Assembly (NCBI GenBank): GCA_943330745.2
Contig: CALQIX020000006.1
Coordinates: 62,001-126,000, forward strand
Direction: 5' to 3'
DNA: 64,000 bases
Source of the DNA: Lishizhenia tianjinensis
GTDB taxonomy: Bacteria > Bacteroidota > Bacteroidia > Flavobacteriales_D > Crocinitomicaceae
How positions within the stretch are numbered: position 1 is the first letter of the stretch; each line of letters starts with the position of its first letter. The position numbers and the translations under genes were made by a program. Below, piece after piece: positions 1 to 64,000 of this stretch. The notes under the pieces were generated by a model that was given only the letters and a program-made list of their open reading frames with translations, did not search any database and had not been told where the DNA came from.

Positions 1-1
1 A

Positions 2-556
2 AATGGTGACGACGACATCTATTATTTCGATTTTACCGGTTTAAAAGATACTAACTTACTTTTATCTGATTACATCATCGGATGGAAAGAAAAGAAGGAT
101 TCGGTGATAGTAGCGAAAGTAATTGACAGTTTGCCAGTGGTTGTAAAAGTGACCGATTTTGACTCGTTTGTTGATTCCCTGGGTTATTCAACGAAAGATG
201 GGTTGGATTTCATCATTTATTTTGATTTCGATAAGTATTTTATTCGTCAAAATGAAAAATCGAAATTGGAACAAGTGAAAGCAGAACTTTCTAAAAATCC
301 ATCATCGATACTAGTAATCGGTGGACACACGGATAGTTATGGAACACCAGAATACAACATGGTTTTATCCAAAAATAGAAATCAATCCGTAATTAATTAT
401 TTGGAAAAAAGTGGAATAGATTTGAATCGCATACAAGCAACTGCCTATGGTTTAACCAAATTAGTTAACAATTGTACCGATGGGGATCGTTGTTCAAAAC
501 AAGAGAATCAACTCAATAGAAGAGTAGAGATGAAAGTGGTTAAGAAAAAACCGTAA
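2..556 (+). CDS. OmpA-family envelope protein, C-terminal part (5' end outside window)
   Basis: The frame is open back to the first bases, so this is the last ~184 residues of a longer gene. It opens with GDDDIYYFDF, the form of a PD40 beta-propeller blade, and then runs into an OmpA peptidoglycan-binding domain: IIYFDFDKYFIR, GHTDSYG, and NRRVEM near the end. PD40 plus OmpA is the architecture of PorE-like and related Bacteroidota outer-membrane proteins, which anchor the outer membrane or the T9SS to peptidoglycan. The upstream TPR or propeller part cannot be seen, so assignment to PorE itself is not justified. It is followed by terminator-like hairpins. Confidence 0.85.
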   Translation, partial: NGDDDIYYFDFTGLKDTNLLLSDYIIGWKEKKDSVIVAKVIDSLPVVVKVTDFDSFVDSLGYSTKDGLDFIIYFDFDKYFIRQNEKSKLEQVKAELSKNPSSILVIGGHTDSYGTPEYNMVLSKNRNQSVINYLEKSGIDLNRIQATAYGLTKLVNNCTDGDRCSKQENQLNRRVEMKVVKKKP

Positions 557-576
557 TGAAATTCTGTTTTATGTAA

Positions 577-607
577 GGAGTATCGAGCTCTGTCGAGATA
601 CTCCTTT
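577..607 (+). terminator. Hairpin after the OmpA gene
   Basis: Eight-base arms GGAGTATC and GATACTCC enclose a 12-base loop, followed by only three T. It lies 20 bases after the OmpA stop codon. It is a plausible but weak rho-independent terminator; a REP-like palindrome is the alternative. Confidence 0.45.
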
Positions 608-623
608 AACAATTTAGATATAT

Positions 624-661
624 AAAAAAGCAGATCTCGATTTTACTTGATCTGCTTTTTC
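624..661. terminator. Bidirectional terminator between convergent genes
   Basis: Twelve-base arms AAAAAGCAGATC (625-636) and GATCTGCTTTTT (649-660) enclose a 12-base loop, with A-runs and T-runs on the two sides. It sits between the convergent OmpA gene and the minus-strand operon that ends at 666, so it can serve both strands. Confidence 0.8.
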
Positions 662-665
662 AAAA

Positions 666-1022
666 TTAAAACTGTTTGATTAAACTATAATATTCAACAC
701 TTTTTTGCAATTGGTACAAAGGAAGTGTTTCCATTAATTCTTTCGCTTTTGCTTCGTCAATGCCTTTAAAAATTAAAATAGCTCCATTTTTGGTATGTCT
801 TAAAAATAAACTTTCCAACATGCCTTCTTCTTTCCATTTAGCCACGACTTCCTGTTCGTGTTTGATAATTTCCTGAAAGTTAGCAGGTAAGTTTTCTAGG
901 TCGATAGTTAATATGGCTTGTATTCTGTTTTGTTCCATTTGATTTTTATTAGATTGTGAATGAATTTTATTTGAAAAGATTAATAGTACGAATAGTAATG
1001 AGATTAGATGTGTTTTTTTCAT
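666..1022 (-). CDS. Secreted muconolactone isomerase-like (ferredoxin-like fold) protein
   Basis: 118 residues. The N-terminus is a signal peptide (LISLLFVLLIFSNKIHSQ). The mature part resembles the muconolactone delta-isomerase-like/YCII-type alpha-beta fold: HEQEVVAKWKEEGMLES, then GAILIFKG and LPLYQ near the end. Such domains usually form dimers and bind small aromatic or lactone substrates; the substrate here is unknown. It is the last gene of a four-gene operon (OYE, YCII, DoxX, this gene) with a 4-bp overlap with DoxX. The family call rests on motif resemblance only. Confidence 0.65.
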   Translation of the reverse strand: MKKTHLISLLFVLLIFSNKIHSQSNKNQMEQNRIQAILTIDLENLPANFQEIIKHEQEVVAKWKEEGMLESLFLRHTKNGAILIFKGIDEAKAKELMETLPLYQLQKSVEYYSLIKQF

Positions 1023-1393
1023 GATTTTTTATTCATAAGTTTCGATATAAGTTCAGGAAAGCGATACGCAGCAATCAATAGCGTGAACGTAAGAATAATA
1101 CAAGGAGCAATAACCGACTCATTATGCTCCAAATGAGTTGCTATAGCTCCACCCATAAATGCGGATAAAAGCATCGTTCCAATTATTCCTGTCCTTGGAA
1201 TAATAAATAATATTAAACTTACTAATTCTATCACACCGATTAATAGGTACGTTTTGGAATCTAATCCAAAATTTGCAGCCATTTTAAGTGCCTCTTCATT
1301 TCCAGTTAATTTTCCAAATGTACTTCCAAGGAAAACGAAAGATACTAACCCCGTTAGTACCCAATAAATTACTTTTTTTGTTTTTGTCTTCAT
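1019..1393 (-). CDS. DoxX-like family membrane protein
   Basis: 124 residues with four hydrophobic segments (VIYWVLTGLVSFVFLG, YLLIGVIELVSLILF, GTMLLSAFMGGAIATHL, APCIILTFTLLIAAYRF). The size and the G-x-x-K-L-x-G motif after the first helix fit DoxX_2-type proteins. These are inner-membrane proteins often co-transcribed with redox enzymes; their biochemical role is poorly defined. It overlaps the genes on each side by 4 bp, so translation is probably coupled to the Old Yellow Enzyme operon. Confidence 0.8.
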   Translation of the reverse strand: MKTKTKKVIYWVLTGLVSFVFLGSTFGKLTGNEEALKMAANFGLDSKTYLLIGVIELVSLILFIIPRTGIIGTMLLSAFMGGAIATHLEHNESVIAPCIILTFTLLIAAYRFPELISKLMNKKS

Positions 1394-1782
1394 TTTTTTT
1401 CAATTATTTTTTCTAATGTTTCGTATAGTGTTTTTTCTGTCATTGATATTCTTAAGGAATGAACAACATTTTTTCGGAATCCATGAATATGAAATGGATC
1501 CTTTTCAGCCCATAAGATAGCCTCTTCCCTTGTTGAAACGTTTAACATAATAAGTCCGGTGGTGTGACCAATTGGGTTCACTTCTCTAGATGAGATTAAT
1601 TCAAAATCTGTTGGTCCGGCTAAAATTAATTTTCCGTTTTTCTTCAGTTCAGATCCCCATTCATAATGTTTAAAGAGAATTTCTTTCCCTTCAGCTGAAT
1701 GTGGGTCTTTCCAACCGCTCAAGGTTTCGGCTAAAATGCAGAAAACTTCTAATGGTTTTTCATTGATGATGCTATTGTCCAT
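1390..1782 (-). CDS. YCII-related domain protein
   Basis: 130 residues, soluble. The YciI-like pattern is visible: FKHYEWGSELKKNGKLILAGP in the first half, GLIMLNVSTREEA and WAEKDPFHIHGF in the second. The YciI family has a dimeric alpha-beta barrel with a His-Asp pair near the dimer cleft; the natural reaction is unknown. It follows the Old Yellow Enzyme with a 1-base overlap (TAATG) and overlaps DoxX by 4 bp, which ties it to a redox-stress operon. Confidence 0.8.
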   Translation of the reverse strand: MDNSIINEKPLEVFCILAETLSGWKDPHSAEGKEILFKHYEWGSELKKNGKLILAGPTDFELISSREVNPIGHTTGLIMLNVSTREEAILWAEKDPFHIHGFRKNVVHSLRISMTEKTLYETLEKIIEKK

Positions 1783-2867
1783 TAGTTTAATTGTTCTAAA
1801 AATGGATAATCAATATACCCTTGATCTTTTCCACCATACATCGTAGCTCGATCTGGTTCATTCAGTTCCGCATTCAATTCAAAACGCTTCGGTAAATCTG
1901 GGTTAGCCAAAAACAACGTTCCGTAAGAAATAAGTTGTGCAATTCCTTTTTCCAATTCAGCTTCGCCGGTTTCTCTGTTGTAACCACAGTTTGCAATGAT
2001 TGGATGGTTAGAGATTTTTCCGAATGTCTCCACTGAGTTCAAGGGATATTGTGGAAATTTATCGCCTGGAAAGGGAACGTTCATTATATGAATGTATGAA
2101 AGCGGCATATTATTCAATTCGTTGATAAGTAAGGTGAATTGTTCTACCGGATTTTCGTGTGAAATACCATTATATGTGCTTGTTGGGGAGATTCTAATCG
2201 CTACTTTATCAGCGCCAATTGCGTCAACCATTTCTTGCATTACTTCTAACACAAAACGATTTCTGTTTTCATGACTTCCACCATAGTTATCCTCCCGTTT
2301 ATTTGAACTTTCAGCCAAAAACTGATTGGGTAAATAGCCAAATGCTGCATGAAGCTCAACACCATCAAATCCCGCTTCCATGGAATTGATCGCTGCTTGC
2401 TTGTAATCTTGAATGATGGCCGAAATTTCATTTTCCGTCAGTGCTTTCGGAGTTTCATAATCTTTCATGCCTTCCATAGTGAAATGTTGCTGACCTTCAA
2501 TGGCTATCGCCGATGGAGCTACTGGTAAATTACCATTTTTCACCAAGCTATGTCCAACGCGCCCCGTATGCCACAACTGGGCATAAATAACACCTTCTTT
2601 TTGATGTACAGCCTCTGTTACTTCTTTCCATGCTTCAATTTGCTCTTTGCTATATATACCAGGTGTAAATGGACTTCCTGCCGCTTGTTGGCTAATATTT
2701 ATGGCCTCACTTATGATTAAACCTGCACTAGCTCGTTGAGTGTAATAAATACTGGTTGAATGGTTCACTATTCCGTTGATGTCTGCACGTGACCGCGTCA
2801 TTGGTGCCATAGCCAACCTATTTTTTAGTATTTTATTTCCAATTTTTGTTGATTCGAGTAATTTCAT
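1782..2867 (-). CDS. Old Yellow Enzyme family NADH:flavin oxidoreductase (NemA-like)
   Basis: 361 residues, full length for the FMN-dependent TIM-barrel ene-reductases that reduce electrophilic alkenes, quinones, N-ethylmaleimide or nitro compounds with NAD(P)H. Visible landmarks are the FMN-site APMTR at 21-25, QLWHTGR at 97-103, the active-site loop VELHAAFGYLPNQF near 170-183, and the phosphate-binding region near YGTLFLANPDLP. The substrate-binding pair is usually H-x-x-N or H-x-x-H; here it is H173-A-A-F176, while the proton-donor Tyr178 is kept. It is the first gene of a four-gene operon divergent from an HxlR regulator, the usual arrangement for electrophile-induced genes. Confidence 0.93.
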   Translation of the reverse strand: MKLLESTKIGNKILKNRLAMAPMTRSRADINGIVNHSTSIYYTQRASAGLIISEAINISQQAAGSPFTPGIYSKEQIEAWKEVTEAVHQKEGVIYAQLWHTGRVGHSLVKNGNLPVAPSAIAIEGQQHFTMEGMKDYETPKALTENEISAIIQDYKQAAINSMEAGFDGVELHAAFGYLPNQFLAESSNKREDNYGGSHENRNRFVLEVMQEMVDAIGADKVAIRISPTSTYNGISHENPVEQFTLLINELNNMPLSYIHIMNVPFPGDKFPQYPLNSVETFGKISNHPIIANCGYNRETGEAELEKGIAQLISYGTLFLANPDLPKRFELNAELNEPDRATMYGGKDQGYIDYPFLEQLN

Positions 2868-2912
2868 TTTGATTTTTTTTCTAATTATAGTGCTAATTTA
2901 CGCTCAATACTT

Positions 2913-2961
2913 TACTTTTGAAAGTAGTTACACCAATGTATAGTAGTAACCTTTAGTAAAG
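2913..2961. promoter_or_regulatory. Probable HxlR operator region overlapping a -7 element
   Basis: The divergent intergenic region holds three inverted repeats: TACTTT-TG-AAAGTA at 2913-2926, GTTAC (2927-2931) with GTAAC (2946-2950), and CTTTA-G-TAAAG at 2951-2961. The first contains TACTTTTG on the plus strand, a perfect match to the Bacteroidota -7 box TAnnTTTG reading towards the regulator gene; no TTG box is seen at the usual distance. Such spaced dyads fit dimeric winged-helix repressors. The link to the neighbouring HxlR gene is inferred from position. Confidence 0.55.
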
Positions 2962-2983
2962 TAATGATCTAAATCAACTAGTT

Positions 2984-3310
2984 ATGTCGAGTGAAAAAAT
3001 AAATAATTCTGAAAAAAAATGTTCATTAAAAGATGTTTTGGATATTATTGGTGGAAAATGGGCCATGCCGATCATTTATCATTTGTCAAAAGGTAAAATG
3101 AGATTTAAGGAATTAGAACGAAGTATTGAAGGAATAAATACCAGAATGTTGGTCAAAGAATTGAAAAACATGGAATTAAATGGCATCATTACGCGTGAAG
3201 TTTTTGCAACAGTACCTCCAACCGTCGAATATACTTTAACATACAAAGGAGAAAAATTGTTGCCAAGCATTACGTCCTTGCACAGTTGGGGACAAGAATT
3301 TATGGATTAA
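2984..3310 (+). CDS. HxlR-family winged-helix transcriptional regulator
   Basis: 108 residues, typical for the family. It has the conserved KKCSLKDVLDIIGGKW opening with the single N-terminal Cys13 used as a redox or electrophile sensor in HypR/YodB-type members, a recognition helix region (NTRMLVKELKNMELNGII) and the wing ending in VEYTLTYKGEKL. It is divergent from the Old Yellow Enzyme operon, across a region with three dyad repeats. It therefore probably represses that operon and itself until an electrophile or disulfide stress modifies the Cys. Its end overlaps the convergent NAD(P)HX gene by 4 bp. Confidence 0.92.
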   Translation: MSSEKINNSEKKCSLKDVLDIIGGKWAMPIIYHLSKGKMRFKELERSIEGINTRMLVKELKNMELNGIITREVFATVPPTVEYTLTYKGEKLLPSITSLHSWGQEFMD

Positions 3311-4842
3311 TTTCCTTTCTCACGAAGTGTAATAAACGCATTCGGAATGAAATCTATTAATTGTGTTGCACTCATGGCGTATTCTGTGAATTGCTCTTGT
3401 GTTTTATCTCCCGCTAACCCATGCAAATACATCGCTAAAACCACTGCCTCTTTAGGTGAATGATTGGAAGCCAAAATAGATGTAATCATACCCGTGAGTG
3501 CATCACCTGAGCCACCTTTTGCCATTCCTGGATTTCCGGTGGAATTGAAATAAACTTCACCAGATGGGGTTGATAACGATGAATGTGCACCCTTCACTAA
3601 AATAAAGATAGAATGTGCTTTCGATTGTTCTAGTTGCTTTTGCAATCGGTCGTAAGCGGACTTAGAAGAACCAAACAAGCGATCAAATTCTTTTGGATGA
3701 GGTGTTAAAATGGAATTTTTTGGAATATATTTCATGAAATCCGGATGTTTTGAAAAAATGTTTAATGCGTCTGCGTCAAGTACTAGCGGGCAATTTGCTT
3801 GTTGTATGATTTTCAAAACGAATTCGCAAGTGCTCGGTGCCGTCCCAATTCCTGGACCGATCCCAATGGATTGAAAATTCGTTAAATCAATTTCACCAAC
3901 GAGATATTCCATTTCAGTGGAAGTTAAACACATTGCCTCCGGACACGTTGATTGTATGATGTCATATCCACATTTCGGAACAAAAGTCGTTACTAACCCA
4001 GCACCTGAATGCAGGGCTGCTTTGGTAGCCAGTACTGCAGCTCCCATTTTTCCTTTAGAACCGGCAACGAGTAAGGTGTGGCCAAACGTTCCTTTGTGGG
4101 AAAATTTCTTTCGTTTTTTCAATAGCGATTGCACATGCGATTTTGTCAATAAATAGTACGGTGTGTGCAATCCATCCATGAAACCATGATTTAACCCAAT
4201 GGATAAAACAACCCATTCGCCTGCTTTCTCTCCAAAGTCAGCTAATAAAAACGAAAGTTTAGGTCGTTCAAATGTTAAGGTATAAGTCGCTTGAACAATA
4301 GATTCTGAATGATTTTGAGAAGTATCTTCGACAGATAAACCGGATGGCAAATCAATAGAAATCACGGTAAAATTGGATAGATTGATTTTATGAATCACTT
4401 CTTTAGCTAGCCCTTCAATGGGTCTGTTCAATCCTGAACCGAATAGCGCATCCACAAGGATACAGTCATGTTCTAAATTTGGAATTTGTTCAATGGAATC
4501 AATATAATGGAGAGATAAGAAAGAATGGTTTTTCAGTTTTTCCAGGAGAAATTTAAAATCATCACTTTCATTATCTGAATTACCGACAACATAAGTTGAA
4601 ACCGTATGATTATTTTTAGCCAACAATTTTGCCAAAACCAATCCATAACCCCCATTATTTCCTGTGCCGCAAAAGATCACAAAATGCTGCTTGAGATCCA
4701 TGTTTTGTTCAATCCATTGAAAACATGCGAAAGCAGCTCTCTCCATGAGTTTGCTTGAGGATATCGGTTCATTGGTTATCGTAAATTGATCTGCTTCGCG
4801 TAGTTGGGAGGCGGACAATAGGGAGATTAAATTATTTTCCAT
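3307..4842 (-). CDS. nnr: Bifunctional NAD(P)H-hydrate epimerase / ADP-dependent dehydratase
   Basis: 511 residues, the usual length of the fused YjeF repair enzyme. The N-terminal half (to ~215) is the epimerase: CGTGNNGGYGLV, DALFGSGLNRP and DLPSGLS. The C-terminal half (~240-505) is the ribokinase-fold dehydratase: HTLLVAGSKGKMGAA, GIGPGIGT, and the hallmark NPGMAKGGSGDALTG with the catalytic Asp. Together they convert damaged (R/S)-NAD(P)HX back to NAD(P)H. It overlaps the upstream DinB gene by 11 bp. Housekeeping metabolite repair; nothing is missing. Confidence 0.97.
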   Translation of the reverse strand: MENNLISLLSASQLREADQFTITNEPISSSKLMERAAFACFQWIEQNMDLKQHFVIFCGTGNNGGYGLVLAKLLAKNNHTVSTYVVGNSDNESDDFKFLLEKLKNHSFLSLHYIDSIEQIPNLEHDCILVDALFGSGLNRPIEGLAKEVIHKINLSNFTVISIDLPSGLSVEDTSQNHSESIVQATYTLTFERPKLSFLLADFGEKAGEWVVLSIGLNHGFMDGLHTPYYLLTKSHVQSLLKKRKKFSHKGTFGHTLLVAGSKGKMGAAVLATKAALHSGAGLVTTFVPKCGYDIIQSTCPEAMCLTSTEMEYLVGEIDLTNFQSIGIGPGIGTAPSTCEFVLKIIQQANCPLVLDADALNIFSKHPDFMKYIPKNSILTPHPKEFDRLFGSSKSAYDRLQKQLEQSKAHSIFILVKGAHSSLSTPSGEVYFNSTGNPGMAKGGSGDALTGMITSILASNHSPKEAVVLAMYLHGLAGDKTQEQFTEYAMSATQLIDFIPNAFITLREKGN

Positions 4843-5281
4843 ATTTCAAAATAAGTGCAATTTGACCAGAATGATAGGCCGTATGTGAAATGATTCGTCC
4901 AAATGCCTCCGCTTTTGTTTTTGTACCGAATTCTTTGGTTGTAATTAGCTCGCTCCATGAATCATCAGGTTGGTTTTTTAATACTTCTTCCAAGCTATGA
5001 TCTGCTTCTTGTAAATACGTGTTGATTTCTTCTAAATTCGTCCAGGCACCCGTATCTTCACCATCGATTAGGGTTTTGGCAACTACATGAATTTCACTAC
5101 CATGAAAAACATTTTTGGCAAACAATAATTCTACATCTCCAATGTGCCTCATTAAAAATCCAACACTATTTGGAACTGGCTGAATTTTTTTAGATAAATC
5201 AATTTCAGTGATGATTTCAAGTAAGGTTGTTAGTCGCGTTCGTGCTTCTGAATAGGCTTGAGTGAATAAAGTAGTGGTCAT
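4832..5281 (-). CDS. DinB-like four-helix-bundle protein
   Basis: 149 residues. The DinB/DUF664 type of metal-binding four-helix bundle is shown by FLMRHIGDVELLFAK (first metal His region) and by HTAYHSGQIALIL at the C-terminus (the His-x3-His pair). Family members are thiol transferases (bacillithiol or mycothiol-type) or uncharacterised; no evidence picks one here. It is the first gene of a two-gene unit with the NAD(P)HX repair enzyme (11-bp overlap). Confidence 0.85.
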   Translation of the reverse strand: MTTTLFTQAYSEARTRLTTLLEIITEIDLSKKIQPVPNSVGFLMRHIGDVELLFAKNVFHGSEIHVVAKTLIDGEDTGAWTNLEEINTYLQEADHSLEEVLKNQPDDSWSELITTKEFGTKTKAEAFGRIISHTAYHSGQIALILKYGK

Positions 5282-5405
5282 TTTTTTAGGTGAAAATTAG
5301 TTGTTTTGAACTAAAAACCACCCCTGTATTTCATTCTTTTATTTGTAAGTTTTTGTCTCGTTAATTTTATGTGTTTAAAAATGAGTCACATGTAATATCA
5401 AGATT

Positions 5406-6614
5406 TTAAACAGTATTTTTCAGCCAATCCTTTGCTGAAACAACTCGAATATGTTTATTACCATCTGTAAATGAATCTGTTTGATCAAGTGTTACGATTA
5501 TTCCCTCGTGCAAGCCAAAAAAGTCCATCGCTTCTTTCAATCCGTTTAATTCACGTTGAAGATTATCCGAATTCAATTCATAACATGATTGAACCACCTG
5601 AGTTACCTTATCTTTTTCTTTAACCACAAAATCACATTCTCCTTTTTCTCGGAAGTAATATAGCTCTGTGAACTTTCGCCGTAGGGATAGGTAAATCATA
5701 TTTTCAAAAAGCCTTCCTTTATCTGATCTAAAGCTCAACGAATTAGCCTGCGCAAAACCGGTATCTATGCTGTAGATTTTTTTCTGATTGACTGCAACAG
5801 ACTTCAAAGACCAACTAAATCTAGGCAATGTAAAAAATAAATAACTATCTTCAAGCCAAGAAACATAATCTGAAACCGAATTTGCAGAACCCAAATTAAA
5901 TGTTTTCTTCAATCCATTAAGTGAATAGGGCTTAGCGATATTGGATATCAAAAAAAGCGTCAATTCTTCAACGAGTTTTCCATTTCGTATTCCATGCCGC
6001 GCGATGATATCACGGTATAAGATATCCCGAAGTAATTGATGCAGATACGCTATTTCACGCGTTTTGAGAAACAGCGGCATACCTCCATCATTCATGTATT
6101 TTGAAACACTGTCCGAATCTTGATCTATCGAATAGAAAGTACAATATTCAGAATAATTAAAAGGAAAAAGTTCTTTCGTTATGTTTCTGCCGGTAAGTCT
6201 AGTACCTAATTCTTTGCTCAAAAGAGATGCATTTGAACCCGTGATGCAGATTAGTTTTCCTTTGTCATGTAATTTGCGAACAAATAACTCCCAATGCGGA
6301 ATATTTTGTATTTCGTCAAAAAAATAAACGTATTTCTCTCCTAAAACCTCTTCCAACTTGGGGAAATCATCCACTGAAAAACCAAATATGCGCGGATCTT
6401 CAAAATGAAAATAGGCAAAATCTTGATCCAATTGATGGATTAGTTGGTGCATCAAAGTGCTTTTTCCGGAACGACGGATTCCTGTGATAATGGTGATAAA
6501 TTCTTTTCTGAGTTTTATTTCTTTTAATGAATCACGCACAATGCCAAGATCTGTTTCCATCAACTGATTACGCTGATCTATTGCACACGTTTCTAATATT
6601 GACTTGAGCACCAT
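5406..6614 (-). CDS. AAA-type ATPase with DUF4143 domain
   Basis: 402 residues. Walker A is GIRRSGKST at about 45-53; Walker B is in YVYFFDEIQN; the sensor region is ITGSNASLLS. The C-terminal half carries the DUF4143 region with YYFREKGECDFVV, a PD-(D/E)xK-like strand (E-x-D...K). This family is widespread in Bacteria and Archaea, is often variable between strains and has no agreed function; links to toxin-antitoxin or defence loci have been suggested. Here it is a lone gene next to a dead phage-type gene and repeats, which fits an accessory origin. A 23-bp tandem repeat lies just upstream of its start. Confidence 0.88.
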   Translation of the reverse strand: MVLKSILETCAIDQRNQLMETDLGIVRDSLKEIKLRKEFITIITGIRRSGKSTLMHQLIHQLDQDFAYFHFEDPRIFGFSVDDFPKLEEVLGEKYVYFFDEIQNIPHWELFVRKLHDKGKLICITGSNASLLSKELGTRLTGRNITKELFPFNYSEYCTFYSIDQDSDSVSKYMNDGGMPLFLKTREIAYLHQLLRDILYRDIIARHGIRNGKLVEELTLFLISNIAKPYSLNGLKKTFNLGSANSVSDYVSWLEDSYLFFTLPRFSWSLKSVAVNQKKIYSIDTGFAQANSLSFRSDKGRLFENMIYLSLRRKFTELYYFREKGECDFVVKEKDKVTQVVQSCYELNSDNLQRELNGLKEAMDFFGLHEGIIVTLDQTDSFTDGNKHIRVVSAKDWLKNTV

Positions 6615-6637
6615 AACTATCCTTTCTACAAAAATAA

Positions 6638-6682
6638 TTTATATTACTAAAATACAAAAGTTTATATTACTAAAATACAAAA
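6638..6682. repeat. Tandem 23-bp direct repeat upstream of the DUF4143 ATPase
   Basis: TTTATATTACTAAAATACAA plus AAG occurs twice head to tail, at 6638-6660 and 6661-6682 (the second copy lacks the final G match). It starts 24 bases before the ATPase start codon, in the promoter region. Two identical iterons there could be operator sites; a simple slippage duplication is the plain alternative. Confidence 0.8.
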
Positions 6683-6719
6683 AATAATATTTGAAATAGC
6701 CTACCTCGTCCTGATTTAC

Positions 6720-6790
6720 AAGGCTATTGAGCCCAATATAAATGCCATTGAGTCCCATATAAAAGGCTATTGAGCCCAGTCGAAATAGCC
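6720..6790. repeat. Three degenerate ~22-bp units in an intergenic patch
   Basis: The unit GGCTATTGAGCCCAATATAA recurs as a diverged GCCATTGAGTCCCATATAA and again as GGCTATTGAGCCCAGTCGAA, spaced about 21-22 bases. GGCTATT and AATAGCC at the outer edges form an inverted pair. It lies just downstream of the antirepressor pseudogene and has no coding sense that I can see. No spacer structure or conserved leader suggests CRISPR. Confidence 0.7.
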
Positions 6791-6808
6791 TGTTTTAATA
6801 TCACCCTT

Positions 6809-7045
6809 TTAATCCCTTTTTTGCATTTTACCATCAATAGCCATCATTTTCAAACCGTGACAATTCGTCACGGTTTCATTTCCTTCTGCTAGCAATCGTT
6901 GTTTTGATTTTCTCCAATATGCAGTTGTGTTGACGCTATCCGTCAGCACCGCAATAACATCCACGATAGAAAAATATCATTTGTTGTGTTCGTCCATCCA
7001 AGCTGTTCGAACAGGTGGTTCATTGTAATTTTGTAATTGACTCAT
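6809..7045 (-). pseudogene. Truncated BRO-N/phage antirepressor-type gene with internal stop
   Basis: Read from ATG at 7043-7045 the frame begins MSQLQNYNEPPVRTAW, meets TGA after 22 codons (at the position following DEHNK), and continues in the same frame with YFSIVDVIAVLTDSVNTTAY, WRKSKQRLL, NETVTNCHGLKM, and ends at TAA at 6809-6811. In intact members of this family (phage antirepressor, BRO-N domain) the segment reads ...WYFS(I/V)VDVV..LT.S....YWRK..., so the TGA replaces the conserved Trp codon TGG. Intact relatives continue for over 100 residues beyond the end seen here. One nonsense mutation plus a 3' truncation mark a dead gene of phage or mobile origin. Confidence 0.8.
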
Positions 7046-7146
7046 TTTTTAGGGTTCTCACCTAAATATACAAAAAATCCGATGAATAAGTGAATTATTG
7101 TTTATTTAATTTAATCCATTAAAATGGATAACCCAAACACATTTAA

Positions 7147-7182
7147 ACCCATAGGGGCGGAATTAATTCCGCCCCTATGGGT
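7147..7182. repeat. 36-bp perfect GC-rich palindrome (possible terminator)
   Basis: The left arm ACCCATAGGGGCGGAATT is followed immediately by its exact reverse complement, giving 18-bp arms with no spacer. It stands 35 bases beyond the stop of the minus-strand LamG gene and is far more GC-rich than its surroundings. As RNA it would form a very stable hairpin; on the minus strand only three T follow, so it is an atypical terminator. A REP-like palindrome or a site-specific recombination target is also possible. Confidence 0.75.
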
Positions 7183-7217
7183 AATAATCATAAAACAATA
7201 ATGGTTTCAACCATTTA

Positions 7218-8594
7218 TCACTGCAACACAATCTTCCTCACCGTCACCGTATTATTTTGCGGATCAATCAAATGCACGAAATACAAACCATTGCCTGTCC
7301 AAGTGCTCAAATCCACGTAAAACTGTGCTTGGTTGATAGCACTTTGGAAAACCTGCTGCCCGGCATTGTTTTCGATTTTAATGCTGTATCCCGCCATGGC
7401 TGTAAAGTTTCCATTATCAATCGTTATGTGATCACTTGCCGGGTTAGGATAAATTAAAATCGTATTTTCATTATTTGGTGCCGGCAAACTCAAGGTGGTG
7501 TTGATGATTAGTGTGTCGGTTACGGTGGTTAGAAGTGTGTCATAAACCGTTACGTTTGTAATGCACGTATCAGCAATTTGGATCGTTGCTATGTTGGAGG
7601 TGTCCGTGCAGTTTCCACTGGAAGCAATAACTCTAAACGGTTGGTTGTGATTAGCTAATTGAATATTATTTACAACTAAGGTGTTTGTATTGATGCCACT
7701 GTATGTGGAATTTGCAGGTATATTTTGCCACCCAAAGTTAGATGGATTACTTTGCCATGTAAAAGTTGGGTTCAAGTCAGATGTTGTAGCTGTAAACGTA
7801 GTGTTTCCTCCAATATTTTGGATGTTATAGGTTGGTGATAGGGTTAGATTATTTGAACATGATAAAAATAGGTTTGTTATTTCTTCTTGTGTTAAGGCCC
7901 TGTTCCATATACCAATATCGTCAAGTTTACCTAAAAACTGTGCGCCCGCAAAACTACTCGGGCATCCAAAAAATAGATTATTAATATTACCTGTGTTAAA
8001 ATTTAAATTTAGATTATAAGTTGCAGAATAATTTGTTAATAGTACGCCATTTAAATAGATTTTTATTGATTGTAAATTATTTCCATCAAGATTAGAATAT
8101 GTAGCAATTAAATGATTCCATTGATTCAATACAGGAGAAGGATTGTAAAATAAATATCCATTTCCGATATCTGTTCCGATAGAATTTTGAGCCGCACCTT
8201 GAGGGAATACACACAATGAATAGCCCGAACCAAAAGTGGTACCTCCATAACCTAACATAGACCATTCATTGATGGTGGAATTAGTAATGCTTTGGTTGAA
8301 CCATAATTGTATAGATCTATCATTATTTCCAGAGATTCCTGAATAATTAGTTTGAATATTTTGTATCGCCCCATCAAAACTATAAGCCTTACTCGCCACC
8401 CCAAATCGATCCGTGGTCAACGTAGCTCCATTCACCGTTCCATTATTCCCATTCCCACTTTCATCATTCGCATTTCCATTAAAGGGCCAATAGCCTACCA
8501 AACCATTTGTGGGCACATAATTCGGTACTTGCGCCAATACACTGACCGTTAAACTAAGCCCAACTGCGAAGGCTGTAAATACTAACTTTTTCAT
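7218..8594 (-). CDS. Secreted LamG-like protein with T9SS sorting domain
   Basis: 458 residues from ATG at 8592-8594. This start is chosen because it gives a clean signal peptide (KKLVFTAFAVGLSLTVSVLAQ); an upstream in-frame ATG at 8723 would translate through a structured leader. Next comes a concanavalin/LamG domain starting GLVGYWPFNGNANDESGNGN and ending DDIGIWNRALTQEEI, then an Ig-like stretch with two pairs of Cys, then the C-terminal domain ILIYPNPASDHITI ... GLYFVHL for T9SS export. It is probably a cell-surface or secreted adhesion or carbohydrate-binding protein. It is monocistronic, between a palindrome and the leader structure. Confidence 0.92.
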   Translation of the reverse strand: MKKLVFTAFAVGLSLTVSVLAQVPNYVPTNGLVGYWPFNGNANDESGNGNNGTVNGATLTTDRFGVASKAYSFDGAIQNIQTNYSGISGNNDRSIQLWFNQSITNSTINEWSMLGYGGTTFGSGYSLCVFPQGAAQNSIGTDIGNGYLFYNPSPVLNQWNHLIATYSNLDGNNLQSIKIYLNGVLLTNYSATYNLNLNFNTGNINNLFFGCPSSFAGAQFLGKLDDIGIWNRALTQEEITNLFLSCSNNLTLSPTYNIQNIGGNTTFTATTSDLNPTFTWQSNPSNFGWQNIPANSTYSGINTNTLVVNNIQLANHNQPFRVIASSGNCTDTSNIATIQIADTCITNVTVYDTLLTTVTDTLIINTTLSLPAPNNENTILIYPNPASDHITIDNGNFTAMAGYSIKIENNAGQQVFQSAINQAQFYVDLSTWTGNGLYFVHLIDPQNNTVTVRKIVLQ

Positions 8595-8643
8595 TTTTAA
8601 AAGTTTTAGGTTCACCCGCCCCGCAGTGAGAATACACACCATA

Positions 8644-8808
8644 AAAAAAGCGTGGGACAGTTGCTGATATGCTTGTATCTGAGGGAGTCGAAGCCCTAAC
8701 CTACAAAGCAAAGCAACGCCCACGCCTATGACATGAGCGTTTTACTTTAACTTCCCTGTAGGTTTAGAATTTTCGACTTTTCAGATACAGGACGTTTTAG
8801 CAAACGCT
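8644..8808 (-). ncRNA. Candidate structured leader RNA or inverted REP-like doublet upstream of the LamG gene
   Basis: On the minus strand the 3' part forms a long hairpin with GCGTGGG (8725-8719) pairing CCCACGC (8656-8650), GTTGCT (8717-8712) pairing AGCAAC (8665-8660), inner TACAAGCA/TGCTTTGTA pairing, and then seven T: a strong intrinsic terminator about 50 bases before the LamG start. The loop side of this hairpin (8674-8705) is also complementary to 8757-8789 (TGTATCTGA, AGTCGAA and AACCTACA blocks, 24 pairs), and AGCGTTT/AAACGCT (8808-8802 with 8742-8736) can close around that second segment. The alternatives exclude one another, as in attenuators. The CTGAGGGAGTCGAAG core also resembles intergenic palindromic repeats that I recall from flavobacteria, so a REP doublet is the competing reading. 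Confidence 0.5.
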
Positions 8809-8844
8809 ATTTTTTTACAATAAATTTTCCCCGTTGGGATGGAA

Positions 8845-8852
8845 CAAATATA
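8845..8852 (-). promoter_or_regulatory. -7 element for the LamG leader
   Basis: TATATTTG on the minus strand is a perfect TAnnTTTG box and would start RNA near 8838, ahead of the structured segment. No TTG box lies 17-23 bases upstream, so the -35 side is weak. Confidence 0.45.
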
Positions 8853-9041
8853 CACCTAATTCACGAAAGTAAAATAATAGGGGATGTAATTTAGTCAGAA
8901 GCTATTTTTTAATTTACCCAATCTTTCTTTATCAAGTTTGCACTGCAGAATTTTTGCAATTCAAATCAGATATAATGTAAGCCAAAAGAATGCTCACTGT
9001 TTAAACTTTGCATCAATTATTATTCACTAAAAAATGAAAAG

Positions 9042-12000
9042 ATGAAAAGAAAAATTACGCTCTTAGCCACGGGTGTCTGTTTGTGGCTATCCAGTGGGCA
9101 TGCACAAACACCTTGTGCTAATGACTTGAACGGATTTGTTGCGTCAAAAAATGTGGGGGCAACAGGCTACGTCCAACTTAAAAATGGGTTTGAGGAAAAA
9201 GCCTCCCAAACCTACAATTACCAAGGGCCAGGGAAAATTGTGAGTGTACGGGTTTCTGGAAACAATCCGAGTACCGGTTTTTTATCTGGTGTTCCTTTAC
9301 GAATTGGGGTTTATAACGTGGATTTAAGTGGTAAGCCTACCACGCCTATTGCCACCGTAAATCATATTTGGTGGTCTTATCCCGATAATGCTGCCGGGTA
9401 TATCAATGTTACGTTTCCTGGTGGAGTAACGGTGAATAACCGCTTTGCCCTTACGGTTGAGATTATTAATGCGTTTCCTTTTGGAAGCACTTTTGACCTC
9501 AAATATACCGGTAATGGGGAAGGTTTAGGTCAAGATTTGGCTTCGTTAGCCGGTACATCAACCGGGTATAATTGGACGAGCGCTATGACTAGTTTTGGAA
9601 AGAATGGTGATTTTTACCTTGTTCCAACCATGGCGAATGTAAATAATCCTTTATTCACGACTACGTCTAATTGTTACCAAACAAATGGCTTAGTAACCTT
9701 TGAAAATGCATCGCAATTTACGAAAGACAGTATGTTTAATTTAATTGGAGCCACGCAATATATGGGTTCAAATTACTTTTATACATGGGATTTTGGAGAT
9801 GGATCACCGGTGTCTCATGTTGCTAATCCAACGCATACATATACAACTGGAGGAGCTTACACAGTTTCGCTGACTACAACAATTCAAGGGTGGAATGCAG
9901 TTTGTACGCGTACTTTTTCAAATACTCTTTCTGTTGGTTTAGCAGTAAGTGCTACGAGTATTGTAAATCCTACTTGTTTTAATGCGGCAACAGGAAGCAT
10001 GACAGCAGTTGGTACTTTAGGTTCGGCTCCTTATTCGTATAACCTGAACGGGGGTGCTTGGCAGTCTAGTGCAAATTTCACTGCATTAACAGCTGGTGTT
10101 TATACTTTGAATGTTAAAGATTCTCGAGGTTGTACAAATGGAACGACATTTACGATTACACAACCTTCTGGCATTTTATTTAATCCGATCCCAACCACCA
10201 ATGCAACGTGTGGTCAAGCAAATGGTGCTTTCACGGTTGTTGCAACTGGCGGGGTTTCTCCCTTGCAATATCGATTAAATTCAGGGTCGTTTGTATCAAG
10301 TGGTGAATTTTTAAATTTAATCGCTGGAACTTACCAATTAACGGTTAAAGATGCCAACGGATGTACCGTAAATACTACAGTATTTATCAATTCTCAAGCA
10401 GGTCCAGCTCTTGGATTTCCGAACAGCACGAATGTGAGTTGTTTTAATGGAAATGATGGAACGATTACGTTAACATCAACTGGAGGAACAGGAGCAGTTC
10501 AATACAGCATCAATAATGGAATAAATTTTCAATCTACAGGAGTTTTTACCGGACTTACAGCTGGAACCTACTTTTGTTCTGTGAAGGATAATGCAGGTTG
10601 CTCAAGTTATGCAAACGTAATTATAACACAAGGCCTGGAGTTAACAATAAGTGCTGTTGCAAACCAACCAAGTTGCAATGGGGGAAATGACGGAACAATC
10701 ACTGTTTCTTCAACAGGTGGTATTGGAACACATAGTTATAGTGTGAATGGGATCAATTATCAATCTTCGAATGTCTTTAATGATTTAGGAGCAGCAACTT
10801 ATACTGTTTATATTAAAGATATTACAAGTTGTATTAAAACAACAACAGTTGTGTTGGGGCAACCTTCTCCATTATTGATTGTGCAAACTAAAATTGGTGC
10901 ATCATGTTTCGGTACGGGCACAGGATCAATTGAAGTACAAGGATCCGGTGGAACATCTCCTTACACGTACAGCATTGACGGTGAGTATTTTGAAGTTGCA
11001 GGACTTTTTGAAAATTTACCAGCTGGTATCTACGGAATCACAACAATTGATGCCAATGAATGCATGCGTATTGATTCTATCACAATCCTTCAGCCTTCAG
11101 CGATCACTTCAACAATTAATACTACAAACGCAACGTGTACTTTATCCAACGGATCAATTATGGTTATTGCAGCTGGCGGAAGTGGTTCGAATTACCAATA
11201 TAGTTCAGATGGTGTTAATTTTACATCCAATGGATTGTTTGCTAGTTTGGATGCAGGAACCTATTTTGTTGTCATAAAGGATGGAGCAAATTGTACAACA
11301 ACTGTTTCTGGTGTTATTGCCTCCTCAGGTGGACCAACAATTGCAGCATCTTCTTCCCAAAACGTTTCTTGCCATGGTGGAAATGATGGTATGATTTCAG
11401 TGACAAGTGTTACGGGTGGAACAGGGATTCTACAGTATAGTAGAAATGGAATTAACTTTCAAACTTCACCTGTTTTCCCTGGTTTAATGGCTGGTAATTA
11501 CATAATTCAAGTAAAAGATGCCAATGGATGTATTGATACAATCGCAAAAACAATCATTCAACCAAATGCTTTTATGGTGGTTAACTCAGTAACAAATGTG
11601 TTGTGTCATGGAGCGCAAACAGGGATGGTAAACGTTTCTGCAGCTGGTGGTGCAGGATTCTTTGTGTATAGTATCAATAATGGTTTTACATACCAATCTG
11701 GATCTACATTTAATAATTTAGCCGCTGGTTCATATTCTGTTATCGTTAAAGATGCCGCAAATTGCAGCACTACTAAAAATTTCGTAATCACTGAGCCTTC
11801 AGCAATTCATTTGAATACTGCAGTGCTGAATGTAACGTGTTATGGAGAAAGCGATGGAGCAATTTCTTTAATAGCATCTGGTGGTGTTTCACCGTATATG
11901 TACAGCATTGAACAAGAAATGTTTAATACAAATAATGTTTTTGATAGCTTACCCGGTGATATGTTCTACGAGATACATGTGGTTGATGCCAATGAATGTG

Positions 12001-12743
12001 TGTTAACCGTTTATCGATTCGTAAATGAGCCATCTTTGTTGAATTTGGAAGCAGATCTATCCAATGTTACTTGCGCAGGCGGTGATAATGGTTCAATCTT
12101 AGTAACTGTAACGGGTGGTTTTGCTCCTTATTTGTTTGACTGGTCAAATAATTCGGAAAGTCCAGTGAATTCCAATTTAGTATCCGGAACGTATGTATTA
12201 ACTGTAACGGATCACAACGGATGTAACGGATCACAAACCTTTACGGTTGACGAACCAAATTTCCCACTGATTGTGAATGCAAACATTTCAGATGCTTCGG
12301 CAATTTCCGCTGCGGATGGAGCAATCGATATCACAACAACGGGTGGAACAGCACCTTATGTTTACCAATGGTCTAACGGAACAACAATCGCAGATTTAAC
12401 TGATTTAAGTCCAGGTGCTTATTTAATTACAGTTACTGATGTGAACGGTTGTTCAATGGCTTCCACTTTTGTGGTAGAGGTAACTTCAAAAGTAAACGTG
12501 ATTGAAGATCAAGAATTGATGATTTATCCAAATCCATCTGCTGATTTTGTGCAAATTGAATCTGGTGATTCTCAAATTAATGAGTTGAAACTATATGATT
12601 TGATGGGCAAACTTGTGTTTGAACAAGTTGTAAACGCTAATCAGTATTCATTAAATGTAAATCAATTTTCAACAGGATTATACCAATTGAAATTGAATCT
12701 TACAAACGGTGAAATTTCGAAAAGAATAGAGGTGAGAAAATAG
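9042..12743 (+). CDS. Giant SprB-repeat surface protein with PKD and T9SS sorting domains
   Basis: 1233 residues. A signal peptide (ITLLATGVCLWLSSGHAQ) is followed by an ~190-residue N-terminal domain, a PKD domain around residues 245-290 (TWDFGDGSP ... HTYTTGGAYTVSL), and eleven consecutive SprB-type repeats of ~75-80 residues from about 305 to 1147. Each repeat has the pattern C-x-G-x-x-(D/N)G, then Y-S-(I/L)-(N/D)G, F-x-x-L-x-A-G-x-Y, and KDANGC. The last ~85 residues form the sorting domain (MIYPNPSADFVQI ... GLYQLKL). SprB repeats are typical of T9SS-exported adhesins, including the gliding adhesin SprB; this one is much smaller than SprB and has no motility genes beside it, so adhesion is the safer inference. 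A good terminator follows. Confidence 0.95.
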   Translation: MKRKITLLATGVCLWLSSGHAQTPCANDLNGFVASKNVGATGYVQLKNGFEEKASQTYNYQGPGKIVSVRVSGNNPSTGFLSGVPLRIGVYNVDLSGKPTTPIATVNHIWWSYPDNAAGYINVTFPGGVTVNNRFALTVEIINAFPFGSTFDLKYTGNGEGLGQDLASLAGTSTGYNWTSAMTSFGKNGDFYLVPTMANVNNPLFTTTSNCYQTNGLVTFENASQFTKDSMFNLIGATQYMGSNYFYTWDFGDGSPVSHVANPTHTYTTGGAYTVSLTTTIQGWNAVCTRTFSNTLSVGLAVSATSIVNPTCFNAATGSMTAVGTLGSAPYSYNLNGGAWQSSANFTALTAGVYTLNVKDSRGCTNGTTFTITQPSGILFNPIPTTNATCGQANGAFTVVATGGVSPLQYRLNSGSFVSSGEFLNLIAGTYQLTVKDANGCTVNTTVFINSQAGPALGFPNSTNVSCFNGNDGTITLTSTGGTGAVQYSINNGINFQSTGVFTGLTAGTYFCSVKDNAGCSSYANVIITQGLELTISAVANQPSCNGGNDGTITVSSTGGIGTHSYSVNGINYQSSNVFNDLGAATYTVYIKDITSCIKTTTVVLGQPSPLLIVQTKIGASCFGTGTGSIEVQGSGGTSPYTYSIDGEYFEVAGLFENLPAGIYGITTIDANECMRIDSITILQPSAITSTINTTNATCTLSNGSIMVIAAGGSGSNYQYSSDGVNFTSNGLFASLDAGTYFVVIKDGANCTTTVSGVIASSGGPTIAASSSQNVSCHGGNDGMISVTSVTGGTGILQYSRNGINFQTSPVFPGLMAGNYIIQVKDANGCIDTIAKTIIQPNAFMVVNSVTNVLCHGAQTGMVNVSAAGGAGFFVYSINNGFTYQSGSTFNNLAAGSYSVIVKDAANCSTTKNFVITEPSAIHLNTAVLNVTCYGESDGAISLIASGGVSPYMYSIEQEMFNTNNVFDSLPGDMFYEIHVVDANECVLTVYRFVNEPSLLNLEADLSNVTCAGGDNGSILVTVTGGFAPYLFDWSNNSESPVNSNLVSGTYVLTVTDHNGCNGSQTFTVDEPNFPLIVNANISDASAISAADGAIDITTTGGTAPYVYQWSNGTTIADLTDLSPGAYLITVTDVNGCSMASTFVVEVTSKVNVIEDQELMIYPNPSADFVQIESGDSQINELKLYDLMGKLVFEQVVNANQYSLNVNQFSTGLYQLKLNLTNGEISKRIEVRK

Positions 12744-12765
12744 ATTCTATTTTCCATTTTTGAAG

Positions 12766-12794
12766 ACCGCTCAGAGAAATCTGAGCGGTTTTTT
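12766..12794 (+). terminator. Rho-independent terminator after the SprB-repeat gene
   Basis: Arms ACCGCTCAG (12766-12774) and CTGAGCGGT (12781-12789) with a 6-base loop, followed by six T. It starts 23 bases after the stop codon. Confidence 0.92.
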
Positions 12795-12919
12795 CATTTG
12801 TTTTTTTGCTAAGAAACCTTTTTAATTACAACTATTAAGTGAACTATTGTAAGCGAAAACCCTTGTAAATAAAGGAAATTTGTAGAGTAATAAATTATTT
12901 ATCTTTTAAAAATTAAAGT

Positions 12920-13576
12920 ATGAAATCAAACGAAGAATTGCAATTGGATGTGCAAGATGCTATCAAATGGCAACCGTTGCTTAAGGCAGCAGAAATTGGC
13001 GTAACCGCGAAAGATGGTGTAGTAACTTTATCTGGAACAGTAAACAGTTTCTCCAAAAAAATGGAGGCTGAGAATGCGGCTAAAAGCGTTATTGGTGTTA
13101 AAGCTGTAGTAGAAGAAATCGATGTTGATTTCCAAAATTCCTTGCGTAAAAAAGACGAGGAAATTGCGGAAGAGGCTTTGTCTGCTATGAAATGGAATTG
13201 GTCTGTGCCGGACAATCGTATTAAATTGAAGGTAGAGGACAGTTGGGTTACATTAGAGGGTTCTGTTGAGTGGAATTACCAACGTGAAGCAGCCCAAAAA
13301 TGTATTTCTGATTTAATCGGTGTGAAGGGAGTGACGAATAAGGTGAAATTAGAATCAAAAATTCCGGATGTTGTCGAGCGAACAGATATCGAAAATGCGC
13401 TTTCTCGCAGTTGGTTGGTGGATGATCGCAAAATTAAAGTTCATGTTGCTAATAATAAAGTTTCATTGAAAGGTTCTGTTGAATCGTTGTTTCAAAAGGA
13501 TGAAGCAGAAAGATTGGCTTGGAATGCCCCAGGTGTTTTGGATGTTGTGAATGATTTAGCTGTTTTTCAAGACTAA
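12920..13576 (+). CDS. Triple BON-domain protein (OsmY-like stress protein)
   Basis: 218 residues with three BON repeats, about 5-70, 78-145 and 150-217. Each has the pattern ...V(T/S)L-x-G-(T/S)V, clear at VVTLSGTVNS, VTLEGSVEWN and VSLKGSVES, ending with a D(V/L)(V/T)N(D/K) strand. There is no signal peptide, so unlike OsmY it would stay in the cytoplasm or leave by another route. BON domains bind phospholipid or membranes and are induced by osmotic stress. It stands alone on the plus strand beside a minus-strand envelope-stress island. A terminator follows. Confidence 0.93.
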   Translation: MKSNEELQLDVQDAIKWQPLLKAAEIGVTAKDGVVTLSGTVNSFSKKMEAENAAKSVIGVKAVVEEIDVDFQNSLRKKDEEIAEEALSAMKWNWSVPDNRIKLKVEDSWVTLEGSVEWNYQREAAQKCISDLIGVKGVTNKVKLESKIPDVVERTDIENALSRSWLVDDRKIKVHVANNKVSLKGSVESLFQKDEAERLAWNAPGVLDVVNDLAVFQD

Positions 13577-13617
13577 TACTTGAGTAATAAGCGAATTGTT
13601 TTATCAACTTTCGTAGA

Positions 13618-13657
13618 AACCCAAAGTGTTTGTTAATTCAACTCTTTGGGTTTTTTT
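13618..13657 (+). terminator. Terminator after the BON gene
   Basis: AACCCAAAG (13618-13626) pairs with CTTTGGGTT (13644-13652), followed by a T-run. The rest of this intergenic space (13658-13780) has only a short dyad, AGACAAC/GTTGTCT at 13699-13741, and no gene that I can support. Confidence 0.88.
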
Positions 13658-13780
13658 ATTGTTCATTTGTTTTGTGTATTTTAGTTGGGGTTCTGACGAG
13701 ACAACACCATTTATTTTAACATCTCGCGAGCACCGTTGTCTTAATTGATTTGTACATTAGAACAAAATGAGTAAATAAAA

Positions 13781-13812
13781 AAAATCCAGCGCAAATACTT
13801 GCCCTGGATTTT
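13781..13812 (-). terminator. Terminator after the AraC gene
   Basis: AAAATCCAG (13781-13789) pairs with CTGGATTTT (13804-13812). On the minus strand it is followed by a long T-run (A-run at 13777-13784). It ends the minus-strand gene that stops at 13866. Confidence 0.85.
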
Positions 13813-13865
13813 AACCAAAATCAATAGTTATTAAAGCTAAAAGCAATAAAATCTATACCGGTAAG

Positions 13866-14441
13866 TTAAACCAATTCCCTACCGATGCCGTCAATGGGTA
13901 TTCTAACTTTTCCTTCTTGTTGTTTGAAAAAGGAAGGTGTTAAACCAGTTACTTTTTTGAACTGATTAGATAAATGGGCAATGCTACTGTAATTCAGTTT
14001 ATAGGATATTTCAGATAAATTTAACTCTCCGTATAAAAGTAATTCTTTGATTTTTTCAATTTTGTTGATGATAATAAACTGTTGAATTGTCATTCCGTTA
14101 ACCGAACGAAATACATTGGATAGATAGGTGTAATTGTGATTTAATTTATCCCCTAAATAAACAGAGAAGTTTACTTTGATCGTTTCATCGGAATAATGAA
14201 TCATTTCAATTATGATTAACTTGATTTTTTCGCTTAAAATCGTTTTGTGGTCCGCCATTAATTCGAACCCTGATTCTTTTAATTTGCTCTTTAATTCCAA
14301 TTCTTGAATTAGGGATAGTTCCTTGTTTATATTTACTTCTCCAAGTTGTAAATCAGTGAATTCTATTCCCATGTTTAAAAGCGTTTGCTTAACCTGAGAT
14401 GTACACCTGGAGCTTATCATGTTTTTTATGTGTATTTTCAT
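13866..14441 (-). CDS. AraC-family regulator with HMA-like N-terminal domain
   Basis: 191 residues. The C-terminal ~100 residues are an AraC-type double helix-turn-helix: LSNVFRSVNGMTIQQFII and then LNLSEISYKLNYSSIAHLSNQFKKVTGLTPSFF. The first ~75 residues have the ferredoxin-like layout of short Bacteroidota AraC regulators that start KNMxxxxC; here only one Cys (KNMISSRC) is present where copper-binding domains have CxxC, so metal sensing is doubtful. It lies at the downstream end of the stress island and may control it. There is a 96-base gap to the next gene, so it may have its own promoter. Confidence 0.85.
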   Translation of the reverse strand: MKIHIKNMISSRCTSQVKQTLLNMGIEFTDLQLGEVNINKELSLIQELELKSKLKESGFELMADHKTILSEKIKLIIIEMIHYSDETIKVNFSVYLGDKLNHNYTYLSNVFRSVNGMTIQQFIIINKIEKIKELLLYGELNLSEISYKLNYSSIAHLSNQFKKVTGLTPSFFKQQEGKVRIPIDGIGRELV

Positions 14442-14537
14442 ATTTTTACTTTTAATTGAAGACTAAATTAAGATTAATAATTAGTGGTGTGATTACACAA
14501 TATTTTTTGTAAATTACAAATAATACTTGTAAAATTA

Positions 14538-14894
14538 TCAGTACACTTCAAAATTTATTTCTTTTAAAATTTGTTTGTCTCCCAAAGGTTTTTGTGACCA
14601 GTGTAGCGTATCGATTTTGTGAAAAATTTCTATGTGTAAATCGAACTTGTTTTTTAGCGTTTCTTTGAGTTGATACACAGATAAGTCATCATCTAAAAAA
14701 AGGTGTCCTTCTTTCTCGGAGGCTCTACATTGTTTAATGGTAGATTCCTGATCCTGAATTAATTGGGCTGGATAATAGGCTGATTTTACGCATGCTGCTT
14801 CGTAGAATTGTATGATTAAATGAGGGAAATATTCTTGAAATTCATCTTGAATATCCATCAATTTGCGATTGTTTTTCAGTTCGATCTTGTACAT
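14538..14894 (-). CDS. Small conserved Bacteroidota protein of unknown function
   Basis: 118 residues with no signal peptide or membrane segment. I recall a similar layout from uncharacterised Bacteroidota proteins: an N-terminal I-x-x-(I/V)Q-x-EF-x-x-(Y/H)FP segment (here MDIQDEFQEYFPHLIIQFY) and a C-terminal SVYQLKETLKNKFDLHIEIFHK that suggests an alpha-beta fold. No catalytic motif is visible. It is 40 bases downstream of the GT4 fusion gene, probably in the same transcript, within an envelope-stress island. No function is claimed. Confidence 0.75.
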   Translation of the reverse strand: MYKIELKNNRKLMDIQDEFQEYFPHLIIQFYEAACVKSAYYPAQLIQDQESTIKQCRASEKEGHLFLDDDLSVYQLKETLKNKFDLHIEIFHKIDTLHWSQKPLGDKQILKEINFEVY

Positions 14895-14934
14895 GGTTAT
14901 AGATTTAATTTTTTAGTTAGAGCTCTATTTGGGC

Positions 14935-17223
14935 TTATTTAGAATCATTATTTATACGTTCCATACAGTTTCGCGCAAGTAAATAAGTTACTGTTGATTC
15001 CGCTCCTTGGTTCAAATTTATGCGATCGTGTTCCAATCCGTCGCAACATCCTCCTGTTAATGGGTTATAAATAATCTGTTTTAAATGATTGTCTCCTAAA
15101 TACCAATTAAACGCTTTTTTCATTTTTTCTAAATAATTTTCTTCAGGGAAATATTTAGAAAATTGTTCTAGGGCGATTATCGTATAAGCAACATCTATGG
15201 GTTGTTCTCCGAATGGAGAAACTTCTTGATTAAGGGTGTACCACGTTCTGTTTGAAATCGTTCGGAAATATTCTTTTTTAAAATGAATGTCTAATAAAAA
15301 GTCAAATGACTCCTTTGCGTATGCGAGTGTCGTATTGTTTTTTGTTAGTTCGTAAGCATAGAGCAAAGCTTCAGGAAGTATTGCGTTTCCATAAGTGATT
15401 GAATCCTCGAACCAAAACCAATCGGCTTGCTTTGATTGCTTGTAGAATCTCATCAGATGGTCGCTTAGCTTTAGTATTTGCGAGTGTATGATTCTGTTTT
15501 TTCTTGTTTTATTGTATTGGTATAGGCCTTTTAAAGTAAACGCAATCGAGCGGGGTGATTTCAGATTTGGTATGAATGGAAGGGAACGATCTATGAGCGC
15601 TGAAATCCGACTCGAATAACTGTGATTGAATAAATGTTGTTTAGAGTAAAAATGCCCTAGTGCGTTTAATGCCCGACCAATTGAGTCTTCTAAATTTTCC
15701 AAATAATTTTGTTCCGTATATTCTCCTTGTTCGTTTTTGTAGTTTAAAAAGTCACCCAAGGGTTGCTGTGCATTTTCTATAAATGTAAAATATGTGTTGA
15801 TATTCGGTAGAACAGTGGTGTCATTCGTTAGTTCATAATATTCAGTCAAGCTTGTCAATGCACGGGCATTATCGTCCACGGTAAACCCAGAATTTATGTC
15901 CGGACAATCTATCAAAGAAAATTGTATAATACCAAATATATTTGTAGAATTGTTGATATGGTTTAGGTTGTAATCCGGGAGAGTATATTCAATTTTATTC
16001 GCTTGAATTTCTAAATGGGTTGAAAAAATATGCATGTGTTTTAATGCTACATTTTGCCATGCAGAGGGTCTGATTTTCTGAAGTGCATTAATTCGCATTT
16101 CGTGTAAAATATGGATATTTTTAAAGAGATAGTTTGTCGAAATACTAAGTTGTTTAAAATCGTTGAATCCGATAACAATTCCTGCATCTGTCAAATAATC
16201 AATTGCTTGGGGAATTTGAGTTGAAATAATGGGGCAATTGCATCCCATTGCATAAGAAAATGTGCCACTAACAGCTTGATTTGGATCTTTTGAGGTGAAT
16301 AGATAAATGTCTGTTAATTGTAGGTATTCGAGTAATTCTTCATTGCTAACAAATCGATCGATAAAGAGAACATGGTCATTTATTCCTAATTCATCAATGA
16401 TTGTATTAAGATAATTTCTGTACTTTTCGCCCTCTCGTTTAACAATTTCCGGATGTGTTTTCCCGATGATGAGGTAAATACAATCTGGATTTTCTGCAAT
16501 AATCTCAGGTAAAGCAAACAAAGCTGTTTCAATACCTTTTCCTTCACTAAGCAAGCCAAAGGTACATAACACTTTTTTATTTTCTAAAGCATATTTAGCT
16601 TTCAACACGTCTGTATCTTGAAGTGATATTAGGTGTGTTCCATGGGGAATAATTTCTATTTTTTTAGGATCAATGGAGTATTCTTGTTCAAGCAGATTAG
16701 CGCTATGATTTGTCATAACAATGAGTTGATCGGAATGGTCAGAAATCGATTGAACAATGTATTTTCTCTTATCCGTGGGGTTCGGTAGAATAGTGTGGAA
16801 TGTAGTAAAAACTGGTTTTTCTAGTTTTTGAAGCAATTGTAATATATTTTCACCGTATTCTCCTCCAAATAAACCAAATTCATGTTGTATCAATACAGCA
16901 TCCACAGATTGATTTTTATTGATGGCATCTGCTAAATCTCGATAACTTTTTAGTGAATTTGATGCTAAAATATACTCAACGGGATATTCATATTCAAGAA
17001 TTGATTCTGTGTTATCAATTGCACAAATGGAAAGGTGAATGGATTCGCCAAATTTCGCAACAATGCCTTCTCTTAAATCTTTTGCGAAAGTTGCAATGCC
17101 ACATTCTCTTCCAGGAAAAGAGGTGATACAAACAATTTCCATTACCTTGTCCTTGACTTTTGAATTTGTTTTAACTTGAATCAAGTTTGAAGATTCTTCA
17201 AGAAGTGCGAGTTGTAATTCCAT
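14935..17223 (-). CDS. GT4 glycosyltransferase fused to an all-helical (toroid-like) domain
   Basis: 762 residues, about twice a normal GT4. Residues ~28-395 are a GT-B glycosyltransferase: PGRECGIATFAKDL near the start, HEFGLFGGEYGENIL, a LLSEGKGIETALFALPEI turn, and the donor-site region DPNQAVSGTFSYAMGC. The remaining ~350 residues are helical and rich in aromatics (DSIGRALNALGHFYSK, SIAFTLKGLYQY, DWFWFEDSITYGNAILPEALLYAY), like an alpha/alpha-toroid of glycosidase-like proteins. The partner gene, 6 bases upstream, is a GH130 phosphorylase, so a mannose-type glycan made and trimmed by the pair is a reasonable inference. The start at 17223 is supported by the tight spacing. Confidence 0.88.
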   Translation of the reverse strand: MELQLALLEESSNLIQVKTNSKVKDKVMEIVCITSFPGRECGIATFAKDLREGIVAKFGESIHLSICAIDNTESILEYEYPVEYILASNSLKSYRDLADAINKNQSVDAVLIQHEFGLFGGEYGENILQLLQKLEKPVFTTFHTILPNPTDKRKYIVQSISDHSDQLIVMTNHSANLLEQEYSIDPKKIEIIPHGTHLISLQDTDVLKAKYALENKKVLCTFGLLSEGKGIETALFALPEIIAENPDCIYLIIGKTHPEIVKREGEKYRNYLNTIIDELGINDHVLFIDRFVSNEELLEYLQLTDIYLFTSKDPNQAVSGTFSYAMGCNCPIISTQIPQAIDYLTDAGIVIGFNDFKQLSISTNYLFKNIHILHEMRINALQKIRPSAWQNVALKHMHIFSTHLEIQANKIEYTLPDYNLNHINNSTNIFGIIQFSLIDCPDINSGFTVDDNARALTSLTEYYELTNDTTVLPNINTYFTFIENAQQPLGDFLNYKNEQGEYTEQNYLENLEDSIGRALNALGHFYSKQHLFNHSYSSRISALIDRSLPFIPNLKSPRSIAFTLKGLYQYNKTRKNRIIHSQILKLSDHLMRFYKQSKQADWFWFEDSITYGNAILPEALLYAYELTKNNTTLAYAKESFDFLLDIHFKKEYFRTISNRTWYTLNQEVSPFGEQPIDVAYTIIALEQFSKYFPEENYLEKMKKAFNWYLGDNHLKQIIYNPLTGGCCDGLEHDRINLNQGAESTVTYLLARNCMERINNDSK

Positions 17224-17229
17224 GTTTTT

Positions 17230-18252
17230 TTATGTATTAATATAAGTAAATTCAGTAAGGAGTTCATGTAGGTTAAATGAGGCGCATCCGATGCATTTAT
17301 CAGCAGCACCATAGTAAAAAAAAAGGGTTTCGTCATTGAGAAATGCCCCCGTAGGAAATACTACGTTATTAACATTTCCGATTTTCTCCCACTCCAACTC
17401 AGGTTCTAATAGAGGATAGGGTAAATAAGCTAAAACACTTTGTGGATTATTGAGATCAAGCAATGAACAATGTGCTTTGTAGATTAGAACATTGTTGATG
17501 CTATATACTGCATGATAAATAAAAAGCCATCCATCGGGTATCTCAATCGGTGGACAACCAGCACCAACGTATAATGCATCTTTGATTTTTAGTTTTTCGC
17601 AATCCAAGGCGTGGGTTGGAAGACCTTTCAAATAATTATCCCAAAAATCTGAGTTTATATCACTAAGATTGGAGATAAAAACTAGGAGAATACAAGGCTT
17701 TATCCGATGGAAAAAACAAATTCTTCCTTGAATTCTTCGTGGGAAAAACACGATATTTTTATCCCAAATAAATTCTATGTTTGGATCCTTTTTTAGCTGA
17801 AAGTGATAATTGCCAGTTACAGTTGTAGCATTAACGGGTAAACCATCAAGAACCTTTTCAGTTGCAAGAATTAGCGGTACAATTATTCCCCACCGATAAA
17901 ACTCATGCAAATTGGAAGATAAAGCCAACGCACCAAGTGCATTTGTGCCGTCAAAAGCAGTGTAACTTAAGAAATAAATATCGTCTAGTTTCACTATTCG
18001 TGGGTCTTCCATGCCTTTTGATTCATAATCTCTTGATGGATGGATTAATGGAAAGCGGGATCGGTGTTTAATATGCAAAGGTGTATCTAATAAACAATAT
18101 CCAATGCTCGAATGATTACGTTTACTTAAAGCTCTGTAAAACAGATGCACAACTCCATTTTCATAAAAAACTGCAGGGTTAAATACACCTTCATTTTCAA
18201 AATACAAACTTGTTTGAGCAAGTATTACACCGTGCCTGGTAACATTCAACAT
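17230..18252 (-). CDS. GH130-family glycoside phosphorylase/hydrolase
   Basis: 340 residues, the family's usual length, with a five-bladed beta-propeller pattern. Visible landmarks are FNPAVFYENGVVHLFYRA, the GH130 signature SKGMEDPRIVKLDD with the catalytic-site Asp, and FPTGAFLNDETLFFYYGAADKC near the end. GH130 enzymes act on beta-mannosides, mostly by phosphorolysis. No signal peptide, so it works in the cytoplasm. It is co-directional with the GT4-toroid gene with only 6 bases between, suggesting shared synthesis or turnover of one oligosaccharide. Confidence 0.92.
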   Translation of the reverse strand: MLNVTRHGVILAQTSLYFENEGVFNPAVFYENGVVHLFYRALSKRNHSSIGYCLLDTPLHIKHRSRFPLIHPSRDYESKGMEDPRIVKLDDIYFLSYTAFDGTNALGALALSSNLHEFYRWGIIVPLILATEKVLDGLPVNATTVTGNYHFQLKKDPNIEFIWDKNIVFFPRRIQGRICFFHRIKPCILLVFISNLSDINSDFWDNYLKGLPTHALDCEKLKIKDALYVGAGCPPIEIPDGWLFIYHAVYSINNVLIYKAHCSLLDLNNPQSVLAYLPYPLLEPELEWEKIGNVNNVVFPTGAFLNDETLFFYYGAADKCIGCASFNLHELLTEFTYINT

Positions 18253-18268
18253 TTTGGGTTTCCGAATT

Positions 18269-18616
18269 TTACTCTTCTGTTAATACACAATCAGGTGCTT
18301 TATCTTTTACGACTACTTTTTGGGGAGAAAACAAAGCATCTATTAATCGTGTTTTTAATAAGATTTTTAAGGATTGGTTAACAATCGCTGGCTTTTCAAT
18401 AAGATTATCAATTGTTTTATTAACCAAAGCGGTTAATGCCTGCTTTGGATATTCTAAATCTAGTTCCTCGTCAGAGATAAAATCATTCCAAGAATTTTTT
18501 ATATTTTCCAAGGGAGAGAAAGAAGTTAACATTGTTTCTAAAGATTCCATGACCTTTTTTTCCTCAATAGCTTGTTGTTCGTACAATTGGTTTAACCGTT
18601 GTTGGAGATTTTTCAT
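18269..18616 (-). CDS. Small helical protein of the stress island, function unknown
   Basis: 115 residues, predicted almost wholly helical and probably coiled at the start (QQRLNQLYEQQAIEEKKVMESLETML). There is no signal peptide and no strong membrane segment, and I recognise no family. It lies 11 bases after the holin-like gene and 16 before GH130, so it belongs to this operon; genes in this slot next to a holin-like membrane protein are often its soluble partners, which is a guess from order only. Confidence 0.7.
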   Translation of the reverse strand: MKNLQQRLNQLYEQQAIEEKKVMESLETMLTSFSPLENIKNSWNDFISDEELDLEYPKQALTALVNKTIDNLIEKPAIVNQSLKILLKTRLIDALFSPQKVVVKDKAPDCVLTEE

Positions 18617-18627
18617 TGCATGTTGGA

Positions 18628-18990
18628 TTATGGTAATTTAATGGAATGTTCTTCGCTGAATAAATTTCGAATGATTTTATTTTGAATGGCTTTTTCAATT
18701 TTGCGTTGATTTAACACACTTAATATCATTGCTAAGAGCAAGTAAATGGTGCCAACGAAACCAAAGCCAGCGATATAGTCGTTTAAGTAATTAGAAATAT
18801 AAAATCCAAGCGCAATACTTAAAATCAGTATGGCTATAGTGAAGAGCATGTAGCGTAAAACTTGTAGTAAGATATAGGAACTAATGATGATGCTACGCTC
18901 AATTAATTCTAACTTTATTATTTCGATGGTTGTTCGCACATATTGTTTCAAATGATGCGTTATTTGATCCATCTGTTCTTTTTTTTCCAT
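18628..18990 (-). CDS. Phage_holin_3_6-like membrane protein
   Basis: 120 residues from ATG at 18988-18990. A longer frame starts at 19050, but that start would lie inside a terminator stem, so it is rejected. Layout: a soluble helix (HLKQYVRTTIEIIKLELIERS), two hydrophobic segments (YMLFTIAILILSIALGFYI and GFGFVGTIYLLLAMILSVL), and a charged tail. This is the pattern of the putative holin-X family, in spite of the name found in chromosomal stress or envelope operons together with YtxH and CsbD proteins, as here. It is not a sign of a prophage. Confidence 0.8.
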   Translation of the reverse strand: MEKKEQMDQITHHLKQYVRTTIEIIKLELIERSIIISSYILLQVLRYMLFTIAILILSIALGFYISNYLNDYIAGFGFVGTIYLLLAMILSVLNQRKIEKAIQNKIIRNLFSEEHSIKLP

Positions 18991-19011
18991 TAGGCTAAAG
19001 ATTTTTGTGTT

Positions 19012-19036
19012 AAAAAAACCCGGCTTTTCAACCGGG
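19012..19036 (-). terminator. Terminator between YtxH gene and holin-like gene
   Basis: On the minus strand CCCGG (19036-19032), an 8-base loop, CCGGG (19023-19019), then seven T. It follows the YtxH-like gene and precedes the holin-like start by ~22 bases, so the downstream genes need their own promoter or read-through. Confidence 0.75.
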
Positions 19037-19114
19037 CTCATCGCGTACAATCAACGCAGTTGGAGATACGTAAACGCTGATTATACAAGGTGATAATAGG
19101 ATTTTCCGTTCAGA

Positions 19115-19336
19115 TTATCGAATGAGTGGCTTTTTTTCGTGATGATCCATTCGTTCTTCAAGTGATGCGCTCAATACAGGATTAATCGTATTGGCTAATT
19201 TTTTGGCACCACCGGCTAATTTACTACGGGTAACGCTTCCTTTTTCCGGTGCGAATAAGATTCCTAAAATTGCACCCACAGCTGCACCTGCAAGAGCTAT
19301 TGTTAATAAGGTACTTGTGTTGTTTTTTGTTTCCAT
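19115..19336 (-). CDS. YtxH domain-containing small membrane protein
   Basis: 73 residues. It has one glycine-rich membrane segment ([21 protein letters not shown]) followed by the family's [18 protein letters not shown] stretch and a charged tail. YtxH proteins are general-stress proteins of unknown mechanism, with the helix anchored in the inner membrane. It sits between CsbD-like and holin-like genes. A terminator lies downstream. Confidence 0.88.
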
Positions 19337-19511
19337 TGTTTGTTTTTTTTAAATGAATTACCTAAAAATCAGCAGATAACACGGCAACGTATTAGATTGA
19401 TTGATTCTCAAACTGATCTCTAGGCAAATTCATTATTACGAAAGTTCGTGTGAATTGAATAATGTGAAAAATGTTGCTTTGTTTTTCTTTCGATTAATTT
19501 GCTTTGTTTTT

Positions 19512-19730
19512 TTATTCAATCTGACCTTTCTTAATGATGTTCATGATGTCTTCCGTTTTTTTATTCAACGTTTTTGCTAATCTAGATACGAGTTCCATTT
19601 CTTTCCCTTTCTCCAATTTTAAATCAGCCTCACCCAATTGCGGGTATTTCTTTTTCAATTCTTTCGCTTGTGTTTCCCAATTACCTTTGATTTTAAAATC
19701 CATGGCACTTTTCTTTGTTTTTGTTTCCAT
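19512..19730 (-). CDS. CsbD-like stress protein
   Basis: 72 residues, highly charged. The CsbD pattern is visible: DFKIKGNWETQAKELKKKYP, LGEADLKLEKGKE and ELVSRLAKTL, a short helical repeat as in the sigma-B-controlled protein CsbD. No catalytic residues are expected; the family marks general stress responses. It starts METKTKK, much like the neighbouring YtxH protein's METKNN, with a 175-base gap between them. Confidence 0.8.
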   Translation of the reverse strand: METKTKKSAMDFKIKGNWETQAKELKKKYPQLGEADLKLEKGKEMELVSRLAKTLNKKTEDIMNIIKKGQIE

Positions 19731-19834
19731 TTTGTCTTGTTTTTAATGATGAATAACTTACTGTACAAAGTTCCATATATGTGAGTAGGTTCGTATTACA
19801 TTGTTTGATGAAGGGTTTATAAAATTCCAAGAAA

Positions 19835-20605
19835 CTAATAGGCTGTCCATCCACCATCTGCTACAATCACCGAACCATTGATGAATGTGGATTTATCACT
19901 GGCTAAAAAGAGCGCTATTTGAGCAATTTCGTTCGGTTTACCCGTCCGTGGATTCAATACCATTCCTGAAAGGATGCGGTCCTTCACTAGTTCTGTTATT
20001 TTAGATTGATCAATGGTGGAGCCAATATTAGTTTCCACTGCACCTGGGGCGATGCAATTACATTGGATCCCTTGTTTTGCATATAGATAGCCTGTATTAT
20101 TGCTTAATCCAACCAAAGCATGCTTACTTGCTGTGTAGGCTACACCTGCTCTTCCGCCGTGCAGACCACCAATGGAACTGATATTGATAATGTTTCCGCT
20201 TTGTTGCTTGATAAATTCTTTGATAACACCACGAATAGTCTTGAAGGGACCATCCAAATTTGTTTTAAAAACCTTCTCCCAAGTGTCATTGCTTACTTCG
20301 GCAATAGATTCGAAATTATCCATTATTCCGGCATTATTTACGAGAATATTAATTTTTCCATAGGTGTCTAAGCAAAATTGGATCAGTTTAGTTATGTCTG
20401 CTTCATTGGAAATATCCGATTCTAGGATAGCAATATCTCCCCCTGCTGCAATTACCTCTGTTTCTAGAATTTTTAGGTTTCCATAATGTATGTCCGAAGC
20501 AATCACTTTGCACCCCTCTAGTGCATATAACAGGCTGATTTCTTTGCCAATTCCGGATCCAGCACCTGTGATTATGGCAACTTTATTGAGTAAATTTTGA
20601 GACAT
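19835..20605 (-). CDS. Short-chain dehydrogenase/reductase
   Basis: 256 residues, classical SDR length. The cofactor site is TGAGSGIG near residue 14; Asp at the end of beta-2 (VIASDIH) points to NAD(H) preference; NNAG is near residue 90; the catalytic set is Ser in NISSIGG, Tyr in YTASK with Lys four residues later; the C-terminus carries NGSVIVADGGWTAY. The substrate is unknown; glucose 1-dehydrogenase-like or 3-oxoacyl reductase-like are equally possible. It lies upstream of the CsbD/YtxH genes and is probably part of the same stress response. Confidence 0.93.
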   Translation of the reverse strand: MSQNLLNKVAIITGAGSGIGKEISLLYALEGCKVIASDIHYGNLKILETEVIAAGGDIAILESDISNEADITKLIQFCLDTYGKINILVNNAGIMDNFESIAEVSNDTWEKVFKTNLDGPFKTIRGVIKEFIKQQSGNIINISSIGGLHGGRAGVAYTASKHALVGLSNNTGYLYAKQGIQCNCIAPGAVETNIGSTIDQSKITELVKDRILSGMVLNPRTGKPNEIAQIALFLASDKSTFINGSVIVADGGWTAY

Positions 20606-20877
20606 ACCAGTTGATTTTAAATGTTGAAAAAATTCTTTGTTTTAATCTTGTTTTCATTATGAAAAAAGGACAATAAGTTTCTTTGCAAAATTCAAAACCT
20701 TTGGGAATCAATGTATTGTATAAAAAGAATGATGTTTTATATAAATCCGATTATACATGGTTAACTACCTAATTAGTAGCTGTTTGTTTTGAAAAATTGA
20801 AGTTGTTGATTCTCAAAGAAATTAGTCCACAGAAATATTCCTGAATATACTTTATGCGAAAAATCGTGGTGAGGAAG

Positions 20878-21435
20878 TTATTTATATTTGTCTGTTAGAC
20901 CAATTCCTTGAAGCACCAGTCTTTTTATTTTTTCCAAACGCCTAAGTTTTGTGTTTTCACTTTTCGCTTCAATTAGGAACAGAATAAATTCTTTTTGCCT
21001 TCCCGGAGTCAATTTTTCGAAAGATTCTTTGAAAGTGATGATGGAATTAAGTTCCTTTTCAAGAATTTCGGGCAGGGGAGGGGTATTAGTTGATTTCTCA
21101 ACCTTTAAGCCTTTTTTCTCAATTTCAATGGCTTCTAGTAAATAGGTACTAATCTGTTGTTCATTAATTTCATTAATGGAGGTGAATCGCCATTGCCTCA
21201 GTGATTTAGTTTTTCCTTCACTAGCATTTATCAATACTTGGTATGGGTCCTTTAAAAATACTCCGTTGTAAAACCAAATCGTAAAAAAATGTTTGAACCC
21301 TCCGAAACTTGCGATATTTTTTCCATTAAAAATAAAAACATCACCTCCCCATTTATTGGCTTTGTCAAAAGGAAGTTTACTGAATATTGATGAAAGAAGT
21401 TCCAATTCTTCTTTCCATTTCGTTTCTTTAGGCAT
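20878..21435 (-). CDS. YdeI-type protein with DUF1801 domain
   Basis: 185 residues. The N-terminal ~115 residues form a DUF1801/YdhG-like alpha-beta domain (KWGGDVFIFNGKNIASFGGFKHFF, LRQWRFTS). The C-terminal ~70 residues match the YdeI tail: LEKELNSIITFKESFEKLTPGRQKEFILFL, followed by basic helices. The tail resembles bacteriocin-protection YdeI proteins, but the function is unsettled. It is 14 bases downstream of another DUF1801 protein, so they probably share a transcript. Confidence 0.82.
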   Translation of the reverse strand: MPKETKWKEELELLSSIFSKLPFDKANKWGGDVFIFNGKNIASFGGFKHFFTIWFYNGVFLKDPYQVLINASEGKTKSLRQWRFTSINEINEQQISTYLLEAIEIEKKGLKVEKSTNTPPLPEILEKELNSIITFKESFEKLTPGRQKEFILFLIEAKSENTKLRRLEKIKRLVLQGIGLTDKYK

Positions 21436-21449
21436 GTTGATTCAGTTGT

Positions 21450-21872
21450 TTAATTCCATTTTAATTGAATTTGAATGATTGTTTCCGAAATCATTGCCTT
21501 CAAAACTTCAACATCGATATCGGATAATTTTTTTATGTAAATGCAACCTTTACTTTTTTTGAATTTACCTAGTTTTTCAAGTAATTTTTCATTTATTTCG
21601 CTTCCATAATATACGTACAAAGAAAATGCTGCTTTTCTCGGTGAAAATCCAACTAGTGGCCAATCACCTTCTTGTTTACTACGATCCGATTTGTAATGAT
21701 AAATACCAAAGCCAATTATGGATGGCCCCCACATTTTAGGTTCAAATGAAGTAAGATCTTGAATGATTTTAACTAATTCAAAACTGTCCTTTCGTTTTTG
21801 ATCTGTATCTGCAAATGTTTGTATAAATTCAGAAACATCTGCATCCGTTTGTTTTGTTTTAATTTCTGCCAT
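21450..21872 (-). CDS. DUF1801 domain protein
   Basis: 140 residues, soluble. The DUF1801 pattern is present: KMWGPSIIGFGIYHYKS, WPLVGFSPRKAAFSLYVYYG, KSKGCIYIKKLSDID. The fold is SufE/YdhG-like alpha-beta; no enzymatic activity is established. It is upstream of and co-directional with the YdeI-type gene. Confidence 0.88.
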   Translation of the reverse strand: MAEIKTKQTDADVSEFIQTFADTDQKRKDSFELVKIIQDLTSFEPKMWGPSIIGFGIYHYKSDRSKQEGDWPLVGFSPRKAAFSLYVYYGSEINEKLLEKLGKFKKSKGCIYIKKLSDIDVEVLKAMISETIIQIQLKWN

Positions 21873-22023
21873 AGTAGAAGTTATGGAATGTATTGTGTCG
21901 TATTTCTATCGAACTAAGAATAAATATACGGTAATTTTGATTGATGATATGGTACGTAACTTGGTGGAAATAGAAAAATAGTCCGTACGATTTAGTCATC
22001 TTTTGGTCAATTTCAATACCTTA

Positions 22024-22055
22024 AAAAACAAAACCCCTTGATTATCAAGGGGTTT
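22024..22055 (-). terminator. Terminator of the tRNA-Lys gene
   Basis: AAACCCCTTG (22031-22040) pairs with CAAGGGGTTT (22046-22055) around a 5-base loop; on the minus strand it is followed by TTTGTTTTTT. It is 10 bases past the tRNA 3' end. Confidence 0.92.
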
Positions 22056-22065
22056 AAGTGTTTCT

Positions 22066-22141
22066 TGGTGATCCCGCTGGGATTCGAACCCAGGGCCCAT
22101 ACATTAAAAGTGTATTGCTCTACCAGCTGAGCTACGGAATC
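22066..22141 (-). tRNA. tRNA-Lys (anticodon TTT), CCA encoded
   Basis: On the minus strand the acceptor arm GATTCCG pairs with CGGGATC, followed by discriminator A and an encoded CCA (22068-22066). The D arm GCTCAGCTGGTAGAGC, the anticodon arm ATACA-CTTTTAA-TGTAT with TTT at 22108-22106, and the T arm CTGGGTTCGAATCCCAG are all present. It has a clear promoter upstream and a terminator downstream, so it is a single-gene transcript. No integrated element abuts its 3' end. Confidence 0.97.
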
Positions 22142-22154
22142 AAAATCGAGGGTG

Positions 22155-22184
22155 CAAATATACAGTATAAAATCGATTCAACAA
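22155..22184 (-). promoter_or_regulatory. Promoter of tRNA-Lys
   Basis: On the minus strand TTG (22184-22182), a 19-base spacer, and TATATTTG (22162-22155). This is a full match to the Bacteroidota TTG-N17-23-TAnnTTTG consensus. RNA would start about 7 bases before the tRNA 5' end. Confidence 0.8.
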
Positions 22185-22260
22185 GAGTGTGGGTTCTGTT
22201 TTTGTTATTTTTTTTTAAAAAATCCATTAACCTATTGTCTTTCAGGGAATTATTTTAATT

Positions 22261-24051
22261 CTAATTTATGTGTTTTCCGTACGAATTAAAGATTACTTCA
22301 TCAGTAAGTTCTCGAACCATTTTGATTAGCTCTGATTTGAAAGCGGCCAATTCATACTCTCCTTTCTCAATCAGTCGGATTTTACGCTCCCATTGTCCGG
22401 TTAGTTCCACGCTTTTCAGTAATTCATTTTGAATGGTGTCAATTAAATTGATTCCAGTTTCAGTAGCAATGATATTTTTTTTCTTTTTCTCAATGTATCT
22501 GCGCTTGAACAACGTTTCTATGATGTTTGCACGTGTAGAGGGGCGTCCTATTCCGTTTAATTTGAGCATGTCGCGCATTTCTTCATCGTCAACTAATTTA
22601 CCAGCCGTTTCCATTGCTCGGAGTAAGGTTGCTTCTGTATAAGGTTTAGGTGCTGAAGTTTTTCCTTGATGAATAAAGGGCTCATGTGGTCCACTTTCAC
22701 CTTCTTCAAAAAGGGGCAAGGTCTTTTCTTCCTCGGTTTGTTTTTCTTCGTCTTCTTTTTTGTCTTGCTGGTATAGAACACGCCAGCCGGGATCTAAGAT
22801 TTGCTTGCCGGTTGCTTTGAATACAAGTTCTTCTACTTTGCCAAGAACTGTTGTATTTGAAACCTTGCATTCAGGATAAAACACGGCAATAAATCGCCTA
22901 CAAATCATGTCATATATGATTTTTTCATCCATCGTCCATGCTCCAGGTTTTACACCGGTTGGAATAATCGCATGGTGATCACTCACTTTTTTGTCATCAA
23001 AAATTTGTTTGCTTTTGGGTAAAGGTTTTTCTAGTAAAATTGTTGTATATGATCTATACTCTTCCAAATTCCCCAGTATTCCAGGTATTTTGGGGTGAAG
23101 ATCTTCTGATAAATAAGTTGTATCTACCCGTGGATAGGTAACGAGTTTTTTTTCATATAAACTTTGAACATGTTTCAAGGTGTCCTCGGCAGAATATCCT
23201 TTTTTCTTATTTGCTTCTACTTGAATGGCCGTTAAATCAAACAAGCGTGGATTCCCTTCTTTCCCTTCTTTCTGTTCAAATGAGGTGATTTCAAAAGGTT
23301 TATTTACTAAATATTCTAATCCTTTTTCTGCTTTGTCTTTTGTTTTTAATCGGTTGATTTGGCACAAAAACTCGGTGTCTCGGTATATTGTTTTTAATTC
23401 CCAATATTCTTCTTGTTTAAAAGCGTTTATTTCCTTTTGTCGTTGAACAATTAAAGCTAGGGTAGGAGTTTGAACTCTTCCGATGGATAAAACGGAGGTG
23501 CCTTTACCAAATTTAGTTGAAAATAATCGTGTCGCATTGATCCCAAGCAACCAATCTCCAATTGCTCTTGCGGTTCCTGCAGCATATAATCGGTCGTAAT
23601 TTTTGGATTCTTTCAAATCTTTAAATCCTTTTCGGATTGCTTCTTCCGTAAGGGATGAAATCCACAAGCGTTTAATGGGGACTTTACATTTTGCCAAGTG
23701 CAAAACCCAACGTTGTATCAATTCTCCTTCCTGCCCAGCATCTCCGCAGTTTACAACGGATTCTGCCGCTTTTACCAATGTTTCAATGACACCAAATTGC
23801 CTTTTCACACCAGTGTCATCCATGATTTTAATTCCAAAGGATTCTGGAATTATAGGCAAACTTTCCAATCGCCAAGACTTCCATTTTTCATTGTAATCAT
23901 GCGGTTCCTTCAATGTGCACAAATGACCGAAGGTCCAAGTAACTTGATACCCATTGCCTTCATAAAACCCATCTTTTCGGGTTTTTGCTCCTAAAATTTC
24001 AGCTAAATCTTTTGCTACACTTGGTTTCTCTGCAATACAAACAATCATCAC
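22261..24051 (-). CDS. topB: DNA topoisomerase III (type IA)
   Basis: 596 residues. The Toprim domain starts IVCIAEKPSVAKDLAEILG and contains the acidic metal site NCGDAGQEGELIQRW. The type IA core includes SIGRVQTPTLALIV and the catalytic Tyr in KLVTYPRVDTTYLSEDL. LNGIGRPSTRANIIETLF is the conserved C-terminal core motif. There is no zinc-ribbon tail, unlike TopA, which supports TopB. It relaxes and decatenates single-stranded or recombination-derived DNA. It stands alone downstream of the tRNA-Lys region; some TopB homologues travel with mobile elements, but nothing here suggests that. Confidence 0.95.
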   Translation of the reverse strand: MMIVCIAEKPSVAKDLAEILGAKTRKDGFYEGNGYQVTWTFGHLCTLKEPHDYNEKWKSWRLESLPIIPESFGIKIMDDTGVKRQFGVIETLVKAAESVVNCGDAGQEGELIQRWVLHLAKCKVPIKRLWISSLTEEAIRKGFKDLKESKNYDRLYAAGTARAIGDWLLGINATRLFSTKFGKGTSVLSIGRVQTPTLALIVQRQKEINAFKQEEYWELKTIYRDTEFLCQINRLKTKDKAEKGLEYLVNKPFEITSFEQKEGKEGNPRLFDLTAIQVEANKKKGYSAEDTLKHVQSLYEKKLVTYPRVDTTYLSEDLHPKIPGILGNLEEYRSYTTILLEKPLPKSKQIFDDKKVSDHHAIIPTGVKPGAWTMDEKIIYDMICRRFIAVFYPECKVSNTTVLGKVEELVFKATGKQILDPGWRVLYQQDKKEDEEKQTEEEKTLPLFEEGESGPHEPFIHQGKTSAPKPYTEATLLRAMETAGKLVDDEEMRDMLKLNGIGRPSTRANIIETLFKRRYIEKKKKNIIATETGINLIDTIQNELLKSVELTGQWERKIRLIEKGEYELAAFKSELIKMVRELTDEVIFNSYGKHIN

Positions 24052-24201
24052 TACACATTTATCCGATACACAAATCTATTTTTGCGACTGAATTCAAATG
24101 TAATGATTAAAGGCGAATGTGAAGGAATTATTGACCAGGTGTTGATTTCTTTTGTGCAATTATCAATTTGTGTTCAGGGTTCTTCTCCATACGTGATAAT
24201 G

Positions 24202-26007
24202 TTAACCTTTAATAAATCGGATGCTGTTCACTTGAGGTGATTTCAGGTTTTGAATATAATAAAGTCCGGATGGTAGCGACTTTACGGGGAACTGAAACAA
24301 TATGCTTCCTTCAGGACTCGTGTGAATTATAGGGGTTATTTTTTGAATTTTTCCCTCTGAATTGACAAGAGACCATTGATATTTTGAAACATCTGTTCCA
24401 AGCGTTTGAATGGTTAGTAAATCCTTTGTTGGGTTTGGATAAACCCCTACTACACTATAATTGGTTGCATTGTTTAGTCCAGAAAATCTACTACATGATG
24501 GCATGAGTGGGATAGGAAAGGCTCCATGACCTACTGCGGGGGTATTTGTCTCAATTAACGTACTGCTTCCCCTATTTGTAAAAAAAGATTTTTGGCAACT
24601 GTTACTGTAATTTGTTTCATCAATTGTATTTACATAATACCAATCTCCTTGCAGTTTTTGAGGGGTAACATCCAAAATAACAAATCCCTTTTTTGTTAAT
24701 TCAACATATTTCAAATGCTGATTTTCAAAAGTTAAAAGGCCTCCTACATTTAGTGGAATTCCTGGAGAAGTTACGCTTGGAGTAACAAATTCAACCCCAA
24801 CTGGAAAGTTTCCGTTTTCAAGGTTTAATGCCCAACTTGTATGAATATCACCTGTTGCTACAACGAAATTAGAAATTGTTTCTGTTTGAATGTGATTGTA
24901 CAAGCGAGTTCTTTCCGCCGGATATCCATCCCATCCATCGTTGTTAATAGGTGTACCCAAGGCGGTGATTTCACCCATCATTACTTGATTTCCTAGAATT
25001 TTCCATGCTTGTGTACTCGTACTTAACTCATCTTTGAGCCAATTAAATTGCTCTTGACCTAGGATGGTTCGTGCAGTATCAGTTAGGGTTGCACTGCCAA
25101 AAGCAGCCTGTTCATCTCTTCCTTCAAGCCGCGTATCCAACATGATAATATTGGCAAGGTTACCAAATTCAAAGGATCTGAATATTTGAGTGTTTGCACT
25201 TGCTTTCGGACGAATAGGAAGCCATTCAAAAAATGCTCTTTTGCCATTTTCTTTTCTGTCTTGCCAATTTCCTTCATCAGCCGTGTGGTTTTCTGCACCA
25301 TCTTTAAAGGCATTGTTTGCCGTTTCGTGATCGTCCCAAATACAAATCCATGGATAGTTTTGATGTAGTTTCCGAAGTGCATAATCCATGTGATAACTTG
25401 AATATCTTAGGCGATAATCGGAAAGATCTGTTATTTCAATGTCTGGTTGCCAAGTACGGTCAATTGCAGCATTTGGAGAATAGCCGCCTGTCTCGTATTC
25501 GTAGATGTAATCACCAAGCATTAAAACTGCATCCACATCATTTCGTGCATTAATAGCATCGTAAACATTGAAATATCCTGCTTCAAGGTTGGCACAAGAA
25601 ACGATAGCTAAACGTAAATTTTCAACATCCCCTATTGGCATTGTTTTCGTTCTTCCTACAGCGCTGTATGAACCATTATGTTCAAACTCATAGTAGTAAA
25701 AAGTATTGGGTTGTAAACCAATTACATCAATTTTTACAGTGAAATCTTTGGTTGAATCTGTTTGAAAGTTACCTTGTGAAACTACAATGTTGAATGATGA
25801 ATCTAATGAAACTTTATAATTTACAGTGATTGAATTGTTAAAATCTAAAGGAGTTACCCTTGTCCAAATTATAACCCTATCAGTTAAAGGATCACCTGAG
25901 GCTATTCCATGGTAAAAGGGTGCTATACATTCATTGGGTGATACGCTTGTTTGTGCCCAGCTTTGAGCAATCAGTAGGGCTAGGATTGAAGTAAGAATAA
26001 TTCGCAT
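24202..26007 (-). CDS. PhoD-family alkaline phosphatase with T9SS sorting domain
   Basis: 601 residues. Signal peptide IILTSILALLIAQSWAQ; an N-terminal Fn-like domain (GIASGDPLTDRVIIWTRVTP ... PNTFYYYEFEHNG); then the metallophosphatase core with AIVSCANLEAGYFNVY, MLGDYIYEY, CIWDDHETANNAFKDGAENH, and the late metal site VATGDIHTSW. The final ~80 residues (VVGVYPNPTKDLLTI ... SGLYYIQNL) send it out by the T9SS. It therefore likely frees phosphate from extracellular phosphodiesters or monoesters. No Pho-regulon site was identified. Confidence 0.94.
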   Translation of the reverse strand: MRIILTSILALLIAQSWAQTSVSPNECIAPFYHGIASGDPLTDRVIIWTRVTPLDFNNSITVNYKVSLDSSFNIVVSQGNFQTDSTKDFTVKIDVIGLQPNTFYYYEFEHNGSYSAVGRTKTMPIGDVENLRLAIVSCANLEAGYFNVYDAINARNDVDAVLMLGDYIYEYETGGYSPNAAIDRTWQPDIEITDLSDYRLRYSSYHMDYALRKLHQNYPWICIWDDHETANNAFKDGAENHTADEGNWQDRKENGKRAFFEWLPIRPKASANTQIFRSFEFGNLANIIMLDTRLEGRDEQAAFGSATLTDTARTILGQEQFNWLKDELSTSTQAWKILGNQVMMGEITALGTPINNDGWDGYPAERTRLYNHIQTETISNFVVATGDIHTSWALNLENGNFPVGVEFVTPSVTSPGIPLNVGGLLTFENQHLKYVELTKKGFVILDVTPQKLQGDWYYVNTIDETNYSNSCQKSFFTNRGSSTLIETNTPAVGHGAFPIPLMPSCSRFSGLNNATNYSVVGVYPNPTKDLLTIQTLGTDVSKYQWSLVNSEGKIQKITPIIHTSPEGSILFQFPVKSLPSGLYYIQNLKSPQVNSIRFIKG

Positions 26008-26202
26008 GTATAAAAGTAACCATTGAAATTTAGGCGCTAAATAACCAAAGATTAAATTTTTATGAATTTATTATTGCTGAGATCTTGTTCGATTTTTGGG
26101 ACTAGGATGGTACTATATTGCGTGTTATCATTTTCTTTTTTTCTACTGCAAAGACTTTACTTATTTTCAGTTTGAAAGCAAATGATGTTTCAAGATTTAT
26201 CG

Positions 26203-26622
26203 CTATTTCATATATAAACAATACGTTTTATCGTTAATCTCATCACATCCAAAGTTTCGTGTATTCATTGATTTGTTCGATGACTCTTCAATTAGTTGAT
26301 ATTTTCGATTTTTAAAATTGGGATCCTTTTTTACAGGATGTAGTTTCAGTTTTTCTTTTTTTAAAGTGAATGTACCGGTTTCAAGAGATTGAGAATCACC
26401 GAACATATTGATATGCTTATACAAGTAAGTTGAATCGGTAAAAAGATACAATATCCACCCATTATCTGGTAAGATTCTTAGGGTAAATTGTAAAAAAATT
26501 ATTTTTGAAGTATCCAATGTCACATAATCAACTAATTGCTCTTTCTTATAGGGTGTATGTGCATGAATTTTTCCAACTGAGTTTACGGATAAAAAAATCA
26601 ACAATAAAAAAGTTATTTTCAT
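26203..26622 (-). CDS. Hypothetical secreted protein
   Basis: 139 residues with a signal peptide (ITFLLLIFLSVNSVGKIHA). The mature part is beta-rich (IIFLQFTLRILPDNGWILYLF, TGTFTLKKEKLKLHP) and resembles small lipocalin-like or copy-number-variable secreted proteins of Bacteroidota, but I recognise no family. It stands alone, with 195 empty bases upstream. Confidence 0.7.
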   Translation of the reverse strand: MKITFLLLIFLSVNSVGKIHAHTPYKKEQLVDYVTLDTSKIIFLQFTLRILPDNGWILYLFTDSTYLYKHINMFGDSQSLETGTFTLKKEKLKLHPVKKDPNFKNRKYQLIEESSNKSMNTRNFGCDEINDKTYCLYMK

Positions 26623-26662
26623 TTTAGTGAGTAAGAAATAAGACAGGATAAGCTTTTAGTAA

Positions 26663-27022
26663 TTAAATTTCTTCCCAACCACCATTTTGAGGGTCGTATT
26701 TTGCAAAACTTCCTGTGTCAGTAAATTCAGAGGCAGCCATTCCAGCTTCAAAAATGCTTTCATCATCGAAACTTGAGGAGAAATACAAACAATTTTCTGT
26801 AAGTAAAGCCGTGATTGAATAATCTTCATGAGAATAGGCTAAACCACTTTCATTTTCAGCATTTAGCACGTAGTCATAGTCTATCAAGTGTTCTTTGAGT
26901 TCCTCAAATTGTCCGTTGGTGAATGGTACAAGATTTTTTTCATTTTCAAAAAAATGGATATCATTGAGTTCTAGTTCCTTCTCCTTTGTTTCAATTCGAT
27001 ATAGTTGAATGTCGTAACTCAT
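26663..27022 (-). CDS. Hypothetical acidic cytoplasmic protein
   Basis: 119 residues, strongly acidic, with no signal or membrane segment. It begins MSYDIQLYRIETK, a start shared by small proteins of this kind found in many bacteria next to contact-dependent or immunity genes; I see no toxin beside it. No catalytic motif. It is 27 bases downstream of the DUF4287 gene. Confidence 0.7.
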   Translation of the reverse strand: MSYDIQLYRIETKEKELELNDIHFFENEKNLVPFTNGQFEELKEHLIDYDYVLNAENESGLAYSHEDYSITALLTENCLYFSSSFDDESIFEAGMAASEFTDTGSFAKYDPQNGGWEEI

Positions 27023-27049
27023 ATTTTTGTTGCTTCCATGAAAATTAGT

Positions 27050-27268
27050 TTATTCGGTTTTTCCTTTGAATAGTGCGTAAATTGCCATTGCGTGTCCATG
27101 TCCTAGTCCAAATTCCGATTTCAACCAATTCGTGATCTCGGTAGCTTTGATGGATTTTACGATTTCACCGTTGATTAAAAATCCCTTTTCTTCTGCAAGT
27201 TTTTTAAATTCTTCAGGACCTTTACCTGTTTTGGATTGAATATTATCAAGGTAAGCTTGAAACGACAT
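27050..27268 (-). CDS. DUF4287 domain protein
   Basis: 72 residues, the size of the family. The pattern MSFQAYLDNIQSKTGKGPEEF, ATEITNWLKSEFGLGHGHAMAIY matches DUF4287, a small helical domain often fused to or next to DUF1801-type or glyoxalase-like proteins. Function unknown. It is 10 bases after the DoxX-like gene. Confidence 0.88.
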   Translation of the reverse strand: MSFQAYLDNIQSKTGKGPEEFKKLAEEKGFLINGEIVKSIKATEITNWLKSEFGLGHGHAMAIYALFKGKTE

Positions 27269-27278
27269 ATGTGTATAT

Positions 27279-27644
27279 TTAAATCTCTTTTAATTTATGA
27301 AAATAGAAATAGGAAACACCTAAGATTACTAACACAACCAGCGGAAAAAAGGTTTGTCCATTCATTCCGTCAACTGCCGCATGGCTTATCGCTGCTAAGA
27401 GAAAAATAAAAACAAAGCCTGCGTATGCCCATTCTTTCAATCGGTTAGGAACTTGGGGTACAACCAATGCTACAACTCCAAGTACTTTGAATATCACCAA
27501 TGCAATTCCAAAATAACTCGGATATCCTAAATGTCTGATTCCCTGCTGCGCCAATTCTGTCTGAGAGGTTAAAGCAGGAATTAGTCCTTCGAACACGGCA
27601 ATGATAAGAGTAGTTGACCAAAAAATGATCTTTTCTTTTTTCAT
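27279..27644 (-). CDS. DoxX-like family membrane protein
   Basis: 121 residues with four membrane segments (IIFWSTTLIIAVFEGLIPAL, YFGIALVIFKVLGVVALVVP, WAYAGFVFIFLLAAISHAAV, FFPLVVLVILGVSYFYF). The pattern fits DoxX_2. It is the second DoxX-type gene in the window and is not a recent copy of the one at 1.0-1.4 kb, since only the general layout is shared. It lies between the DUF6150 and DUF4287 genes in one run. Confidence 0.82.
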   Translation of the reverse strand: MKKEKIIFWSTTLIIAVFEGLIPALTSQTELAQQGIRHLGYPSYFGIALVIFKVLGVVALVVPQVPNRLKEWAYAGFVFIFLLAAISHAAVDGMNGQTFFPLVVLVILGVSYFYFHKLKEI

Positions 27645-27656
27645 GCTTTAGCCTTA

Positions 27657-27998
27657 TTAATACATCAAGCTTTTCTTAGATGCATTTCTCCACTCAGCGT
27701 CGTATTTACTATCTGAAAAATAGATAATCAAATCGGCATCATATTTACTATCGCAGAAGAAGATTTTCTTTTTTGCATCGTATTTACTATCCGTAAAAAA
27801 CCACAATCCTTTATTATCCGTAGCATCGTATTTAGATGAGCATTTATGGACTACAAGATCTGCATCGTATTTGGAACTAGCCACAAAAACTTTTACATCC
27901 GCATCATACTTTGAACTGACGGAAAAAACCGTTTGGCTGTTATAAGAAAAAGAGAAAGCGAGTAGGGTTAAACAAATTAATTTTTTCATTTTTTTCAT
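27657..27998 (-). CDS. Secreted DUF6150-type repeat protein
   Basis: 113 residues. A signal peptide (LICLTLLAFSFSYNSQ) is followed by six repeats of about 13-16 residues, each built on S-K-Y-D-A (SSKYDADVKVFVA, SSKYDADLVVHKC, and so on), ending KKSLMY. The spacing of Tyr and Ala-Asp, and the GLWFF insert in the third repeat, fit my memory of DUF6150, in which the repeated core reads (K/Y)-x-(Y/H)-Q-A-(D/G); here it is SKYDA. An extended beta-solenoid is likely. Three Cys follow single repeats. Function unknown. Confidence 0.82.
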   Translation of the reverse strand: MKKMKKLICLTLLAFSFSYNSQTVFSVSSKYDADVKVFVASSKYDADLVVHKCSSKYDATDNKGLWFFTDSKYDAKKKIFFCDSKYDADLIIYFSDSKYDAEWRNASKKSLMY

Positions 27999-28194
27999 TT
28001 TTTAAGTTAAATAATGAGCGGGTAAAATTTGATTATAATTTCCCCACAGACTACCAAATATAAATAAATTTTAGTAAAAGTGATGAAAGTATTCAAAAAT
28101 ACAATTTCATGATAACTCATTGGTTCTTTTTATTTTTCGGCCAATAAATTATGGGTCACCTTCTCTAAATCCATATTTTTGGTATTTGGATTCA

Positions 28195-28959
28195 TTAGTT
28201 TACTTTTTCAATTTTAATAGCGTCAGCCCATATTATCAGGTCATTGTCTTTAGAGTTAGCTGTTATACCTATTTCAAAACTACTGTACATCCCTTTCGTT
28301 CCTTGCAGAAAATATAATAGGTCTTTTGGTAAGGTTCTATTGTTTTTGCTATCAATAATCAATTGACCATTTTGCCATATACGCACTGCACCTGATTTTT
28401 TTTGCGAGAGTCTTACTTCCCAAACGATTTCAACCCATTGGTTTCGTGGGAAATCTATTTCTTGTCCTGTTGGTTGGGTAATGTCGTTTTCATTGAATTT
28501 ATATTCTACTCTTAATTTGTTATCCACTAATGCCAATCGCATCCCTGGTCCGGCACCTATAGCGGTTTGTTCCTCTAAATCCATTAAAAACAACCAATTC
28601 AAGGAGCTCGTACCTTCGATAAAATACCGAGCACTCATTTTAATTGTTTCACCATCCCAAAACGCCATGTTTTGCTTCCCAATACTCGATTTTGATGCAC
28701 CCTCATTATCCGATTTTTTAGCTTCAAACTTTAAAGATTTCGTTCCTGAAAAATGATGTGTGGTATCGATAGCTACACTGTTTTGATCTCGGGTCAATTG
28801 AATGAAGGACCAAAGTTGATCATTAGGTATTAGTAAGTCGCTTAGTGTAGAGTAAGATTCAAAGTCCTCTTGAAAAAAATTAGGCCCATTAAAGAAATCT
28901 TTCTTTTTACAACCAAAGAAGAAAATTGAACCAATTAGAACAATTACAATATTTTTCAT
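28195..28959 (-). CDS. Lipoprotein with concanavalin/polysaccharide-lyase-like fold
   Basis: 254 residues. The N-terminus IVIVLIGSIFFFGC followed by KKK is a lipoprotein signal with the lipid-bearing Cys. The mature part starts FFQEDFESYS and has HHFSGTKSLKFEAKKSD, FPRNQWVEIVWEVRLS, GAVRIWQNGQLIID and IGITANSKDNDLIIWADAIKI, the pattern of jelly-roll lectin or heparin-lyase-like domains. No catalytic residues can be assigned, so binding rather than cleavage is possible. It overlaps the preceding gene by 4 bp. Confidence 0.78.
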   Translation of the reverse strand: MKNIVIVLIGSIFFFGCKKKDFFNGPNFFQEDFESYSTLSDLLIPNDQLWSFIQLTRDQNSVAIDTTHHFSGTKSLKFEAKKSDNEGASKSSIGKQNMAFWDGETIKMSARYFIEGTSSLNWLFLMDLEEQTAIGAGPGMRLALVDNKLRVEYKFNENDITQPTGQEIDFPRNQWVEIVWEVRLSQKKSGAVRIWQNGQLIIDSKNNRTLPKDLLYFLQGTKGMYSSFEIGITANSKDNDLIIWADAIKIEKVN

Positions 28960-29444
28960 CTTGTGTTTTTATTTAGGGTGTATCCAATACTAACTCCACA
29001 CCAATGCTGGATTTGAAAGTCAATAATATATGAAAAAAGTGGTGTGTAGGTCACACGATAAAACCATTTTTTATTTTCTGATTGATAGCGATAACCGAGT
29101 GTTGCGGTTGTCAACGTAAAAAAACTACCTTTCGTTGTAATGGTAATACCTTGTCCTAAACCCAATTCCAGTTTGTGTGAATTTTTACCGATTAACGAGT
29201 GTAACATCAGTGGAAATACAATTCCTGTCCCGTTGTTCTTGTCTATGGGAGCAAGGCTTAAGCCTGCCCTCCATGTAAATTCAACATTTTCCTTCTTTAA
29301 AAATTGTTTTTCAAAATTAATAGAACCAATACCACCACTGCCGGCTATTTCGAGGAAAATAGATTTTCTTTTAGTGATGTTGGACTGTCCAAACATCCAA
29401 GTTGTAATCAGGGTTAGATAAATTAAAAAAAAAGTTGGTTTCAT
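28956..29444 (-). CDS. Hypothetical outer-membrane beta-barrel protein
   Basis: 162 residues from ATG at 29442-29444; this start gives a signal peptide (PTFFLIYLTLITTWMFGQ), whereas the longer frame to 29495 does not. The rest alternates beta strands with aromatic ends (FEKQFLKKENVEFTWRAGLSLAP, LELGLGQGITITTKGSFF, TATLGYRYQSENKKWFYRVTYTPL), typical of a small eight-strand barrel, and ends with WCGVSIGYTLNKNTR. Its function is unknown. It is coupled (4-bp overlap) to the downstream lipoprotein, suggesting they work together at the outer membrane. Confidence 0.72.
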   Translation of the reverse strand: MKPTFFLIYLTLITTWMFGQSNITKRKSIFLEIAGSGGIGSINFEKQFLKKENVEFTWRAGLSLAPIDKNNGTGIVFPLMLHSLIGKNSHKLELGLGQGITITTKGSFFTLTTATLGYRYQSENKKWFYRVTYTPLFSYIIDFQIQHWCGVSIGYTLNKNTR

Positions 29445-29596
29445 ACTCGGCGTGCTGAGATTTATAATTAATAAACCTGGATTTACCTGTACCATGTTTG
29501 TTTTAGGGGTGTCGATTTACCAATAAAAGACTACTCAAACGTTAAAGTTAGATTTAACTAGGCATTTTGACAACTATCGGTTACGATTCAACCTAT

Positions 29597-30100
29597 TTAT
29601 GCATAGTGATAAGGTTCTTTGTTAATGGTTATCTGCCTTACATTTTCCAACGCTTGTTTCATGTATTTTCGCCAAAATGTTTTGGTAAACATCCAATTTA
29701 TGGGATAAAGTAAGATGTTATTTGAATAAAGGGTATAGGTGTATTCTACCAAGATCATATTTTTTTCTAATTCGGTTGTCTGCCACTCGCCAACAAATTT
29801 GTAAAACCCCAACATCCAGGCTTGAAATTGATTAATTTCTATTTTCCATAACTTATTTTCGACACGGTCTACAATATTATCCACTGAACCAAAACCTCCT
29901 TTATGTGTAAAAGATTTTTCAACAAATACTTTTTTACTTGAGCCAACCTTTCCCCAATTTTCGTCTTCTGTGCAATGGGTTACTTTAGGCATCATTCCAT
30001 ATCCAGTATGCACTTTAGACACATCACAAAGCATAGGTGATTTGAATGCTCTTTCCAATGAGCAATTAAAGGTTGTCGTTATCTTTACAGTCGTTTCCAT
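29597..30100 (-). CDS. SRPBCC-like ligand-binding protein
   Basis: 167 residues, soluble. It begins METTVKITTTFNCSLERAFK, typical of a START/SRPBCC first strand and helix, then has alternating strands (KLWKIEINQFQAWML, MILVEYTYTLYSN) and a long C-terminal helix (FWRKYMKQALENVRQI). Such folds bind hydrophobic ligands; none can be named. No operon partner. Confidence 0.72.
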   Translation of the reverse strand: METTVKITTTFNCSLERAFKSPMLCDVSKVHTGYGMMPKVTHCTEDENWGKVGSSKKVFVEKSFTHKGGFGSVDNIVDRVENKLWKIEINQFQAWMLGFYKFVGEWQTTELEKNMILVEYTYTLYSNNILLYPINWMFTKTFWRKYMKQALENVRQITINKEPYHYA

Positions 30101-30197
30101 AATATCTGTTTTAATTCTTTGGCCTTTGTTGTGAACAATGTCGGTATTTTTATTTGGCTGGATATGTTAGCAGGCGTTTTTTTGTCAATTCTTTCGT

Positions 30198-30365
30198 TTA
30201 TTGTTTTGTATTTGTCACTTTATATAATTTATAATATGTATCGTAATAATCATTGTTATTTGCTTCTTTTGCCATAATCTTTAATGTAGTCACCTGATAT
30301 AATAATTTCTTGAGTCTAAAAAAGGCAGATTTTGTTTGACTTTCCATTACAAAATAATCATTCAT
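30198..30365 (-). CDS. Possible 55-residue ORF in an otherwise empty gap
   Basis: In the 316-base gap between the SRPBCC gene and the MFS gene the only open frame on the minus strand starts at ATG 30363-30365 (a second ATG six codons in) and ends at TAA 30198-30200. The product would be Lys/Tyr-rich (DYYDTYYKLYKVTNTK at the end) with no membrane segment. There is no promoter match and no family that I recognise; the A-rich composition can give such an ORF by chance. Confidence 0.25.
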   Translation of the reverse strand: MNDYFVMESQTKSAFFRLKKLLYQVTTLKIMAKEANNNDYYDTYYKLYKVTNTKQ

Positions 30366-30416
30366 TAACAATTTCGAAGAAACTAATTTTTATTGTGATG
30401 GATTCACTCAAAGCGG

Positions 30417-31706
30417 CTAACTGATTTCCTCCATGTAATTCAGGTCCTTGCCAAATGTTTCTTTCAATTGGGAAATACTGTATAAGGCAAGTGAAATAAA
30501 GATAATTCCTACAATGGCCGCTGCAATTCCATCCGATAAGTTAGCAGAAACTAAAAAAGCGAAAAACATCACCACAAGATTCACCGATCCCCTCACAAAA
30601 TTTGGAATGGTATTCGCCGCTGTAGATCGGATATTTGTACCAAACTGCTCGGCAGCAATCGTTACAAAAATCGCCCAATAACCAGTCCCAGTACCTAATA
30701 AGAAACACATGAAATAGTAGGTGTTAAGTGAAATTCCATGTATGAAAAACAAAAAGATCGCGGTTAATGTGAGTGTAAAAAGTAAATATAAATAAACTAC
30801 ACGTTTTCTGCTGCGCAACATTTGGCTGAGAATTCCAGAGATTAAATCACCAAAAGATAATCCAATATAGGCATACATTACAGCCGTACCATTCACCACA
30901 CCTTGAACACCCAACCAAGGACCAAAGTTGTCTTTGGAATTCATAATCAACAAGCCAATGATGTACCAAATTGGGATTCCAATAAGTATGCAATGTACGT
31001 ATTTAATAAAGTTGGATCGATTACCAAAAATCAATCGTAAGTCCCCTTTTTTTATTCCACTTTCGTGTTTAATGGATTGAAAAAAATTAGATTCTATTGT
31101 TCCAACCCGCATGAGCAGAAGCACCAACCCCATTAAACCACCCACAATATAGGCTACTTGCCAATTGGCATAAACCTGGCCAGTAATGTCTGTTAAAACA
31201 CTGCCAATAACTTTTCCTTTAGCGCCCACCAATGACGCCACCACTGCACCTAAGGCGCCAAATGTAACGATGACCATGGTGCCATAACCGCGTTTTTCTT
31301 TTGACATCATTTCTGACACCAAGGTGATTCCTGCACCCAATTCACCGGCAAGACCTATTCCGGCAATTACGCGCACGAATGCGTAGGTTGGCACATCTGT
31401 TACAAAAGCATTGGCAAGATTGGCAACGGAATAGAGTAGGATGGAGCCAAAGAGTACTTTCAGTCGGCCTTTTTTATCGCCCAAAATACCCCATAATAAT
31501 CCACCGAGTAACATTCCAAGCATTTGCATGTTGAATAAGAATTTCCCGGTATTTGCTTTGGCAATTGCATCTGCGCCCACCATAATTTGATCGAGGCTTT
31601 CAGATTTCACAACGCCAAAAAGCACGAGGTCATAGATATCCACAAAATAACCTAAGGCAGCAACAACAATGATTAAGGCAATCTGCTTCGTTGAATTTGT
31701 TTTCAT
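30417..31706 (-). CDS. MFS transporter
   Basis: 429 residues from ATG at 31704-31706; a longer frame to 31742 adds a non-hydrophobic extension and is not preferred. Twelve membrane segments. The MFS loop 2-3 signature is GLLWGILGDKKGRLKV, and the sugar/acid-porter motif is visible in AGIGLAGELGAGITLVSEMM. The acidic loop YDLVLFG near the first helix fits metabolite:proton symporters of the aromatic-acid/shikimate or ProP type. The substrate is unknown. It is divergent from the hydroxylase gene. Confidence 0.92.
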   Translation of the reverse strand: MKTNSTKQIALIIVVAALGYFVDIYDLVLFGVVKSESLDQIMVGADAIAKANTGKFLFNMQMLGMLLGGLLWGILGDKKGRLKVLFGSILLYSVANLANAFVTDVPTYAFVRVIAGIGLAGELGAGITLVSEMMSKEKRGYGTMVIVTFGALGAVVASLVGAKGKVIGSVLTDITGQVYANWQVAYIVGGLMGLVLLLMRVGTIESNFFQSIKHESGIKKGDLRLIFGNRSNFIKYVHCILIGIPIWYIIGLLIMNSKDNFGPWLGVQGVVNGTAVMYAYIGLSFGDLISGILSQMLRSRKRVVYLYLLFTLTLTAIFLFFIHGISLNTYYFMCFLLGTGTGYWAIFVTIAAEQFGTNIRSTAANTIPNFVRGSVNLVVMFFAFLVSANLSDGIAAAIVGIIFISLALYSISQLKETFGKDLNYMEEIS

Positions 31707-31799
31707 TGAACGAATATAATCAAAAACAAGGATGCCATTCAAAGAATTTCCATAAAAATAGAGTAATGTGTTTTGAATTATTGTACCTTCGATAACAGA

Positions 31800-32546
31800 A
31801 TGAATACACCAAAACTATGGTTCAGCCTCTATGATTTTTCCTTTGATTACAAAGGAGTAGAGCCTAGTTTTATCGATGAATCCTTTCCTTGGTCTGTTGA
31901 TTTTGAAGCCAATTGGCAAGTAGTTTTAGGTGAGCTAAATCAGTATTTAAAAAACAACCAACCGGAAGCCTATTTCAATACTTCCATGGTTAATGCAGAG
32001 AATAGTTGGAAAACTATTTCATTAAAATGGTGGGATATCGAATTTAGAAAAAGACAGTGTTATTTTCCTAAAACGATGGAAATTGTTCGGAAATATCCTG
32101 AAATTATTTCATTGTCGTTTAATCAATTAGCGCCAAAAGGGAAAATATTACCACACTGCGGAGATACGAATGCCATTTATCGATGTCATTTGGGATTGGA
32201 GGTTCCAGCCAGTCTTCCAGTCACCGGTTTTCGCGTAAGAGAAGAAACCCGTTCTTGGTCAAATGGTAAGTGGTTGATTTTTATGGATGCATACAACCAC
32301 GAGGCTTTTAATCTTTCGGACCAAAAGCGAATCATAATGGTTGTTGACGTATTGCGCCCAGATTTTCAATCATATAAACGAAAAGTTATAAGTGTTGTCC
32401 TGACTTCTTTGTTCCTACAAAAGCGCGCACAGCAATTGAAATTTCTATATAAAATGCCGCATGGAATGATCCGTTTTGTGGCTTTTCCGCTCAGACCATT
32501 GGCTTATTTAGGGATGAAAATGGTTAACTTGTTTAAGGTTTACTAG
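31800..32546 (+). CDS. Aspartyl/asparaginyl beta-hydroxylase-like dioxygenase
   Basis: 248 residues from ATG at 31800; an earlier TTG at 31773 is in frame but less likely. The family's double-stranded beta-helix core is present: LAPKGKILPHCGDTNAIYRC with iron ligand His119, HLGLEVP next, WLIFMDAYNHEAFN with the second ligand His167, and Arg177 (KRIIMVVDV) for 2-oxoglutarate. The last ~45 residues form a hydrophobic, basic tail (LKFLYKMPHGMIRFVAFPLRPL) that may touch the membrane. Substrates in this family are Asp/Asn side chains or, for LpxO, lipid A acyl chains. It converges on the sulfotransferase operon, the likely context. Confidence 0.85.
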   Translation: MNTPKLWFSLYDFSFDYKGVEPSFIDESFPWSVDFEANWQVVLGELNQYLKNNQPEAYFNTSMVNAENSWKTISLKWWDIEFRKRQCYFPKTMEIVRKYPEIISLSFNQLAPKGKILPHCGDTNAIYRCHLGLEVPASLPVTGFRVREETRSWSNGKWLIFMDAYNHEAFNLSDQKRIIMVVDVLRPDFQSYKRKVISVVLTSLFLQKRAQQLKFLYKMPHGMIRFVAFPLRPLAYLGMKMVNLFKVY

Positions 32547-32570
32547 GGATTTTGCGGAATTTGAGATCAC

Positions 32571-33620
32571 TTACACATCAATTTTTTTTGTTCGCCATTT
32601 TTTTACACTCAACTTTAACCAAAGTGGAATATGGTAATAGAATTGAAGCAAATACCTGCGGTAACAGAGAGCTAAAAACTGAAAATACATTTGTTTAAAA
32701 GAAAATTTTCTGGTTTTTGTATCACTCAATGAATACCCTAATTTTTGAAGTGTTTCTCCGCAAATTCGTTCAATTTGGCTGAGTAATCGTGTGTCTAATC
32801 TAGAGTTATATTGCCCAATTTTATTCGTATTCGGTTTCTGAGAGAGTCCGCTGTGAAAATCACGTAAATGTTCAATAAACAGAGGGGATACATCTCTTTT
32901 TTTTGCTTCTAAAAATGCTTCATATACCCCTTCAGTTTCCATCATTTTTGAATTAAAAGTGCAATTAATCCAATCGCAAATCTCACGCAAAGCACCTTCG
33001 GTTTCCATCATGAAATTCTCATAGCTTACAATTCGAAAATCACTTTTTGGCAGCTGTTCAAAGTTTCGATACGTATCGTTCCAGAGTGAAGCAAGGAAAA
33101 AAGGATGTTGATTCCAATTAAGATTTCGGTCTTTTTTGGATACAATATTATCACGAACATCCCTTGTTAATACCACGTACTTTGCATGCGGGAAAATTTG
33201 TTTCAATAATTCGAGGTGAAAAAAATACTTAATTTGTTTATCTACAATGCATGTAACCTGTGATTTGTCTTTTACATCTAAAAAATGCAAATAAGTAAGT
33301 TTAATGATTCGATTAAAAGTTAGAATGTCTTGGTGTTCCAAAAGGTTGGATAGAAAAACAGTTCGTTTGCTGAAATAGAGATCGGTATTTTTTTCGGCTA
33401 GTAAAAAAAAAGCATCAACATAGTTGTGAATATCGGTAATTGACCACTTGGTTTTATTTCGGTATTTTTTCCATAAATACAGTGCAAATGGTTCTTCGCT
33501 CGGACAAAGAATTTGCGGGTTCAAATTAAGCATCAAACTAAGCAAGGAGCTACCGGTTCTTTCCGTACAAAGCACAAAATGAATCGGTATTGAATCTATT
33601 TTTTCTGCTGTGAATTTCAT
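32571..33620 (-). CDS. PAPS-dependent sulfotransferase (third of three in tandem)
   Basis: 349 residues. The 5'-phosphosulfate loop is CTERTGSSLLSLML at about 18-31, and the 3'-phosphate site is YVVLTRDVRDNIVSKK. FRIVSYENFMMETEGALREIC is the usual later helix. The tail is basic and aromatic (YRRYLLQFYYHIPLWLKLSVKKWR), like the tails of the two upstream paralogues. The acceptor is unknown: glycan, lipid or tyrosine. It starts at the stop of the preceding gene with a 1-base overlap (TAATG). Confidence 0.9.
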   Translation of the reverse strand: MKFTAEKIDSIPIHFVLCTERTGSSLLSLMLNLNPQILCPSEEPFALYLWKKYRNKTKWSITDIHNYVDAFFLLAEKNTDLYFSKRTVFLSNLLEHQDILTFNRIIKLTYLHFLDVKDKSQVTCIVDKQIKYFFHLELLKQIFPHAKYVVLTRDVRDNIVSKKDRNLNWNQHPFFLASLWNDTYRNFEQLPKSDFRIVSYENFMMETEGALREICDWINCTFNSKMMETEGVYEAFLEAKKRDVSPLFIEHLRDFHSGLSQKPNTNKIGQYNSRLDTRLLSQIERICGETLQKLGYSLSDTKTRKFSFKQMYFQFLALCYRRYLLQFYYHIPLWLKLSVKKWRTKKIDV

Positions 33621-34669
33621 TATGCCTTTTTACGTTTGAGTTCAATGTTAGCAACGTATTTTTCAAAACGATTGACTTTGTATGAGATTGGTAAATAATA
33701 AAATAATGTGTCTTTTATTAAATTCACCCGGATTTTTACATTCAAGGGCAGGTGTTTCAGTCGAATCAAGTAGTTCTTTATTTTTTTTTGATTTGATTGA
33801 GAAGTATAATCAAAAATAGTCCCGATTTCGTTGCAAAAAGCTTCTGAAATTTCAATTTCCGTTTCGGTTAATCCGGTTTTCCATTTATCAATTCGGCTCG
33901 TGAAAATGGGTTGGGATAAATCTTCGTATTTTTTGCGTGCACGCTCAGATTGCTCAATTGCGATATCATTTTTATAGTGTTCATACCCCCTTCGTTCTAG
34001 TTGCCTTAATTCTTCCGAAAAAATGGGAGTTACACCAAAAAAATCGAATACTTGTTGCAAAATGGCATCAGATTCATGAACCAAATCTTCATAGCGAACA
34101 ACAAGTACTTGTTTTGGAAATTTCTTTTTCCACCGAAGAGCCTTTCTGGTAAAATAGGCCCAACGAATTGCATTAAAGGCAGCACGAGGAGACAATAAAT
34201 GAATACTTTCTTTACGGGATAAAATATTTGCTCGGTAATCACGAATCATTATAACGTATTTCGCTGATGGATTAATGGATGCTAATTCTGATAAAAAGAG
34301 TGTGTTTACTGGATTTTTGTCGATAATAATGGGTTTTTCTTTCTTAGGCAGAACAGCATGCTGAAATGAGGAATAGATCTCGTTGCACAATTCCAAATAC
34401 GTTCCATTAAATCCATTTGTAATGATTTCTTTAGGAAGTAAATATTCAAAACCCACATAGGGTTGTAGTTTACCAAAGGCCTTATTAAATCGATGAATTA
34501 GTTGAATATCTTGAGGCGAAAATGAATTTTTCTTCGCAAAAGCATGAGCAAAAAACACGCTGAAATAATTTTCAGGAGGGGCATGTAGTTCAGGATGTGA
34601 ACCAAGCAATGACATGAGCAAGGATGTTCCAGATCGACCAATTCCAATGACATAGTTTATTTGAGTCAT
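33620..34669 (-). CDS. PAPS-dependent sulfotransferase (second of three in tandem)
   Basis: 349 residues. PAPS-binding loops: VIGIGRSGTSLLMSLLGSHP at 7-26 and YVIMIRDYRANILSRKES around 140-157. It has the same length as the next gene but only motif-level likeness, so the three genes are old duplicates that have diverged in acceptor specificity. A 4-bp ATGA overlap couples it to the upstream paralogue. The tail is basic (IKNYLIRLKHLPLNVKIRVNL), perhaps membrane-associated. Confidence 0.9.
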   Translation of the reverse strand: MTQINYVIGIGRSGTSLLMSLLGSHPELHAPPENYFSVFFAHAFAKKNSFSPQDIQLIHRFNKAFGKLQPYVGFEYLLPKEIITNGFNGTYLELCNEIYSSFQHAVLPKKEKPIIIDKNPVNTLFLSELASINPSAKYVIMIRDYRANILSRKESIHLLSPRAAFNAIRWAYFTRKALRWKKKFPKQVLVVRYEDLVHESDAILQQVFDFFGVTPIFSEELRQLERRGYEHYKNDIAIEQSERARKKYEDLSQPIFTSRIDKWKTGLTETEIEISEAFCNEIGTIFDYTSQSNQKKIKNYLIRLKHLPLNVKIRVNLIKDTLFYYLPISYKVNRFEKYVANIELKRKKA

Positions 34670-35730
34670 GATGAAAATCCTTTTTCTTTGTTGTACAGTG
34701 ATCGTTTTACTACGTTCAAGTAATGGTGAATCTTCAACGAACGCAAGGCAAAGAATAGTTTAACCCGTAATCGCACTGGAAACGTAATAAGTAAAAAAAA
34801 GAATCTTCGAGTTGCATGAAAGTGATGCGTAGATTCATATCCATAATGAATCCCCAAATGTTTGGAAAGTAGTTCAGTTTGCTGAATTTCATGGGGGGTT
34901 AATCCCTTTTTCCAACTATCAATTGATCCTGCATGAATTGGTTTTGTGAGATCTTCAATCTTTTTTAGGATACGGGGATCGGGGTTTGCTGTTATTTTAT
35001 ACTTGTTAACGGTATCTTCAATTCGTTCTGTATAGTCAAAACAATTTGAATCGAACGAAAAATCTAGAAAATGTGCTAGTTTTTTAAGTTGATTTTCTGG
35101 TTCCATGACAAAGTCTTCATACCGTAAAATGTAGAGTCGATCTCCTAATTCTTGCCTCAATAAATTGATTTTCCGTAGGTAGCAGTTCCAAACTTCAGCA
35201 AAGAAAACTACCGATTTTTTCTCTTTAAATTGATGCTGACTTTTCATATTGGAAGCGACAAATCCTCTGTAATCACGAATACTCACACAAAATTTAGCGT
35301 CAGGATAGAGTTGTAGTAATTCCTTTACGTAAAAGGTGTACAAATTATTTTTATCAATAATGACCGTTGTTTCAGAGGCCGATTTTTGGTGAAGCGATAA
35401 ATGAACTTGTTTTGCGAAATCGGGGTAGTTCGCTAGTTGAAGAGAACTCAAATCTTTTTCAAGGAGTTCAATGTCGAATTGATTTAGTGGATTAGAAACA
35501 CTTTTTTTTACGGCTGAAAAAAAATCTACAACAGGTTGTAAATCAATCAATTTTGTTGAGGAAAGTTTAACTCGATCTTTTAAAAAAAGGACATGCTTTA
35601 CTTCAGGAGTTGCAATTACCCCCTTTGTATGATTCAATAACATCATGAGTAAAGTTGTTCCACTTCTTCCAGGCCCAATAATAAAATGAATGGGTGGATA
35701 CTTTTTTTGATCAGTCGCAAATTGTTTCAT
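34666..35730 (-). CDS. PAPS-dependent sulfotransferase (first of three in tandem)
   Basis: 354 residues. PAPS-binding loops: FIIGPGRSGTTLLMMLLNHT at 16-35 and FCVSIRDYRGFVASNMKS around 150-170. It contains the common LYILRYEDFVMEPENQLKKLA helix and the ETERL/HAGSIDSWKKGLT region found in bacterial carbohydrate-type sulfotransferases. Its start overlaps the end of the GT-C/TPR gene by 4 bp. The PAPS synthesis genes are not in this window. Confidence 0.9.
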   Translation of the reverse strand: MKQFATDQKKYPPIHFIIGPGRSGTTLLMMLLNHTKGVIATPEVKHVLFLKDRVKLSSTKLIDLQPVVDFFSAVKKSVSNPLNQFDIELLEKDLSSLQLANYPDFAKQVHLSLHQKSASETTVIIDKNNLYTFYVKELLQLYPDAKFCVSIRDYRGFVASNMKSQHQFKEKKSVVFFAEVWNCYLRKINLLRQELGDRLYILRYEDFVMEPENQLKKLAHFLDFSFDSNCFDYTERIEDTVNKYKITANPDPRILKKIEDLTKPIHAGSIDSWKKGLTPHEIQQTELLSKHLGIHYGYESTHHFHATRRFFFLLITFPVRLRVKLFFALRSLKIHHYLNVVKRSLYNKEKGFSS

Positions 35731-38159
35731 CGCTTTTGCGGAACTGGAATTTCACCTGATTTTATCCGTTGAACGTAGTTCTTCAGATTTTTCAATTCTC
35801 TTTCTAATGCTTGTATGCGCTCAACATCTGAAGCTGATTTATCTTTTTTGGTAGATAAATCGGCTTTTTCGCGGCTCAATTCCATTAATCCTTTTTTGAA
35901 ATTTTCTTTCGCTTGATCCACATCTCCGGTCGAGAAATAAGCATTTGCCATTTGAACGTATTGCGGTCCAAAATATCCTTTGGGATAGGCTTTCATGAAT
36001 TTTTTCTGAGAATCAATTAATAACGCATAATCCTCTAGCAACATCGCAAATTGATTGACAGAATTATAATAGGATTCTAATTGAGGTTTAATTACATAGG
36101 TTTTGTTGTAGTAGATTTTGGCAGAATCAAGATACAATTTTTTGAGGGTGAATAACTCATTTTGCAATTGTTCATCCGAAAGCGAGGAGGCTGTTTTTAG
36201 CTCTTTAATCACTTCCATCCGAAAAGAATTCAACATGCCCAAATTAGGTTTTGTTTTTGTTTGAAAGGCTCTGTTTAATTCAGTATTAATGGATTGTGCG
36301 AAATTATACCCTTGTAATTTATTATCTAAAGATTCTAGGTTGGTACTTAATTCGATTAGATTGGACAAGGACGCCTCATTGAACGCAATTTGAAGTTGTT
36401 TGATCGCGGAAACCTGAAATTGATTTATGATTGTTAGCGTTTTATATAACTTTTGCTTTCTGAAATAAGAATCTAAAGTGGGGGTAGTTTTTTGTCTTTC
36501 TGCTGATATTGGATACATTTTCAGCAAAGAATGATAGGATTCAGCCAATTTTGCATACGAATTACCAATATTGAGTATTCCTTCATAGTATTTAGTATTG
36601 AATGCAACTGATTTTTGAAAGGATGAAATGGCTTCAATATAATCGTATTTAAAGGAATAATTTAAAACTCCTATGTTATTCAAACTTGATTCATATTTTG
36701 GAAATACGGCTAAGGATCGTTTGTAAAATAGGATGGAAGAATCTACTTTTTGCATCATTTCCTGAAAGGTCCCAGTTCCATTTTGTTGAATGGAATAAAC
36801 CCCTTCTTGATATTCTGTTCCCAATAAGGAATTTACTTTTGCAGAGGTTCTCATGTTTTCAGAATCCGCCAAATACAAGGATGATTTTGAATTCCAGTCT
36901 TTATTGCGTTGAACTGAAAAAATGAAAAAAGGAATTGTGACTACTGCGAATGGTATTGCTAGTTTTGTATTCCAGGATCGTTCATGCAGATCAATCGAAT
37001 AAAATTGAAATACACCCCATACTACCAAAATACACAATCCAAATGAGGCGGTGAATGCAAAACGTTCTCCTACAATCCCAACCATTGGATTAATTAAATT
37101 GGCAGCACCACCAATGGCTAGTAAAAAGAACAATATTCCAAAAGCGGGAAGTGATTTTTTAAATATTCCGCGAAAAGCAAAAAACAAACCGATTAGCAAG
37201 ATAATTAGCCCCAGAAAAAACTGCCAACCGGAAAAACCAACGAGCGGGATGGAATTATACCCGTAATAAAAATTTAATGGGTAAGGAAAAATGAACTTTT
37301 GAATGTAAAATAAGTTTGATGTAAAATACATAGGGATCCGTTCCCAAAAACCAAGTTCAAATAAAGGATTTTCAATGTAGCTAAAAAAACGCGTTTTATC
37401 TTTTTCTAATAAACCAGATTTCATGAATTTCATGGAATATTGCGCAACGAATAGAACAAGGAATATGACTGCTGTTTTTTTCCAGTCCAATTTTCTGAAA
37501 AACCAAATCATTAAAGGGATAATAACAACAAATGGAAGATTTGATTTTTTGGAAAGCAGGGATAAAATGAGTAAAATGGAAGCATGGATGAGATAATGCC
37601 ATTTTTGTTTGTCGATATATTTAAAAGTATAAATTGCCGATAGAGTTGCAAATATCAAACTGAGCATCTCGTCTCTATTTTTTAAATTATTTACAACTTC
37701 AGAATGCAGCGGATGGATCAAAAATAGACAAACTACTAGGCCTGAAAAAAGAGAGGCCTGTTGTTGAAACAATACTTGCAACAGTTGAAAAAGTAATATT
37801 CCGCAAACGGCATACAAGGCAATATTGATGAAGTGTGAAATATGCACACGATTGGTTGATTCACCAAAAATAGATTTTTCAATGGCATAAGAAAGGGTAA
37901 CAATGGGCCGATATTCATAATTCTGTTTTCCATCTATCGCATAATTTGATGTGAAAATCGATTTGATTCCAGCAATGCCTTTCTCTACGTTTTGATGTGC
38001 TTTTCTGTCTGTACTAGTAACTAATTCGTCGTCTAATGAATAACCGTTAGAGATTGAATTTCCGTAAAATAGAAATGAAATTAATGCAAATAACATGAAC
38101 CATGATTTTGGTTGCATATTGAGTTTTTTAATCGGTGCAGGAACCTCTTTTTTTGCCAT
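35727..38159 (-). CDS. GT-C type membrane glycosyltransferase with C-terminal TPRs (TMTC-like)
   Basis: 810 residues. The N-terminal ~390 residues have about ten membrane segments and start like TMTC/PMT-type enzymes: FYGNSISNGYSLDDELV in the first outside loop holds the Asp-Asp pair of the GT-C active site, followed by YEYRPIVTLSYAIE. The C-terminal ~400 residues are soluble and helical with TPR units (YKRSLAVFPKYESSLNNIGVL, AISSFQKSVAFNTKYYEGILN, YFSTGDVDQAKENFKKGLME). TMTC enzymes add mannose to protein targets held by the TPRs; donor and target are unknown here. It is the first gene of a four-gene coupled operon with three sulfotransferases. Confidence 0.87.
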   Translation of the reverse strand: MAKKEVPAPIKKLNMQPKSWFMLFALISFLFYGNSISNGYSLDDELVTSTDRKAHQNVEKGIAGIKSIFTSNYAIDGKQNYEYRPIVTLSYAIEKSIFGESTNRVHISHFINIALYAVCGILLFQLLQVLFQQQASLFSGLVVCLFLIHPLHSEVVNNLKNRDEMLSLIFATLSAIYTFKYIDKQKWHYLIHASILLILSLLSKKSNLPFVVIIPLMIWFFRKLDWKKTAVIFLVLFVAQYSMKFMKSGLLEKDKTRFFSYIENPLFELGFWERIPMYFTSNLFYIQKFIFPYPLNFYYGYNSIPLVGFSGWQFFLGLIILLIGLFFAFRGIFKKSLPAFGILFFLLAIGGAANLINPMVGIVGERFAFTASFGLCILVVWGVFQFYSIDLHERSWNTKLAIPFAVVTIPFFIFSVQRNKDWNSKSSLYLADSENMRTSAKVNSLLGTEYQEGVYSIQQNGTGTFQEMMQKVDSSILFYKRSLAVFPKYESSLNNIGVLNYSFKYDYIEAISSFQKSVAFNTKYYEGILNIGNSYAKLAESYHSLLKMYPISAERQKTTPTLDSYFRKQKLYKTLTIINQFQVSAIKQLQIAFNEASLSNLIELSTNLESLDNKLQGYNFAQSINTELNRAFQTKTKPNLGMLNSFRMEVIKELKTASSLSDEQLQNELFTLKKLYLDSAKIYYNKTYVIKPQLESYYNSVNQFAMLLEDYALLIDSQKKFMKAYPKGYFGPQYVQMANAYFSTGDVDQAKENFKKGLMELSREKADLSTKKDKSASDVERIQALERELKNLKNYVQRIKSGEIPVPQKR

Positions 38160-38223
38160 AGGTATTCTTTCGATTCGAATATACTGAAAACAATTTAAAA
38201 GCTAGTAAATTGAAGATCTAATC

Positions 38224-38252
38224 AAAAAAAAAGAGCTTCATCGGAAGCCCTT
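38224..38252 (-). terminator. Terminator of the BI-1 operon
   Basis: On the minus strand AAGGGCTTC (38252-38244) pairs with GAAGCTCTT (38239-38231; one G-U) and is followed by a run of T. It ends the operon MtaB-QueD-FolE-BI-1, 22 bases after the last stop. Confidence 0.88.
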
Positions 38253-38273
38253 TTAACTAAATGATTTTTGAAT

Positions 38274-38984
38274 TTAATCGCGACTTCCTAAGATGCGCAA
38301 CAAGGATAAAAACAAGTTAATGAAAAGTATGTACAATTGCAATCCTCCAATCAAAGATAATTTGTTTCTTTCTTCCACAGTTAAATCGGGTGATTGAGCC
38401 ACTGCTTTTAGTTGTTGCATTTGATATGCTGTTAAACCAGTGAAAACAAATACACCAATAACAGAAATGAAAAATCCAAAGGCGTCACTTTGCATGAACA
38501 TATTTACAATTCCTGCGATAAACATTCCAATAAATACCATGTACAACAAACTTCCAAATTTGGTTAAATCTGTTTTTGTAGTGTACCCCAAAACAGCCAT
38601 ACCTGCAAATGCACCAGCAGAGACGAAAAATGTCATCGCGATTGCACTAATTTCATAGATTAAGAAAATTGTTGAAAGACTAAATCCCATCAAGGCTGCA
38701 TAAGCAATAAAAAGAATAAGCAAGAAATTCATGGACAAGCGATTATATGCCATTTGAATGAGTAGTCCTAAGCCAACTGGCGCAAAAACCACGACATAAA
38801 ATAAAGGTGAAAGCCCTGTTTGGTCAGCATTCATGAAATACTCACTAATAAACTCCTTGTTACCTGCCATATATGCAATCAAGCCTGAAATAGCCAAGGC
38901 TCCAAACATGTAGGAGTAAACATTTCTAAAGAACGTACGTGTTGCCTCTTGCGTATACGATTCTTGATTTAGATAATTGCTCAT
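38274..38984 (-). CDS. Bax inhibitor-1/YccA family membrane protein
   Basis: 236 residues with seven membrane segments, as expected for BI-1. It begins with a soluble stretch (ESYTQEATRTFFRNVYSYMFGALA) and ends with the family's INLFLSLLRILGSRD, with the acidic pair region TAYQMQQLKAVAQS. BI-1 proteins are calcium/proton-leak channels or regulators of membrane proteases; the role in Bacteroidota is unknown. It is 2 bases downstream of folE, in the same transcript. Confidence 0.93.
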   Translation of the reverse strand: MSNYLNQESYTQEATRTFFRNVYSYMFGALAISGLIAYMAGNKEFISEYFMNADQTGLSPLFYVVVFAPVGLGLLIQMAYNRLSMNFLLILFIAYAALMGFSLSTIFLIYEISAIAMTFFVSAGAFAGMAVLGYTTKTDLTKFGSLLYMVFIGMFIAGIVNMFMQSDAFGFFISVIGVFVFTGLTAYQMQQLKAVAQSPDLTVEERNKLSLIGGLQLYILFINLFLSLLRILGSRD

Positions 38985-38986
38985 AA

Positions 38987-39571
38987 TTAATTATTTTTTG
39001 TTTGTACTAAGTTAATAAATTCTTTTCTAGTTGCATCATTACTTAAAAATAATCCAGTAAATGCACTCGTTGTTGTTTTGGAGTTTTGTTTCTGTACTCC
39101 ACGCATTTGCATACACATGTGCGCGCATTCAATTACAACGGCTACACCTTTGGGATTTAAGGTTCGTTGCACACAATCTCTTATTTCAATGGTCAATCTT
39201 TCTTGAACTTGTAATCTTCTTGAATAGGCATCCACTACGCGCGGTATTTTACTCAAGCCAACAATTTTTCCATCAGGAATATAGGCGATATGAGCTTTTC
39301 CGAAAAATGGCAACATGTGGTGTTCGCACATGGAATATACCTCTATATCTTTCACAATGACCATTTCTGAGTACTCTTCATGAAAAATTGCTTGGTTCAT
39401 AATTTCATCTGGATTGATATGGTTCCCGCTGGTTAAAAACTGCATCGCTTTCGCTACGCGTTGCGGGGTTTTTTCAAGCCCTTCCCGCGAAACGTCTTCA
39501 CCTAAGTTTAGAAGAACTTGCTCATAAAGTTCAGTTAGAACAAGTTTATGTTTTTCGTTTGATGCATCCAT
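38987..39571 (-). CDS. folE: GTP cyclohydrolase I
   Basis: 194 residues from ATG at 39569-39571, one base after the QueD stop; in-frame ATGs upstream at 39586 and 39595 would overlap QueD and cannot be ruled out. The catalytic zinc-site set is visible: [19 protein letters not shown] and [13 protein letters not shown], with [19 protein letters not shown] early and [20 protein letters not shown] in the middle. It converts GTP to 7,8-dihydroneopterin triphosphate, feeding folate and, with QueD next door, the queuosine or tetrahydropterin path. Confidence 0.96.
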
Positions 39572-39572
39572 T

Positions 39573-40004
39573 TTAGTAAGGTTCATTTCCTCCATAATAT
39601 TCAACAAAGTTATTTTCGGTTTCAATCAATTTAATTTTCGCCAATTCTCCACCTGCTTTTCGTATCGGATTTTCAAGTATTTTCCATATCTCGATGACTA
39701 AATTCTCGGTAGAAGCCAAGATTCCTGCCATAAACGGAACATCCATATTTATATTTTTATGATCCAGGGGTTCAATCACCAACTCTTTCATTATGTAACT
39801 TAACTCTTTCAAGTTAATGATAAATCCAGTGTCAGGATTGGGAAGACCTTTGACCGTAACAAATAAGGTGAAATTATGACCATGCCAATTTTTATTGCTG
39901 CATTTCCCAAAAACTTCTTCGTTTTTTTCCAATGTCCACCCCTCCTTCCACAATTTGTGGGCGGCATTAAAAGTCTCTCTTCGTGTAATATAACAAACAC
40001 TCAC
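39573..40004 (-). CDS. queD: 6-carboxy/6-pyruvoyl-tetrahydropterin synthase (QueD/PTPS)
   Basis: 143 residues. The zinc ligands and catalytic Cys are present: [23 protein letters not shown] with the Cys before the His pair, [23 protein letters not shown], and the Glu near the end ([12 protein letters not shown]). QueD makes 6-carboxytetrahydropterin for 7-deazaguanine/queuosine; PTPS makes a pterin cofactor precursor, and the sequence alone does not decide. Its place between MtaB and FolE, tRNA modification and GTP cyclohydrolase, favours QueD. Confidence 0.9.
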
Positions 40005-40006
40005 AA

Positions 40007-41317
40007 TTATTCATTTACAAATTCACAATCCATAGTTCCGTCTGAGTTTACTTTTGTCAATTTCACTTTTTTAAATTGGTTTGCAAAGGTAGCGTCAAAT
40101 GGAATTCTTATTTTCACATAGTTTTCAGTAAAACCATACATCCAACCTTCATCTTGTTCACTTTCAATTAGTGCAATACGAATGTTTCCAAGATTTTGTT
40201 CATAAAACATACGCTTTTTTCGATCCGATAAGAGGTGAAGGATTTTACTTCTTTCTTTTCTTACATCCATCGGTACCGTATCTGCCATTTTTATCGCTGT
40301 TGTATTTGCACGTTCTGAGTAGGTAAAAACATGTAAATAGGAAATATCAAGATCTTTTAAAAAATTGACCGTTTCCATAAACTCTTCTTCAGTTTCACCT
40401 GGGAAACCAACGATAACATCCACGCCAATACAACAAGTGGGTTCGATTTGTTTTATATGAGCAACTCGTTCTGCGTACAATTTACTTTCGTATTTTCTGC
40501 GCATAGCTTTCAGTAAATTATTACTACCTGATTGCAACGGAATATGGAAATGAGGAACAAAGCGTTGAGTCTTGGTTAAACAAAATTCGATAATTTCATT
40601 GGTTAACAAATTAGGTTCAATGGATGAAATTCGAAATCGATCAATTCCTTCTACCTCATCCAGTTTTTGGATTAATTGGTAGAAGTTTTCTTCACTTCCT
40701 TGTCCAAAGTCACCAATGTTAACACCAGTTAGTACCACCTCTTTAATTTCAGTTTGTGCAATTTTTTTTGCTTCATCAACCGTTTCTGAAATGGTTGCGT
40801 TTCGGCTTTTTCCGCGCGCTAATGGAATGGTACAAAATGTACAAAAGTAATCACAACCATCTTGGACTTTTAAAAAAGAACGCGTTCTATCTCCATATGA
40901 ATAGGAAGGGACAAATTCTGTAGTTTTTTTGATAGAATCAAATTGAACAATCGATTTCTCGAGCTTGGTGCTTATTTTTTCAATATGATCTAAGACGTTG
41001 AATTTCTCATTGGCACCTAAGACTAGGTCAACGCCAGGAATTTTCCCAATTTCTTCGGGTTTCAGTTGTGCATAACAACCCACAATGGCGATTAGTGCCT
41101 CCGGATTGATTTTCAATGCTCTGCGTACCAATTGTTTGCATTTTTTATCTGCGTTTTCTGTTACTGAACACGTATTGATGATAAAAATATCGGGATGTTC
41201 CTCAAAATCTACTTTTGCATATCCCCCTTCCTCGAAAAGTCTTGAAAGGGTTGATGTTTCAGAGAAATTCAACTTACAACCTAAGGTATAAAATGCAACT
41301 TTTTTAAATTGATTCAT
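40007..41317 (-). CDS. mtaB: tRNA-t6A37 methylthiotransferase MtaB
   Basis: 436 residues. The UPF0004 domain has FYTLGCKLNFSETSTLSRLF and the Cys residues of NTCSVTENADKKC; the radical-SAM site is QDGCDYFCTFCTIPLARG (CxxxCxxC); later VIVGFPGETEEEF and HVFTYSERANT; a short TRAM domain closes the protein. It adds a methylthio group to t6A at tRNA position 37. It is the first gene of the MtaB-QueD-FolE-BI-1 operon, with 2-base gaps. Confidence 0.95.
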   Translation of the reverse strand: MNQFKKVAFYTLGCKLNFSETSTLSRLFEEGGYAKVDFEEHPDIFIINTCSVTENADKKCKQLVRRALKINPEALIAIVGCYAQLKPEEIGKIPGVDLVLGANEKFNVLDHIEKISTKLEKSIVQFDSIKKTTEFVPSYSYGDRTRSFLKVQDGCDYFCTFCTIPLARGKSRNATISETVDEAKKIAQTEIKEVVLTGVNIGDFGQGSEENFYQLIQKLDEVEGIDRFRISSIEPNLLTNEIIEFCLTKTQRFVPHFHIPLQSGSNNLLKAMRRKYESKLYAERVAHIKQIEPTCCIGVDVIVGFPGETEEEFMETVNFLKDLDISYLHVFTYSERANTTAIKMADTVPMDVRKERSKILHLLSDRKKRMFYEQNLGNIRIALIESEQDEGWMYGFTENYVKIRIPFDATFANQFKKVKLTKVNSDGTMDCEFVNE

Positions 41318-41362
41318 TCGACTGCAAAGGTAATTCTATTTCGCTAAAAAGTATAAGTGATT

Positions 41363-42277
41363 CTAATATACCATGTGTCTTTCTTTCTTTTCCTCAAAAA
41401 TATCAGAAATTGTGATTAAAATTCCTGTTTCCTCCACATTACCAAAGTCTGGATTTACTGCCGTTCCAAAAGTTTTCATGGTTGGAGATAAATGCATATA
41501 GATATTTACCAATGGCGGAATAAATTCTCCATTTTCACGAACATACGTATTCAACACTTTCATTCCTTCTTTAAAATCCAATCCGTCCAACTGCATGTCA
41601 AATTTAGTTTTATCGTAGTGTTGAATGAGTGGATTGAAGGGTTGCATCAAATGTTCACGGTCTGGAAAATAATGATGCATGAAATGCAATAAGAAATCTC
41701 TGCACTCAAAATTATAGGTTGGATACATGGTAACTTTACCAAAAAAATATTTTATTTCAGGATTCATTATCGTAATTGCACCCAAGCCATCCCAAATATT
41801 ATCTAAAGCAAATAGTCCTTTTTTAGGATTGGTCGTTGCTTGAAAATTGGGTTGTATCCAACTTCTTCCAAGTTCAATCGTGTATGGGAGATAATCTCTC
41901 GTAAAGTGAGCACTAAATTCAAAATAATGACTGGTTGATAGATGTATGTGTCCAGCATCATCAATCGCCTTGTCGCAACGAATAAATCGATATCCACCAA
42001 TGATTTCCTCATCTTCAGGTGACCAAAGAATCAATTGATCGTAGCAATGTTCATGCGTGTCGTATTCATCTAAGTCAACAGATTCTCCTGTTCCTCCGCC
42101 TGATTGTCGAAAAGTCACTTCACGTAATCTTCCGATTTCCTGCAATACATGAGGAGCATTGTGTTGATTTACAACGTAAATTTCATTTCCACCTTTTCGG
42201 GTTGTACGCACAAATCGATCGGTGTTTAATTCGCTTTTTAGCAATTCTTTATCTATCGCCTCTATAATCGGTTTCAT
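41363..42277 (-). CDS. GNAT-type N-acyltransferase (GlsB-like)
   Basis: 304 residues. A GNAT domain of the hemolysin-like type: IGRLREVTFRQSGGGTGES near residue 47, DEYDTHEHCYDQLILWSPED, IIGGYRFIRC, and the P-loop-like ELGRSWIQPNFQ. The second half continues to the C-terminus (FECRDFLLHFMHHYFPD). It lies 7 bases downstream of a PlsC-like acyltransferase. In Bacteroides the pair GlsB (N-acylation of glycine) and GlsA (O-acylation) makes glycine lipids, and in other bacteria the analogous pair makes ornithine lipids. The amino-acid substrate here is an inference. Confidence 0.83.
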   Translation of the reverse strand: MKPIIEAIDKELLKSELNTDRFVRTTRKGGNEIYVVNQHNAPHVLQEIGRLREVTFRQSGGGTGESVDLDEYDTHEHCYDQLILWSPEDEEIIGGYRFIRCDKAIDDAGHIHLSTSHYFEFSAHFTRDYLPYTIELGRSWIQPNFQATTNPKKGLFALDNIWDGLGAITIMNPEIKYFFGKVTMYPTYNFECRDFLLHFMHHYFPDREHLMQPFNPLIQHYDKTKFDMQLDGLDFKEGMKVLNTYVRENGEFIPPLVNIYMHLSPTMKTFGTAVNPDFGNVEETGILITISDIFEEKKERHMVY

Positions 42278-42284
42278 AAACTAT

Positions 42285-43100
42285 TTATTTTGTGCTTGTA
42301 TAGATAATTTCCTTAATCATTTCAGAAACTTCTTTATCTGTTTTTTCTGGATGATAGGAGTTTAAATCAATACAGTCTTTAACATTGAATCGAATTGTTT
42401 TGTTTTTTTGTTTATACATTTCATCAGCCAAATACAACATTTCAATATTCGATTTTACGCCGAATTTTTGCCGAATTTCAGATAAACGATAAAAGAAATT
42501 ACTCAATCCCCCATCGATGTGTATCGGTACAATTTTTCGGTCATATTTTCGACTTAAGGTAATGAATGTTTTTTTCCATTCAAGGTCCATTACTCGTCCT
42601 TCTTGTCGGCGACTTACTTTTCCAGCAGGAAAAATACAAACTGTATCATCAGATTCGAAAAGAGAATCGATTTGATTTCGTTTATTTCCGTCATTTTTTC
42701 CAAATTTATTGACACCTAGAAATAACCCGCGCATATTGGTTAAATTCAACAATAAATCATTCACAATAAATTTAAAATCCTGTCTCCTTTGAGCAACTCC
42801 CGAAACAAAAGCAATAGCATCCATTCCACCTAAAGGGTGATTCATTACAATTACAATTCGTTCATTCGTAGGTATTTTTTCAATTCCGTCAATGATGACT
42901 TCAATGTTAAAATACTCCATGATAGCATGACAAAAATCGATATCATATGTATCTTTATTCTTTGCCAAGAATTCATTAATATCATCTTGATGAAGAATTC
43001 GTTCCAAATAACGCACGGCAAACCCCGGAAGCCATTTCAATAAACGGGGGTTTTTACTCTTTATGAGCTTTCTGATGTCAATGAATTTATCCTCTTTCAC
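42285..43100 (-). CDS. 1-acyl-glycerol-phosphate-type acyltransferase (GlsA-like)
   Basis: 271 residues. The acyltransferase motif NHPLGGMDAI (H-x4-D) lies near residue 90 and the FPAGKVSRR turn (block III) near 150. There is no clear membrane helix. It matches lysophospholipid acyltransferases; with the downstream GNAT gene it forms the GlsA/GlsB arrangement for O-acylation of an N-acyl amino acid. A plain membrane-lipid acyltransferase is the alternative. Confidence 0.85.
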   Translation of the reverse strand: MKEDKFIDIRKLIKSKNPRLLKWLPGFAVRYLERILHQDDINEFLAKNKDTYDIDFCHAIMEYFNIEVIIDGIEKIPTNERIVIVMNHPLGGMDAIAFVSGVAQRRQDFKFIVNDLLLNLTNMRGLFLGVNKFGKNDGNKRNQIDSLFESDDTVCIFPAGKVSRRQEGRVMDLEWKKTFITLSRKYDRKIVPIHIDGGLSNFFYRLSEIRQKFGVKSNIEMLYLADEMYKQKNKTIRFNVKDCIDLNSYHPEKTDKEVSEMIKEIIYTSTK

Positions 43101-43159
43101 GTAGCTAATTTACTTTCTATTCTTTCAAAATTAATTATTCAGTTGCAAATTTTTACACT

Positions 43160-43933
43160 TTACGTGCTGGTAAGGTTGATTTGTAAACCATCATAGGCTA
43201 CAAAAACACCTGGTGGAAGCATTTTTTCTATTACTTCATGCTTGCCAAAAACATGTGAAATATGGGTTAAGTAGGCTTTTTTTGGAGCAATCTCAGCGAT
43301 AAAAGATAAAGCATCATCTAAATTAAAATGAGAATGATGGCTTTCTAAGCGCAGCGCATTAATTATTAAAATTTCTGTTCCTTTCACTTTATCAATTTCA
43401 ATTTGGTCAATTGTTTTTGCATCCGTTATATAGGTGAAATCATTTATTCGATAACCAAACACAGGTATTTGGCCATGCATCACTTGGATAGGAATAACTT
43501 TGAGCGATGTAAAAGGATTAAACGCCTCGTTTTCAATAATGCGTAAGTTAATTTCTGGGGCTCCTGGGTATTTTTTTTCTGCAAAAATATAAGCATATTC
43601 GCGTTGGATTGCTTCTGCAACACGATTAGATGCAAAAACAGGTATGACCTCGTCTTGCATGAAATTGAAGGGGCGAATATCATCTAAACCAGCAGTGTGA
43701 TCTTTGTGTTCATGCGTGAAAAGTACCGCATCCACCTGCTTAACGTGATTAGCAAGCATCTGGCTTCTAAAATCTGGACCCGTATCAATTACAATATGTT
43801 TTCCATCGATCTCTATTAAAACTGAACTTCTAAATCTTTTATCTCGTTCATCGGAACTTGAACAAATGGCGCAAGAACAACCAATTACGGGTACTCCTTG
43901 TGAGGTTCCAGATCCTAAAACGGTTATATTCAT
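43160..43933 (-). CDS. MBL-fold metallohydrolase (PhnP/RNase Z-like)
   Basis: 257 residues from ATG at 43931-43933. The frame runs up to 44119, but the upstream part lies inside the DUF423 gene, whereas this start gives the family's usual NITVLGSGTSQGVPVIGC. Metal ligands: FTHEHKDHTAGLDD (HxHxDH), IVIDTGPDFR, and late SHHSHFN and LTHISHVFG. Two Cys pairs (GCSCAIC) early in the chain are typical of PhnP-like phosphodiesterases. Substrate unknown. It overlaps DUF423 by 4 bp. Confidence 0.9.
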   Translation of the reverse strand: MNITVLGSGTSQGVPVIGCSCAICSSSDERDKRFRSSVLIEIDGKHIVIDTGPDFRSQMLANHVKQVDAVLFTHEHKDHTAGLDDIRPFNFMQDEVIPVFASNRVAEAIQREYAYIFAEKKYPGAPEINLRIIENEAFNPFTSLKVIPIQVMHGQIPVFGYRINDFTYITDAKTIDQIEIDKVKGTEILIINALRLESHHSHFNLDDALSFIAEIAPKKAYLTHISHVFGKHEVIEKMLPPGVFVAYDGLQINLTST

Positions 43934-44322
43934 TTTGAAACCTTTTGCTTGAGTATAGAAACGAATAAAAACAGCCATGAGGCAATTAATAACACACCAC
44001 CAATTGGAGTTAATGGAACGAAAATGAGTTTGGGTAAATGTGTTATATCGGTAATTGTCAGGAAATAAATAGATCCAGAAAAGAGTAAAATACCCAGTAA
44101 ACCCAAACGATAAACCCAAGGGTTGTTGTTTTTAATTGTGGAATAATTAAACCCAAGGATTATAAATGCTAATCCTTGATACATTTGATATTTCACTCCA
44201 GTTTCGAAACTGATTAGTTTCTCTGAACTAACGATTGACTTTAACCCGTGGGCACCAAATGCTCCGAGCAAAATGGAAATCATAATTAATGCAATTCCAG
44301 TTAAAACAAATTTTCGGTTCAC
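43930..44322 (-). CDS. DUF423 membrane protein
   Basis: 130 residues with four membrane segments. The family signature is GAFGAHGLKS at 20-29, then ETGVKYQMYQGLAFIILG and SGSIYFLTI and PLTPIGGVLLIASWLFLFV. Function unknown; it is a common inner-membrane protein. It is coupled (4-bp overlaps) to the DUF7033 gene before it and to the MBL gene after it. Confidence 0.93.
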   Translation of the reverse strand: MNRKFVLTGIALIMISILLGAFGAHGLKSIVSSEKLISFETGVKYQMYQGLAFIILGFNYSTIKNNNPWVYRLGLLGILLFSGSIYFLTITDITHLPKLIFVPLTPIGGVLLIASWLFLFVSILKQKVSK

Positions 44323-45611
44323 TTTCTTTCGTTTTCAATGTTCAATGTATGTTCCAGTACTTCTCGCCAACCTTTCCAATGACCGTATTGGCCAATGGTT
44401 GAATTGTGCCAGATGAATGAAAAATGACCTCCATATTCTTTTACTTCCGCGTATAGCGTATCAATTTTTTCTTTCGCTTCATCAACGGACAGTTTTAAAT
44501 ATTCATTTAAGGTTCCGTCCATATATGCAAATGGCTGAATAACAAAAGAAGTCATTTCATTTTTCGATAAATCAAACCAGCGAAAAGGTCTGGCTGTTCC
44601 AGCCCGAAAACCAATTGCCTCTGCATATCCCATCGTGTAGTCTTTTTTGAAACCCATGGAATGCAATATCTGATAGGTAAACGGAATGTTGATCTTTAAA
44701 AAATGTTGCCTAGAGTGTTCAACTGGATGATTCAGTATCGATTCGATGCGGTCTTTCTCGTTCAAAAGAAAAAACTCATAAGAATTTGATTTGTAACTTG
44801 GATGCAGCCCTATTGTTGCGTACTTATCCATATCTTGAATAATTCTGCGGTGCTTATTACTTCGGTGAGAGATATTCTTATCATACTTGGCATAATCGCC
44901 TAACAACCAGAACATATTCACGGAAAATCCGCGTTCAACAATGCTTTTTATGTAGTCATAGGTATCATAAGGATCTATTCGTTTGCCTATCAAAACTCGT
45001 TGGCGCTCTATTAATCGATCTTTTTTACCAGTCAATAGATCTTTTAAGGTTGATAACCATGTCCTTAAAGGACTTTTAAGTTTGTAGGAGAACGTTTCAT
45101 CGATATCAAACGTAGGATTCATCACCAAGGGAATTTGTTTAGGCAAACCGATTTCTAATCTGTTTCTCAATAAATAGCGCAAGAACGCCTCAGCCCATCG
45201 GTCACAAACTACTTTTTCCAACCAATTAAATCGATATAACACACTGTTTTTGGCCTCAAAGCGTCCGTGCTGATCGACATACATCGATTTGTATTCCTCC
45301 ATGCGTGATAACACATAAAAAATACTGGCAATAGGGTCAATTTTGTTATTAAAACTTAAGCACTCTTCATCTTCAAAAATGCCCTTATCTATTCCATAAA
45401 CACTTATGTTTTCATCAAAAAGCAAGGTGGAAGGCTGTATGTATAAAGTGTGTTCAATATCAATCGTTGAGTAATTGAATTTCGGTAATGACGAAGTTTC
45501 AAGAAAATGTTTATCGTTCGTGAGTCTATATTCGATGCGTCTCTCCTTGAAAATAAAATCAAAGGTATATAGCAAACGCTCGGATATTTCCTCTACGTAG
45601 ATTAATATCAT
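44319..45611 (-). CDS. DUF7033/polysaccharide deacetylase-like protein
   Basis: 430 residues, no signal peptide. The first ~160 residues are the DUF7033-type cap; the second part has the deformed NodB-like barrel: PLVMNPTFDIDETFSYK near residue 165, FWLLGDYAKYDK, TIGLHPSYKSN and, near the end, GGHFSFIWHNSTIGQYGHWKGW. The His and Asp residues of a metal site are partly kept. It is next to a UDP-GlcNAc 2-epimerase (4-bp overlap), so a role in surface or capsular glycan synthesis is likely. Confidence 0.82.
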   Translation of the reverse strand: MILIYVEEISERLLYTFDFIFKERRIEYRLTNDKHFLETSSLPKFNYSTIDIEHTLYIQPSTLLFDENISVYGIDKGIFEDEECLSFNNKIDPIASIFYVLSRMEEYKSMYVDQHGRFEAKNSVLYRFNWLEKVVCDRWAEAFLRYLLRNRLEIGLPKQIPLVMNPTFDIDETFSYKLKSPLRTWLSTLKDLLTGKKDRLIERQRVLIGKRIDPYDTYDYIKSIVERGFSVNMFWLLGDYAKYDKNISHRSNKHRRIIQDMDKYATIGLHPSYKSNSYEFFLLNEKDRIESILNHPVEHSRQHFLKINIPFTYQILHSMGFKKDYTMGYAEAIGFRAGTARPFRWFDLSKNEMTSFVIQPFAYMDGTLNEYLKLSVDEAKEKIDTLYAEVKEYGGHFSFIWHNSTIGQYGHWKGWREVLEHTLNIENERK

Positions 45612-46759
45612 GATAAAGTCTCCAAAATTTTATTTCCAATAAATTCTGCCGCTTTTCCATCACCATATAGACTTGGGTAGGTGAAATCTGTCCGATTCAA
45701 CAAGCGTAATCCGCCTTCTACAATTTTTGAATAATCGGCCCCCACTAATTCGGCATTTCCATTTTCTACAATTTCAATCCATTCCGTTTGTGGTCGTAGA
45801 ATCAAACATGGCTTTTTGAAGAAATAAGCTTCTTTCTGCAGACCGCCGCTATCAGTAATGATTAAGCGCGCATTCTTTTCCAATGCAATGATGTCTAAAA
45901 ATCCGGCGGGTGGAATGATTTTAATTACTTCATTGCTAATTACTTGGTTGTAAAGATCTTTGCTTAATGTACTTTCCAATTTAGATTTTGTTCGTGGATG
46001 TAAAGGAAGAATCACGGTAAGATTAGATTGTTCAGCGACAGTAATTAAACCTTTAAAAATATTCTCTAAGTTTTCTGCAATATCTGTATTTGAATCTCGG
46101 TGAATTGTGGATAAAATATATTCGTTTGAATTTATTTCTAATTCGGAAAGAATAGTTGATTTTGAGTTACTAACTTCGGAAAAATAGAGTGAGTTATCGT
46201 ACATCACATCGCCACACAAATACACTCCTGGATTATCAATATGCGCCTTTTTAGTTGGTTTTGTGTCAAATCCTTCGGAGGCTAAATTGGTGAGGCCTGT
46301 TTGGGTTGGTGTAAACAGAAGGGTTGACATGTGGTCGCAACAAATTCGATTTATTTCTTCTGGCATCGATTTATTAAAACTTCTTAATCCTGCTTCAACA
46401 TGGATAACTGGTATGTGAATTTTTGTAGCCGCTAAAGCTCCTGCTATAGTTGAATTGGTGTCACCATACACCAACACGGCATCTGGTTTTTCGGTTAAAA
46501 AAATTTGTTCTAATCCTTCGGTCATTTTACCAGTTTGTGCTCCATGTGAACCACTGCCAACTGCTAAATTGTAATTGGGTTGTGGGATACCCATTTCGCT
46601 AAAAAACACATCCGACATGTTTTCATCATAGTGTTGACCAGTGTGAACTAAAATCTCTTCAATTTGATCTTGAAAATGATTTTTTACTGCTCGACTGAAA
46701 GCACTTGCTTTTATTATTTGAGGGCGGGCTCCTATTATGGTGATTATTTTTTTCTTCAT
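45608..46759 (-). CDS. wecB: UDP-N-acetylglucosamine 2-epimerase (non-hydrolysing)
   Basis: 383 residues. Family motifs: IIGARPQIIKASAF, EEILVHTGQHYDENMSD, GSHGAQTGKM, LVYGDTNSTIAGAL, HVEAGLRSFNKSMPEEINR with the catalytic acidic residues, and ITDSGGLQKEAYF near the end. It makes UDP-ManNAc for surface glycans. The usual GTRPE motif reads GARPQ here. It lies between radC and the DUF7033 gene. Confidence 0.94.
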   Translation of the reverse strand: MKKKIITIIGARPQIIKASAFSRAVKNHFQDQIEEILVHTGQHYDENMSDVFFSEMGIPQPNYNLAVGSGSHGAQTGKMTEGLEQIFLTEKPDAVLVYGDTNSTIAGALAATKIHIPVIHVEAGLRSFNKSMPEEINRICCDHMSTLLFTPTQTGLTNLASEGFDTKPTKKAHIDNPGVYLCGDVMYDNSLYFSEVSNSKSTILSELEINSNEYILSTIHRDSNTDIAENLENIFKGLITVAEQSNLTVILPLHPRTKSKLESTLSKDLYNQVISNEVIKIIPPAGFLDIIALEKNARLIITDSGGLQKEAYFFKKPCLILRPQTEWIEIVENGNAELVGADYSKIVEGGLRLLNRTDFTYPSLYGDGKAAEFIGNKILETLS

Positions 46760-46771
46760 TGAACTAGTTTT

Positions 46772-47452
46772 CTAAAGCAATCCGTCATCTGCAAAGCTAA
46801 AATAGAAATTATCAGCGAGTATGAGGTGGTCCATGACGGTAATATCAATACATTTTCCGAATTCTTTAAGGTTTTTTGTCAAAATCTTATCCGATTGACT
46901 GGGTTCAATATTGCCACTTGGGTGATTGTGTAATAAAATGATGCTGGTAGCATTGCGTATTAATGCTTCTTTAAAAATGATTCTTCCATCGGCAACCGTA
47001 CCAGTAATTCCTCCTTTTGATATAAGAATTCGCTCAATGAATCGATTGGAATTATTCAAAAGAATAATGTGAAATTCTTCATGTTTTAATCCCTGAAAAT
47101 GGGGTTTTACAAACTCAAATACATCATGCGACTTGGATAATTTTGTTGGTATTTCTCCTTTGTTTTGACATCGATTGCTTAATTCTAAGGCAGATAAAAT
47201 TGAAATTGCCTTTACCGAGCCAATGCCTCTCGTTTTAACCAATTCTTGCAAGTCAAGTTTCTTGATGGATTCCAAAGAATGATTATGGTTCGATAATAGT
47301 GTTTGTGCAATTTGCAAAGCAGAATGGTTTTTTGTTCCGTTTCCGATTATTATGGCTAATAATTCAGCATCGGTAAGGGATTTTCTTCCATTGGTGTAAA
47401 ATTTCTCACGGGGCCTATCTTGCAAAGACCATTTGTTTATAGGAATAGACAT
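46772..47452 (-). CDS. radC: RadC-family JAB-domain protein
   Basis: 226 residues. N-terminal helix-hairpin-helix region (LQELVKTRGIGSVKAISIL), then the MPN/JAB metalloprotease core with LLHNHPSGNIEPSQSD (HxHx7SxxD zinc set). RadC proteins are linked to natural transformation or DNA metabolism, but the classic repair role is doubtful. Common Bacteroidota chromosomal gene. It starts the operon with wecB, 12 bases upstream. Confidence 0.95.
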   Translation of the reverse strand: MSIPINKWSLQDRPREKFYTNGRKSLTDAELLAIIIGNGTKNHSALQIAQTLLSNHNHSLESIKKLDLQELVKTRGIGSVKAISILSALELSNRCQNKGEIPTKLSKSHDVFEFVKPHFQGLKHEEFHIILLNNSNRFIERILISKGGITGTVADGRIIFKEALIRNATSIILLHNHPSGNIEPSQSDKILTKNLKEFGKCIDITVMDHLILADNFYFSFADDGLL

Positions 47453-47498
47453 AAATTGAATTTCTATTTGAATTTACGATTTATTTTTGGAATTTGAT

Positions 47499-47526
47499 TT
47501 TGCTATCTTGCTTTTTTATAGCTTTG
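47499..47526 (+). promoter_or_regulatory. Promoter of the cyclophilin gene
   Basis: TTG (47499-47501), a 17-base spacer, TAGCTTTG (47519-47526) as a perfect TAnnTTTG box, 13 bases before the ATG at 47540. The spacing lies at the lower end of the 17-23 range. Confidence 0.65.
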
Positions 47527-47539
47527 AAAAAAAAATAAC

Positions 47540-47992
47540 ATGAGAGCAAAAATCACAACTAACAAAGGCGAAATGATCGCAGAATTATACGAAAAAGAAA
47601 CTCCAATCGCTGTGGAGAATTTCACTAAATTAATCAATCAAGGATTTTACAATGGACTAAAATGGCATCGAGTTTTGCCAGATTTCGTTATTCAAGGCGG
47701 GTGTCCAAATTCTCGCGACGGTGCATCAGGAATGCCGGGAACGGGTGGCCCTGGTTATAGCATTCAATGTGAGGTTAATGCGGAAAAACAACACCATGAA
47801 AAAGGGGTTCTTTCTATGGCGCATGCAGGTAGAAATACGGGTGGGTCTCAGTTTTTTGTATGTCATTCTAGAACGAATACGGCTCATTTAGATGGGAATC
47901 ATACCTGTTTTGGAAAGGTAGTTGAAGGATTAGATGTAATTGATGAAATTCGACAAGGAGATAGTATTGTATCAATTGAAATGATTGATTAA
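47540..47992 (+). CDS. Cyclophilin-type peptidyl-prolyl isomerase
   Basis: 150 residues, without a signal peptide, so cytoplasmic. The cyclophilin core is complete: WHRVLPDFVIQGGCP with the catalytic Arg, GTGGPGYSI, GVLSMAHAGRNTGGSQFFV, and HLDGNHTCFGKVVEGLDV. It catalyses proline cis-trans isomerisation in folding. Single gene with its own promoter and terminator, divergent from radC. Confidence 0.96.
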   Translation: MRAKITTNKGEMIAELYEKETPIAVENFTKLINQGFYNGLKWHRVLPDFVIQGGCPNSRDGASGMPGTGGPGYSIQCEVNAEKQHHEKGVLSMAHAGRNTGGSQFFVCHSRTNTAHLDGNHTCFGKVVEGLDVIDEIRQGDSIVSIEMID

Positions 47993-48010
47993 ACAACGAT
48001 AGATTTAATA

Positions 48011-48038
48011 AAAGGCTTTCGAAAGGGAGCCTTTTTTT
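48011..48038 (+). terminator. Terminator of the cyclophilin gene
   Basis: AAAGGCT (48011-48017) pairs with AGCCTTT (48028-48034) and is followed by T to 48038. It starts 19 bases after the stop codon. Confidence 0.88.
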
Positions 48039-48053
48039 GTATAATCATTTTTC

Positions 48054-48230
48054 TTAGTTCGGTCTGAAAATTGTTTTAAACAAGGTATAAAAAATAGCGT
48101 AAAAAACAATGACACTTAATATGAATGATCCAATGTTCGTCAATCCTTTTTTGCGATTATAAAAATAGTTTATTAATCCAAGAACAATTGCTGGAAATAA
48201 GGCGCTAATAAGTGGATTACTCCAATTCAT
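48054..48230 (-). CDS. Small two-helix membrane protein
   Basis: 58 residues, ATG at 48228-48230 and TAA at 48054-48056. The epimerase gene ends at 48232, one base before this start, so translation is probably coupled. Two hydrophobic segments (ISALFPAIVLGLINYFY and IGSFILSVIVFYAIFY) separated by the basic NRKKGLTN give a plausible in-in hairpin. It shares no motif with a known family that I can name. Its fit between the stop of the gene above and the terminator of the cyclophilin gene is the main support. Confidence 0.65.
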   Translation of the reverse strand: MNWSNPLISALFPAIVLGLINYFYNRKKGLTNIGSFILSVIVFYAIFYTLFKTIFRPN

Positions 48231-48231
48231 T

Positions 48232-49197
48232 TTAATAATACGAGTGATCGGATAAATAATTCACCACATAATCTTTTACCCCTTCTTCTAAGGTATGAAA
48301 AGGTTTGGTGTAACCAGCTGAAACAAGTTTTGTCATATCAGCTTCTGTGAAATATTGGTATTTATCACGGATATCTTCAGGAGTGTCAACGAAAGAGATG
48401 GATGGGGTTAAATTCAGTGAATGAAATGTGTTTGTAGCTAAATCAAAAAACGTTCTTGCCTTTCCTGATCCCAAGTTATAGATTCCTGATTCAGGTAAAT
48501 TATCTTTCAGAAATAAACAAACTTCAATTAAATCTTTCACATAGATAAAATCGCGCAATTGCTCACCATCCTTGTATTTAGTATTGTGAGAACGAAATAG
48601 TCTCATTGTTCCTTTTTCTTGAATTTGGTTATAGGTATGAAAAATTACACTTGCCATACGGCCTTTGTGGTATTCATTGGGGCCATACACATTAAAAAAC
48701 TTTAAACCTGCCCAAAAGGGAGGCGATTTAGTTTGTCTCAAAACCCATTTATCGAAATTATTTTTTGAATCACCGTAGGGATTTAAGGGTGACAATTTTG
48801 AAATCAACGAATGATCGTCGGAATAACCAAATTCACCTAATCCATAGGTGGCGGCAGAACTAGCGTATACCAAAGGAATATTTTTCAGTGTACAATAATT
48901 CCAGATCTTTTGTGAATACAATTCATTTAATTCATCAAAAATTTCTTTGTTAAATTCAGTGGTATCCGTTCTTGCTCCTATGTGATATACAAAATCAATC
49001 TCAGGATTTTGGTCTGCTAACCAATCAAAAAGTTGGGTACGTTCTATTTTAAACAAAAATTCTTTCCCGTTTAAATTTTTATTTTTTTCTGCAAATGAAA
49101 AGTCATCAACCAAAATTAGATCAGTATAACCTGCTTGGTTTAAACGACTAACTAAGCAGCTACCAATAAATCCAGCTGCACCTGTAACAATAATCAT
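48232..49197 (-). CDS. hldD: ADP-glyceromanno-heptose 6-epimerase (HldD/RfaD)
   Basis: 321 residues from ATG at 49195-49197; an in-frame ATG at 49233 would overlap the kinase gene by 26 bp and puts residues before the nucleotide fold, so it is not chosen. MIIVTGAAGFIGS holds the NAD(P) glycine pattern, YHIGARTDTTE, catalytic Ser-Tyr-x3-Lys (ASSAATYG, YGDSKNNFDKW), and VYGPNEYHKGRMASV. It makes ADP-L-glycero-D-manno-heptose for lipopolysaccharide core. It is followed by a small membrane protein and is 10 bases after the kinase gene. Confidence 0.93.
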   Translation of the reverse strand: MIIVTGAAGFIGSCLVSRLNQAGYTDLILVDDFSFAEKNKNLNGKEFLFKIERTQLFDWLADQNPEIDFVYHIGARTDTTEFNKEIFDELNELYSQKIWNYCTLKNIPLVYASSAATYGLGEFGYSDDHSLISKLSPLNPYGDSKNNFDKWVLRQTKSPPFWAGLKFFNVYGPNEYHKGRMASVIFHTYNQIQEKGTMRLFRSHNTKYKDGEQLRDFIYVKDLIEVCLFLKDNLPESGIYNLGSGKARTFFDLATNTFHSLNLTPSISFVDTPEDIRDKYQYFTEADMTKLVSAGYTKPFHTLEEGVKDYVVNYLSDHSYY

Positions 49198-49207
49198 TTT
49201 GTTGATT

Positions 49208-49822
49208 TTAGAATAAACCATGTATTTCAGCATCGATAGAGCTGATGATTTTTCCTAGGTCTTCTTGATTTTCCGGAAAACGGTTATTATCAATATCAAT
49301 AATGAGTAATTTACCTTTGTCATAGGTTGAAATCCATGCTTCATATCGCTCATTCAATCGCTTTAGATAATCCAATCGGATACTTTCCTCATAATCTCTT
49401 CCTCTGCGGTTGATTTGTTCAACTAAAGTTGGAATGCTTGCCCGCAAATAGATGAGTAAATCGGGTGGATTAACAAATGAATCCATTAAATTAAATAGCG
49501 AAAAATAATTTTCAAAATCTCGGGTTGTCATCAAGCCCATTGAGTGTAAATTAGGCGCAAAAATGAATGCATCCTCATAGATGGTTCTGTCTTGAATTAC
49601 GTTTTTCTTATTTTCGTTAATTTCTTGAATTTGGGTAAAACGACTGTTCAAATAATAAATTTGAAGGTTAAAAGACCAACGTTGCATTTCTTCGTAAAAG
49701 TCATTCAAATATGGGTTTTGGTCTACATCTTCAAAATGTGCTTCCCAACCATAATGTTTTGATAATAACTTTGTTAATGTTGTTTTTCCAGCCCCAATAT
49801 TACCTGCTATCGCGATATGCAT
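49208..49822 (-). CDS. Deoxynucleoside kinase
   Basis: 204 residues. The P-loop is IAGNIGAGKTTLTK at about 5-18; the substrate-binding stretch is FEDVDQNPYLNDFYE; the DRT motif is QDRTIYEDAFIFAP; the lid region is NRRGRDYEESIRLDYLKRL. It phosphorylates deoxyadenosine/deoxyguanosine-type nucleosides for salvage; exact base preference is not readable from sequence. It precedes hldD in one transcript. Confidence 0.94.
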   Translation of the reverse strand: MHIAIAGNIGAGKTTLTKLLSKHYGWEAHFEDVDQNPYLNDFYEEMQRWSFNLQIYYLNSRFTQIQEINENKKNVIQDRTIYEDAFIFAPNLHSMGLMTTRDFENYFSLFNLMDSFVNPPDLLIYLRASIPTLVEQINRRGRDYEESIRLDYLKRLNERYEAWISTYDKGKLLIIDIDNNRFPENQEDLGKIISSIDAEIHGLF

Positions 49823-49880
49823 ACATTCAAATTTTGAACTGTAAAGTTATTTATTTAATCCCGTAGTTTATGATAAATTG

Positions 49881-50696
49881 CTATTTTTTTTCAACGAATT
49901 CAAAAATGTGAATAATGTTGTTTTCCTCAAAGTAGAATTGATTGTTGATAACCCTAAAATCATCCACCTCAAAGGGAGGCAAAAGGGAGAAAGTAGTTGA
50001 AGTACCATTTCGTTCCTCACTAAATAAATGACTAGAGCTGGTATTCCAGAAAATATTATCGGATGAACAAATGCTGTTTGTTTTTGAATCCCTTTGATCA
50101 ATTAAGGATCCATACAAATCAATAACGGTAATTTTTTTGGAGCTATCCAATAGGAAAAGTTTCGAATCAAATTCAATCATCTCCACCATTTGTTCCATAT
50201 TCATCAATCCTTTGGCGTTTCGTATTTCTTGTACTATTTTCCCTTTTTGATTTAATTCAATCAATAAAATTCTTGAATTAATTTGATCGAAAACCCAAAG
50301 TTTATCCCCTCTTTCCGAACGGGCGATGTGTGATGCGTACTCGATTTCATACTCGCTCAAGTCAATGCAGTCGTTCACTAACGTTAGGGTATTATCCACA
50401 AAGCAGATTTGTTGTTGCGTCTCTGAAAATAGCAGGATTTTAAGAGGGGTTATTGGTATAATTTGTTGAATTTCACCAAGTGATTTGTTACTGATTTTAT
50501 ACAAAACGCTTCCGCTAACCGCATATTTTGTTAAAGTTGATTGATTGGCAATTAACAATTGATTAAATGCATCTACGTTCCAACAGGAGATAGACTCGGC
50601 AGAAATAGTCCTGATTTCATTCCATTCTTTCATTTTGTTTTGACCAAACAAGGATTGTGTAAGCAACAATAAACTTATAAAAATCAGTGGTTTCAT
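49881..50696 (-). CDS. Hypothetical secreted beta-propeller-like protein
   Basis: 271 residues with a signal peptide (PLIFISLLLLTQSLFGQ). Repeating strand pairs (LWVFDQINSRILLIELN, KLFLLDSSKKITVIDLYG, FYFEENNIIHIFEF) suggest a propeller with about four or five recognisable blades. No catalytic motif. It overlaps the GH3 gene by 4 bp and is probably co-transcribed; the periplasmic location means they need not act together. Confidence 0.75.
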   Translation of the reverse strand: MKPLIFISLLLLTQSLFGQNKMKEWNEIRTISAESISCWNVDAFNQLLIANQSTLTKYAVSGSVLYKISNKSLGEIQQIIPITPLKILLFSETQQQICFVDNTLTLVNDCIDLSEYEIEYASHIARSERGDKLWVFDQINSRILLIELNQKGKIVQEIRNAKGLMNMEQMVEMIEFDSKLFLLDSSKKITVIDLYGSLIDQRDSKTNSICSSDNIFWNTSSSHLFSEERNGTSTTFSLLPPFEVDDFRVINNQFYFEENNIIHIFEFVEKK

Positions 50697-52213
50697 ACGA
50701 TAAATGCGCTTTGAAGCAATAGTTGATCCAGAATTTCTCGATTGTTTGCTAATCTAGGAATTTTATTCTGACCACCCAATTTTCCTTGATTTTTTAGCCA
50801 ACGGTCAAATGTACCTGGTTTTGCAAAATGAATTATAGGCGGATTAAGAACCAAGTTTTTATATCGTTTTGCGTCGTAATCTGAATTTATTTCACGCAAT
50901 TTTGAATCTAGTAAAAGCGTAAATTGTTCTTTGTTTTCGGGTAAATGATTGAATTCTATAATCCATTCGTGCGCACCTGATTCGGTGTTATTCATATAAA
51001 TTGGGCCCGCAGTAAAATCGCGCAAAATTGCTGCTGTTTGTGAACAAGCATAGCCAATTGCGTTTTCTGCGTTTTCAACAATTAATTCTTCTCCAAAAGT
51101 ATTTATATAGGATTTTGTGCGTCCTGTAATCTTAAATCGAAAGGGTAGAAGGGAGGTGAACTTAATCGTATCTCCTAAAATATAACGCCACAATCCACCG
51201 TTGGTCGAAATTACAAGTGCATAATTTACATCTGTTTCTACATCTTTTAATGAAACAACGTTCTCAGATTCTGTTCCATTGAATGAATCCATAGGAATAA
51301 ATTCATAAAATATTCCATAGTCTAGCATGAGGAGAAGTTCAGACGAAAAAGGCTGGTCTTGTATGCCAAAGAATCCTTCGGAAGCATTATATGTTTCAAC
51401 ATAATGCATATTTGGGTCAGGAATTAAGTCCTTAAAATAATTACGGTAAGGTTCAAAGTTAACCCCTCCGTGCATAAACAATTCTAAATTAGGCCAAACC
51501 TCTTTTAAATTTTGCTTTCCCGTGATTTCTAAAATGCGTTCTGCTAAAACCATTGTCCAACTAGGGACACCCGCTAGAATTAAAACGTCTTCATGAATGG
51601 TTGAATGAGCCATTTTTTCAATCTTCTCTTCCCATTCACTCATTAAAGCTATCTCCTTGGAGGGAGTTCTGCGTATTTCTGCCCACCAAGGCAAGTTGTT
51701 AACTATTATTGCAGATAAATCGCCAAAATAAGAATCCGAAGACAAAGGATTTATTTGTGCACTGCCACCAACAATCAAGTGTTTCCCATTGTACAATTTG
51801 CAACCCGGAAAATTGGAGTAATATAATGCCAATAGATCTTTTCCTCCTTTGTAATGGCATTCATCCAATGATTCTTTCGTAACTGGGATAAATTTACTTC
51901 GAGCCGATGTTGTTCCTGAAGATTTCGCAAACCATTTGGTATCCGTCGGCCAAAGAATATTTTGCTCTCCTGCCATCAATCGATCTACGTTTTTCTGAAT
52001 TCCAGAATATTCTTGAAGTGGCACAAATTCCTTGAAGGTTTCGTGGTTTTTTACACGGAAAAAATTATTTTGAAAACCAAATTCAGTATAAATAGCTGTC
52101 GAAATTAATTTCGTAAATACTTCATTCTGAACCTCGAGCGGATATTTTTTAAATAAATCAATTTGATGAATTCGCTTTTTTATTAGCCAAGAAAATAAGG
52201 TGTTAAATGGCAT
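50693..52213 (-). CDS. GH3 auxin-responsive promoter family (adenylate-forming) protein
   Basis: 506 residues, full length. The GH3/adenylating pattern is visible: TKWFAKSSGTTSARSKFIPVTKE (ATP phosphate loop), EVWPNLELFMHGGVNFEPYR, YVETYNASEGFFGIQ, and ILGDTIKFTSLLPFRFKITGRTKSYINTFGEELIVENAE. Plant GH3 enzymes join amino acids to hormone acids; bacterial ones are uncharacterised, and an acid-amino acid ligation is the safe general inference. It stands first in a two-gene unit. Confidence 0.9.
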   Translation of the reverse strand: MPFNTLFSWLIKKRIHQIDLFKKYPLEVQNEVFTKLISTAIYTEFGFQNNFFRVKNHETFKEFVPLQEYSGIQKNVDRLMAGEQNILWPTDTKWFAKSSGTTSARSKFIPVTKESLDECHYKGGKDLLALYYSNFPGCKLYNGKHLIVGGSAQINPLSSDSYFGDLSAIIVNNLPWWAEIRRTPSKEIALMSEWEEKIEKMAHSTIHEDVLILAGVPSWTMVLAERILEITGKQNLKEVWPNLELFMHGGVNFEPYRNYFKDLIPDPNMHYVETYNASEGFFGIQDQPFSSELLLMLDYGIFYEFIPMDSFNGTESENVVSLKDVETDVNYALVISTNGGLWRYILGDTIKFTSLLPFRFKITGRTKSYINTFGEELIVENAENAIGYACSQTAAILRDFTAGPIYMNNTESGAHEWIIEFNHLPENKEQFTLLLDSKLREINSDYDAKRYKNLVLNPPIIHFAKPGTFDRWLKNQGKLGGQNKIPRLANNREILDQLLLQSAFIV

Positions 52214-52256
52214 AGCGAATATGTTTAAACGCTTGTATTATTCTGGTGACATGCGT

Positions 52257-52364
52257 TTATCCCCAGATAAAGATAGAAACAAGTATCGCTAACAATGCAA
52301 TCGTATATATTATTCCAACTGCAGCGGTTGACTCGTCGAAAAAAGTATCTTTCTTAGATGACAT
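52257..52364 (-). CDS. 35-residue single-helix membrane protein
   Basis: ATG at 52362-52364 and TAA at 52257-52259. The product starts with a charged, soluble segment (SSKKDTFFDESTA), then has one hydrophobic helix of ~20 residues (GIIYTIALLAILVSIFIWG). Size and topology fit a small respiratory-chain or membrane-complex subunit, but I see no match. It fills the space between the GH3 gene and the sigma factor gene. Confidence 0.55.
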   Translation of the reverse strand: MSSKKDTFFDESTAAVGIIYTIALLAILVSIFIWG

Positions 52365-52480
52365 AATTGTTTTTTTATCAAAGTTATAAAATCACTTTAG
52401 AATAACAATACATTCTAAAAAAAATTGAACTTTTTATGGAATTATCGATTAACTTGCATCATGTATTAAATTAAAATTCT

Positions 52481-53065
52481 TTGCTTAGTTTTTTTTCAAA
52501 AAAGGAGTGGCGCTTAAAGTCTGATGATGAGCTGATTGTGATTTTTAAAAAGTCGCAGAAATCAGTTTGTATGGATGTTTTTTATGAAAGATATGCCCAT
52601 CTTTTATTGTCAATTGCAATGAAATACCTAAGGAATAAAGAAGATGCGGAAGACGTAGTTATGGAATTATTTCACAAGTTGGGTGACAAAATACAAAAAC
52701 ATGAAATACAAAATTTTAAATCTTGGTTACACACAATGATTCGAAATGAATGTCTCATGCTATTAAGGAAAAACAACCCCGTTGCTGGTAACATTGATTC
52801 AACAGAATTACCGGAAACTGCCCAACCGATTATCTCAGCGGAGGAGAAAGAAAGAAATTTTGAAATTTTAGAAGGGATTATAAGTCAACTAAAACCCGAT
52901 CAAAAAAAATCAATTGAGTTGTTTTTCTTTGAAGGGAAATCGTACACAGAAATTGCGGATTCCTTGCAAATGTCATTGATGCAAGTAAAAAGTGCTATAC
53001 AAAATGGCAAACGTATGCTAAAAATATCCCTTGAAAAACAAGGTGTTAATTCCTATTCCATATGA
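52481..53065 (+). CDS. ECF-type RNA polymerase sigma factor
   Basis: 194 residues. Region 2: SVCMDVFYERYAHLLLSIAMKYLRNKEDAEDVVMELFHKL; region 4: LKPDQKKSIELFFFEGKSYTEIADSLQMSLMQVKSAIQNGKRML. No ATG is in frame before a stop codon 9 bases upstream; TTG at 52481 is the only plausible start. The 4-bp overlap with the following membrane gene is the arrangement of sigma/anti-sigma pairs. The stimulus is unknown. Confidence 0.9.
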   Translation: MLSFFSKKEWRLKSDDELIVIFKKSQKSVCMDVFYERYAHLLLSIAMKYLRNKEDAEDVVMELFHKLGDKIQKHEIQNFKSWLHTMIRNECLMLLRKNNPVAGNIDSTELPETAQPIISAEEKERNFEILEGIISQLKPDQKKSIELFFFEGKSYTEIADSLQMSLMQVKSAIQNGKRMLKISLEKQGVNSYSI

Positions 53066-54138
53066 AATTGAATCGTACAACCAGCAAACATTTACTTGGC
53101 ACACAAGATGCGGTCTATCGGAAAAAACTGATTGATTCCGTTGCATCTGATGCGATTGCTGAGGATGCCTTGGATGGTTTTCTCCATTCAGATATAACTT
53201 GGTCTGATGTTCAGCATATGGATAAAAGATACGGTGCAAGCAAAAAACAGTGGACGAGGTCAAAATGGTTATTTAGAGGATTGTCCATACTTGCATTAGT
53301 TTTAGTGGCTGGAAGTTATTTTGTGACAAAGCAGAGCAATCAAAATGATTCAAAACAAAACAAAATTGTAGCAGCAAGTAAAACAGTAAAAAATGATCGT
53401 TCAACACCTGCTAATTTAATGAATAAAGCTAATTCAAATGAATTGAATTCAGGAATTGATGCAATCCCAACGAATACATTTGTTCGTTCAATTGTTCAAA
53501 GTTCTGTTTTGTCCTCGGTTTCTGAATCAATTGTTCATTATCCAATTTCAGTTGATTCTTTATCTAGTCCGATGAAAACTTTGCAAACCAACACATTGAG
53601 TTCATCCAAGGAATTAAAAAATGAGGGTAAAGTGGGGCAAGAAGTGTTTATTCGAAGCTTAAAAACGGTGGATTATCGCGTGTACCGCAAAAAAAATACG
53701 CTTATTTTGGATGAATCAGCCTTGCTAAATGGAGTGTCTGCAAACAATTCAGGGAAAATCACCACAATTGAAAATCAGGATGTAAAAGAGGTTAGTTATT
53801 TTCTTTTTTTATCGGAGACAATGAATTACTTTAACAAAGGGATGGTTGATCTGGCTTCCGAGAATTTTGATTTGATTCTTGAAACCTTTCCTGAGGATGT
53901 AAACGCTCTATTCTACGGCGGATTATGTGCCTTGGAAAAAAGAGATTTCCAAAAGTCAATCACTTGTTTCGAAAGTGTCCGAATCCATAAATTTACCAAT
54001 TTTAGGGAGGAGGCTGAATGGAAGTTGCTGAACGCCTTTATTTTAAACGAGGATTTGGTTAAAGCAAAAAGTTTAAGGGATGAAATTGTACAAAAAAATG
54101 GTTTTTACGCCAAACAAGCTAAATCAATTGAGATTTAA
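53062..54138 (+). CDS. Putative anti-sigma membrane protein with TPRs
   Basis: 358 residues. The first ~70 residues are soluble (LGTQDAVYRKKLIDSVASDA, EDALDGFLHS), then one membrane helix (WLFRGLSILALVLVAGSYFV near residue 70-90). The outside part is a low-complexity Ser/Asn linker and about two TPR-like repeats at the C-terminus (LASENFDLILETFPEDVNALFYGGLCALEKRDFQKSITCFESVR). No catalytic motif. It overlaps the ECF sigma gene by 4 bp, so it is probably its membrane partner or regulator. Confidence 0.75.
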   Translation: MKLNRTTSKHLLGTQDAVYRKKLIDSVASDAIAEDALDGFLHSDITWSDVQHMDKRYGASKKQWTRSKWLFRGLSILALVLVAGSYFVTKQSNQNDSKQNKIVAASKTVKNDRSTPANLMNKANSNELNSGIDAIPTNTFVRSIVQSSVLSSVSESIVHYPISVDSLSSPMKTLQTNTLSSSKELKNEGKVGQEVFIRSLKTVDYRVYRKKNTLILDESALLNGVSANNSGKITTIENQDVKEVSYFLFLSETMNYFNKGMVDLASENFDLILETFPEDVNALFYGGLCALEKRDFQKSITCFESVRIHKFTNFREEAEWKLLNAFILNEDLVKAKSLRDEIVQKNGFYAKQAKSIEI

Positions 54139-54143
54139 ATTCT

Positions 54144-54845
54144 TTAGGAAAAGGCAAGTTGTAGTATCTCCTCCTTGGAAGCATTGTTCCTGAATTCAAT
54201 CTTTTTTTCGCTTTCTGAAACAATTAATAAGGACAGGTTATTCTCGAGGCAAATTTCAAGGTCGTGACAAGATAATAAAATGCATTTCTGTTCTTCGTGT
54301 GCTATTTTTTTTAGCTTTTCAATTAAATTCCTTTTGTTGGAATAATCTAAAAAAGCAGTCGGTTCATCCATCAATATGTACTGAGTTTCCTGAGCCAATG
54401 CTCTAGCTACTTGAAGTAATTGCCGCTCACCATCGCTCATTTGAGTGGTGTGTTTTTCCGATAAATAAGTAATGCCTACTATTTCTAAAGATTTAGCAAT
54501 TTGCATTTTATCATGATCACTCAACCTTCCTAAGGCATTTGTATAAGGTGTTCGGCCAATTGCCACATATTCAAATCCTGTTAAATAGTTAATGCCCATA
54601 AATTTGGTTTCAACGAAAGCGATTTTTTGGGCTCGTTCCAAATTTGTCATTGCATGTATTGATTTTTCATCCAATATTATCTCACCATGTATTGAGGGAA
54701 TCATTCCAATTATGGATTGCAATAAAGTGGTTTTTCCTGATCCATTTTTACCAACTAGGGCATATAAATTCCCTAATTCGAGCGAAAGATTAGCGCTTAG
54801 TAAGGGAGTGTCGTAGCCTACTTCTATGGATTTAAGTGAAATCAT
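54144..54845 (-). CDS. ABC transporter ATPase of iron-chelate/cobalamin type
   Basis: 233 residues. Walker A is LVGKNGSGKTTLLQS; the signature is MSDGERQLLQVARALAQ (usual LSGGE reads MSDGE); Walker B is QYILMDEPTAFLDY; H-loop His is in LLSCHDLE. It powers uptake with the FecCD-type permease upstream (4-bp overlap). It ends 6 bases from the convergent TPR gene. Confidence 0.95.
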   Translation of the reverse strand: MISLKSIEVGYDTPLLSANLSLELGNLYALVGKNGSGKTTLLQSIIGMIPSIHGEIILDEKSIHAMTNLERAQKIAFVETKFMGINYLTGFEYVAIGRTPYTNALGRLSDHDKMQIAKSLEIVGITYLSEKHTTQMSDGERQLLQVARALAQETQYILMDEPTAFLDYSNKRNLIEKLKKIAHEEQKCILLSCHDLEICLENNLSLLIVSESEKKIEFRNNASKEEILQLAFS

Positions 54846-55840
54846 ATTAATTTTTTTAATACAATATAAACTACAAATGGAGCCCCAAACAGTGAAGTGA
54901 AGGCATTGATCGGCAATACGAAATAGGGTTCGACTAATTGGATGATTGTGTCACAGGTCAACATAAATATTCCTCCGATAAGTAGATTGCCTAAAAGTAA
55001 GTATTTATGGTTTTGTGTTTGAAACAACATGCGTGTTAAATTGGGAATAGCAAGTCCAACAAATGCAATGGGACCGCAAAAAGCAGTAATTGTTCCCGTT
55101 AATATAGCCGTTATTGCAATCACCCAAATACGAAAAGAACGAATATGGATACCTAATGATTTGGCTGATGTTTCGCCTAATAACATAGCGTTTAGCGGTT
55201 TGGTCAATAAAAACGATCCCAGAAAACCAACAATACACCCAAAGAGTATGAGTGGCAATTGATTTAAGGCGGTTTGCTGCAAGCTCCCAAATGACCAAAA
55301 TGTAAAGCTTTTAAGTTGCTCCGCAGCACTCATGGATTCTAATGTTGTTATCAACGCACCAACAAAACTTGAAATCATCAAACCGATTAGCAAAAGTGAA
55401 ACATTTGAGCGAATGTAGAAGGAAAAATACAAGATGATTGACCCAAAGAGTAAAGCTCCGAATAAAGCACCCGAGATTAATCCAAAATCACTCGTGAAGA
55501 ATGGAATTCCTGTTAAAAGAGTGAGGGCAACAATTAATGAGGCACCAGAATTAATCCCTAAAACGTATGGTCCAGCAAGTGGATTATTGAACAAGGTTTG
55601 CATGAGCATTCCTGAAACGGCAAGTGCACTTCCTGAAAGAATTGACATTGTCATTCGTGGAATCCGGAATTCAAAAAATATGATGTGGTTGGTGTTAGTA
55701 GCATCATAAGTATTAAATGCAGAAACGATGTCTGAAAAGTTTAATGAGATTTGACCAGACAATACGTGTACTATCATCATTAATGGCAATAGAATCAATA
55801 GTGCCAATAACCAAAAGCGATATGATAGTTTTTTAGTCAA
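54842..55840 (-). CDS. FecCD-family ABC permease
   Basis: 332 residues with about ten membrane segments. Family motifs: RIPRMTMSILSGSALAVSGMLMQTLFNNPLAGPYVLGINSGASL, and FCGPIAFVGLAIPNLTRMLFQTQNHKYLLL near the end, including the EAA-like loop contacting the ATPase. It moves iron-siderophore, haem or cobalamin chelates. It overlaps the binding-protein gene by 8 bp and the ATPase gene by 4 bp. Confidence 0.95.
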   Translation of the reverse strand: MTKKLSYRFWLLALLILLPLMMIVHVLSGQISLNFSDIVSAFNTYDATNTNHIIFFEFRIPRMTMSILSGSALAVSGMLMQTLFNNPLAGPYVLGINSGASLIVALTLLTGIPFFTSDFGLISGALFGALLFGSIILYFSFYIRSNVSLLLIGLMISSFVGALITTLESMSAAEQLKSFTFWSFGSLQQTALNQLPLILFGCIVGFLGSFLLTKPLNAMLLGETSAKSLGIHIRSFRIWVIAITAILTGTITAFCGPIAFVGLAIPNLTRMLFQTQNHKYLLLGNLLIGGIFMLTCDTIIQLVEPYFVLPINAFTSLFGAPFVVYIVLKKLI

Positions 55841-56927
55841 GAGTATGGTAAAAGTATAAATTTGATTTTTTTGATGTGCTGGGGTGAAAAATAGTGATGA
55901 GGTCGGACAAAACCCACTCGGGATGAATGGCGCTCAATTCCCAATATTTATTGGAGTCTTTGGTATAGCAAAACACTTTTTTCTCCCTAAATGGTACTAG
56001 AAAGCTAGCTTTGGGATTGCTCAGTTTTACCAATTCATAGGAAGGTGATCCCGGATTAATCCAAAAGTCTGCTTTTTTCGCGTCCACTAGGATTTTTTCT
56101 TGACTGTAAGCCAAGCTGCCTGTGCCTTTTGTGTTTTTATAAATGTAATTTGCGCCTGCATCTTTGAATAATTGAGCCATGTAGCTTTCTCCAGCCGGAG
56201 CATACCAAAAATCCCCCATCTTTGATCCAGATAACACTACTGCGCGTTTTGAAAGTCCTTGAACGGATTTTTTTAGTCTATTGTATTCTTCTTGTACGAT
56301 TTCTAAGTGTTTTTTTGCTGCATCCTCGGTTCCGGTCAGATAACCAAAAAACAAGATCCATTCAGCTTTTCCCAAGGGATGTGATTCTTTCCAATCAAAA
56401 TTGGGAATTGTAATAATTCCTAATTTCTGCAATTCTTTGTTTTTTGAAAATTCAGCTGAAAATCCACTGTATATAATTGCCGTTGGTTTGATTGAGATAA
56501 TTTTTTCCAGTGAAGGATTTGATTCATTGCCAAAATCAATAATAGCTTTATCTTCAATTTTCTTTCTGATTTCTTTAGTGTAAATCAAATTGCTAGCGCA
56601 TGTACCTTTTATTGTTTTTAATTGGTTCAACTGACCAAGCATTGCGATATGTGTTGTAGAAAAAACGATAAAGGAAGGATTGTTTCGTTTGATTTCTATG
56701 TAGTCGTTAGGGACTTTCCCATTACTGTCTTTTTTAATGAAAAACTTATATTCTTTATTTTTCCGATCGGGATGCTTAATGTCGATATATACTCCATTTT
56801 TTTCATCTCGAATCGTTAAAAAACGAGCATAGTTTGTCGTTTTTTTTGTGCTCAATGGAACTTGAACGTTTTCAGAACAGGCTGTCGCGAAAAATAGAAT
56901 TAAAAAGAGGTGAAATACTTTATTCAT
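55833..56927 (-). CDS. Substrate-binding lipoprotein of an iron-chelate/cobalamin ABC importer
   Basis: 364 residues from ATG at 56925-56927; the frame runs further up to 57065 but a lipoprotein signal (VFHLFLILFFATAC) starts here. The class III binding-protein fold is visible: RNNPSFIVFSTTHIAMLGQLNQL, ITIPNFDWKESHPLGKAEWILFFGYLTG, AVVLSGSKMGDFWYAPAGESYMAQLFKDAGANYIYK. It is the first gene of the three-gene importer. Cobalamin, haem or a siderophore are all possible; no riboswitch was seen upstream. Confidence 0.88.
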   Translation of the reverse strand: MNKVFHLFLILFFATACSENVQVPLSTKKTTNYARFLTIRDEKNGVYIDIKHPDRKNKEYKFFIKKDSNGKVPNDYIEIKRNNPSFIVFSTTHIAMLGQLNQLKTIKGTCASNLIYTKEIRKKIEDKAIIDFGNESNPSLEKIISIKPTAIIYSGFSAEFSKNKELQKLGIITIPNFDWKESHPLGKAEWILFFGYLTGTEDAAKKHLEIVQEEYNRLKKSVQGLSKRAVVLSGSKMGDFWYAPAGESYMAQLFKDAGANYIYKNTKGTGSLAYSQEKILVDAKKADFWINPGSPSYELVKLSNPKASFLVPFREKKVFCYTKDSNKYWELSAIHPEWVLSDLITIFHPSTSKKSNLYFYHTLD

Positions 56928-56959
56928 TCGTGTAACTTTGTCCAAAAAAAAGATTATCA

Positions 56960-56988
56960 TTGGGTGTAAAAGTAATATTATAAATTTG
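56960..56988 (+). promoter_or_regulatory. Promoter of the CAP-domain gene
   Basis: TTG (56960-56962), an 18-base spacer, TAAATTTG (56981-56988), a perfect TAnnTTTG box. The ATG begins at 56995, so the transcript would be nearly or fully leaderless. Confidence 0.55.
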
Positions 56989-56994
56989 AGTATT

Positions 56995-57564
56995 ATGCGC
57001 TTTTCTTCTACTTTCATTATTGTTCTTGTTTTTTTTACCCATACATTTTCGGCACAAGAATCCACTTTGAAAGAGGCTTTAGACTACCTGAATTTAGTTC
57101 GTGCAAATCCTTCGCAGTTCTCTGAAGAAGTGGGTGTATCATTGAAAGGAGTTGAAAAAAGGCCCGAACTGAATTGGAATGAAACCTTGGCAAAAGTAGC
57201 GCAAACAAAAGCGGAAGACATGGCCAAAAACAATTATTTCGGTCACGTAGATAAAAAGGGATATGGAATGAATTTTTACATGAACAAGGCTGGATATAAA
57301 TTGAATGCAGATTGGTTGAAAAACCCAAAAGAAAATTATTTTGAGTCGATTAGTGCCGGATCGGATTCTCCGCGTGAAGGAGTTATTGATTTAATAAATG
57401 ACGGTAATGTAAAAGATCACCAGAAAGCTGGACATCGATTGCATTTGCTTGGAATTTCAGATTTTCATGCAAAATCACTCGATATAGGAATTGGTTGGGC
57501 AACAAACCCGAATTCATCGTATAAAACCTACTTGGTTGTGCTTGTCGCTCGACATGATTGGTAA
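56995..57564 (+). CDS. Secreted CAP-domain (SCP/PR1) protein
   Basis: 189 residues from ATG at 56995, which gives a signal peptide (FSSTFIIVLVFFTHTFSAQ); an upstream start at 56938 would put a charged stretch before it. The CAP core: ALDYLNLVRANPSQF, LNWNETLAKVAQTKAEDMAKNNYFGHVDKKGYGMN, HRLHLLGISDFHAKSLDIGIGWA. The His and Glu of the cavity are mostly present (FGHVD). Bacterial CAP proteins bind peptidoglycan or lipids or are proteases; the role is unknown. It ends where the convergent recO gene ends. Confidence 0.9.
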   Translation: MRFSSTFIIVLVFFTHTFSAQESTLKEALDYLNLVRANPSQFSEEVGVSLKGVEKRPELNWNETLAKVAQTKAEDMAKNNYFGHVDKKGYGMNFYMNKAGYKLNADWLKNPKENYFESISAGSDSPREGVIDLINDGNVKDHQKAGHRLHLLGISDFHAKSLDIGIGWATNPNSSYKTYLVVLVARHDW

Positions 57565-58260
57565 CTAACTCATGATTTCTTTGGCAAGTGATAAGCATTT
57601 TTCACCCTTGAAATTAGGGATGTGAAAAGAAAGATACGTCACTAAAATTGAAACGATTTCCTTGGTTTGTTTTTTAAATACGGTTTCCTGAATTTCTTTC
57701 CCTTCCATGTAGTCACGTATGATGTGCGCTGCATCTGATTGAAGTGTGCTAACAATATTTCTTGGAGAGTTGGTGAAAATTCCTTGCTGAATGTCAAAGT
57801 AATTGGCATCTTTTTCCTCAATTAATGGGCTGATTCCCAAATGAACTATGTAGCTCAACAGAAAAGTAGCGGGAAAAAACTGTGGGTTTGAATCCTCGTT
57901 CAATGTGTGAATGGAAGACATCAAAAACTGAAATAAAGGTTCATCTGGGATGTCTGTTTTTAAACTTTGGTGTAAAACATCAGCAATAAAAAAAGCAATC
58001 ACCAATTTGATAGGACTTGCAAAAATACCGTGCATGGGTTCAAGCAGTTGAACTTGATTTAACTTACCTAATTCAGAATCGGGTCTTCGGTAATACGTCA
58101 ACTCATAAATGCCCAAAGGAGATAAGTTTCCCGCTTTTTTCTTTCCGCCTTGAAAAATGAATTTCTGAATTCCATGCACTTGCGTATAAAACGTTGTAAT
58201 CAAACTAGTCTCACTATAGGAAATGCGATGCAGTAAAATTCCGGAATCTGTTTGTTTCAT
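57565..58260 (-). CDS. recO: DNA repair protein RecO
   Basis: 231 residues. N-terminal OB fold: GILLHRISYSETSLITTFYTQVHGIQKFIFQGGKKKAGNLSPLGIYELTYYRR, the typical RecO start; a helical C-terminal domain follows. RecO loads RecA at gaps with RecR. It overlaps the methyltransferase gene before it by 4 bp. Confidence 0.93.
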   Translation of the reverse strand: MKQTDSGILLHRISYSETSLITTFYTQVHGIQKFIFQGGKKKAGNLSPLGIYELTYYRRPDSELGKLNQVQLLEPMHGIFASPIKLVIAFFIADVLHQSLKTDIPDEPLFQFLMSSIHTLNEDSNPQFFPATFLLSYIVHLGISPLIEEKDANYFDIQQGIFTNSPRNIVSTLQSDAAHIIRDYMEGKEIQETVFKKQTKEIVSILVTYLSFHIPNFKGEKCLSLAKEIMS

Positions 58261-58844
58261 TGCACGTTATTCATTTTAATGAACACTTCAGATCCTTCTC
58301 TTGGCTTGATTGAATTGTAGCATGGTTCAATGTAAACGGAAGAAAATAGAGCGCTAAAAAGTGGTTCATATTCTGCAATAGACCCTCCAAAAGGTGGGCC
58401 TCCTTCGAATTCCCGATTAAACAATACGCCTACCAATTTTCCGGAGGGTTTAATTAAATCCGCCATTTTTTTTGCATATTTCTCTCGATCCTTTGGATTG
58501 ATGGCACAGAACAAGGTTTGCTCTAGGACTAAATCATATTTTCCTTGATGTTCAAAAAAATCATCACAATGCAGTTGTTCTCTCGGAAAATCTCTCACTC
58601 GTTCTGAAAAAAGGGCCAAAGCTTCTGGCGCGAAATCGAGCAGGTGCACGTTCGTAAAACCTAGCATCCACAAATATTCTGCTTCATGTCCACTGCCACA
58701 TCCGGGAATGAGTATCGAAATAGATTTGTCGGTTAATTGATCGATATATTCTTTTATCGGAGGAGTTCTTTGGCCACAATCCCAACCAACTTGATTTTTC
58801 AAATATCGCTCACTCCAATATGATTGTTTTTCTACCGGATTCAT
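58257..58844 (-). CDS. Thiopurine methyltransferase-like SAM-dependent methyltransferase
   Basis: 195 residues. TPMT pattern: YWSERYLKNQVGWDCGQRTPPI at the start, then ILIPGCGSGHEAEYLW (SAM motif I), VHLLDFAPEAL, and QTLFCAINPKDREKYAKKM, with a GGPPFGG loop. Bacterial members methylate thiols, selenium or tellurium compounds or other small molecules. It is upstream of recO with a 4-bp overlap. Confidence 0.92.
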   Translation of the reverse strand: MNPVEKQSYWSERYLKNQVGWDCGQRTPPIKEYIDQLTDKSISILIPGCGSGHEAEYLWMLGFTNVHLLDFAPEALALFSERVRDFPREQLHCDDFFEHQGKYDLVLEQTLFCAINPKDREKYAKKMADLIKPSGKLVGVLFNREFEGGPPFGGSIAEYEPLFSALFSSVYIEPCYNSIKPREGSEVFIKMNNVQ

Positions 58845-58853
58845 TGGGTTGAT

Positions 58854-58946
58854 TTAATTTTCACCTTTTTTCTTTTCAAATATCCCTGCCGTATATTTTT
58901 CATACAAATCAAACAAAAACTCCATGTGTTTTGCTTTGCTGCTGAA
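58854..58946 (-). pseudogene. Orphan C-terminal remnant of an MmeI-like restriction-modification gene
   Basis: Read on the minus strand in one frame, this piece gives NFSSKAKHMEFLFDLYEKYT and then AGIFEKKKGEN before TAA at 58854-58856. It aligns with the last residues of the live enzyme (FTSEAKRMEFLFDLYEKYT, then SNLFTKEK) but with a different tail. Upstream the frame closes with a stop (TAA in an A-run), so nothing more survives. It is a second, unattached copy of the 3' end of the same type of gene. Confidence 0.8.
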
Positions 58947-59270
58947 ATTATTATTTTTTTAGCTACGAGCTATATTTCTCCGAGGAAATTCTATATCACT
59001 GGAATAATAAACTAAACAATCTTCGGTTGATCTTATGTGTTGTTTTAAGAATCCATTTTCATCAAAGCAATCTGTAAACTCAAAATCTCTATAATGTGTA
59101 GCGCCATGTCCAAATTTTATTTCCTCTTTGGTGGGTTTACGCCAATATTCTAAAAGCTTTGTTTTATTAGTTATTTGAGATATATGTATCATTTTTTTAG
59201 TTTTTTAGTTTTTTCTTTTGTAAATAAATTCGAAGTATATTTTTCATACAAATCAAACAAAAACTCCATG
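58891..59270. repeat. 36-bp perfect direct repeat bracketing the 77-residue ORF
   Basis: GTATATTTTTCATACAAATC followed by AAACAAAAACTCCATG occurs identically at 58891-58926 (orphan remnant) and 59235-59270 (3' end of the live restriction-modification gene). The following ~20 bases match at 14. The two copies are 344 bases apart and hold the 77-residue ORF between them. Confidence 0.92.
58959..59192 (-). CDS. 77-residue ORF coupled to the type IIG enzyme, function unknown
   Basis: 77 residues with no signal or membrane segment: it starts MIHISQITNKTKLLEYWRKP, contains KFGHGATHYRDFEF and ends EFPRRNIARS. Its start overlaps the end of the restriction-modification gene by 4 bp (ATGA), so translation is likely coupled. 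It could be an accessory or control protein of the enzyme, or a passenger left by the recombination that made the 36-bp repeats. I recognise no family; the His/Asp-rich middle is the most conserved-looking part. Confidence 0.72.
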   Translation of the reverse strand: MIHISQITNKTKLLEYWRKPTKEEIKFGHGATHYRDFEFTDCFDENGFLKQHIRSTEDCLVYYSSDIEFPRRNIARS

Positions 59271-62077
59271 CGTTTCGCTTCGCTAGTGAAGGATTCTTTG
59301 CTATAAGCGGAGTCAACTGCTTTGTCTAGTTCGTTGTGTGCTTTTATTAGGTCGGGTGGCATTTTGCCAATATCATATATTTTACCTAAAGGACAATCAA
59401 TAACTTCTTTTCTAACCTCAATAACCTTTTGCGCTTTTTCTTCGATGGATTTTTTTTGTTTATCACCAGGGTTCTCAGGCCAAGGAAAGTTGTTGTATAC
59501 AATTTCGTTGGAATATCTAAAATCACTTTTTAAGCGTCCGCAAACGGATTTAACCCATGCCATGTGCATTGTTGATTGAAGAATTCCAAAGTGAAAAAAA
59601 GTTGCGTTTTCAATGCTTAAACAAGTATCACCAACAATTGAGTCTTTGTCAAAAAAACCCATAGGAATTATCTTTCTATTTTCAGAGGAAACTCTTGGAA
59701 TCAATATATAATTTGATTTTGGTTGTCTAATTTCTCCAAATAAAGATGGAAAAAGAGCTAGTTTTTTCGTTGCTTCTCTAATGCTTTTTTTTCTGAGTTT
59801 TTCAATTTCTTTTACTCTATTTAGTGCAATTGGCATAAAAATCCAATCTTTGGGATTTACATTTTTAAACCAATAACAATATTTTTTTTGTCCATTTAAG
59901 AAATCTTGTGCTCCAATAAATGGTTTTATAAATTCAATTGCTTTAGGTTCTTTTAATCTGATTTCATTAATTTCACTTTCATTTATTAGCAAATTTCCTC
60001 CGTCATTGGGCATACTTCCAAATGAGATTTCAGGAACATTACAAATAGGTGTTCTTCTTTTTTCAATAATAATATCTTTTGCATCCACTAAATACGGATT
60101 TATATTTTTCACTTGTATAGCCATAGGTTCGCCTTTTATATCTTCATATTCAAATAAAACCTTATTTTTTGTATCAAAATTGGCAAACCCAACGATAATA
60201 CAATACACTGCTGCATTTCCTTTTGCTTCATTACTCCATTTGAATGTTTTATGTGCAAAATGAATTTTAATTCCATATTTTGTTAGCATTTGTCCCCAAA
60301 GAATCGCAGTTTGTTCTCCCTGAACAATCGAATTTGTTGACACAAACGCAACCTTTGTTTTAGTATCTTGTATGTATTTTGCAGCTTTTAAATACCAACC
60401 AGTTACATAATCTAAAACTCCACTTCCTTTGCTATTATTGAATTCTCTACTGATTTGATCTCGTTGAAATTGGCTCATTACTTTTGAACCAATAAACGGT
60501 GGATTGCCAATAATAAAATCGTAATGAATTATTTCTTTTGTATAGTGAGGCGGAAAATCTTCAGTGCTTGTTATTTCTTGAGCATCCTTGGTTATAACAT
60601 TTACGGTACCGTATTCTGCAATGGGTTCAGCAACCGTTTTAAAATTTAATTGATCCGCCTTAATAGTTATCTCATCCACTATTTTTAAGGTACCCCAATT
60701 TACTTCTAAGGCATCACCTTGCACAATCTTAGCTGATTTTTTCAATGGTAAACGCGCGAAGTATTGTCCAAATTCATTGCTTATCAGCATGTTCATTTGG
60801 TGGTCTATTAACCACATGGCAACTTCGGCAATACGTGCAGGAAATTCTTCGTATTCGATGCCATACATCATGTCAACATCGAGCCAAATGATATCACTTA
60901 TGTCCAATACTCCTTGCCCTGATTTGTATGTCGCACGTAAAACTTCTAATTCTAACAAACGTAACTCGCGATAGGTAATCACCAAGAAGTTACCACATCC
61001 ACAAGCAGGGTCTAAAAATTTGAGTTGGCTAATCTTTTTATGAAATTCAGGAAGTTTGTTTTTATTGCCTTTGATGCCTTCAAATTCATCATAAAGTTCA
61101 TCTAAAAACAAGGGTTTTATTAATTTTAGTATGTTGCTTTCACTGGTATAATGAGCACCTAAGTTTCTGCGTTCTTTTGGGTTCATAACGCTTTGAAACA
61201 TAGAACCAAAAATTGCCGGTGAAATTTTACTCCAATCGATGTAACAACAATCCAATAAGGCTTGGCGCATTTTGCTGTCAAAACTGGCCATGGGTAAAAT
61301 TTCTTCAAATAATTTACCGTTCACATACGGAAAGTCGTTTAATTGCTCGTCCAGGTTTTTGAAACGTTTGTCATTTGGCGTGTTTAAAACTTGGAAAAGT
61401 TCCTGAATTTTTGATGCTAAATCACTACCGTCCTCTGTTGTTCTTTGTTCTATGTAATCTTGAAATTGTTGCTTATTGAAAATTGTGGTATCCTCCGCAA
61501 AAAGACAAAATAATATCCGAACCAAATAAACTTCCAGCGGATGCCCCTCATAACCAATATCTTCTAGTCGGTCGTGGAGTTTTCCCATTAACTCCGCAGC
61601 TTTAATGTTGGCTGGATCTTGCTCTTTAAATGTTTTCTTTTGGTAGCCTAGTAAATACCCAAAACATTGAACGTTGAGTATTAATTCGTCTATCGTGAAT
61701 TCTATTGTAGTTTGTTCTTCTGTATCGTACAACCTAAAAATATAGAAATCACATACCAAAATGTACTTTGGCAATTCACTTTGTTTCAAACCATGGGTGT
61801 AATCAATCGCTTGTTGAAATGCTTTGTCTAGGTTTTTGCCCCGACTTTTCATTTCAACTAAAATGGTTCCTTTCCACAATAAGTCGATGTATCCATCAGC
61901 ATCAGAGAGTTTTTTTACTCTATGCTCAAACGTTCCAATCTTTTTACGATTAATTCCAAAGACATCAAAAAAAGCATCTAAGAATGGTTTTGCATCCGCT
62001 TCTTCGTTAATAGTTTCTTTCCATTCTTTGGAAAATGCGAATGCTCTGTCTTTTATTTCGTTCCAGCTGAGTGCCAT
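59189..62077 (-). CDS. MmeI-like type IIG restriction-modification enzyme
   Basis: 962 residues with nuclease, methyltransferase and specificity parts in one chain. Nuclease: LSDADGYIDLLWKGTILVEMKSRG, giving D65...E75-x-K77 of the PD-(D/E)xK site. A helical spacer (~155-310) follows, then the N6-adenine methyltransferase with motif I FLDPACGCGNF (354-364) and motif IV NPPFIG (525-530). The target-recognition region is ~620-860, and the C-terminal helices end with FTSEAKRMEFLFDLYEKYT. No stop or missing motif, so it looks active. It cuts and methylates an unknown asymmetric site. No separate R, M or S gene is present; the 77-residue ORF follows. Confidence 0.93.
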   Translation of the reverse strand: MALSWNEIKDRAFAFSKEWKETINEEADAKPFLDAFFDVFGINRKKIGTFEHRVKKLSDADGYIDLLWKGTILVEMKSRGKNLDKAFQQAIDYTHGLKQSELPKYILVCDFYIFRLYDTEEQTTIEFTIDELILNVQCFGYLLGYQKKTFKEQDPANIKAAELMGKLHDRLEDIGYEGHPLEVYLVRILFCLFAEDTTIFNKQQFQDYIEQRTTEDGSDLASKIQELFQVLNTPNDKRFKNLDEQLNDFPYVNGKLFEEILPMASFDSKMRQALLDCCYIDWSKISPAIFGSMFQSVMNPKERRNLGAHYTSESNILKLIKPLFLDELYDEFEGIKGNKNKLPEFHKKISQLKFLDPACGCGNFLVITYRELRLLELEVLRATYKSGQGVLDISDIIWLDVDMMYGIEYEEFPARIAEVAMWLIDHQMNMLISNEFGQYFARLPLKKSAKIVQGDALEVNWGTLKIVDEITIKADQLNFKTVAEPIAEYGTVNVITKDAQEITSTEDFPPHYTKEIIHYDFIIGNPPFIGSKVMSQFQRDQISREFNNSKGSGVLDYVTGWYLKAAKYIQDTKTKVAFVSTNSIVQGEQTAILWGQMLTKYGIKIHFAHKTFKWSNEAKGNAAVYCIIVGFANFDTKNKVLFEYEDIKGEPMAIQVKNINPYLVDAKDIIIEKRRTPICNVPEISFGSMPNDGGNLLINESEINEIRLKEPKAIEFIKPFIGAQDFLNGQKKYCYWFKNVNPKDWIFMPIALNRVKEIEKLRKKSIREATKKLALFPSLFGEIRQPKSNYILIPRVSSENRKIIPMGFFDKDSIVGDTCLSIENATFFHFGILQSTMHMAWVKSVCGRLKSDFRYSNEIVYNNFPWPENPGDKQKKSIEEKAQKVIEVRKEVIDCPLGKIYDIGKMPPDLIKAHNELDKAVDSAYSKESFTSEAKRMEFLFDLYEKYTSNLFTKEKTKKLKK

Positions 62078-62237
62078 TTCAAAGTAAATTTAATTAAGAT
62101 AAAACCATTGAATTATTAAACCACCTCAAATCGGATATAAGAAATATAGAAAACGAAATGTACTATTCAACTATAACACGAATATAGTTAATTTTTGAAA
62201 TGAAAACTAGATTATTTTATTTTACTCAAACTTATTT

Positions 62238-62996
62238 TTACCGCACAAATACCCATTCATTATCAGTAGATTGATTGGCGCTAAATTCATAGTTATCTAT
62301 TGAATAAAGCTTGAGTTCTTCCACATCTTTCAAGTTGTTTTCGATGAGGTATCTACTCATTCTTCCCCGTGCATGTTTGGCGAAAATCATTACGGTTGAA
62401 AATTTTCCGTTTTTAAATTCTTTGAATGTTGGAGTGATGACTTGGTTGGTAATTTTTTTGAAGTCAATTGCTTTACTGTATTCTGCTGAAGCTAGGTTAA
62501 TGATTACTTCGTCGGTGCTAAGTTCTTGGTTTACTTGTTTCGTTAGTTTATCTCTCCAAAAGGCATATAGGTTTTTCTCCTTGGTTGAAACGGGAAAAGA
62601 AGTGCCCATTTCCAACCGATAGGGGAAAATTAAATCGGCTGGTTTTAGAATTCCATACAGTCCGGATAATATTCGTAATCTTTCTTGTGCGATTTTTTTG
62701 TGTTCGTCCGACAATTCAAGATAATTCAGTCCTTTATATGCCTCTCCTATGAAAATGGAGGCCGCGGGTAACCATAATTCATCTTGTTCTACTGACCATT
62801 GCTGAAAACGATCAAAATTGAGTTGAGCCAGGTCCATTGAAATATCCATCAACTGAGCTAATGCTTTAGGCTTCAGTTTTTTAAGTTTTTTCACCAGTTT
62901 TTCTGAATCTTTAATAAATAAAGGATGTTCCGAAAATTGCTCCGGTTTAACTCCCTCTGTTTGGATTGATTTTGCGGGTGAAAGTAAAATTTTCAT
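62238..62996 (-). CDS. yaaA: Peroxide stress protein YaaA
   Basis: 252 residues. Family motifs: KILLSPAKSIQ at the start, LWLPAASIFIGEAYKGLNY, ILSGLYGILKPADLIFPYRLEMG, NLASAEYSKAIDF, and the positively charged FAKHARGRMSRYLIENN. YaaA lowers iron-driven DNA damage during peroxide stress; it is a DNA-binding protein. It is downstream of the RlmL-like gene with a 14-base gap. Confidence 0.95.
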   Translation of the reverse strand: MKILLSPAKSIQTEGVKPEQFSEHPLFIKDSEKLVKKLKKLKPKALAQLMDISMDLAQLNFDRFQQWSVEQDELWLPAASIFIGEAYKGLNYLELSDEHKKIAQERLRILSGLYGILKPADLIFPYRLEMGTSFPVSTKEKNLYAFWRDKLTKQVNQELSTDEVIINLASAEYSKAIDFKKITNQVITPTFKEFKNGKFSTVMIFAKHARGRMSRYLIENNLKDVEELKLYSIDNYEFSANQSTDNEWVFVR

Positions 62997-63010
62997 AGGC
63001 TTTTAATCAT

Positions 63011-64000
63011 CTATTCTTCGGTTTGTTCAACGTGTTTTTTGCTTCCAGCGTAAATTTCAAATTTTCGAAAACTACATTCAAGGTCTCCATTAAACACTTT
63101 TTGGCGCACAGATGTTTTTAATCCAATTGATTTTAATGCGTCCTCATTGGAGGAAATAATCCAACAAACTGAATTGGTCATAGAATGCTTGAGCCAGTTA
63201 CCAATTGCCTCATACAACTCATTAATTCGATCTCCCATACGTTCACCGTAGGGTGGATTGGTGATAATAAATACTGGCTCATCATTAGATTTCACTTCGT
63301 TGAAGTTCATTCCGTTTATTTCCACAACACGAGAAAACGCAAAATTTCTGATGTTTCTGCGTGCTTTTAATATCATTGTATCGTTGATGTCTGAACCTAT
63401 TATTTTGCAAGGTAATTCACGGATTTTGTAATCAACAGCATCGTAAATAGAATCCCATAATTCACTGTCGTAATTCAATAAATTCTTGAATGCATAAAAT
63501 TGGCGTTCGATGTTTGATGGAATTCCACTTGCTAGAAGAGCAGCCTCAGCAACCAAGGTTCCGGATCCGCAGAACGGGTCTAAAAAGGTTGTTTTTCTAT
63601 CCCATCCCGACATTCGAATGAGGCATGCTGCAACTACTTCATTCATAGGAGCCAAGCCTGTTTCCTTCCGGTATTCACGTTGAAATAAGGGAGCACCACT
63701 CGTGTTTATAGAGATTGTTGCTTGATTTTCCTTTACATATAAATCAATCAGTACCTCGGGTCTAGAAATTTCAACATTTGGTCGCTCTTCATATTTTTCG
63801 CGAAATGAATCCGTAATAGCATCTTTAACTAAAAGAAGTGGATATTTTGTATTGCTGAATAGGCTTGAAAAAACGGCACCTTTAACAGCAAATGATTTTT
63901 TAATATCAAACCATTCTGTCCACCGTATTTCTTTCGCTTTTTTGTAAATGTCCTTTTCATCTTTAATCATGAATTTCGATATTTCTATCAAAACGGAAAT
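63011..64000 (-). CDS. THUMP-domain 23S rRNA (guanine-N2) methyltransferase, RlmL N-terminal type (5' end outside)
   Basis: 329 residues are visible and the frame is open to the window edge, so the true start lies beyond 64000. The first ~110 residues are the end of the THUMP domain (FAVKGAVFSSLFSNTKYPLLLVKDAITDSFREKY). Methyltransferase motif I is TTFLDPFCGSGTLVAEAALLASG, and motif IV is FIITNPPYGERMGD. These enzymes methylate G in 23S rRNA (RlmL/YcbY-like); only the single-domain type is seen, since the protein ends here. Yaa A follows. Confidence 0.93.
   Translation of the reverse strand: MSVLIEISKFMIKDEKDIYKKAKEIRWTEWFDIKKSFAVKGAVFSSLFSNTKYPLLLVKDAITDSFREKYEERPNVEISRPEVLIDLYVKENQATISINTSGAPLFQREYRKETGLAPMNEVVAACLIRMSGWDRKTTFLDPFCGSGTLVAEAALLASGIPSNIERQFYAFKNLLNYDSELWDSIYDAVDYKIRELPCKIIGSDINDTMILKARRNIRNFAFSRVVEINGMNFNEVKSNDEPVFIITNPPYGERMGDRINELYEAIGNWLKHSMTNSVCWIISSNEDALKSIGLKTSVRQKVFNGDLECSFRKFEIYAGSKKHVEQTEE

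Follow-up and report, generated by a model that had tools for sequence, protein, structure and literature searches.

A GT-C/TPR glycosyltransferase, three sulfotransferases and a hydroxylase as putative parts of an acylated-sugar glycan pathway in Bacteroidota

A conserved five-gene island

We analysed a window of 64,000 nucleotides from contig CALQIX020000006.1; coordinates throughout are positions within this window. Five adjacent genes encode a TMTC-like membrane glycosyltransferase (GTC), three sulfotransferases (ST1–ST3) and an oxygenase (HYD1) (Table 1). ORF calling and Pfam returned the gene content given in a preliminary description of this DNA, namely a GT-C enzyme with TPRs, three sulfotransferases (here assigned to PF13469) and, converging on them, a hydroxylase of the PF05118 family. 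The coordinates likewise reproduce the reported overlaps of 4 bp (GTC/ST1), 4 bp (ST1/ST2) and 1 bp (ST2/ST3), and the 24 bases separating the stops of the converging HYD1 and ST3. The HYD1 reading frame opens at 31773 or 31800, with an ATG at the latter position.

Locus comparison revealed the same five-gene order in two close sister genomes, where HYD1 is 92% identical, and in a third genome, where it is 63% identical. Against the two close sisters, dN/dS was 0.10–0.20 for each of the five genes. Since the order is repeated in three genomes and the ratios are low, the arrangement is not a product of chance and, judging by dN/dS, all five genes are under purifying selection.

Table 1. Genes of the island, glycine-lipid genes in the window and cassette parts elsewhere in the same genome
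Feature	Position or contig	Strand or place	Description	Basis
HYD1	31800..32546	+	2-oxoglutarate/Fe(II) oxygenase, PF05118 (OlsC/LpxO/AspH superfamily), 248 aa	ORF call, Pfam
ST3	32571..33620	-	PF13469 sulfotransferase, 349 aa, P-loop variant TERTGSS	ORF call, Pfam, model
ST2	33620..34669	-	PF13469 sulfotransferase, 349 aa	ORF call, Pfam
ST1	34666..35730	-	PF13469 sulfotransferase, 354 aa	ORF call, Pfam
GTC	35727..38159	-	GT-C membrane glycosyltransferase with C-terminal TPR array, 810 aa, TMTC-like	ORF call, Pfam, model
GlsB/GlsA	41363-43100	few genes upstream of GTC	glycine-lipid genes	above curated cut-offs
SDR-FabH2-ACP	contig C39	window's genome		
FabH1	contig C3	window's genome		
GT2-GNAT-HYD2	contig C15	window's genome		

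The membrane glycosyltransferase

GTC matched PMT_2 at 30 bits (cut-off 26.1), with TPR matches below their cut-offs. Structures were predicted for two proteins, GTC and ST3. In the GTC model (mean pLDDT 88), residues ~438-805 form a TPR array, while residues ~7-450 resemble the GT-C enzymes STT3 (Z 20), Pmt4 (18) and ArnT (16). These matches come from a second structure comparison, which followed a Foldseek ranking with mostly TPR proteins on top and PglB at 4.3e-4 with a low TM-score; a PDB search with the single GTC sequence returned TPR proteins only. The similarities to STT3, Pmt, PglB and ArnT do not decide which acceptor GTC would use. Asp43-Asp44 lies in the first external loop, and an alignment of relatives, including a few duplicate rows, keeps Asp43 in 55 and Asp44 in 56 of 57 rows.

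The modelled protein thus combines a TMTC-type GT-C fold and first-loop Asp-Asp pair with a TMTC-type C-terminal TPR array. PF08409 (TMTC_DUF1736) gave no match in the window's GTC at E ≤ 1, and matched 14 of 36 relatives at the same threshold. Because this domain is missing from the window protein, we rejected its assignment to TMTC proper and classified it as TMTC-like; that earlier label holds at the family level but not for PF08409 in the window protein itself.

Sulfotransferases and hydroxylase

ST1–ST3 belong to the PF13469 family, with scores of 87.5, 89.5 and 82.5 bits (cut-off 27). The binding loops, described earlier as intact in all three, read GRSGTT/GRSGTS in ST1 and ST2, but TERTGSS in ST3. 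In a tree, the three form old paralogue clades, of which the separate ST3 clade includes members from outside the genus. The ST3 model (pLDDT 90.5) has a sulfotransferase fold resembling tyrosylprotein sulfotransferases (TPST) and PKS sulfotransferase domains (Z ~18-19); TPST ranked first (Z 18.8), with PKS acyl sulfotransferases at Z 17.8-18.3. Among 35 sulfotransferase rows, the PAPS-site residues E42 and R153 are invariant and S161 is present in at least 90%. The best PDB matches of ST1 were TPST1 and the CurM sulfotransferase, and a sulfotransferase profile ranked PKS/CurM enzymes first and TPST next. On sequence and modelled fold, these proteins are as close to tyrosine sulfotransferases as to acyl sulfotransferases. 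Identity with NoeE was rejected on a score below the cut-off. A scan for ST1 relatives in viral contigs found none.

HYD1 matched PF05118 at 137.5 bits and carries the two-His/Arg site of this family, with His119, His167 and Arg177 conserved in 102/102 HYD1 rows (duplicates included). The best curated NCBIfam models were OlsC (105 bits, cut-off 450) and LpxO (76 bits, cut-off 500); as both scores fall below the equivalog cut-offs, we rejected assignment to either. The best PDB match was human AspH (1.9e-15). Both the sulfotransferases and HYD1 carry hydrophobic-basic tails, C-terminal in HYD1, which suggests that these enzymes may work on a lipid-linked intermediate at the surface of the inner membrane.

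A core GNAT/GT2/FabH cassette in relatives

In other Bacteroidota, the island genes are clustered with a FabH-ACP-FabH-SDR-GT2-GNAT cassette, the whole set lying in one run at one locus (L058). Using profiles and thresholds established within this analysis, we found GNAT matches in 78 of 395 class genomes, a count that is not fully independent because some of the loci used to build the GNAT profile (A4) had been found through the hydroxylase. A core of GNAT, GT2 and FabH, the commonest partners, was present in 63 of the 77 loci fetched from this sample, accompanied by ACP in 57, SDR in 34, GTC in 23, HYD in 18 and ST in 15. The window's genome has all parts of the cassette, with the pathway scattered over four contigs (Table 1). 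The pathway suggested earlier, glycosylation and then sulfation of a surface protein or lipid with hydroxylation as a further step, is partly supported in that the genes go together, whereas the set proposed was incomplete: the island is one fragment, and the ACP/FabH/GNAT/GT2 core lies elsewhere in the genome.

FabH retains Cys-His-Asn in 141/141 rows. In the PDB, the GNAT profile matched FdhC, a sugar N-acyltransferase, best (2e-10) and also PseH (3.2e-7), with spermidine acetyltransferases ranked between them; against the PseH model, GNAT scored 50 bits (cut-off 93). The nearest curated models for GT2 were PgfS (95 bits) and ArnC (91 bits), whose cut-offs of 500 and 529 are far above these scores. 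Taken from sequence, the partner genes point to an acylated sugar as the substrate.

Several clusters have further genes nearby. At two of four class loci read by eye (L184 and L193), genes for ABC-type polysaccharide export stand close to the core, with a DegT-like aminotransferase also at L193. The cluster of G075 encodes a T9SS-tailed FG-GAP/ASPIC protein, a relative of which occurs at L092. In some lineages, a halogenase-containing set lies alongside the cluster.

Five loci (L063, L079, L085, L090 and L094) are apparently contigs of the family-survey genomes G108, G100, G076, G019 and G075, and L135 is apparently the contig of L069, so the sets overlap. These six were left out of the sulfotransferase tree and kept in the Asp43/Asp44, HYD1-locus and conserved-row counts.

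Linkage of the island genes

GTC, long sulfotransferases and two hydroxylases co-occur in the same 4 of 11 genus genomes. GTC and a long sulfotransferase are adjacent in all four carriers, with a contig break in G076. The 63 core loci comprise 13 with ST and GTC, 2 with ST only, 10 with GTC only and 38 with neither, so that the two are associated; the proposed linkage of the GT-C/TPR gene to the sulfotransferases is supported at both scales.

The same question had been raised for the hydroxylase, with a mixed outcome. Sulfotransferases were also found at 22 of 50 HYD1-anchored loci and GTC at 18, and on these counts the hydroxylase belongs to the gene set; yet in three genus relatives (G076, G100 and G108) it lies away from the sulfotransferases, in the same genomes. 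At least one of ST, GTC, GNAT, GT2 and FabH was found at 26/50 loci and all five at 11/50. The other 24 were partner-free within the stretch examined; their genomes carry a sulfotransferase elsewhere in 17 cases (two with only a weaker match) and none in 7. Among the core loci, 7 have HYD and ST, 11 HYD only, 8 ST only and 37 neither, an association that is not significant (p 0.10; Fisher tests treat genomes as independent). Accordingly, hydroxylases and sulfotransferases look like alternative or additive decorations, not a fixed chain.

PAPS supply

The window's assembly, 99.94% complete, gave no PF01583 match for APS kinase (the control rang in 11/14) and no match for CysD in a search with a positive control; a DNA search, run without such a control, did not find the sister's cysDNC there. 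Both close sister genomes (G120 and G121) have an APS kinase, with cysC-cysD-cysN on short contigs, and we therefore rejected absence of the PAPS genes as a lineage trait. By eye, cysDNC in G121 adjoins ABC-type polysaccharide export genes. APS kinase is present in 45 of 50 HYD1-locus genomes and in 19/19 other family genomes with strong PF13469 matches (hand-tallied; ST E ≤ 1e-10, kinase E ≤ 1e-30). No PAPS supply is visible in the assembly that holds the window.

Proposed pathway and alternatives

We propose, with a probability of about 0.58, that the island contributes the modification and transfer steps at the end of a pathway for a sulfated, hydroxylated, N-acylated amino-sugar glycan. 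The pathway would be larger than the island and widespread; its probable outcome is a cell coat of sulfated sugars that bear small groups resembling fatty acids. We infer its step order, sugar, acceptor and product as follows. Two KAS III enzymes, a dedicated ACP and a ketoreductase would make a short (di)hydroxyacyl group, with 3-hydroxybutanoyl and 3,5-dihydroxyhexanoyl as candidates, which GNAT, probably using the dedicated ACP as acyl donor, would attach to a nucleotide sugar at its amino group. PF05118 enzymes could add further hydroxyls, and each of the three sulfotransferases might sulfate a different hydroxyl, on the acyl group or the sugar, from PAPS. The ArnC-like GT2 would place the sugar onto undecaprenyl phosphate and, after flipping, GTC would transfer it, on the periplasmic side, to an acceptor at the surface, which could be O-antigen or another glycan, a lipid or a protein. 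Searches of an open-access library returned no description of this pathway. A more specific version, in which the TMTC relative glycosylates exported proteins with an acylated amino sugar whose polyketide-like chain is first hydroxylated and then sulfated at up to three or more sites, as part of a modular system varying across Bacteroidota, seems to us unlikely.

The strongest competitor, a substantial possibility although short of even odds, keeps the same donor pathway and makes the glycan a side branch on O-antigen or lipid A, of the sort that GtrC or ArnT attach, the TPRs serving just to hold a partner complex. The likeness of GT2 to ArnC, the match of the GTC model to ArnT (Z 16), the export genes near the L184 and L193 cores, the aminotransferase in L193 and the export genes adjoining cysDNC in G121 all accord with it, as do the N-hydroxyacyl sugars described for Flavobacterium O-antigen in PMC6519341. 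Conversely, no O-antigen locus was recognised among the listed ORFs that surround the island in the window, and a GT-C enzyme with TPRs has the architecture of TMTC proteins, which use protein acceptors in animals according to PMC7801869. Dedicated protein modification, in which GTC O-glycosylates TPR-held exported proteins, the sulfotransferases act on tyrosines and HYD1 hydroxylates Asp/Asn, appears improbable. Top-ranked TPST for ST3, AspH as the best PDB match of HYD1, the resemblance of GTC to the protein glycosyltransferases STT3 and Pmt4, and the T9SS-tailed protein of G075 with its L092 relative would suit it; yet ST3 fits PKS acyl sulfotransferases equally, the best curated models for HYD1 are lipid hydroxylases (below cut-off), GNAT, GT2 and FabH are the most frequent partners, and no substrate protein is seen within the window's island. 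Moreover, PAPS and 2-oxoglutarate enzymes without a signal are expected in the cytosol, whereas a GT-C active site is periplasmic.

Slightly less probable still is that the sulfotransferases of the window's genome, lacking APS kinase, are relics or use another donor. The missing PF01583 and CysD matches, set beside the kinase in 19/19 other family genomes, speak for this, whereas dN/dS of 0.10–0.20 for all three and the placing of the sisters' cysC-cysD-cysN on short contigs, which assemblies can miss, argue against it. We consider it very unlikely that HYD1 hydroxylates the glycine lipids of GlsB/GlsA and that the remaining genes are unrelated neighbours, despite the proximity of these two genes to GTC and the ornithine-lipid hydroxylase OlsC as the best curated model for HYD1. 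Among the three loci keeping the island, GlsB lies beside it in L055 only (L056 stops short of its position, and L057 has no GlsB in 20.7 kb), and 22/50 HYD1 loci carry sulfotransferases. The glycine-lipid genes were accordingly rejected as the key to island function.

The proposed glycan pathway would bring three enzyme groups of Bacteroidota into a single biosynthetic context, namely GT-C/TPR proteins of the TMTC-like kind, PF05118 oxygenases and free-standing PF13469 sulfotransferases, and suggests where these bacteria may place sulfate on their own surface. The core cassette was present at 63 loci in a sample of 395 genomes of the class, so this glycan could be common among Bacteroidota. 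Structural studies could draw on natural variants, as clusters differ in their hydroxylase, sulfotransferase, MBOAT or halogenase sets.

Comparison with known systems

GTC shares a GT-C membrane part, an Asp-Asp loop, a YRP motif and C-terminal TPRs with the O-mannosyltransferases TMTC1-4; it differs in lacking PF08409 and in its bacterial gene partners. Full-length prokaryotic TMTC relatives have already been reported (PMC7801869). The undecaprenyl-phosphate sugar systems of the ArnC/ArnT and PgfS type pair a GT2 with a GT-C enzyme; the GT2 here is nearest to PgfS and ArnC but far below the curated cut-offs, and acyl and sulfate decoration is added. HYD1 has the PF05118 domain and the conserved two His and Arg of OlsC, LpxO and AspH, but scores well under the OlsC and LpxO cut-offs, and its relatives are clustered with ACP/KAS genes. 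Among solved structures, CurM/olefin-synthase sulfotransferase domains and TPST come nearest to the ST family by sequence and to ST3 by fold; in contrast, the enzymes here are free-standing, three in a row and equipped with hydrophobic-basic tails. The sugar N-acyltransferases FdhC and PseH share the GNAT family with the enzyme found here, whereas spermidine acetyltransferases reach similar scores and the acyl donor here is probably the dedicated ACP.

The closest parallel for the acyl group is the Flavobacterium psychrophilum O-antigen, for which PMC6519341 predicts that a KAS, an ACP, a second KAS and a reductase make a 3,5-dihydroxyhexanoyl group that acylates an amino sugar at its amino group. 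Compared by gene function, the wfpC-wfpG R-group genes described there include a pair of KAS genes with an ACP and a ketoreductase, as do our clusters, and the KAS-ACP-KAS-reductase order would also be shared, to judge from the lettering wfpC-D-E-F. These functions lie together in the relatives, while the window's genome splits them between contigs C39 and C3. F. psychrophilum uses PglD-like acyl transfer and a Wzx/Wzy polymer, whereas here GNAT takes the place of the PglD-like acyltransferase and is joined by an ArnC-like GT2, hydroxylases, sulfotransferases and the GT-C/TPR enzyme.

Island layout and linkage within the genus

Gene calls and Pfam searches confirmed the five-gene island of the preliminary description, with overlaps of 1 bp (ST3/ST2) and 4 bp (ST2/ST1 and ST1/GTC) and with HYD1 and ST3 converging, their stops separated by 24 bases.

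Genes of the island and their Pfam matches
Gene	Product	Coordinates	Strand	Pfam match
HYD1	2-oxoglutarate/Fe(II) oxygenase	31800–32546	+	PF05118, 137.5 bits
ST3	Sulfotransferase	32571–33620	-	PF13469 (82.5–89.5 bits across the three)
ST2	Sulfotransferase	33620–34669	-	PF13469 (as ST3)
ST1	Sulfotransferase	34666–35730	-	PF13469 (as ST3)
GTC	GT-C/TPR glycosyltransferase	35727–38159	-	PMT_2, 30 bits; TPR matches under cut-off

The identical gene order was found in the close sisters L055 and L056 (hydroxylase 92% identical) and in the more distant L057 (63%). Comparing the window with L055 and L056 gave dN/dS values of 0.13 for both HYD1 and GTC, 0.16–0.18 for ST3, 0.14–0.19 for ST2 and 0.10–0.20 for ST1. 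Synonymous divergence from L055 was lower for the three sulfotransferases (0.06–0.11) than for HYD1 (0.27) and GTC (0.31), as if the sulfotransferase block had recently been exchanged; that of GTC from L056 was 0.17. Nearby in the window, GlsB and GlsA of glycine lipid synthesis (41363–43100, above NCBIfam cut-offs) are encoded upstream of the island, separated from it by a few genes, and a small, apparently secreted protein carries several SSKYDA-like repeats (27657–27998).

Among 11 sampled genomes of the genus, the window's included, four had a strong GTC match, each with long sulfotransferases and two hydroxylases. The remaining seven had no hydroxylase and no long sulfotransferase, and two of them carried a weak GTC match and a short sulfotransferase-like ORF. 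GTC adjoins a long sulfotransferase in all four carriers, with a contig break after the first sulfotransferase in G076 and two other genes parting the sulfotransferases in G108; a hydroxylase adjoins a sulfotransferase only in the window's genome. Contig C5 of that genome also encodes a short (195-aa) PF13469-related protein (L036:6406–6993), and similar ORFs occur in G108 and in G040 and G084, both without the island.

A larger cluster with a proposed sugar-acylation core

A single genome-contig scan with the HYD1 alignment alone yielded 50 loci, whose partners were scored with profiles built in this analysis: sulfotransferases in 22 (1–5 each), GTC in 18, GNAT in 22, GT2 in 22, FabH (KAS III) in 18 and HYD2, a second PF05118 enzyme, in 19. 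At least one of sulfotransferase, GTC, GNAT, GT2 and FabH was present at 26 loci (all five at 11), and none of them at 24 within the stretch examined; genome-wide, sulfotransferases (E ≤ 1e-20) were found in 40 of the 50 genomes, including 17 of these 24. Locus L058 runs HYD2, HYD1, three sulfotransferases, GNAT, GT2, SDR (ketoreductase), FabH, ACP, FabH and GTC, and the window has this order minus HYD2 and the GNAT-to-FabH block. The missing parts lie elsewhere in the window's genome, as GT2-GNAT-HYD2 on contig C15 (L035), SDR-FabH2-ACP on C39 (L124) and FabH1 on C3 (L125); this genome therefore holds the complete set, scattered over four contigs. Most loci inspected have a short ACP, marked by a W-S-S-M motif, between their two FabH genes (PP-binding scores of 19.4 bits in L060 and 22.9 bits in L124; cut-off 20.8), and the FabH Cys-His-Asn is intact in 141 of 141 rows.

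Using the GNAT profile (A4) as an anchor, we found 79 places in 78 of 395 sampled class genomes (E ≤ 1e-15) and examined the 77 that were new to the analysis. GNAT, GT2 and FabH occurred together in 63 of the 77, and these core loci also carried ACP (57), SDR (34), two FabH (32), GTC (23), hydroxylase (18) and sulfotransferase (15). With p values uncorrected for relatedness, sulfotransferase was associated with GTC (13 both, 2 sulfotransferase only, 10 GTC only, 38 neither; p = 7.6e-6), as was hydroxylase (13 both, 5 hydroxylase only, 10 GTC only, 35 neither; p = 3.7e-4), while hydroxylase and sulfotransferase were not significantly associated (7 both, 11 hydroxylase only, 8 sulfotransferase only, 37 neither; p = 0.10). 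A hydroxylase or sulfotransferase was present in 25 of 32 core loci with two FabH and SDR. The linkage raised in the preliminary description held in relatives for GTC and sulfotransferase; that of hydroxylase and sulfotransferase was absent from the other three carriers of the genus and not significant among the core loci. The reading as a surface glycosylation and sulfation island stands in part, and is here enlarged to a proposed sugar-acylation cluster.

The clusters vary in content. L065, L067, L068, L069 and L070 have an extra carrier protein, AMP-binding enzyme, acyl-CoA dehydrogenase and Trp_halogenase-family relatives (Pfam on the L065 copies), a set of the type known from halogenated pyrrole pathways, which could add a halogenated acyl group. 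It adjoins sulfotransferases at L065:11926–18782, in L067–L070 and, by eye, in L053. An extra MBOAT enzyme and partner (Pfam on L060) occur in L060, L072, L074, L075, L097 and L098; G075 (L049/L050) and L092 have extra Cupin_8 oxygenases and an FG-GAP/ASPIC protein, with a T9SS tail in G075; another group has, of the profiles used, ACP-FabH-GT2-GNAT only. Across these variants the proposed sugar-acylation core stays constant and the decorations are interchangeable. By eye, several more sulfotransferase-like ORFs of other types surround the core cassette at L160:8560–19543. One sulfotransferase is identical between G069 (listed 5% contamination) and the L070 contig, reflecting shared or misbinned DNA.

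Predicted activities of the island enzymes

The window's sulfotransferases share 25–29% pairwise identity. A tree of 85 sequences puts each of them in a supported clade of its own that also has members outside the genus; they are therefore old paralogues, probably acting at different sites. The ST3 model (pLDDT 90.5) matched human and tick TPST (Z 17.9–18.8) and the sulfotransferase domains of olefin synthase (18.3) and CurM (17.8), the next match dropping to 12.8; the family profile placed PKS domains (1.6e-25, 3.2e-24) ahead of TPST (7.6e-24).

HYD1 retains two His and Arg of the active site in 102 of 102 rows; its nearest curated models are OlsC and LpxO, both far under cut-off, and its nearest solved structure is human AspH. 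The last 45 residues are enriched in hydrophobic and basic amino acids and depleted of acidic ones in both HYD1 (102 rows; acidic 2.4% versus 11.7% elsewhere) and the sulfotransferases (87 rows; 4.4% versus 11.6%), a bias absent from HYD2 (34 rows), hinting that HYD1 and the sulfotransferases work at the membrane surface. Tandem HYD1-like genes, two or three in a row, lie by eye directly 3' of NRPS-like adenylation/carrier genes at L095:3–3441 and L096:2–3777, on contigs of gammaproteobacterial MAGs (one titled Gammaproteobacteria, the other Lysobacterales); the HYD1 subfamily may therefore tailor small molecules.

In the GTC model (mean pLDDT 88, 36-member alignment), residues about 7–450 aligned structurally with STT3 (Z 20.1, rmsd 4.5 over 341 residues), Pmt4 (18.4), PglB (17.2) and ArnT (16.0), and a TPR array spans about 438–805. 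Foldseek ranked mainly TPR proteins for this model, the GT-C matches coming from a second comparison. Conserved residues among 57 rows (Asp43 55, Asp44 56, Tyr83 52, Arg84 55, Pro85 56, Arg366 56) resemble, by eye, the DD, SHKSYRP and Arg-before-TM10 motifs of TMTCs as given in PMC7801869, which already notes full-length prokaryotic relatives. PF08409 had no match in the window's GTC at E ≤ 1 and matched 14 of 36 relatives.

PAPS supply

By hand tally, APS kinase (E ≤ 1e-30) was present in 19 of the 20 family genomes (of 120) with strong PF13469 matches (E ≤ 1e-10) versus 23 of the 100 others, the sole exception being the window's own. It was also found in 45 of the 50 HYD1 genomes, including both close sisters, and directly adjoins sulfotransferases in L074. 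The window's assembly yielded neither APS kinase (control detected in 11 of 14) nor CysD (detected in 7 of 8 other genomes tested), and a sister's cysDNC DNA had no match there in a search run without a positive control. In the two sisters the cysDNC operon is carried by a 16-kb and a 14-kb contig, and in one of them, G121, it adjoins polysaccharide genes (by eye). An assembly gap is the likeliest explanation, true loss from the genome being a less probable one.

Proposed pathway and comparison with known systems

The GNAT profile best matched FdhC (2e-10), an enzyme that N-acylates a sugar from a hydroxybutyryl donor, followed by spermidine acetyltransferases and PseH (3.2e-7); PgfS and ArnC are nearest to GT2. 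Because of these affinities, the intact FabH sites and the likeness of KAS-ACP-KAS-reductase to the wfp set described below, we propose that a hydroxyacyl group would be built on ACP and moved by GNAT onto an amino sugar. The middle steps, in a tentative order, would be loading of the sugar onto undecaprenyl phosphate by GT2, hydroxylation by HYD1/HYD2 and sulfation by the sulfotransferases, and GTC would transfer the decorated sugar to a putative acceptor.

In PMC6519341, the ketoacyl-ACP synthases wfpC and wfpE, together with the ACP wfpD and the reductase wfpF, are predicted to make 3,5-dihydroxyhexanoyl, which PglD-like wfpG is predicted to place on Qui2NAc4N; our clusters have genes of these kinds in a row as KAS-ACP-KAS-reductase. 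The open-access literature searched held no description of the whole combination, which, judged from predicted functions, is one of known kinds newly combined: undecaprenyl-sugar/GT-C glycosylation, an O-antigen-type acyl cassette, hydroxylation and sulfation.
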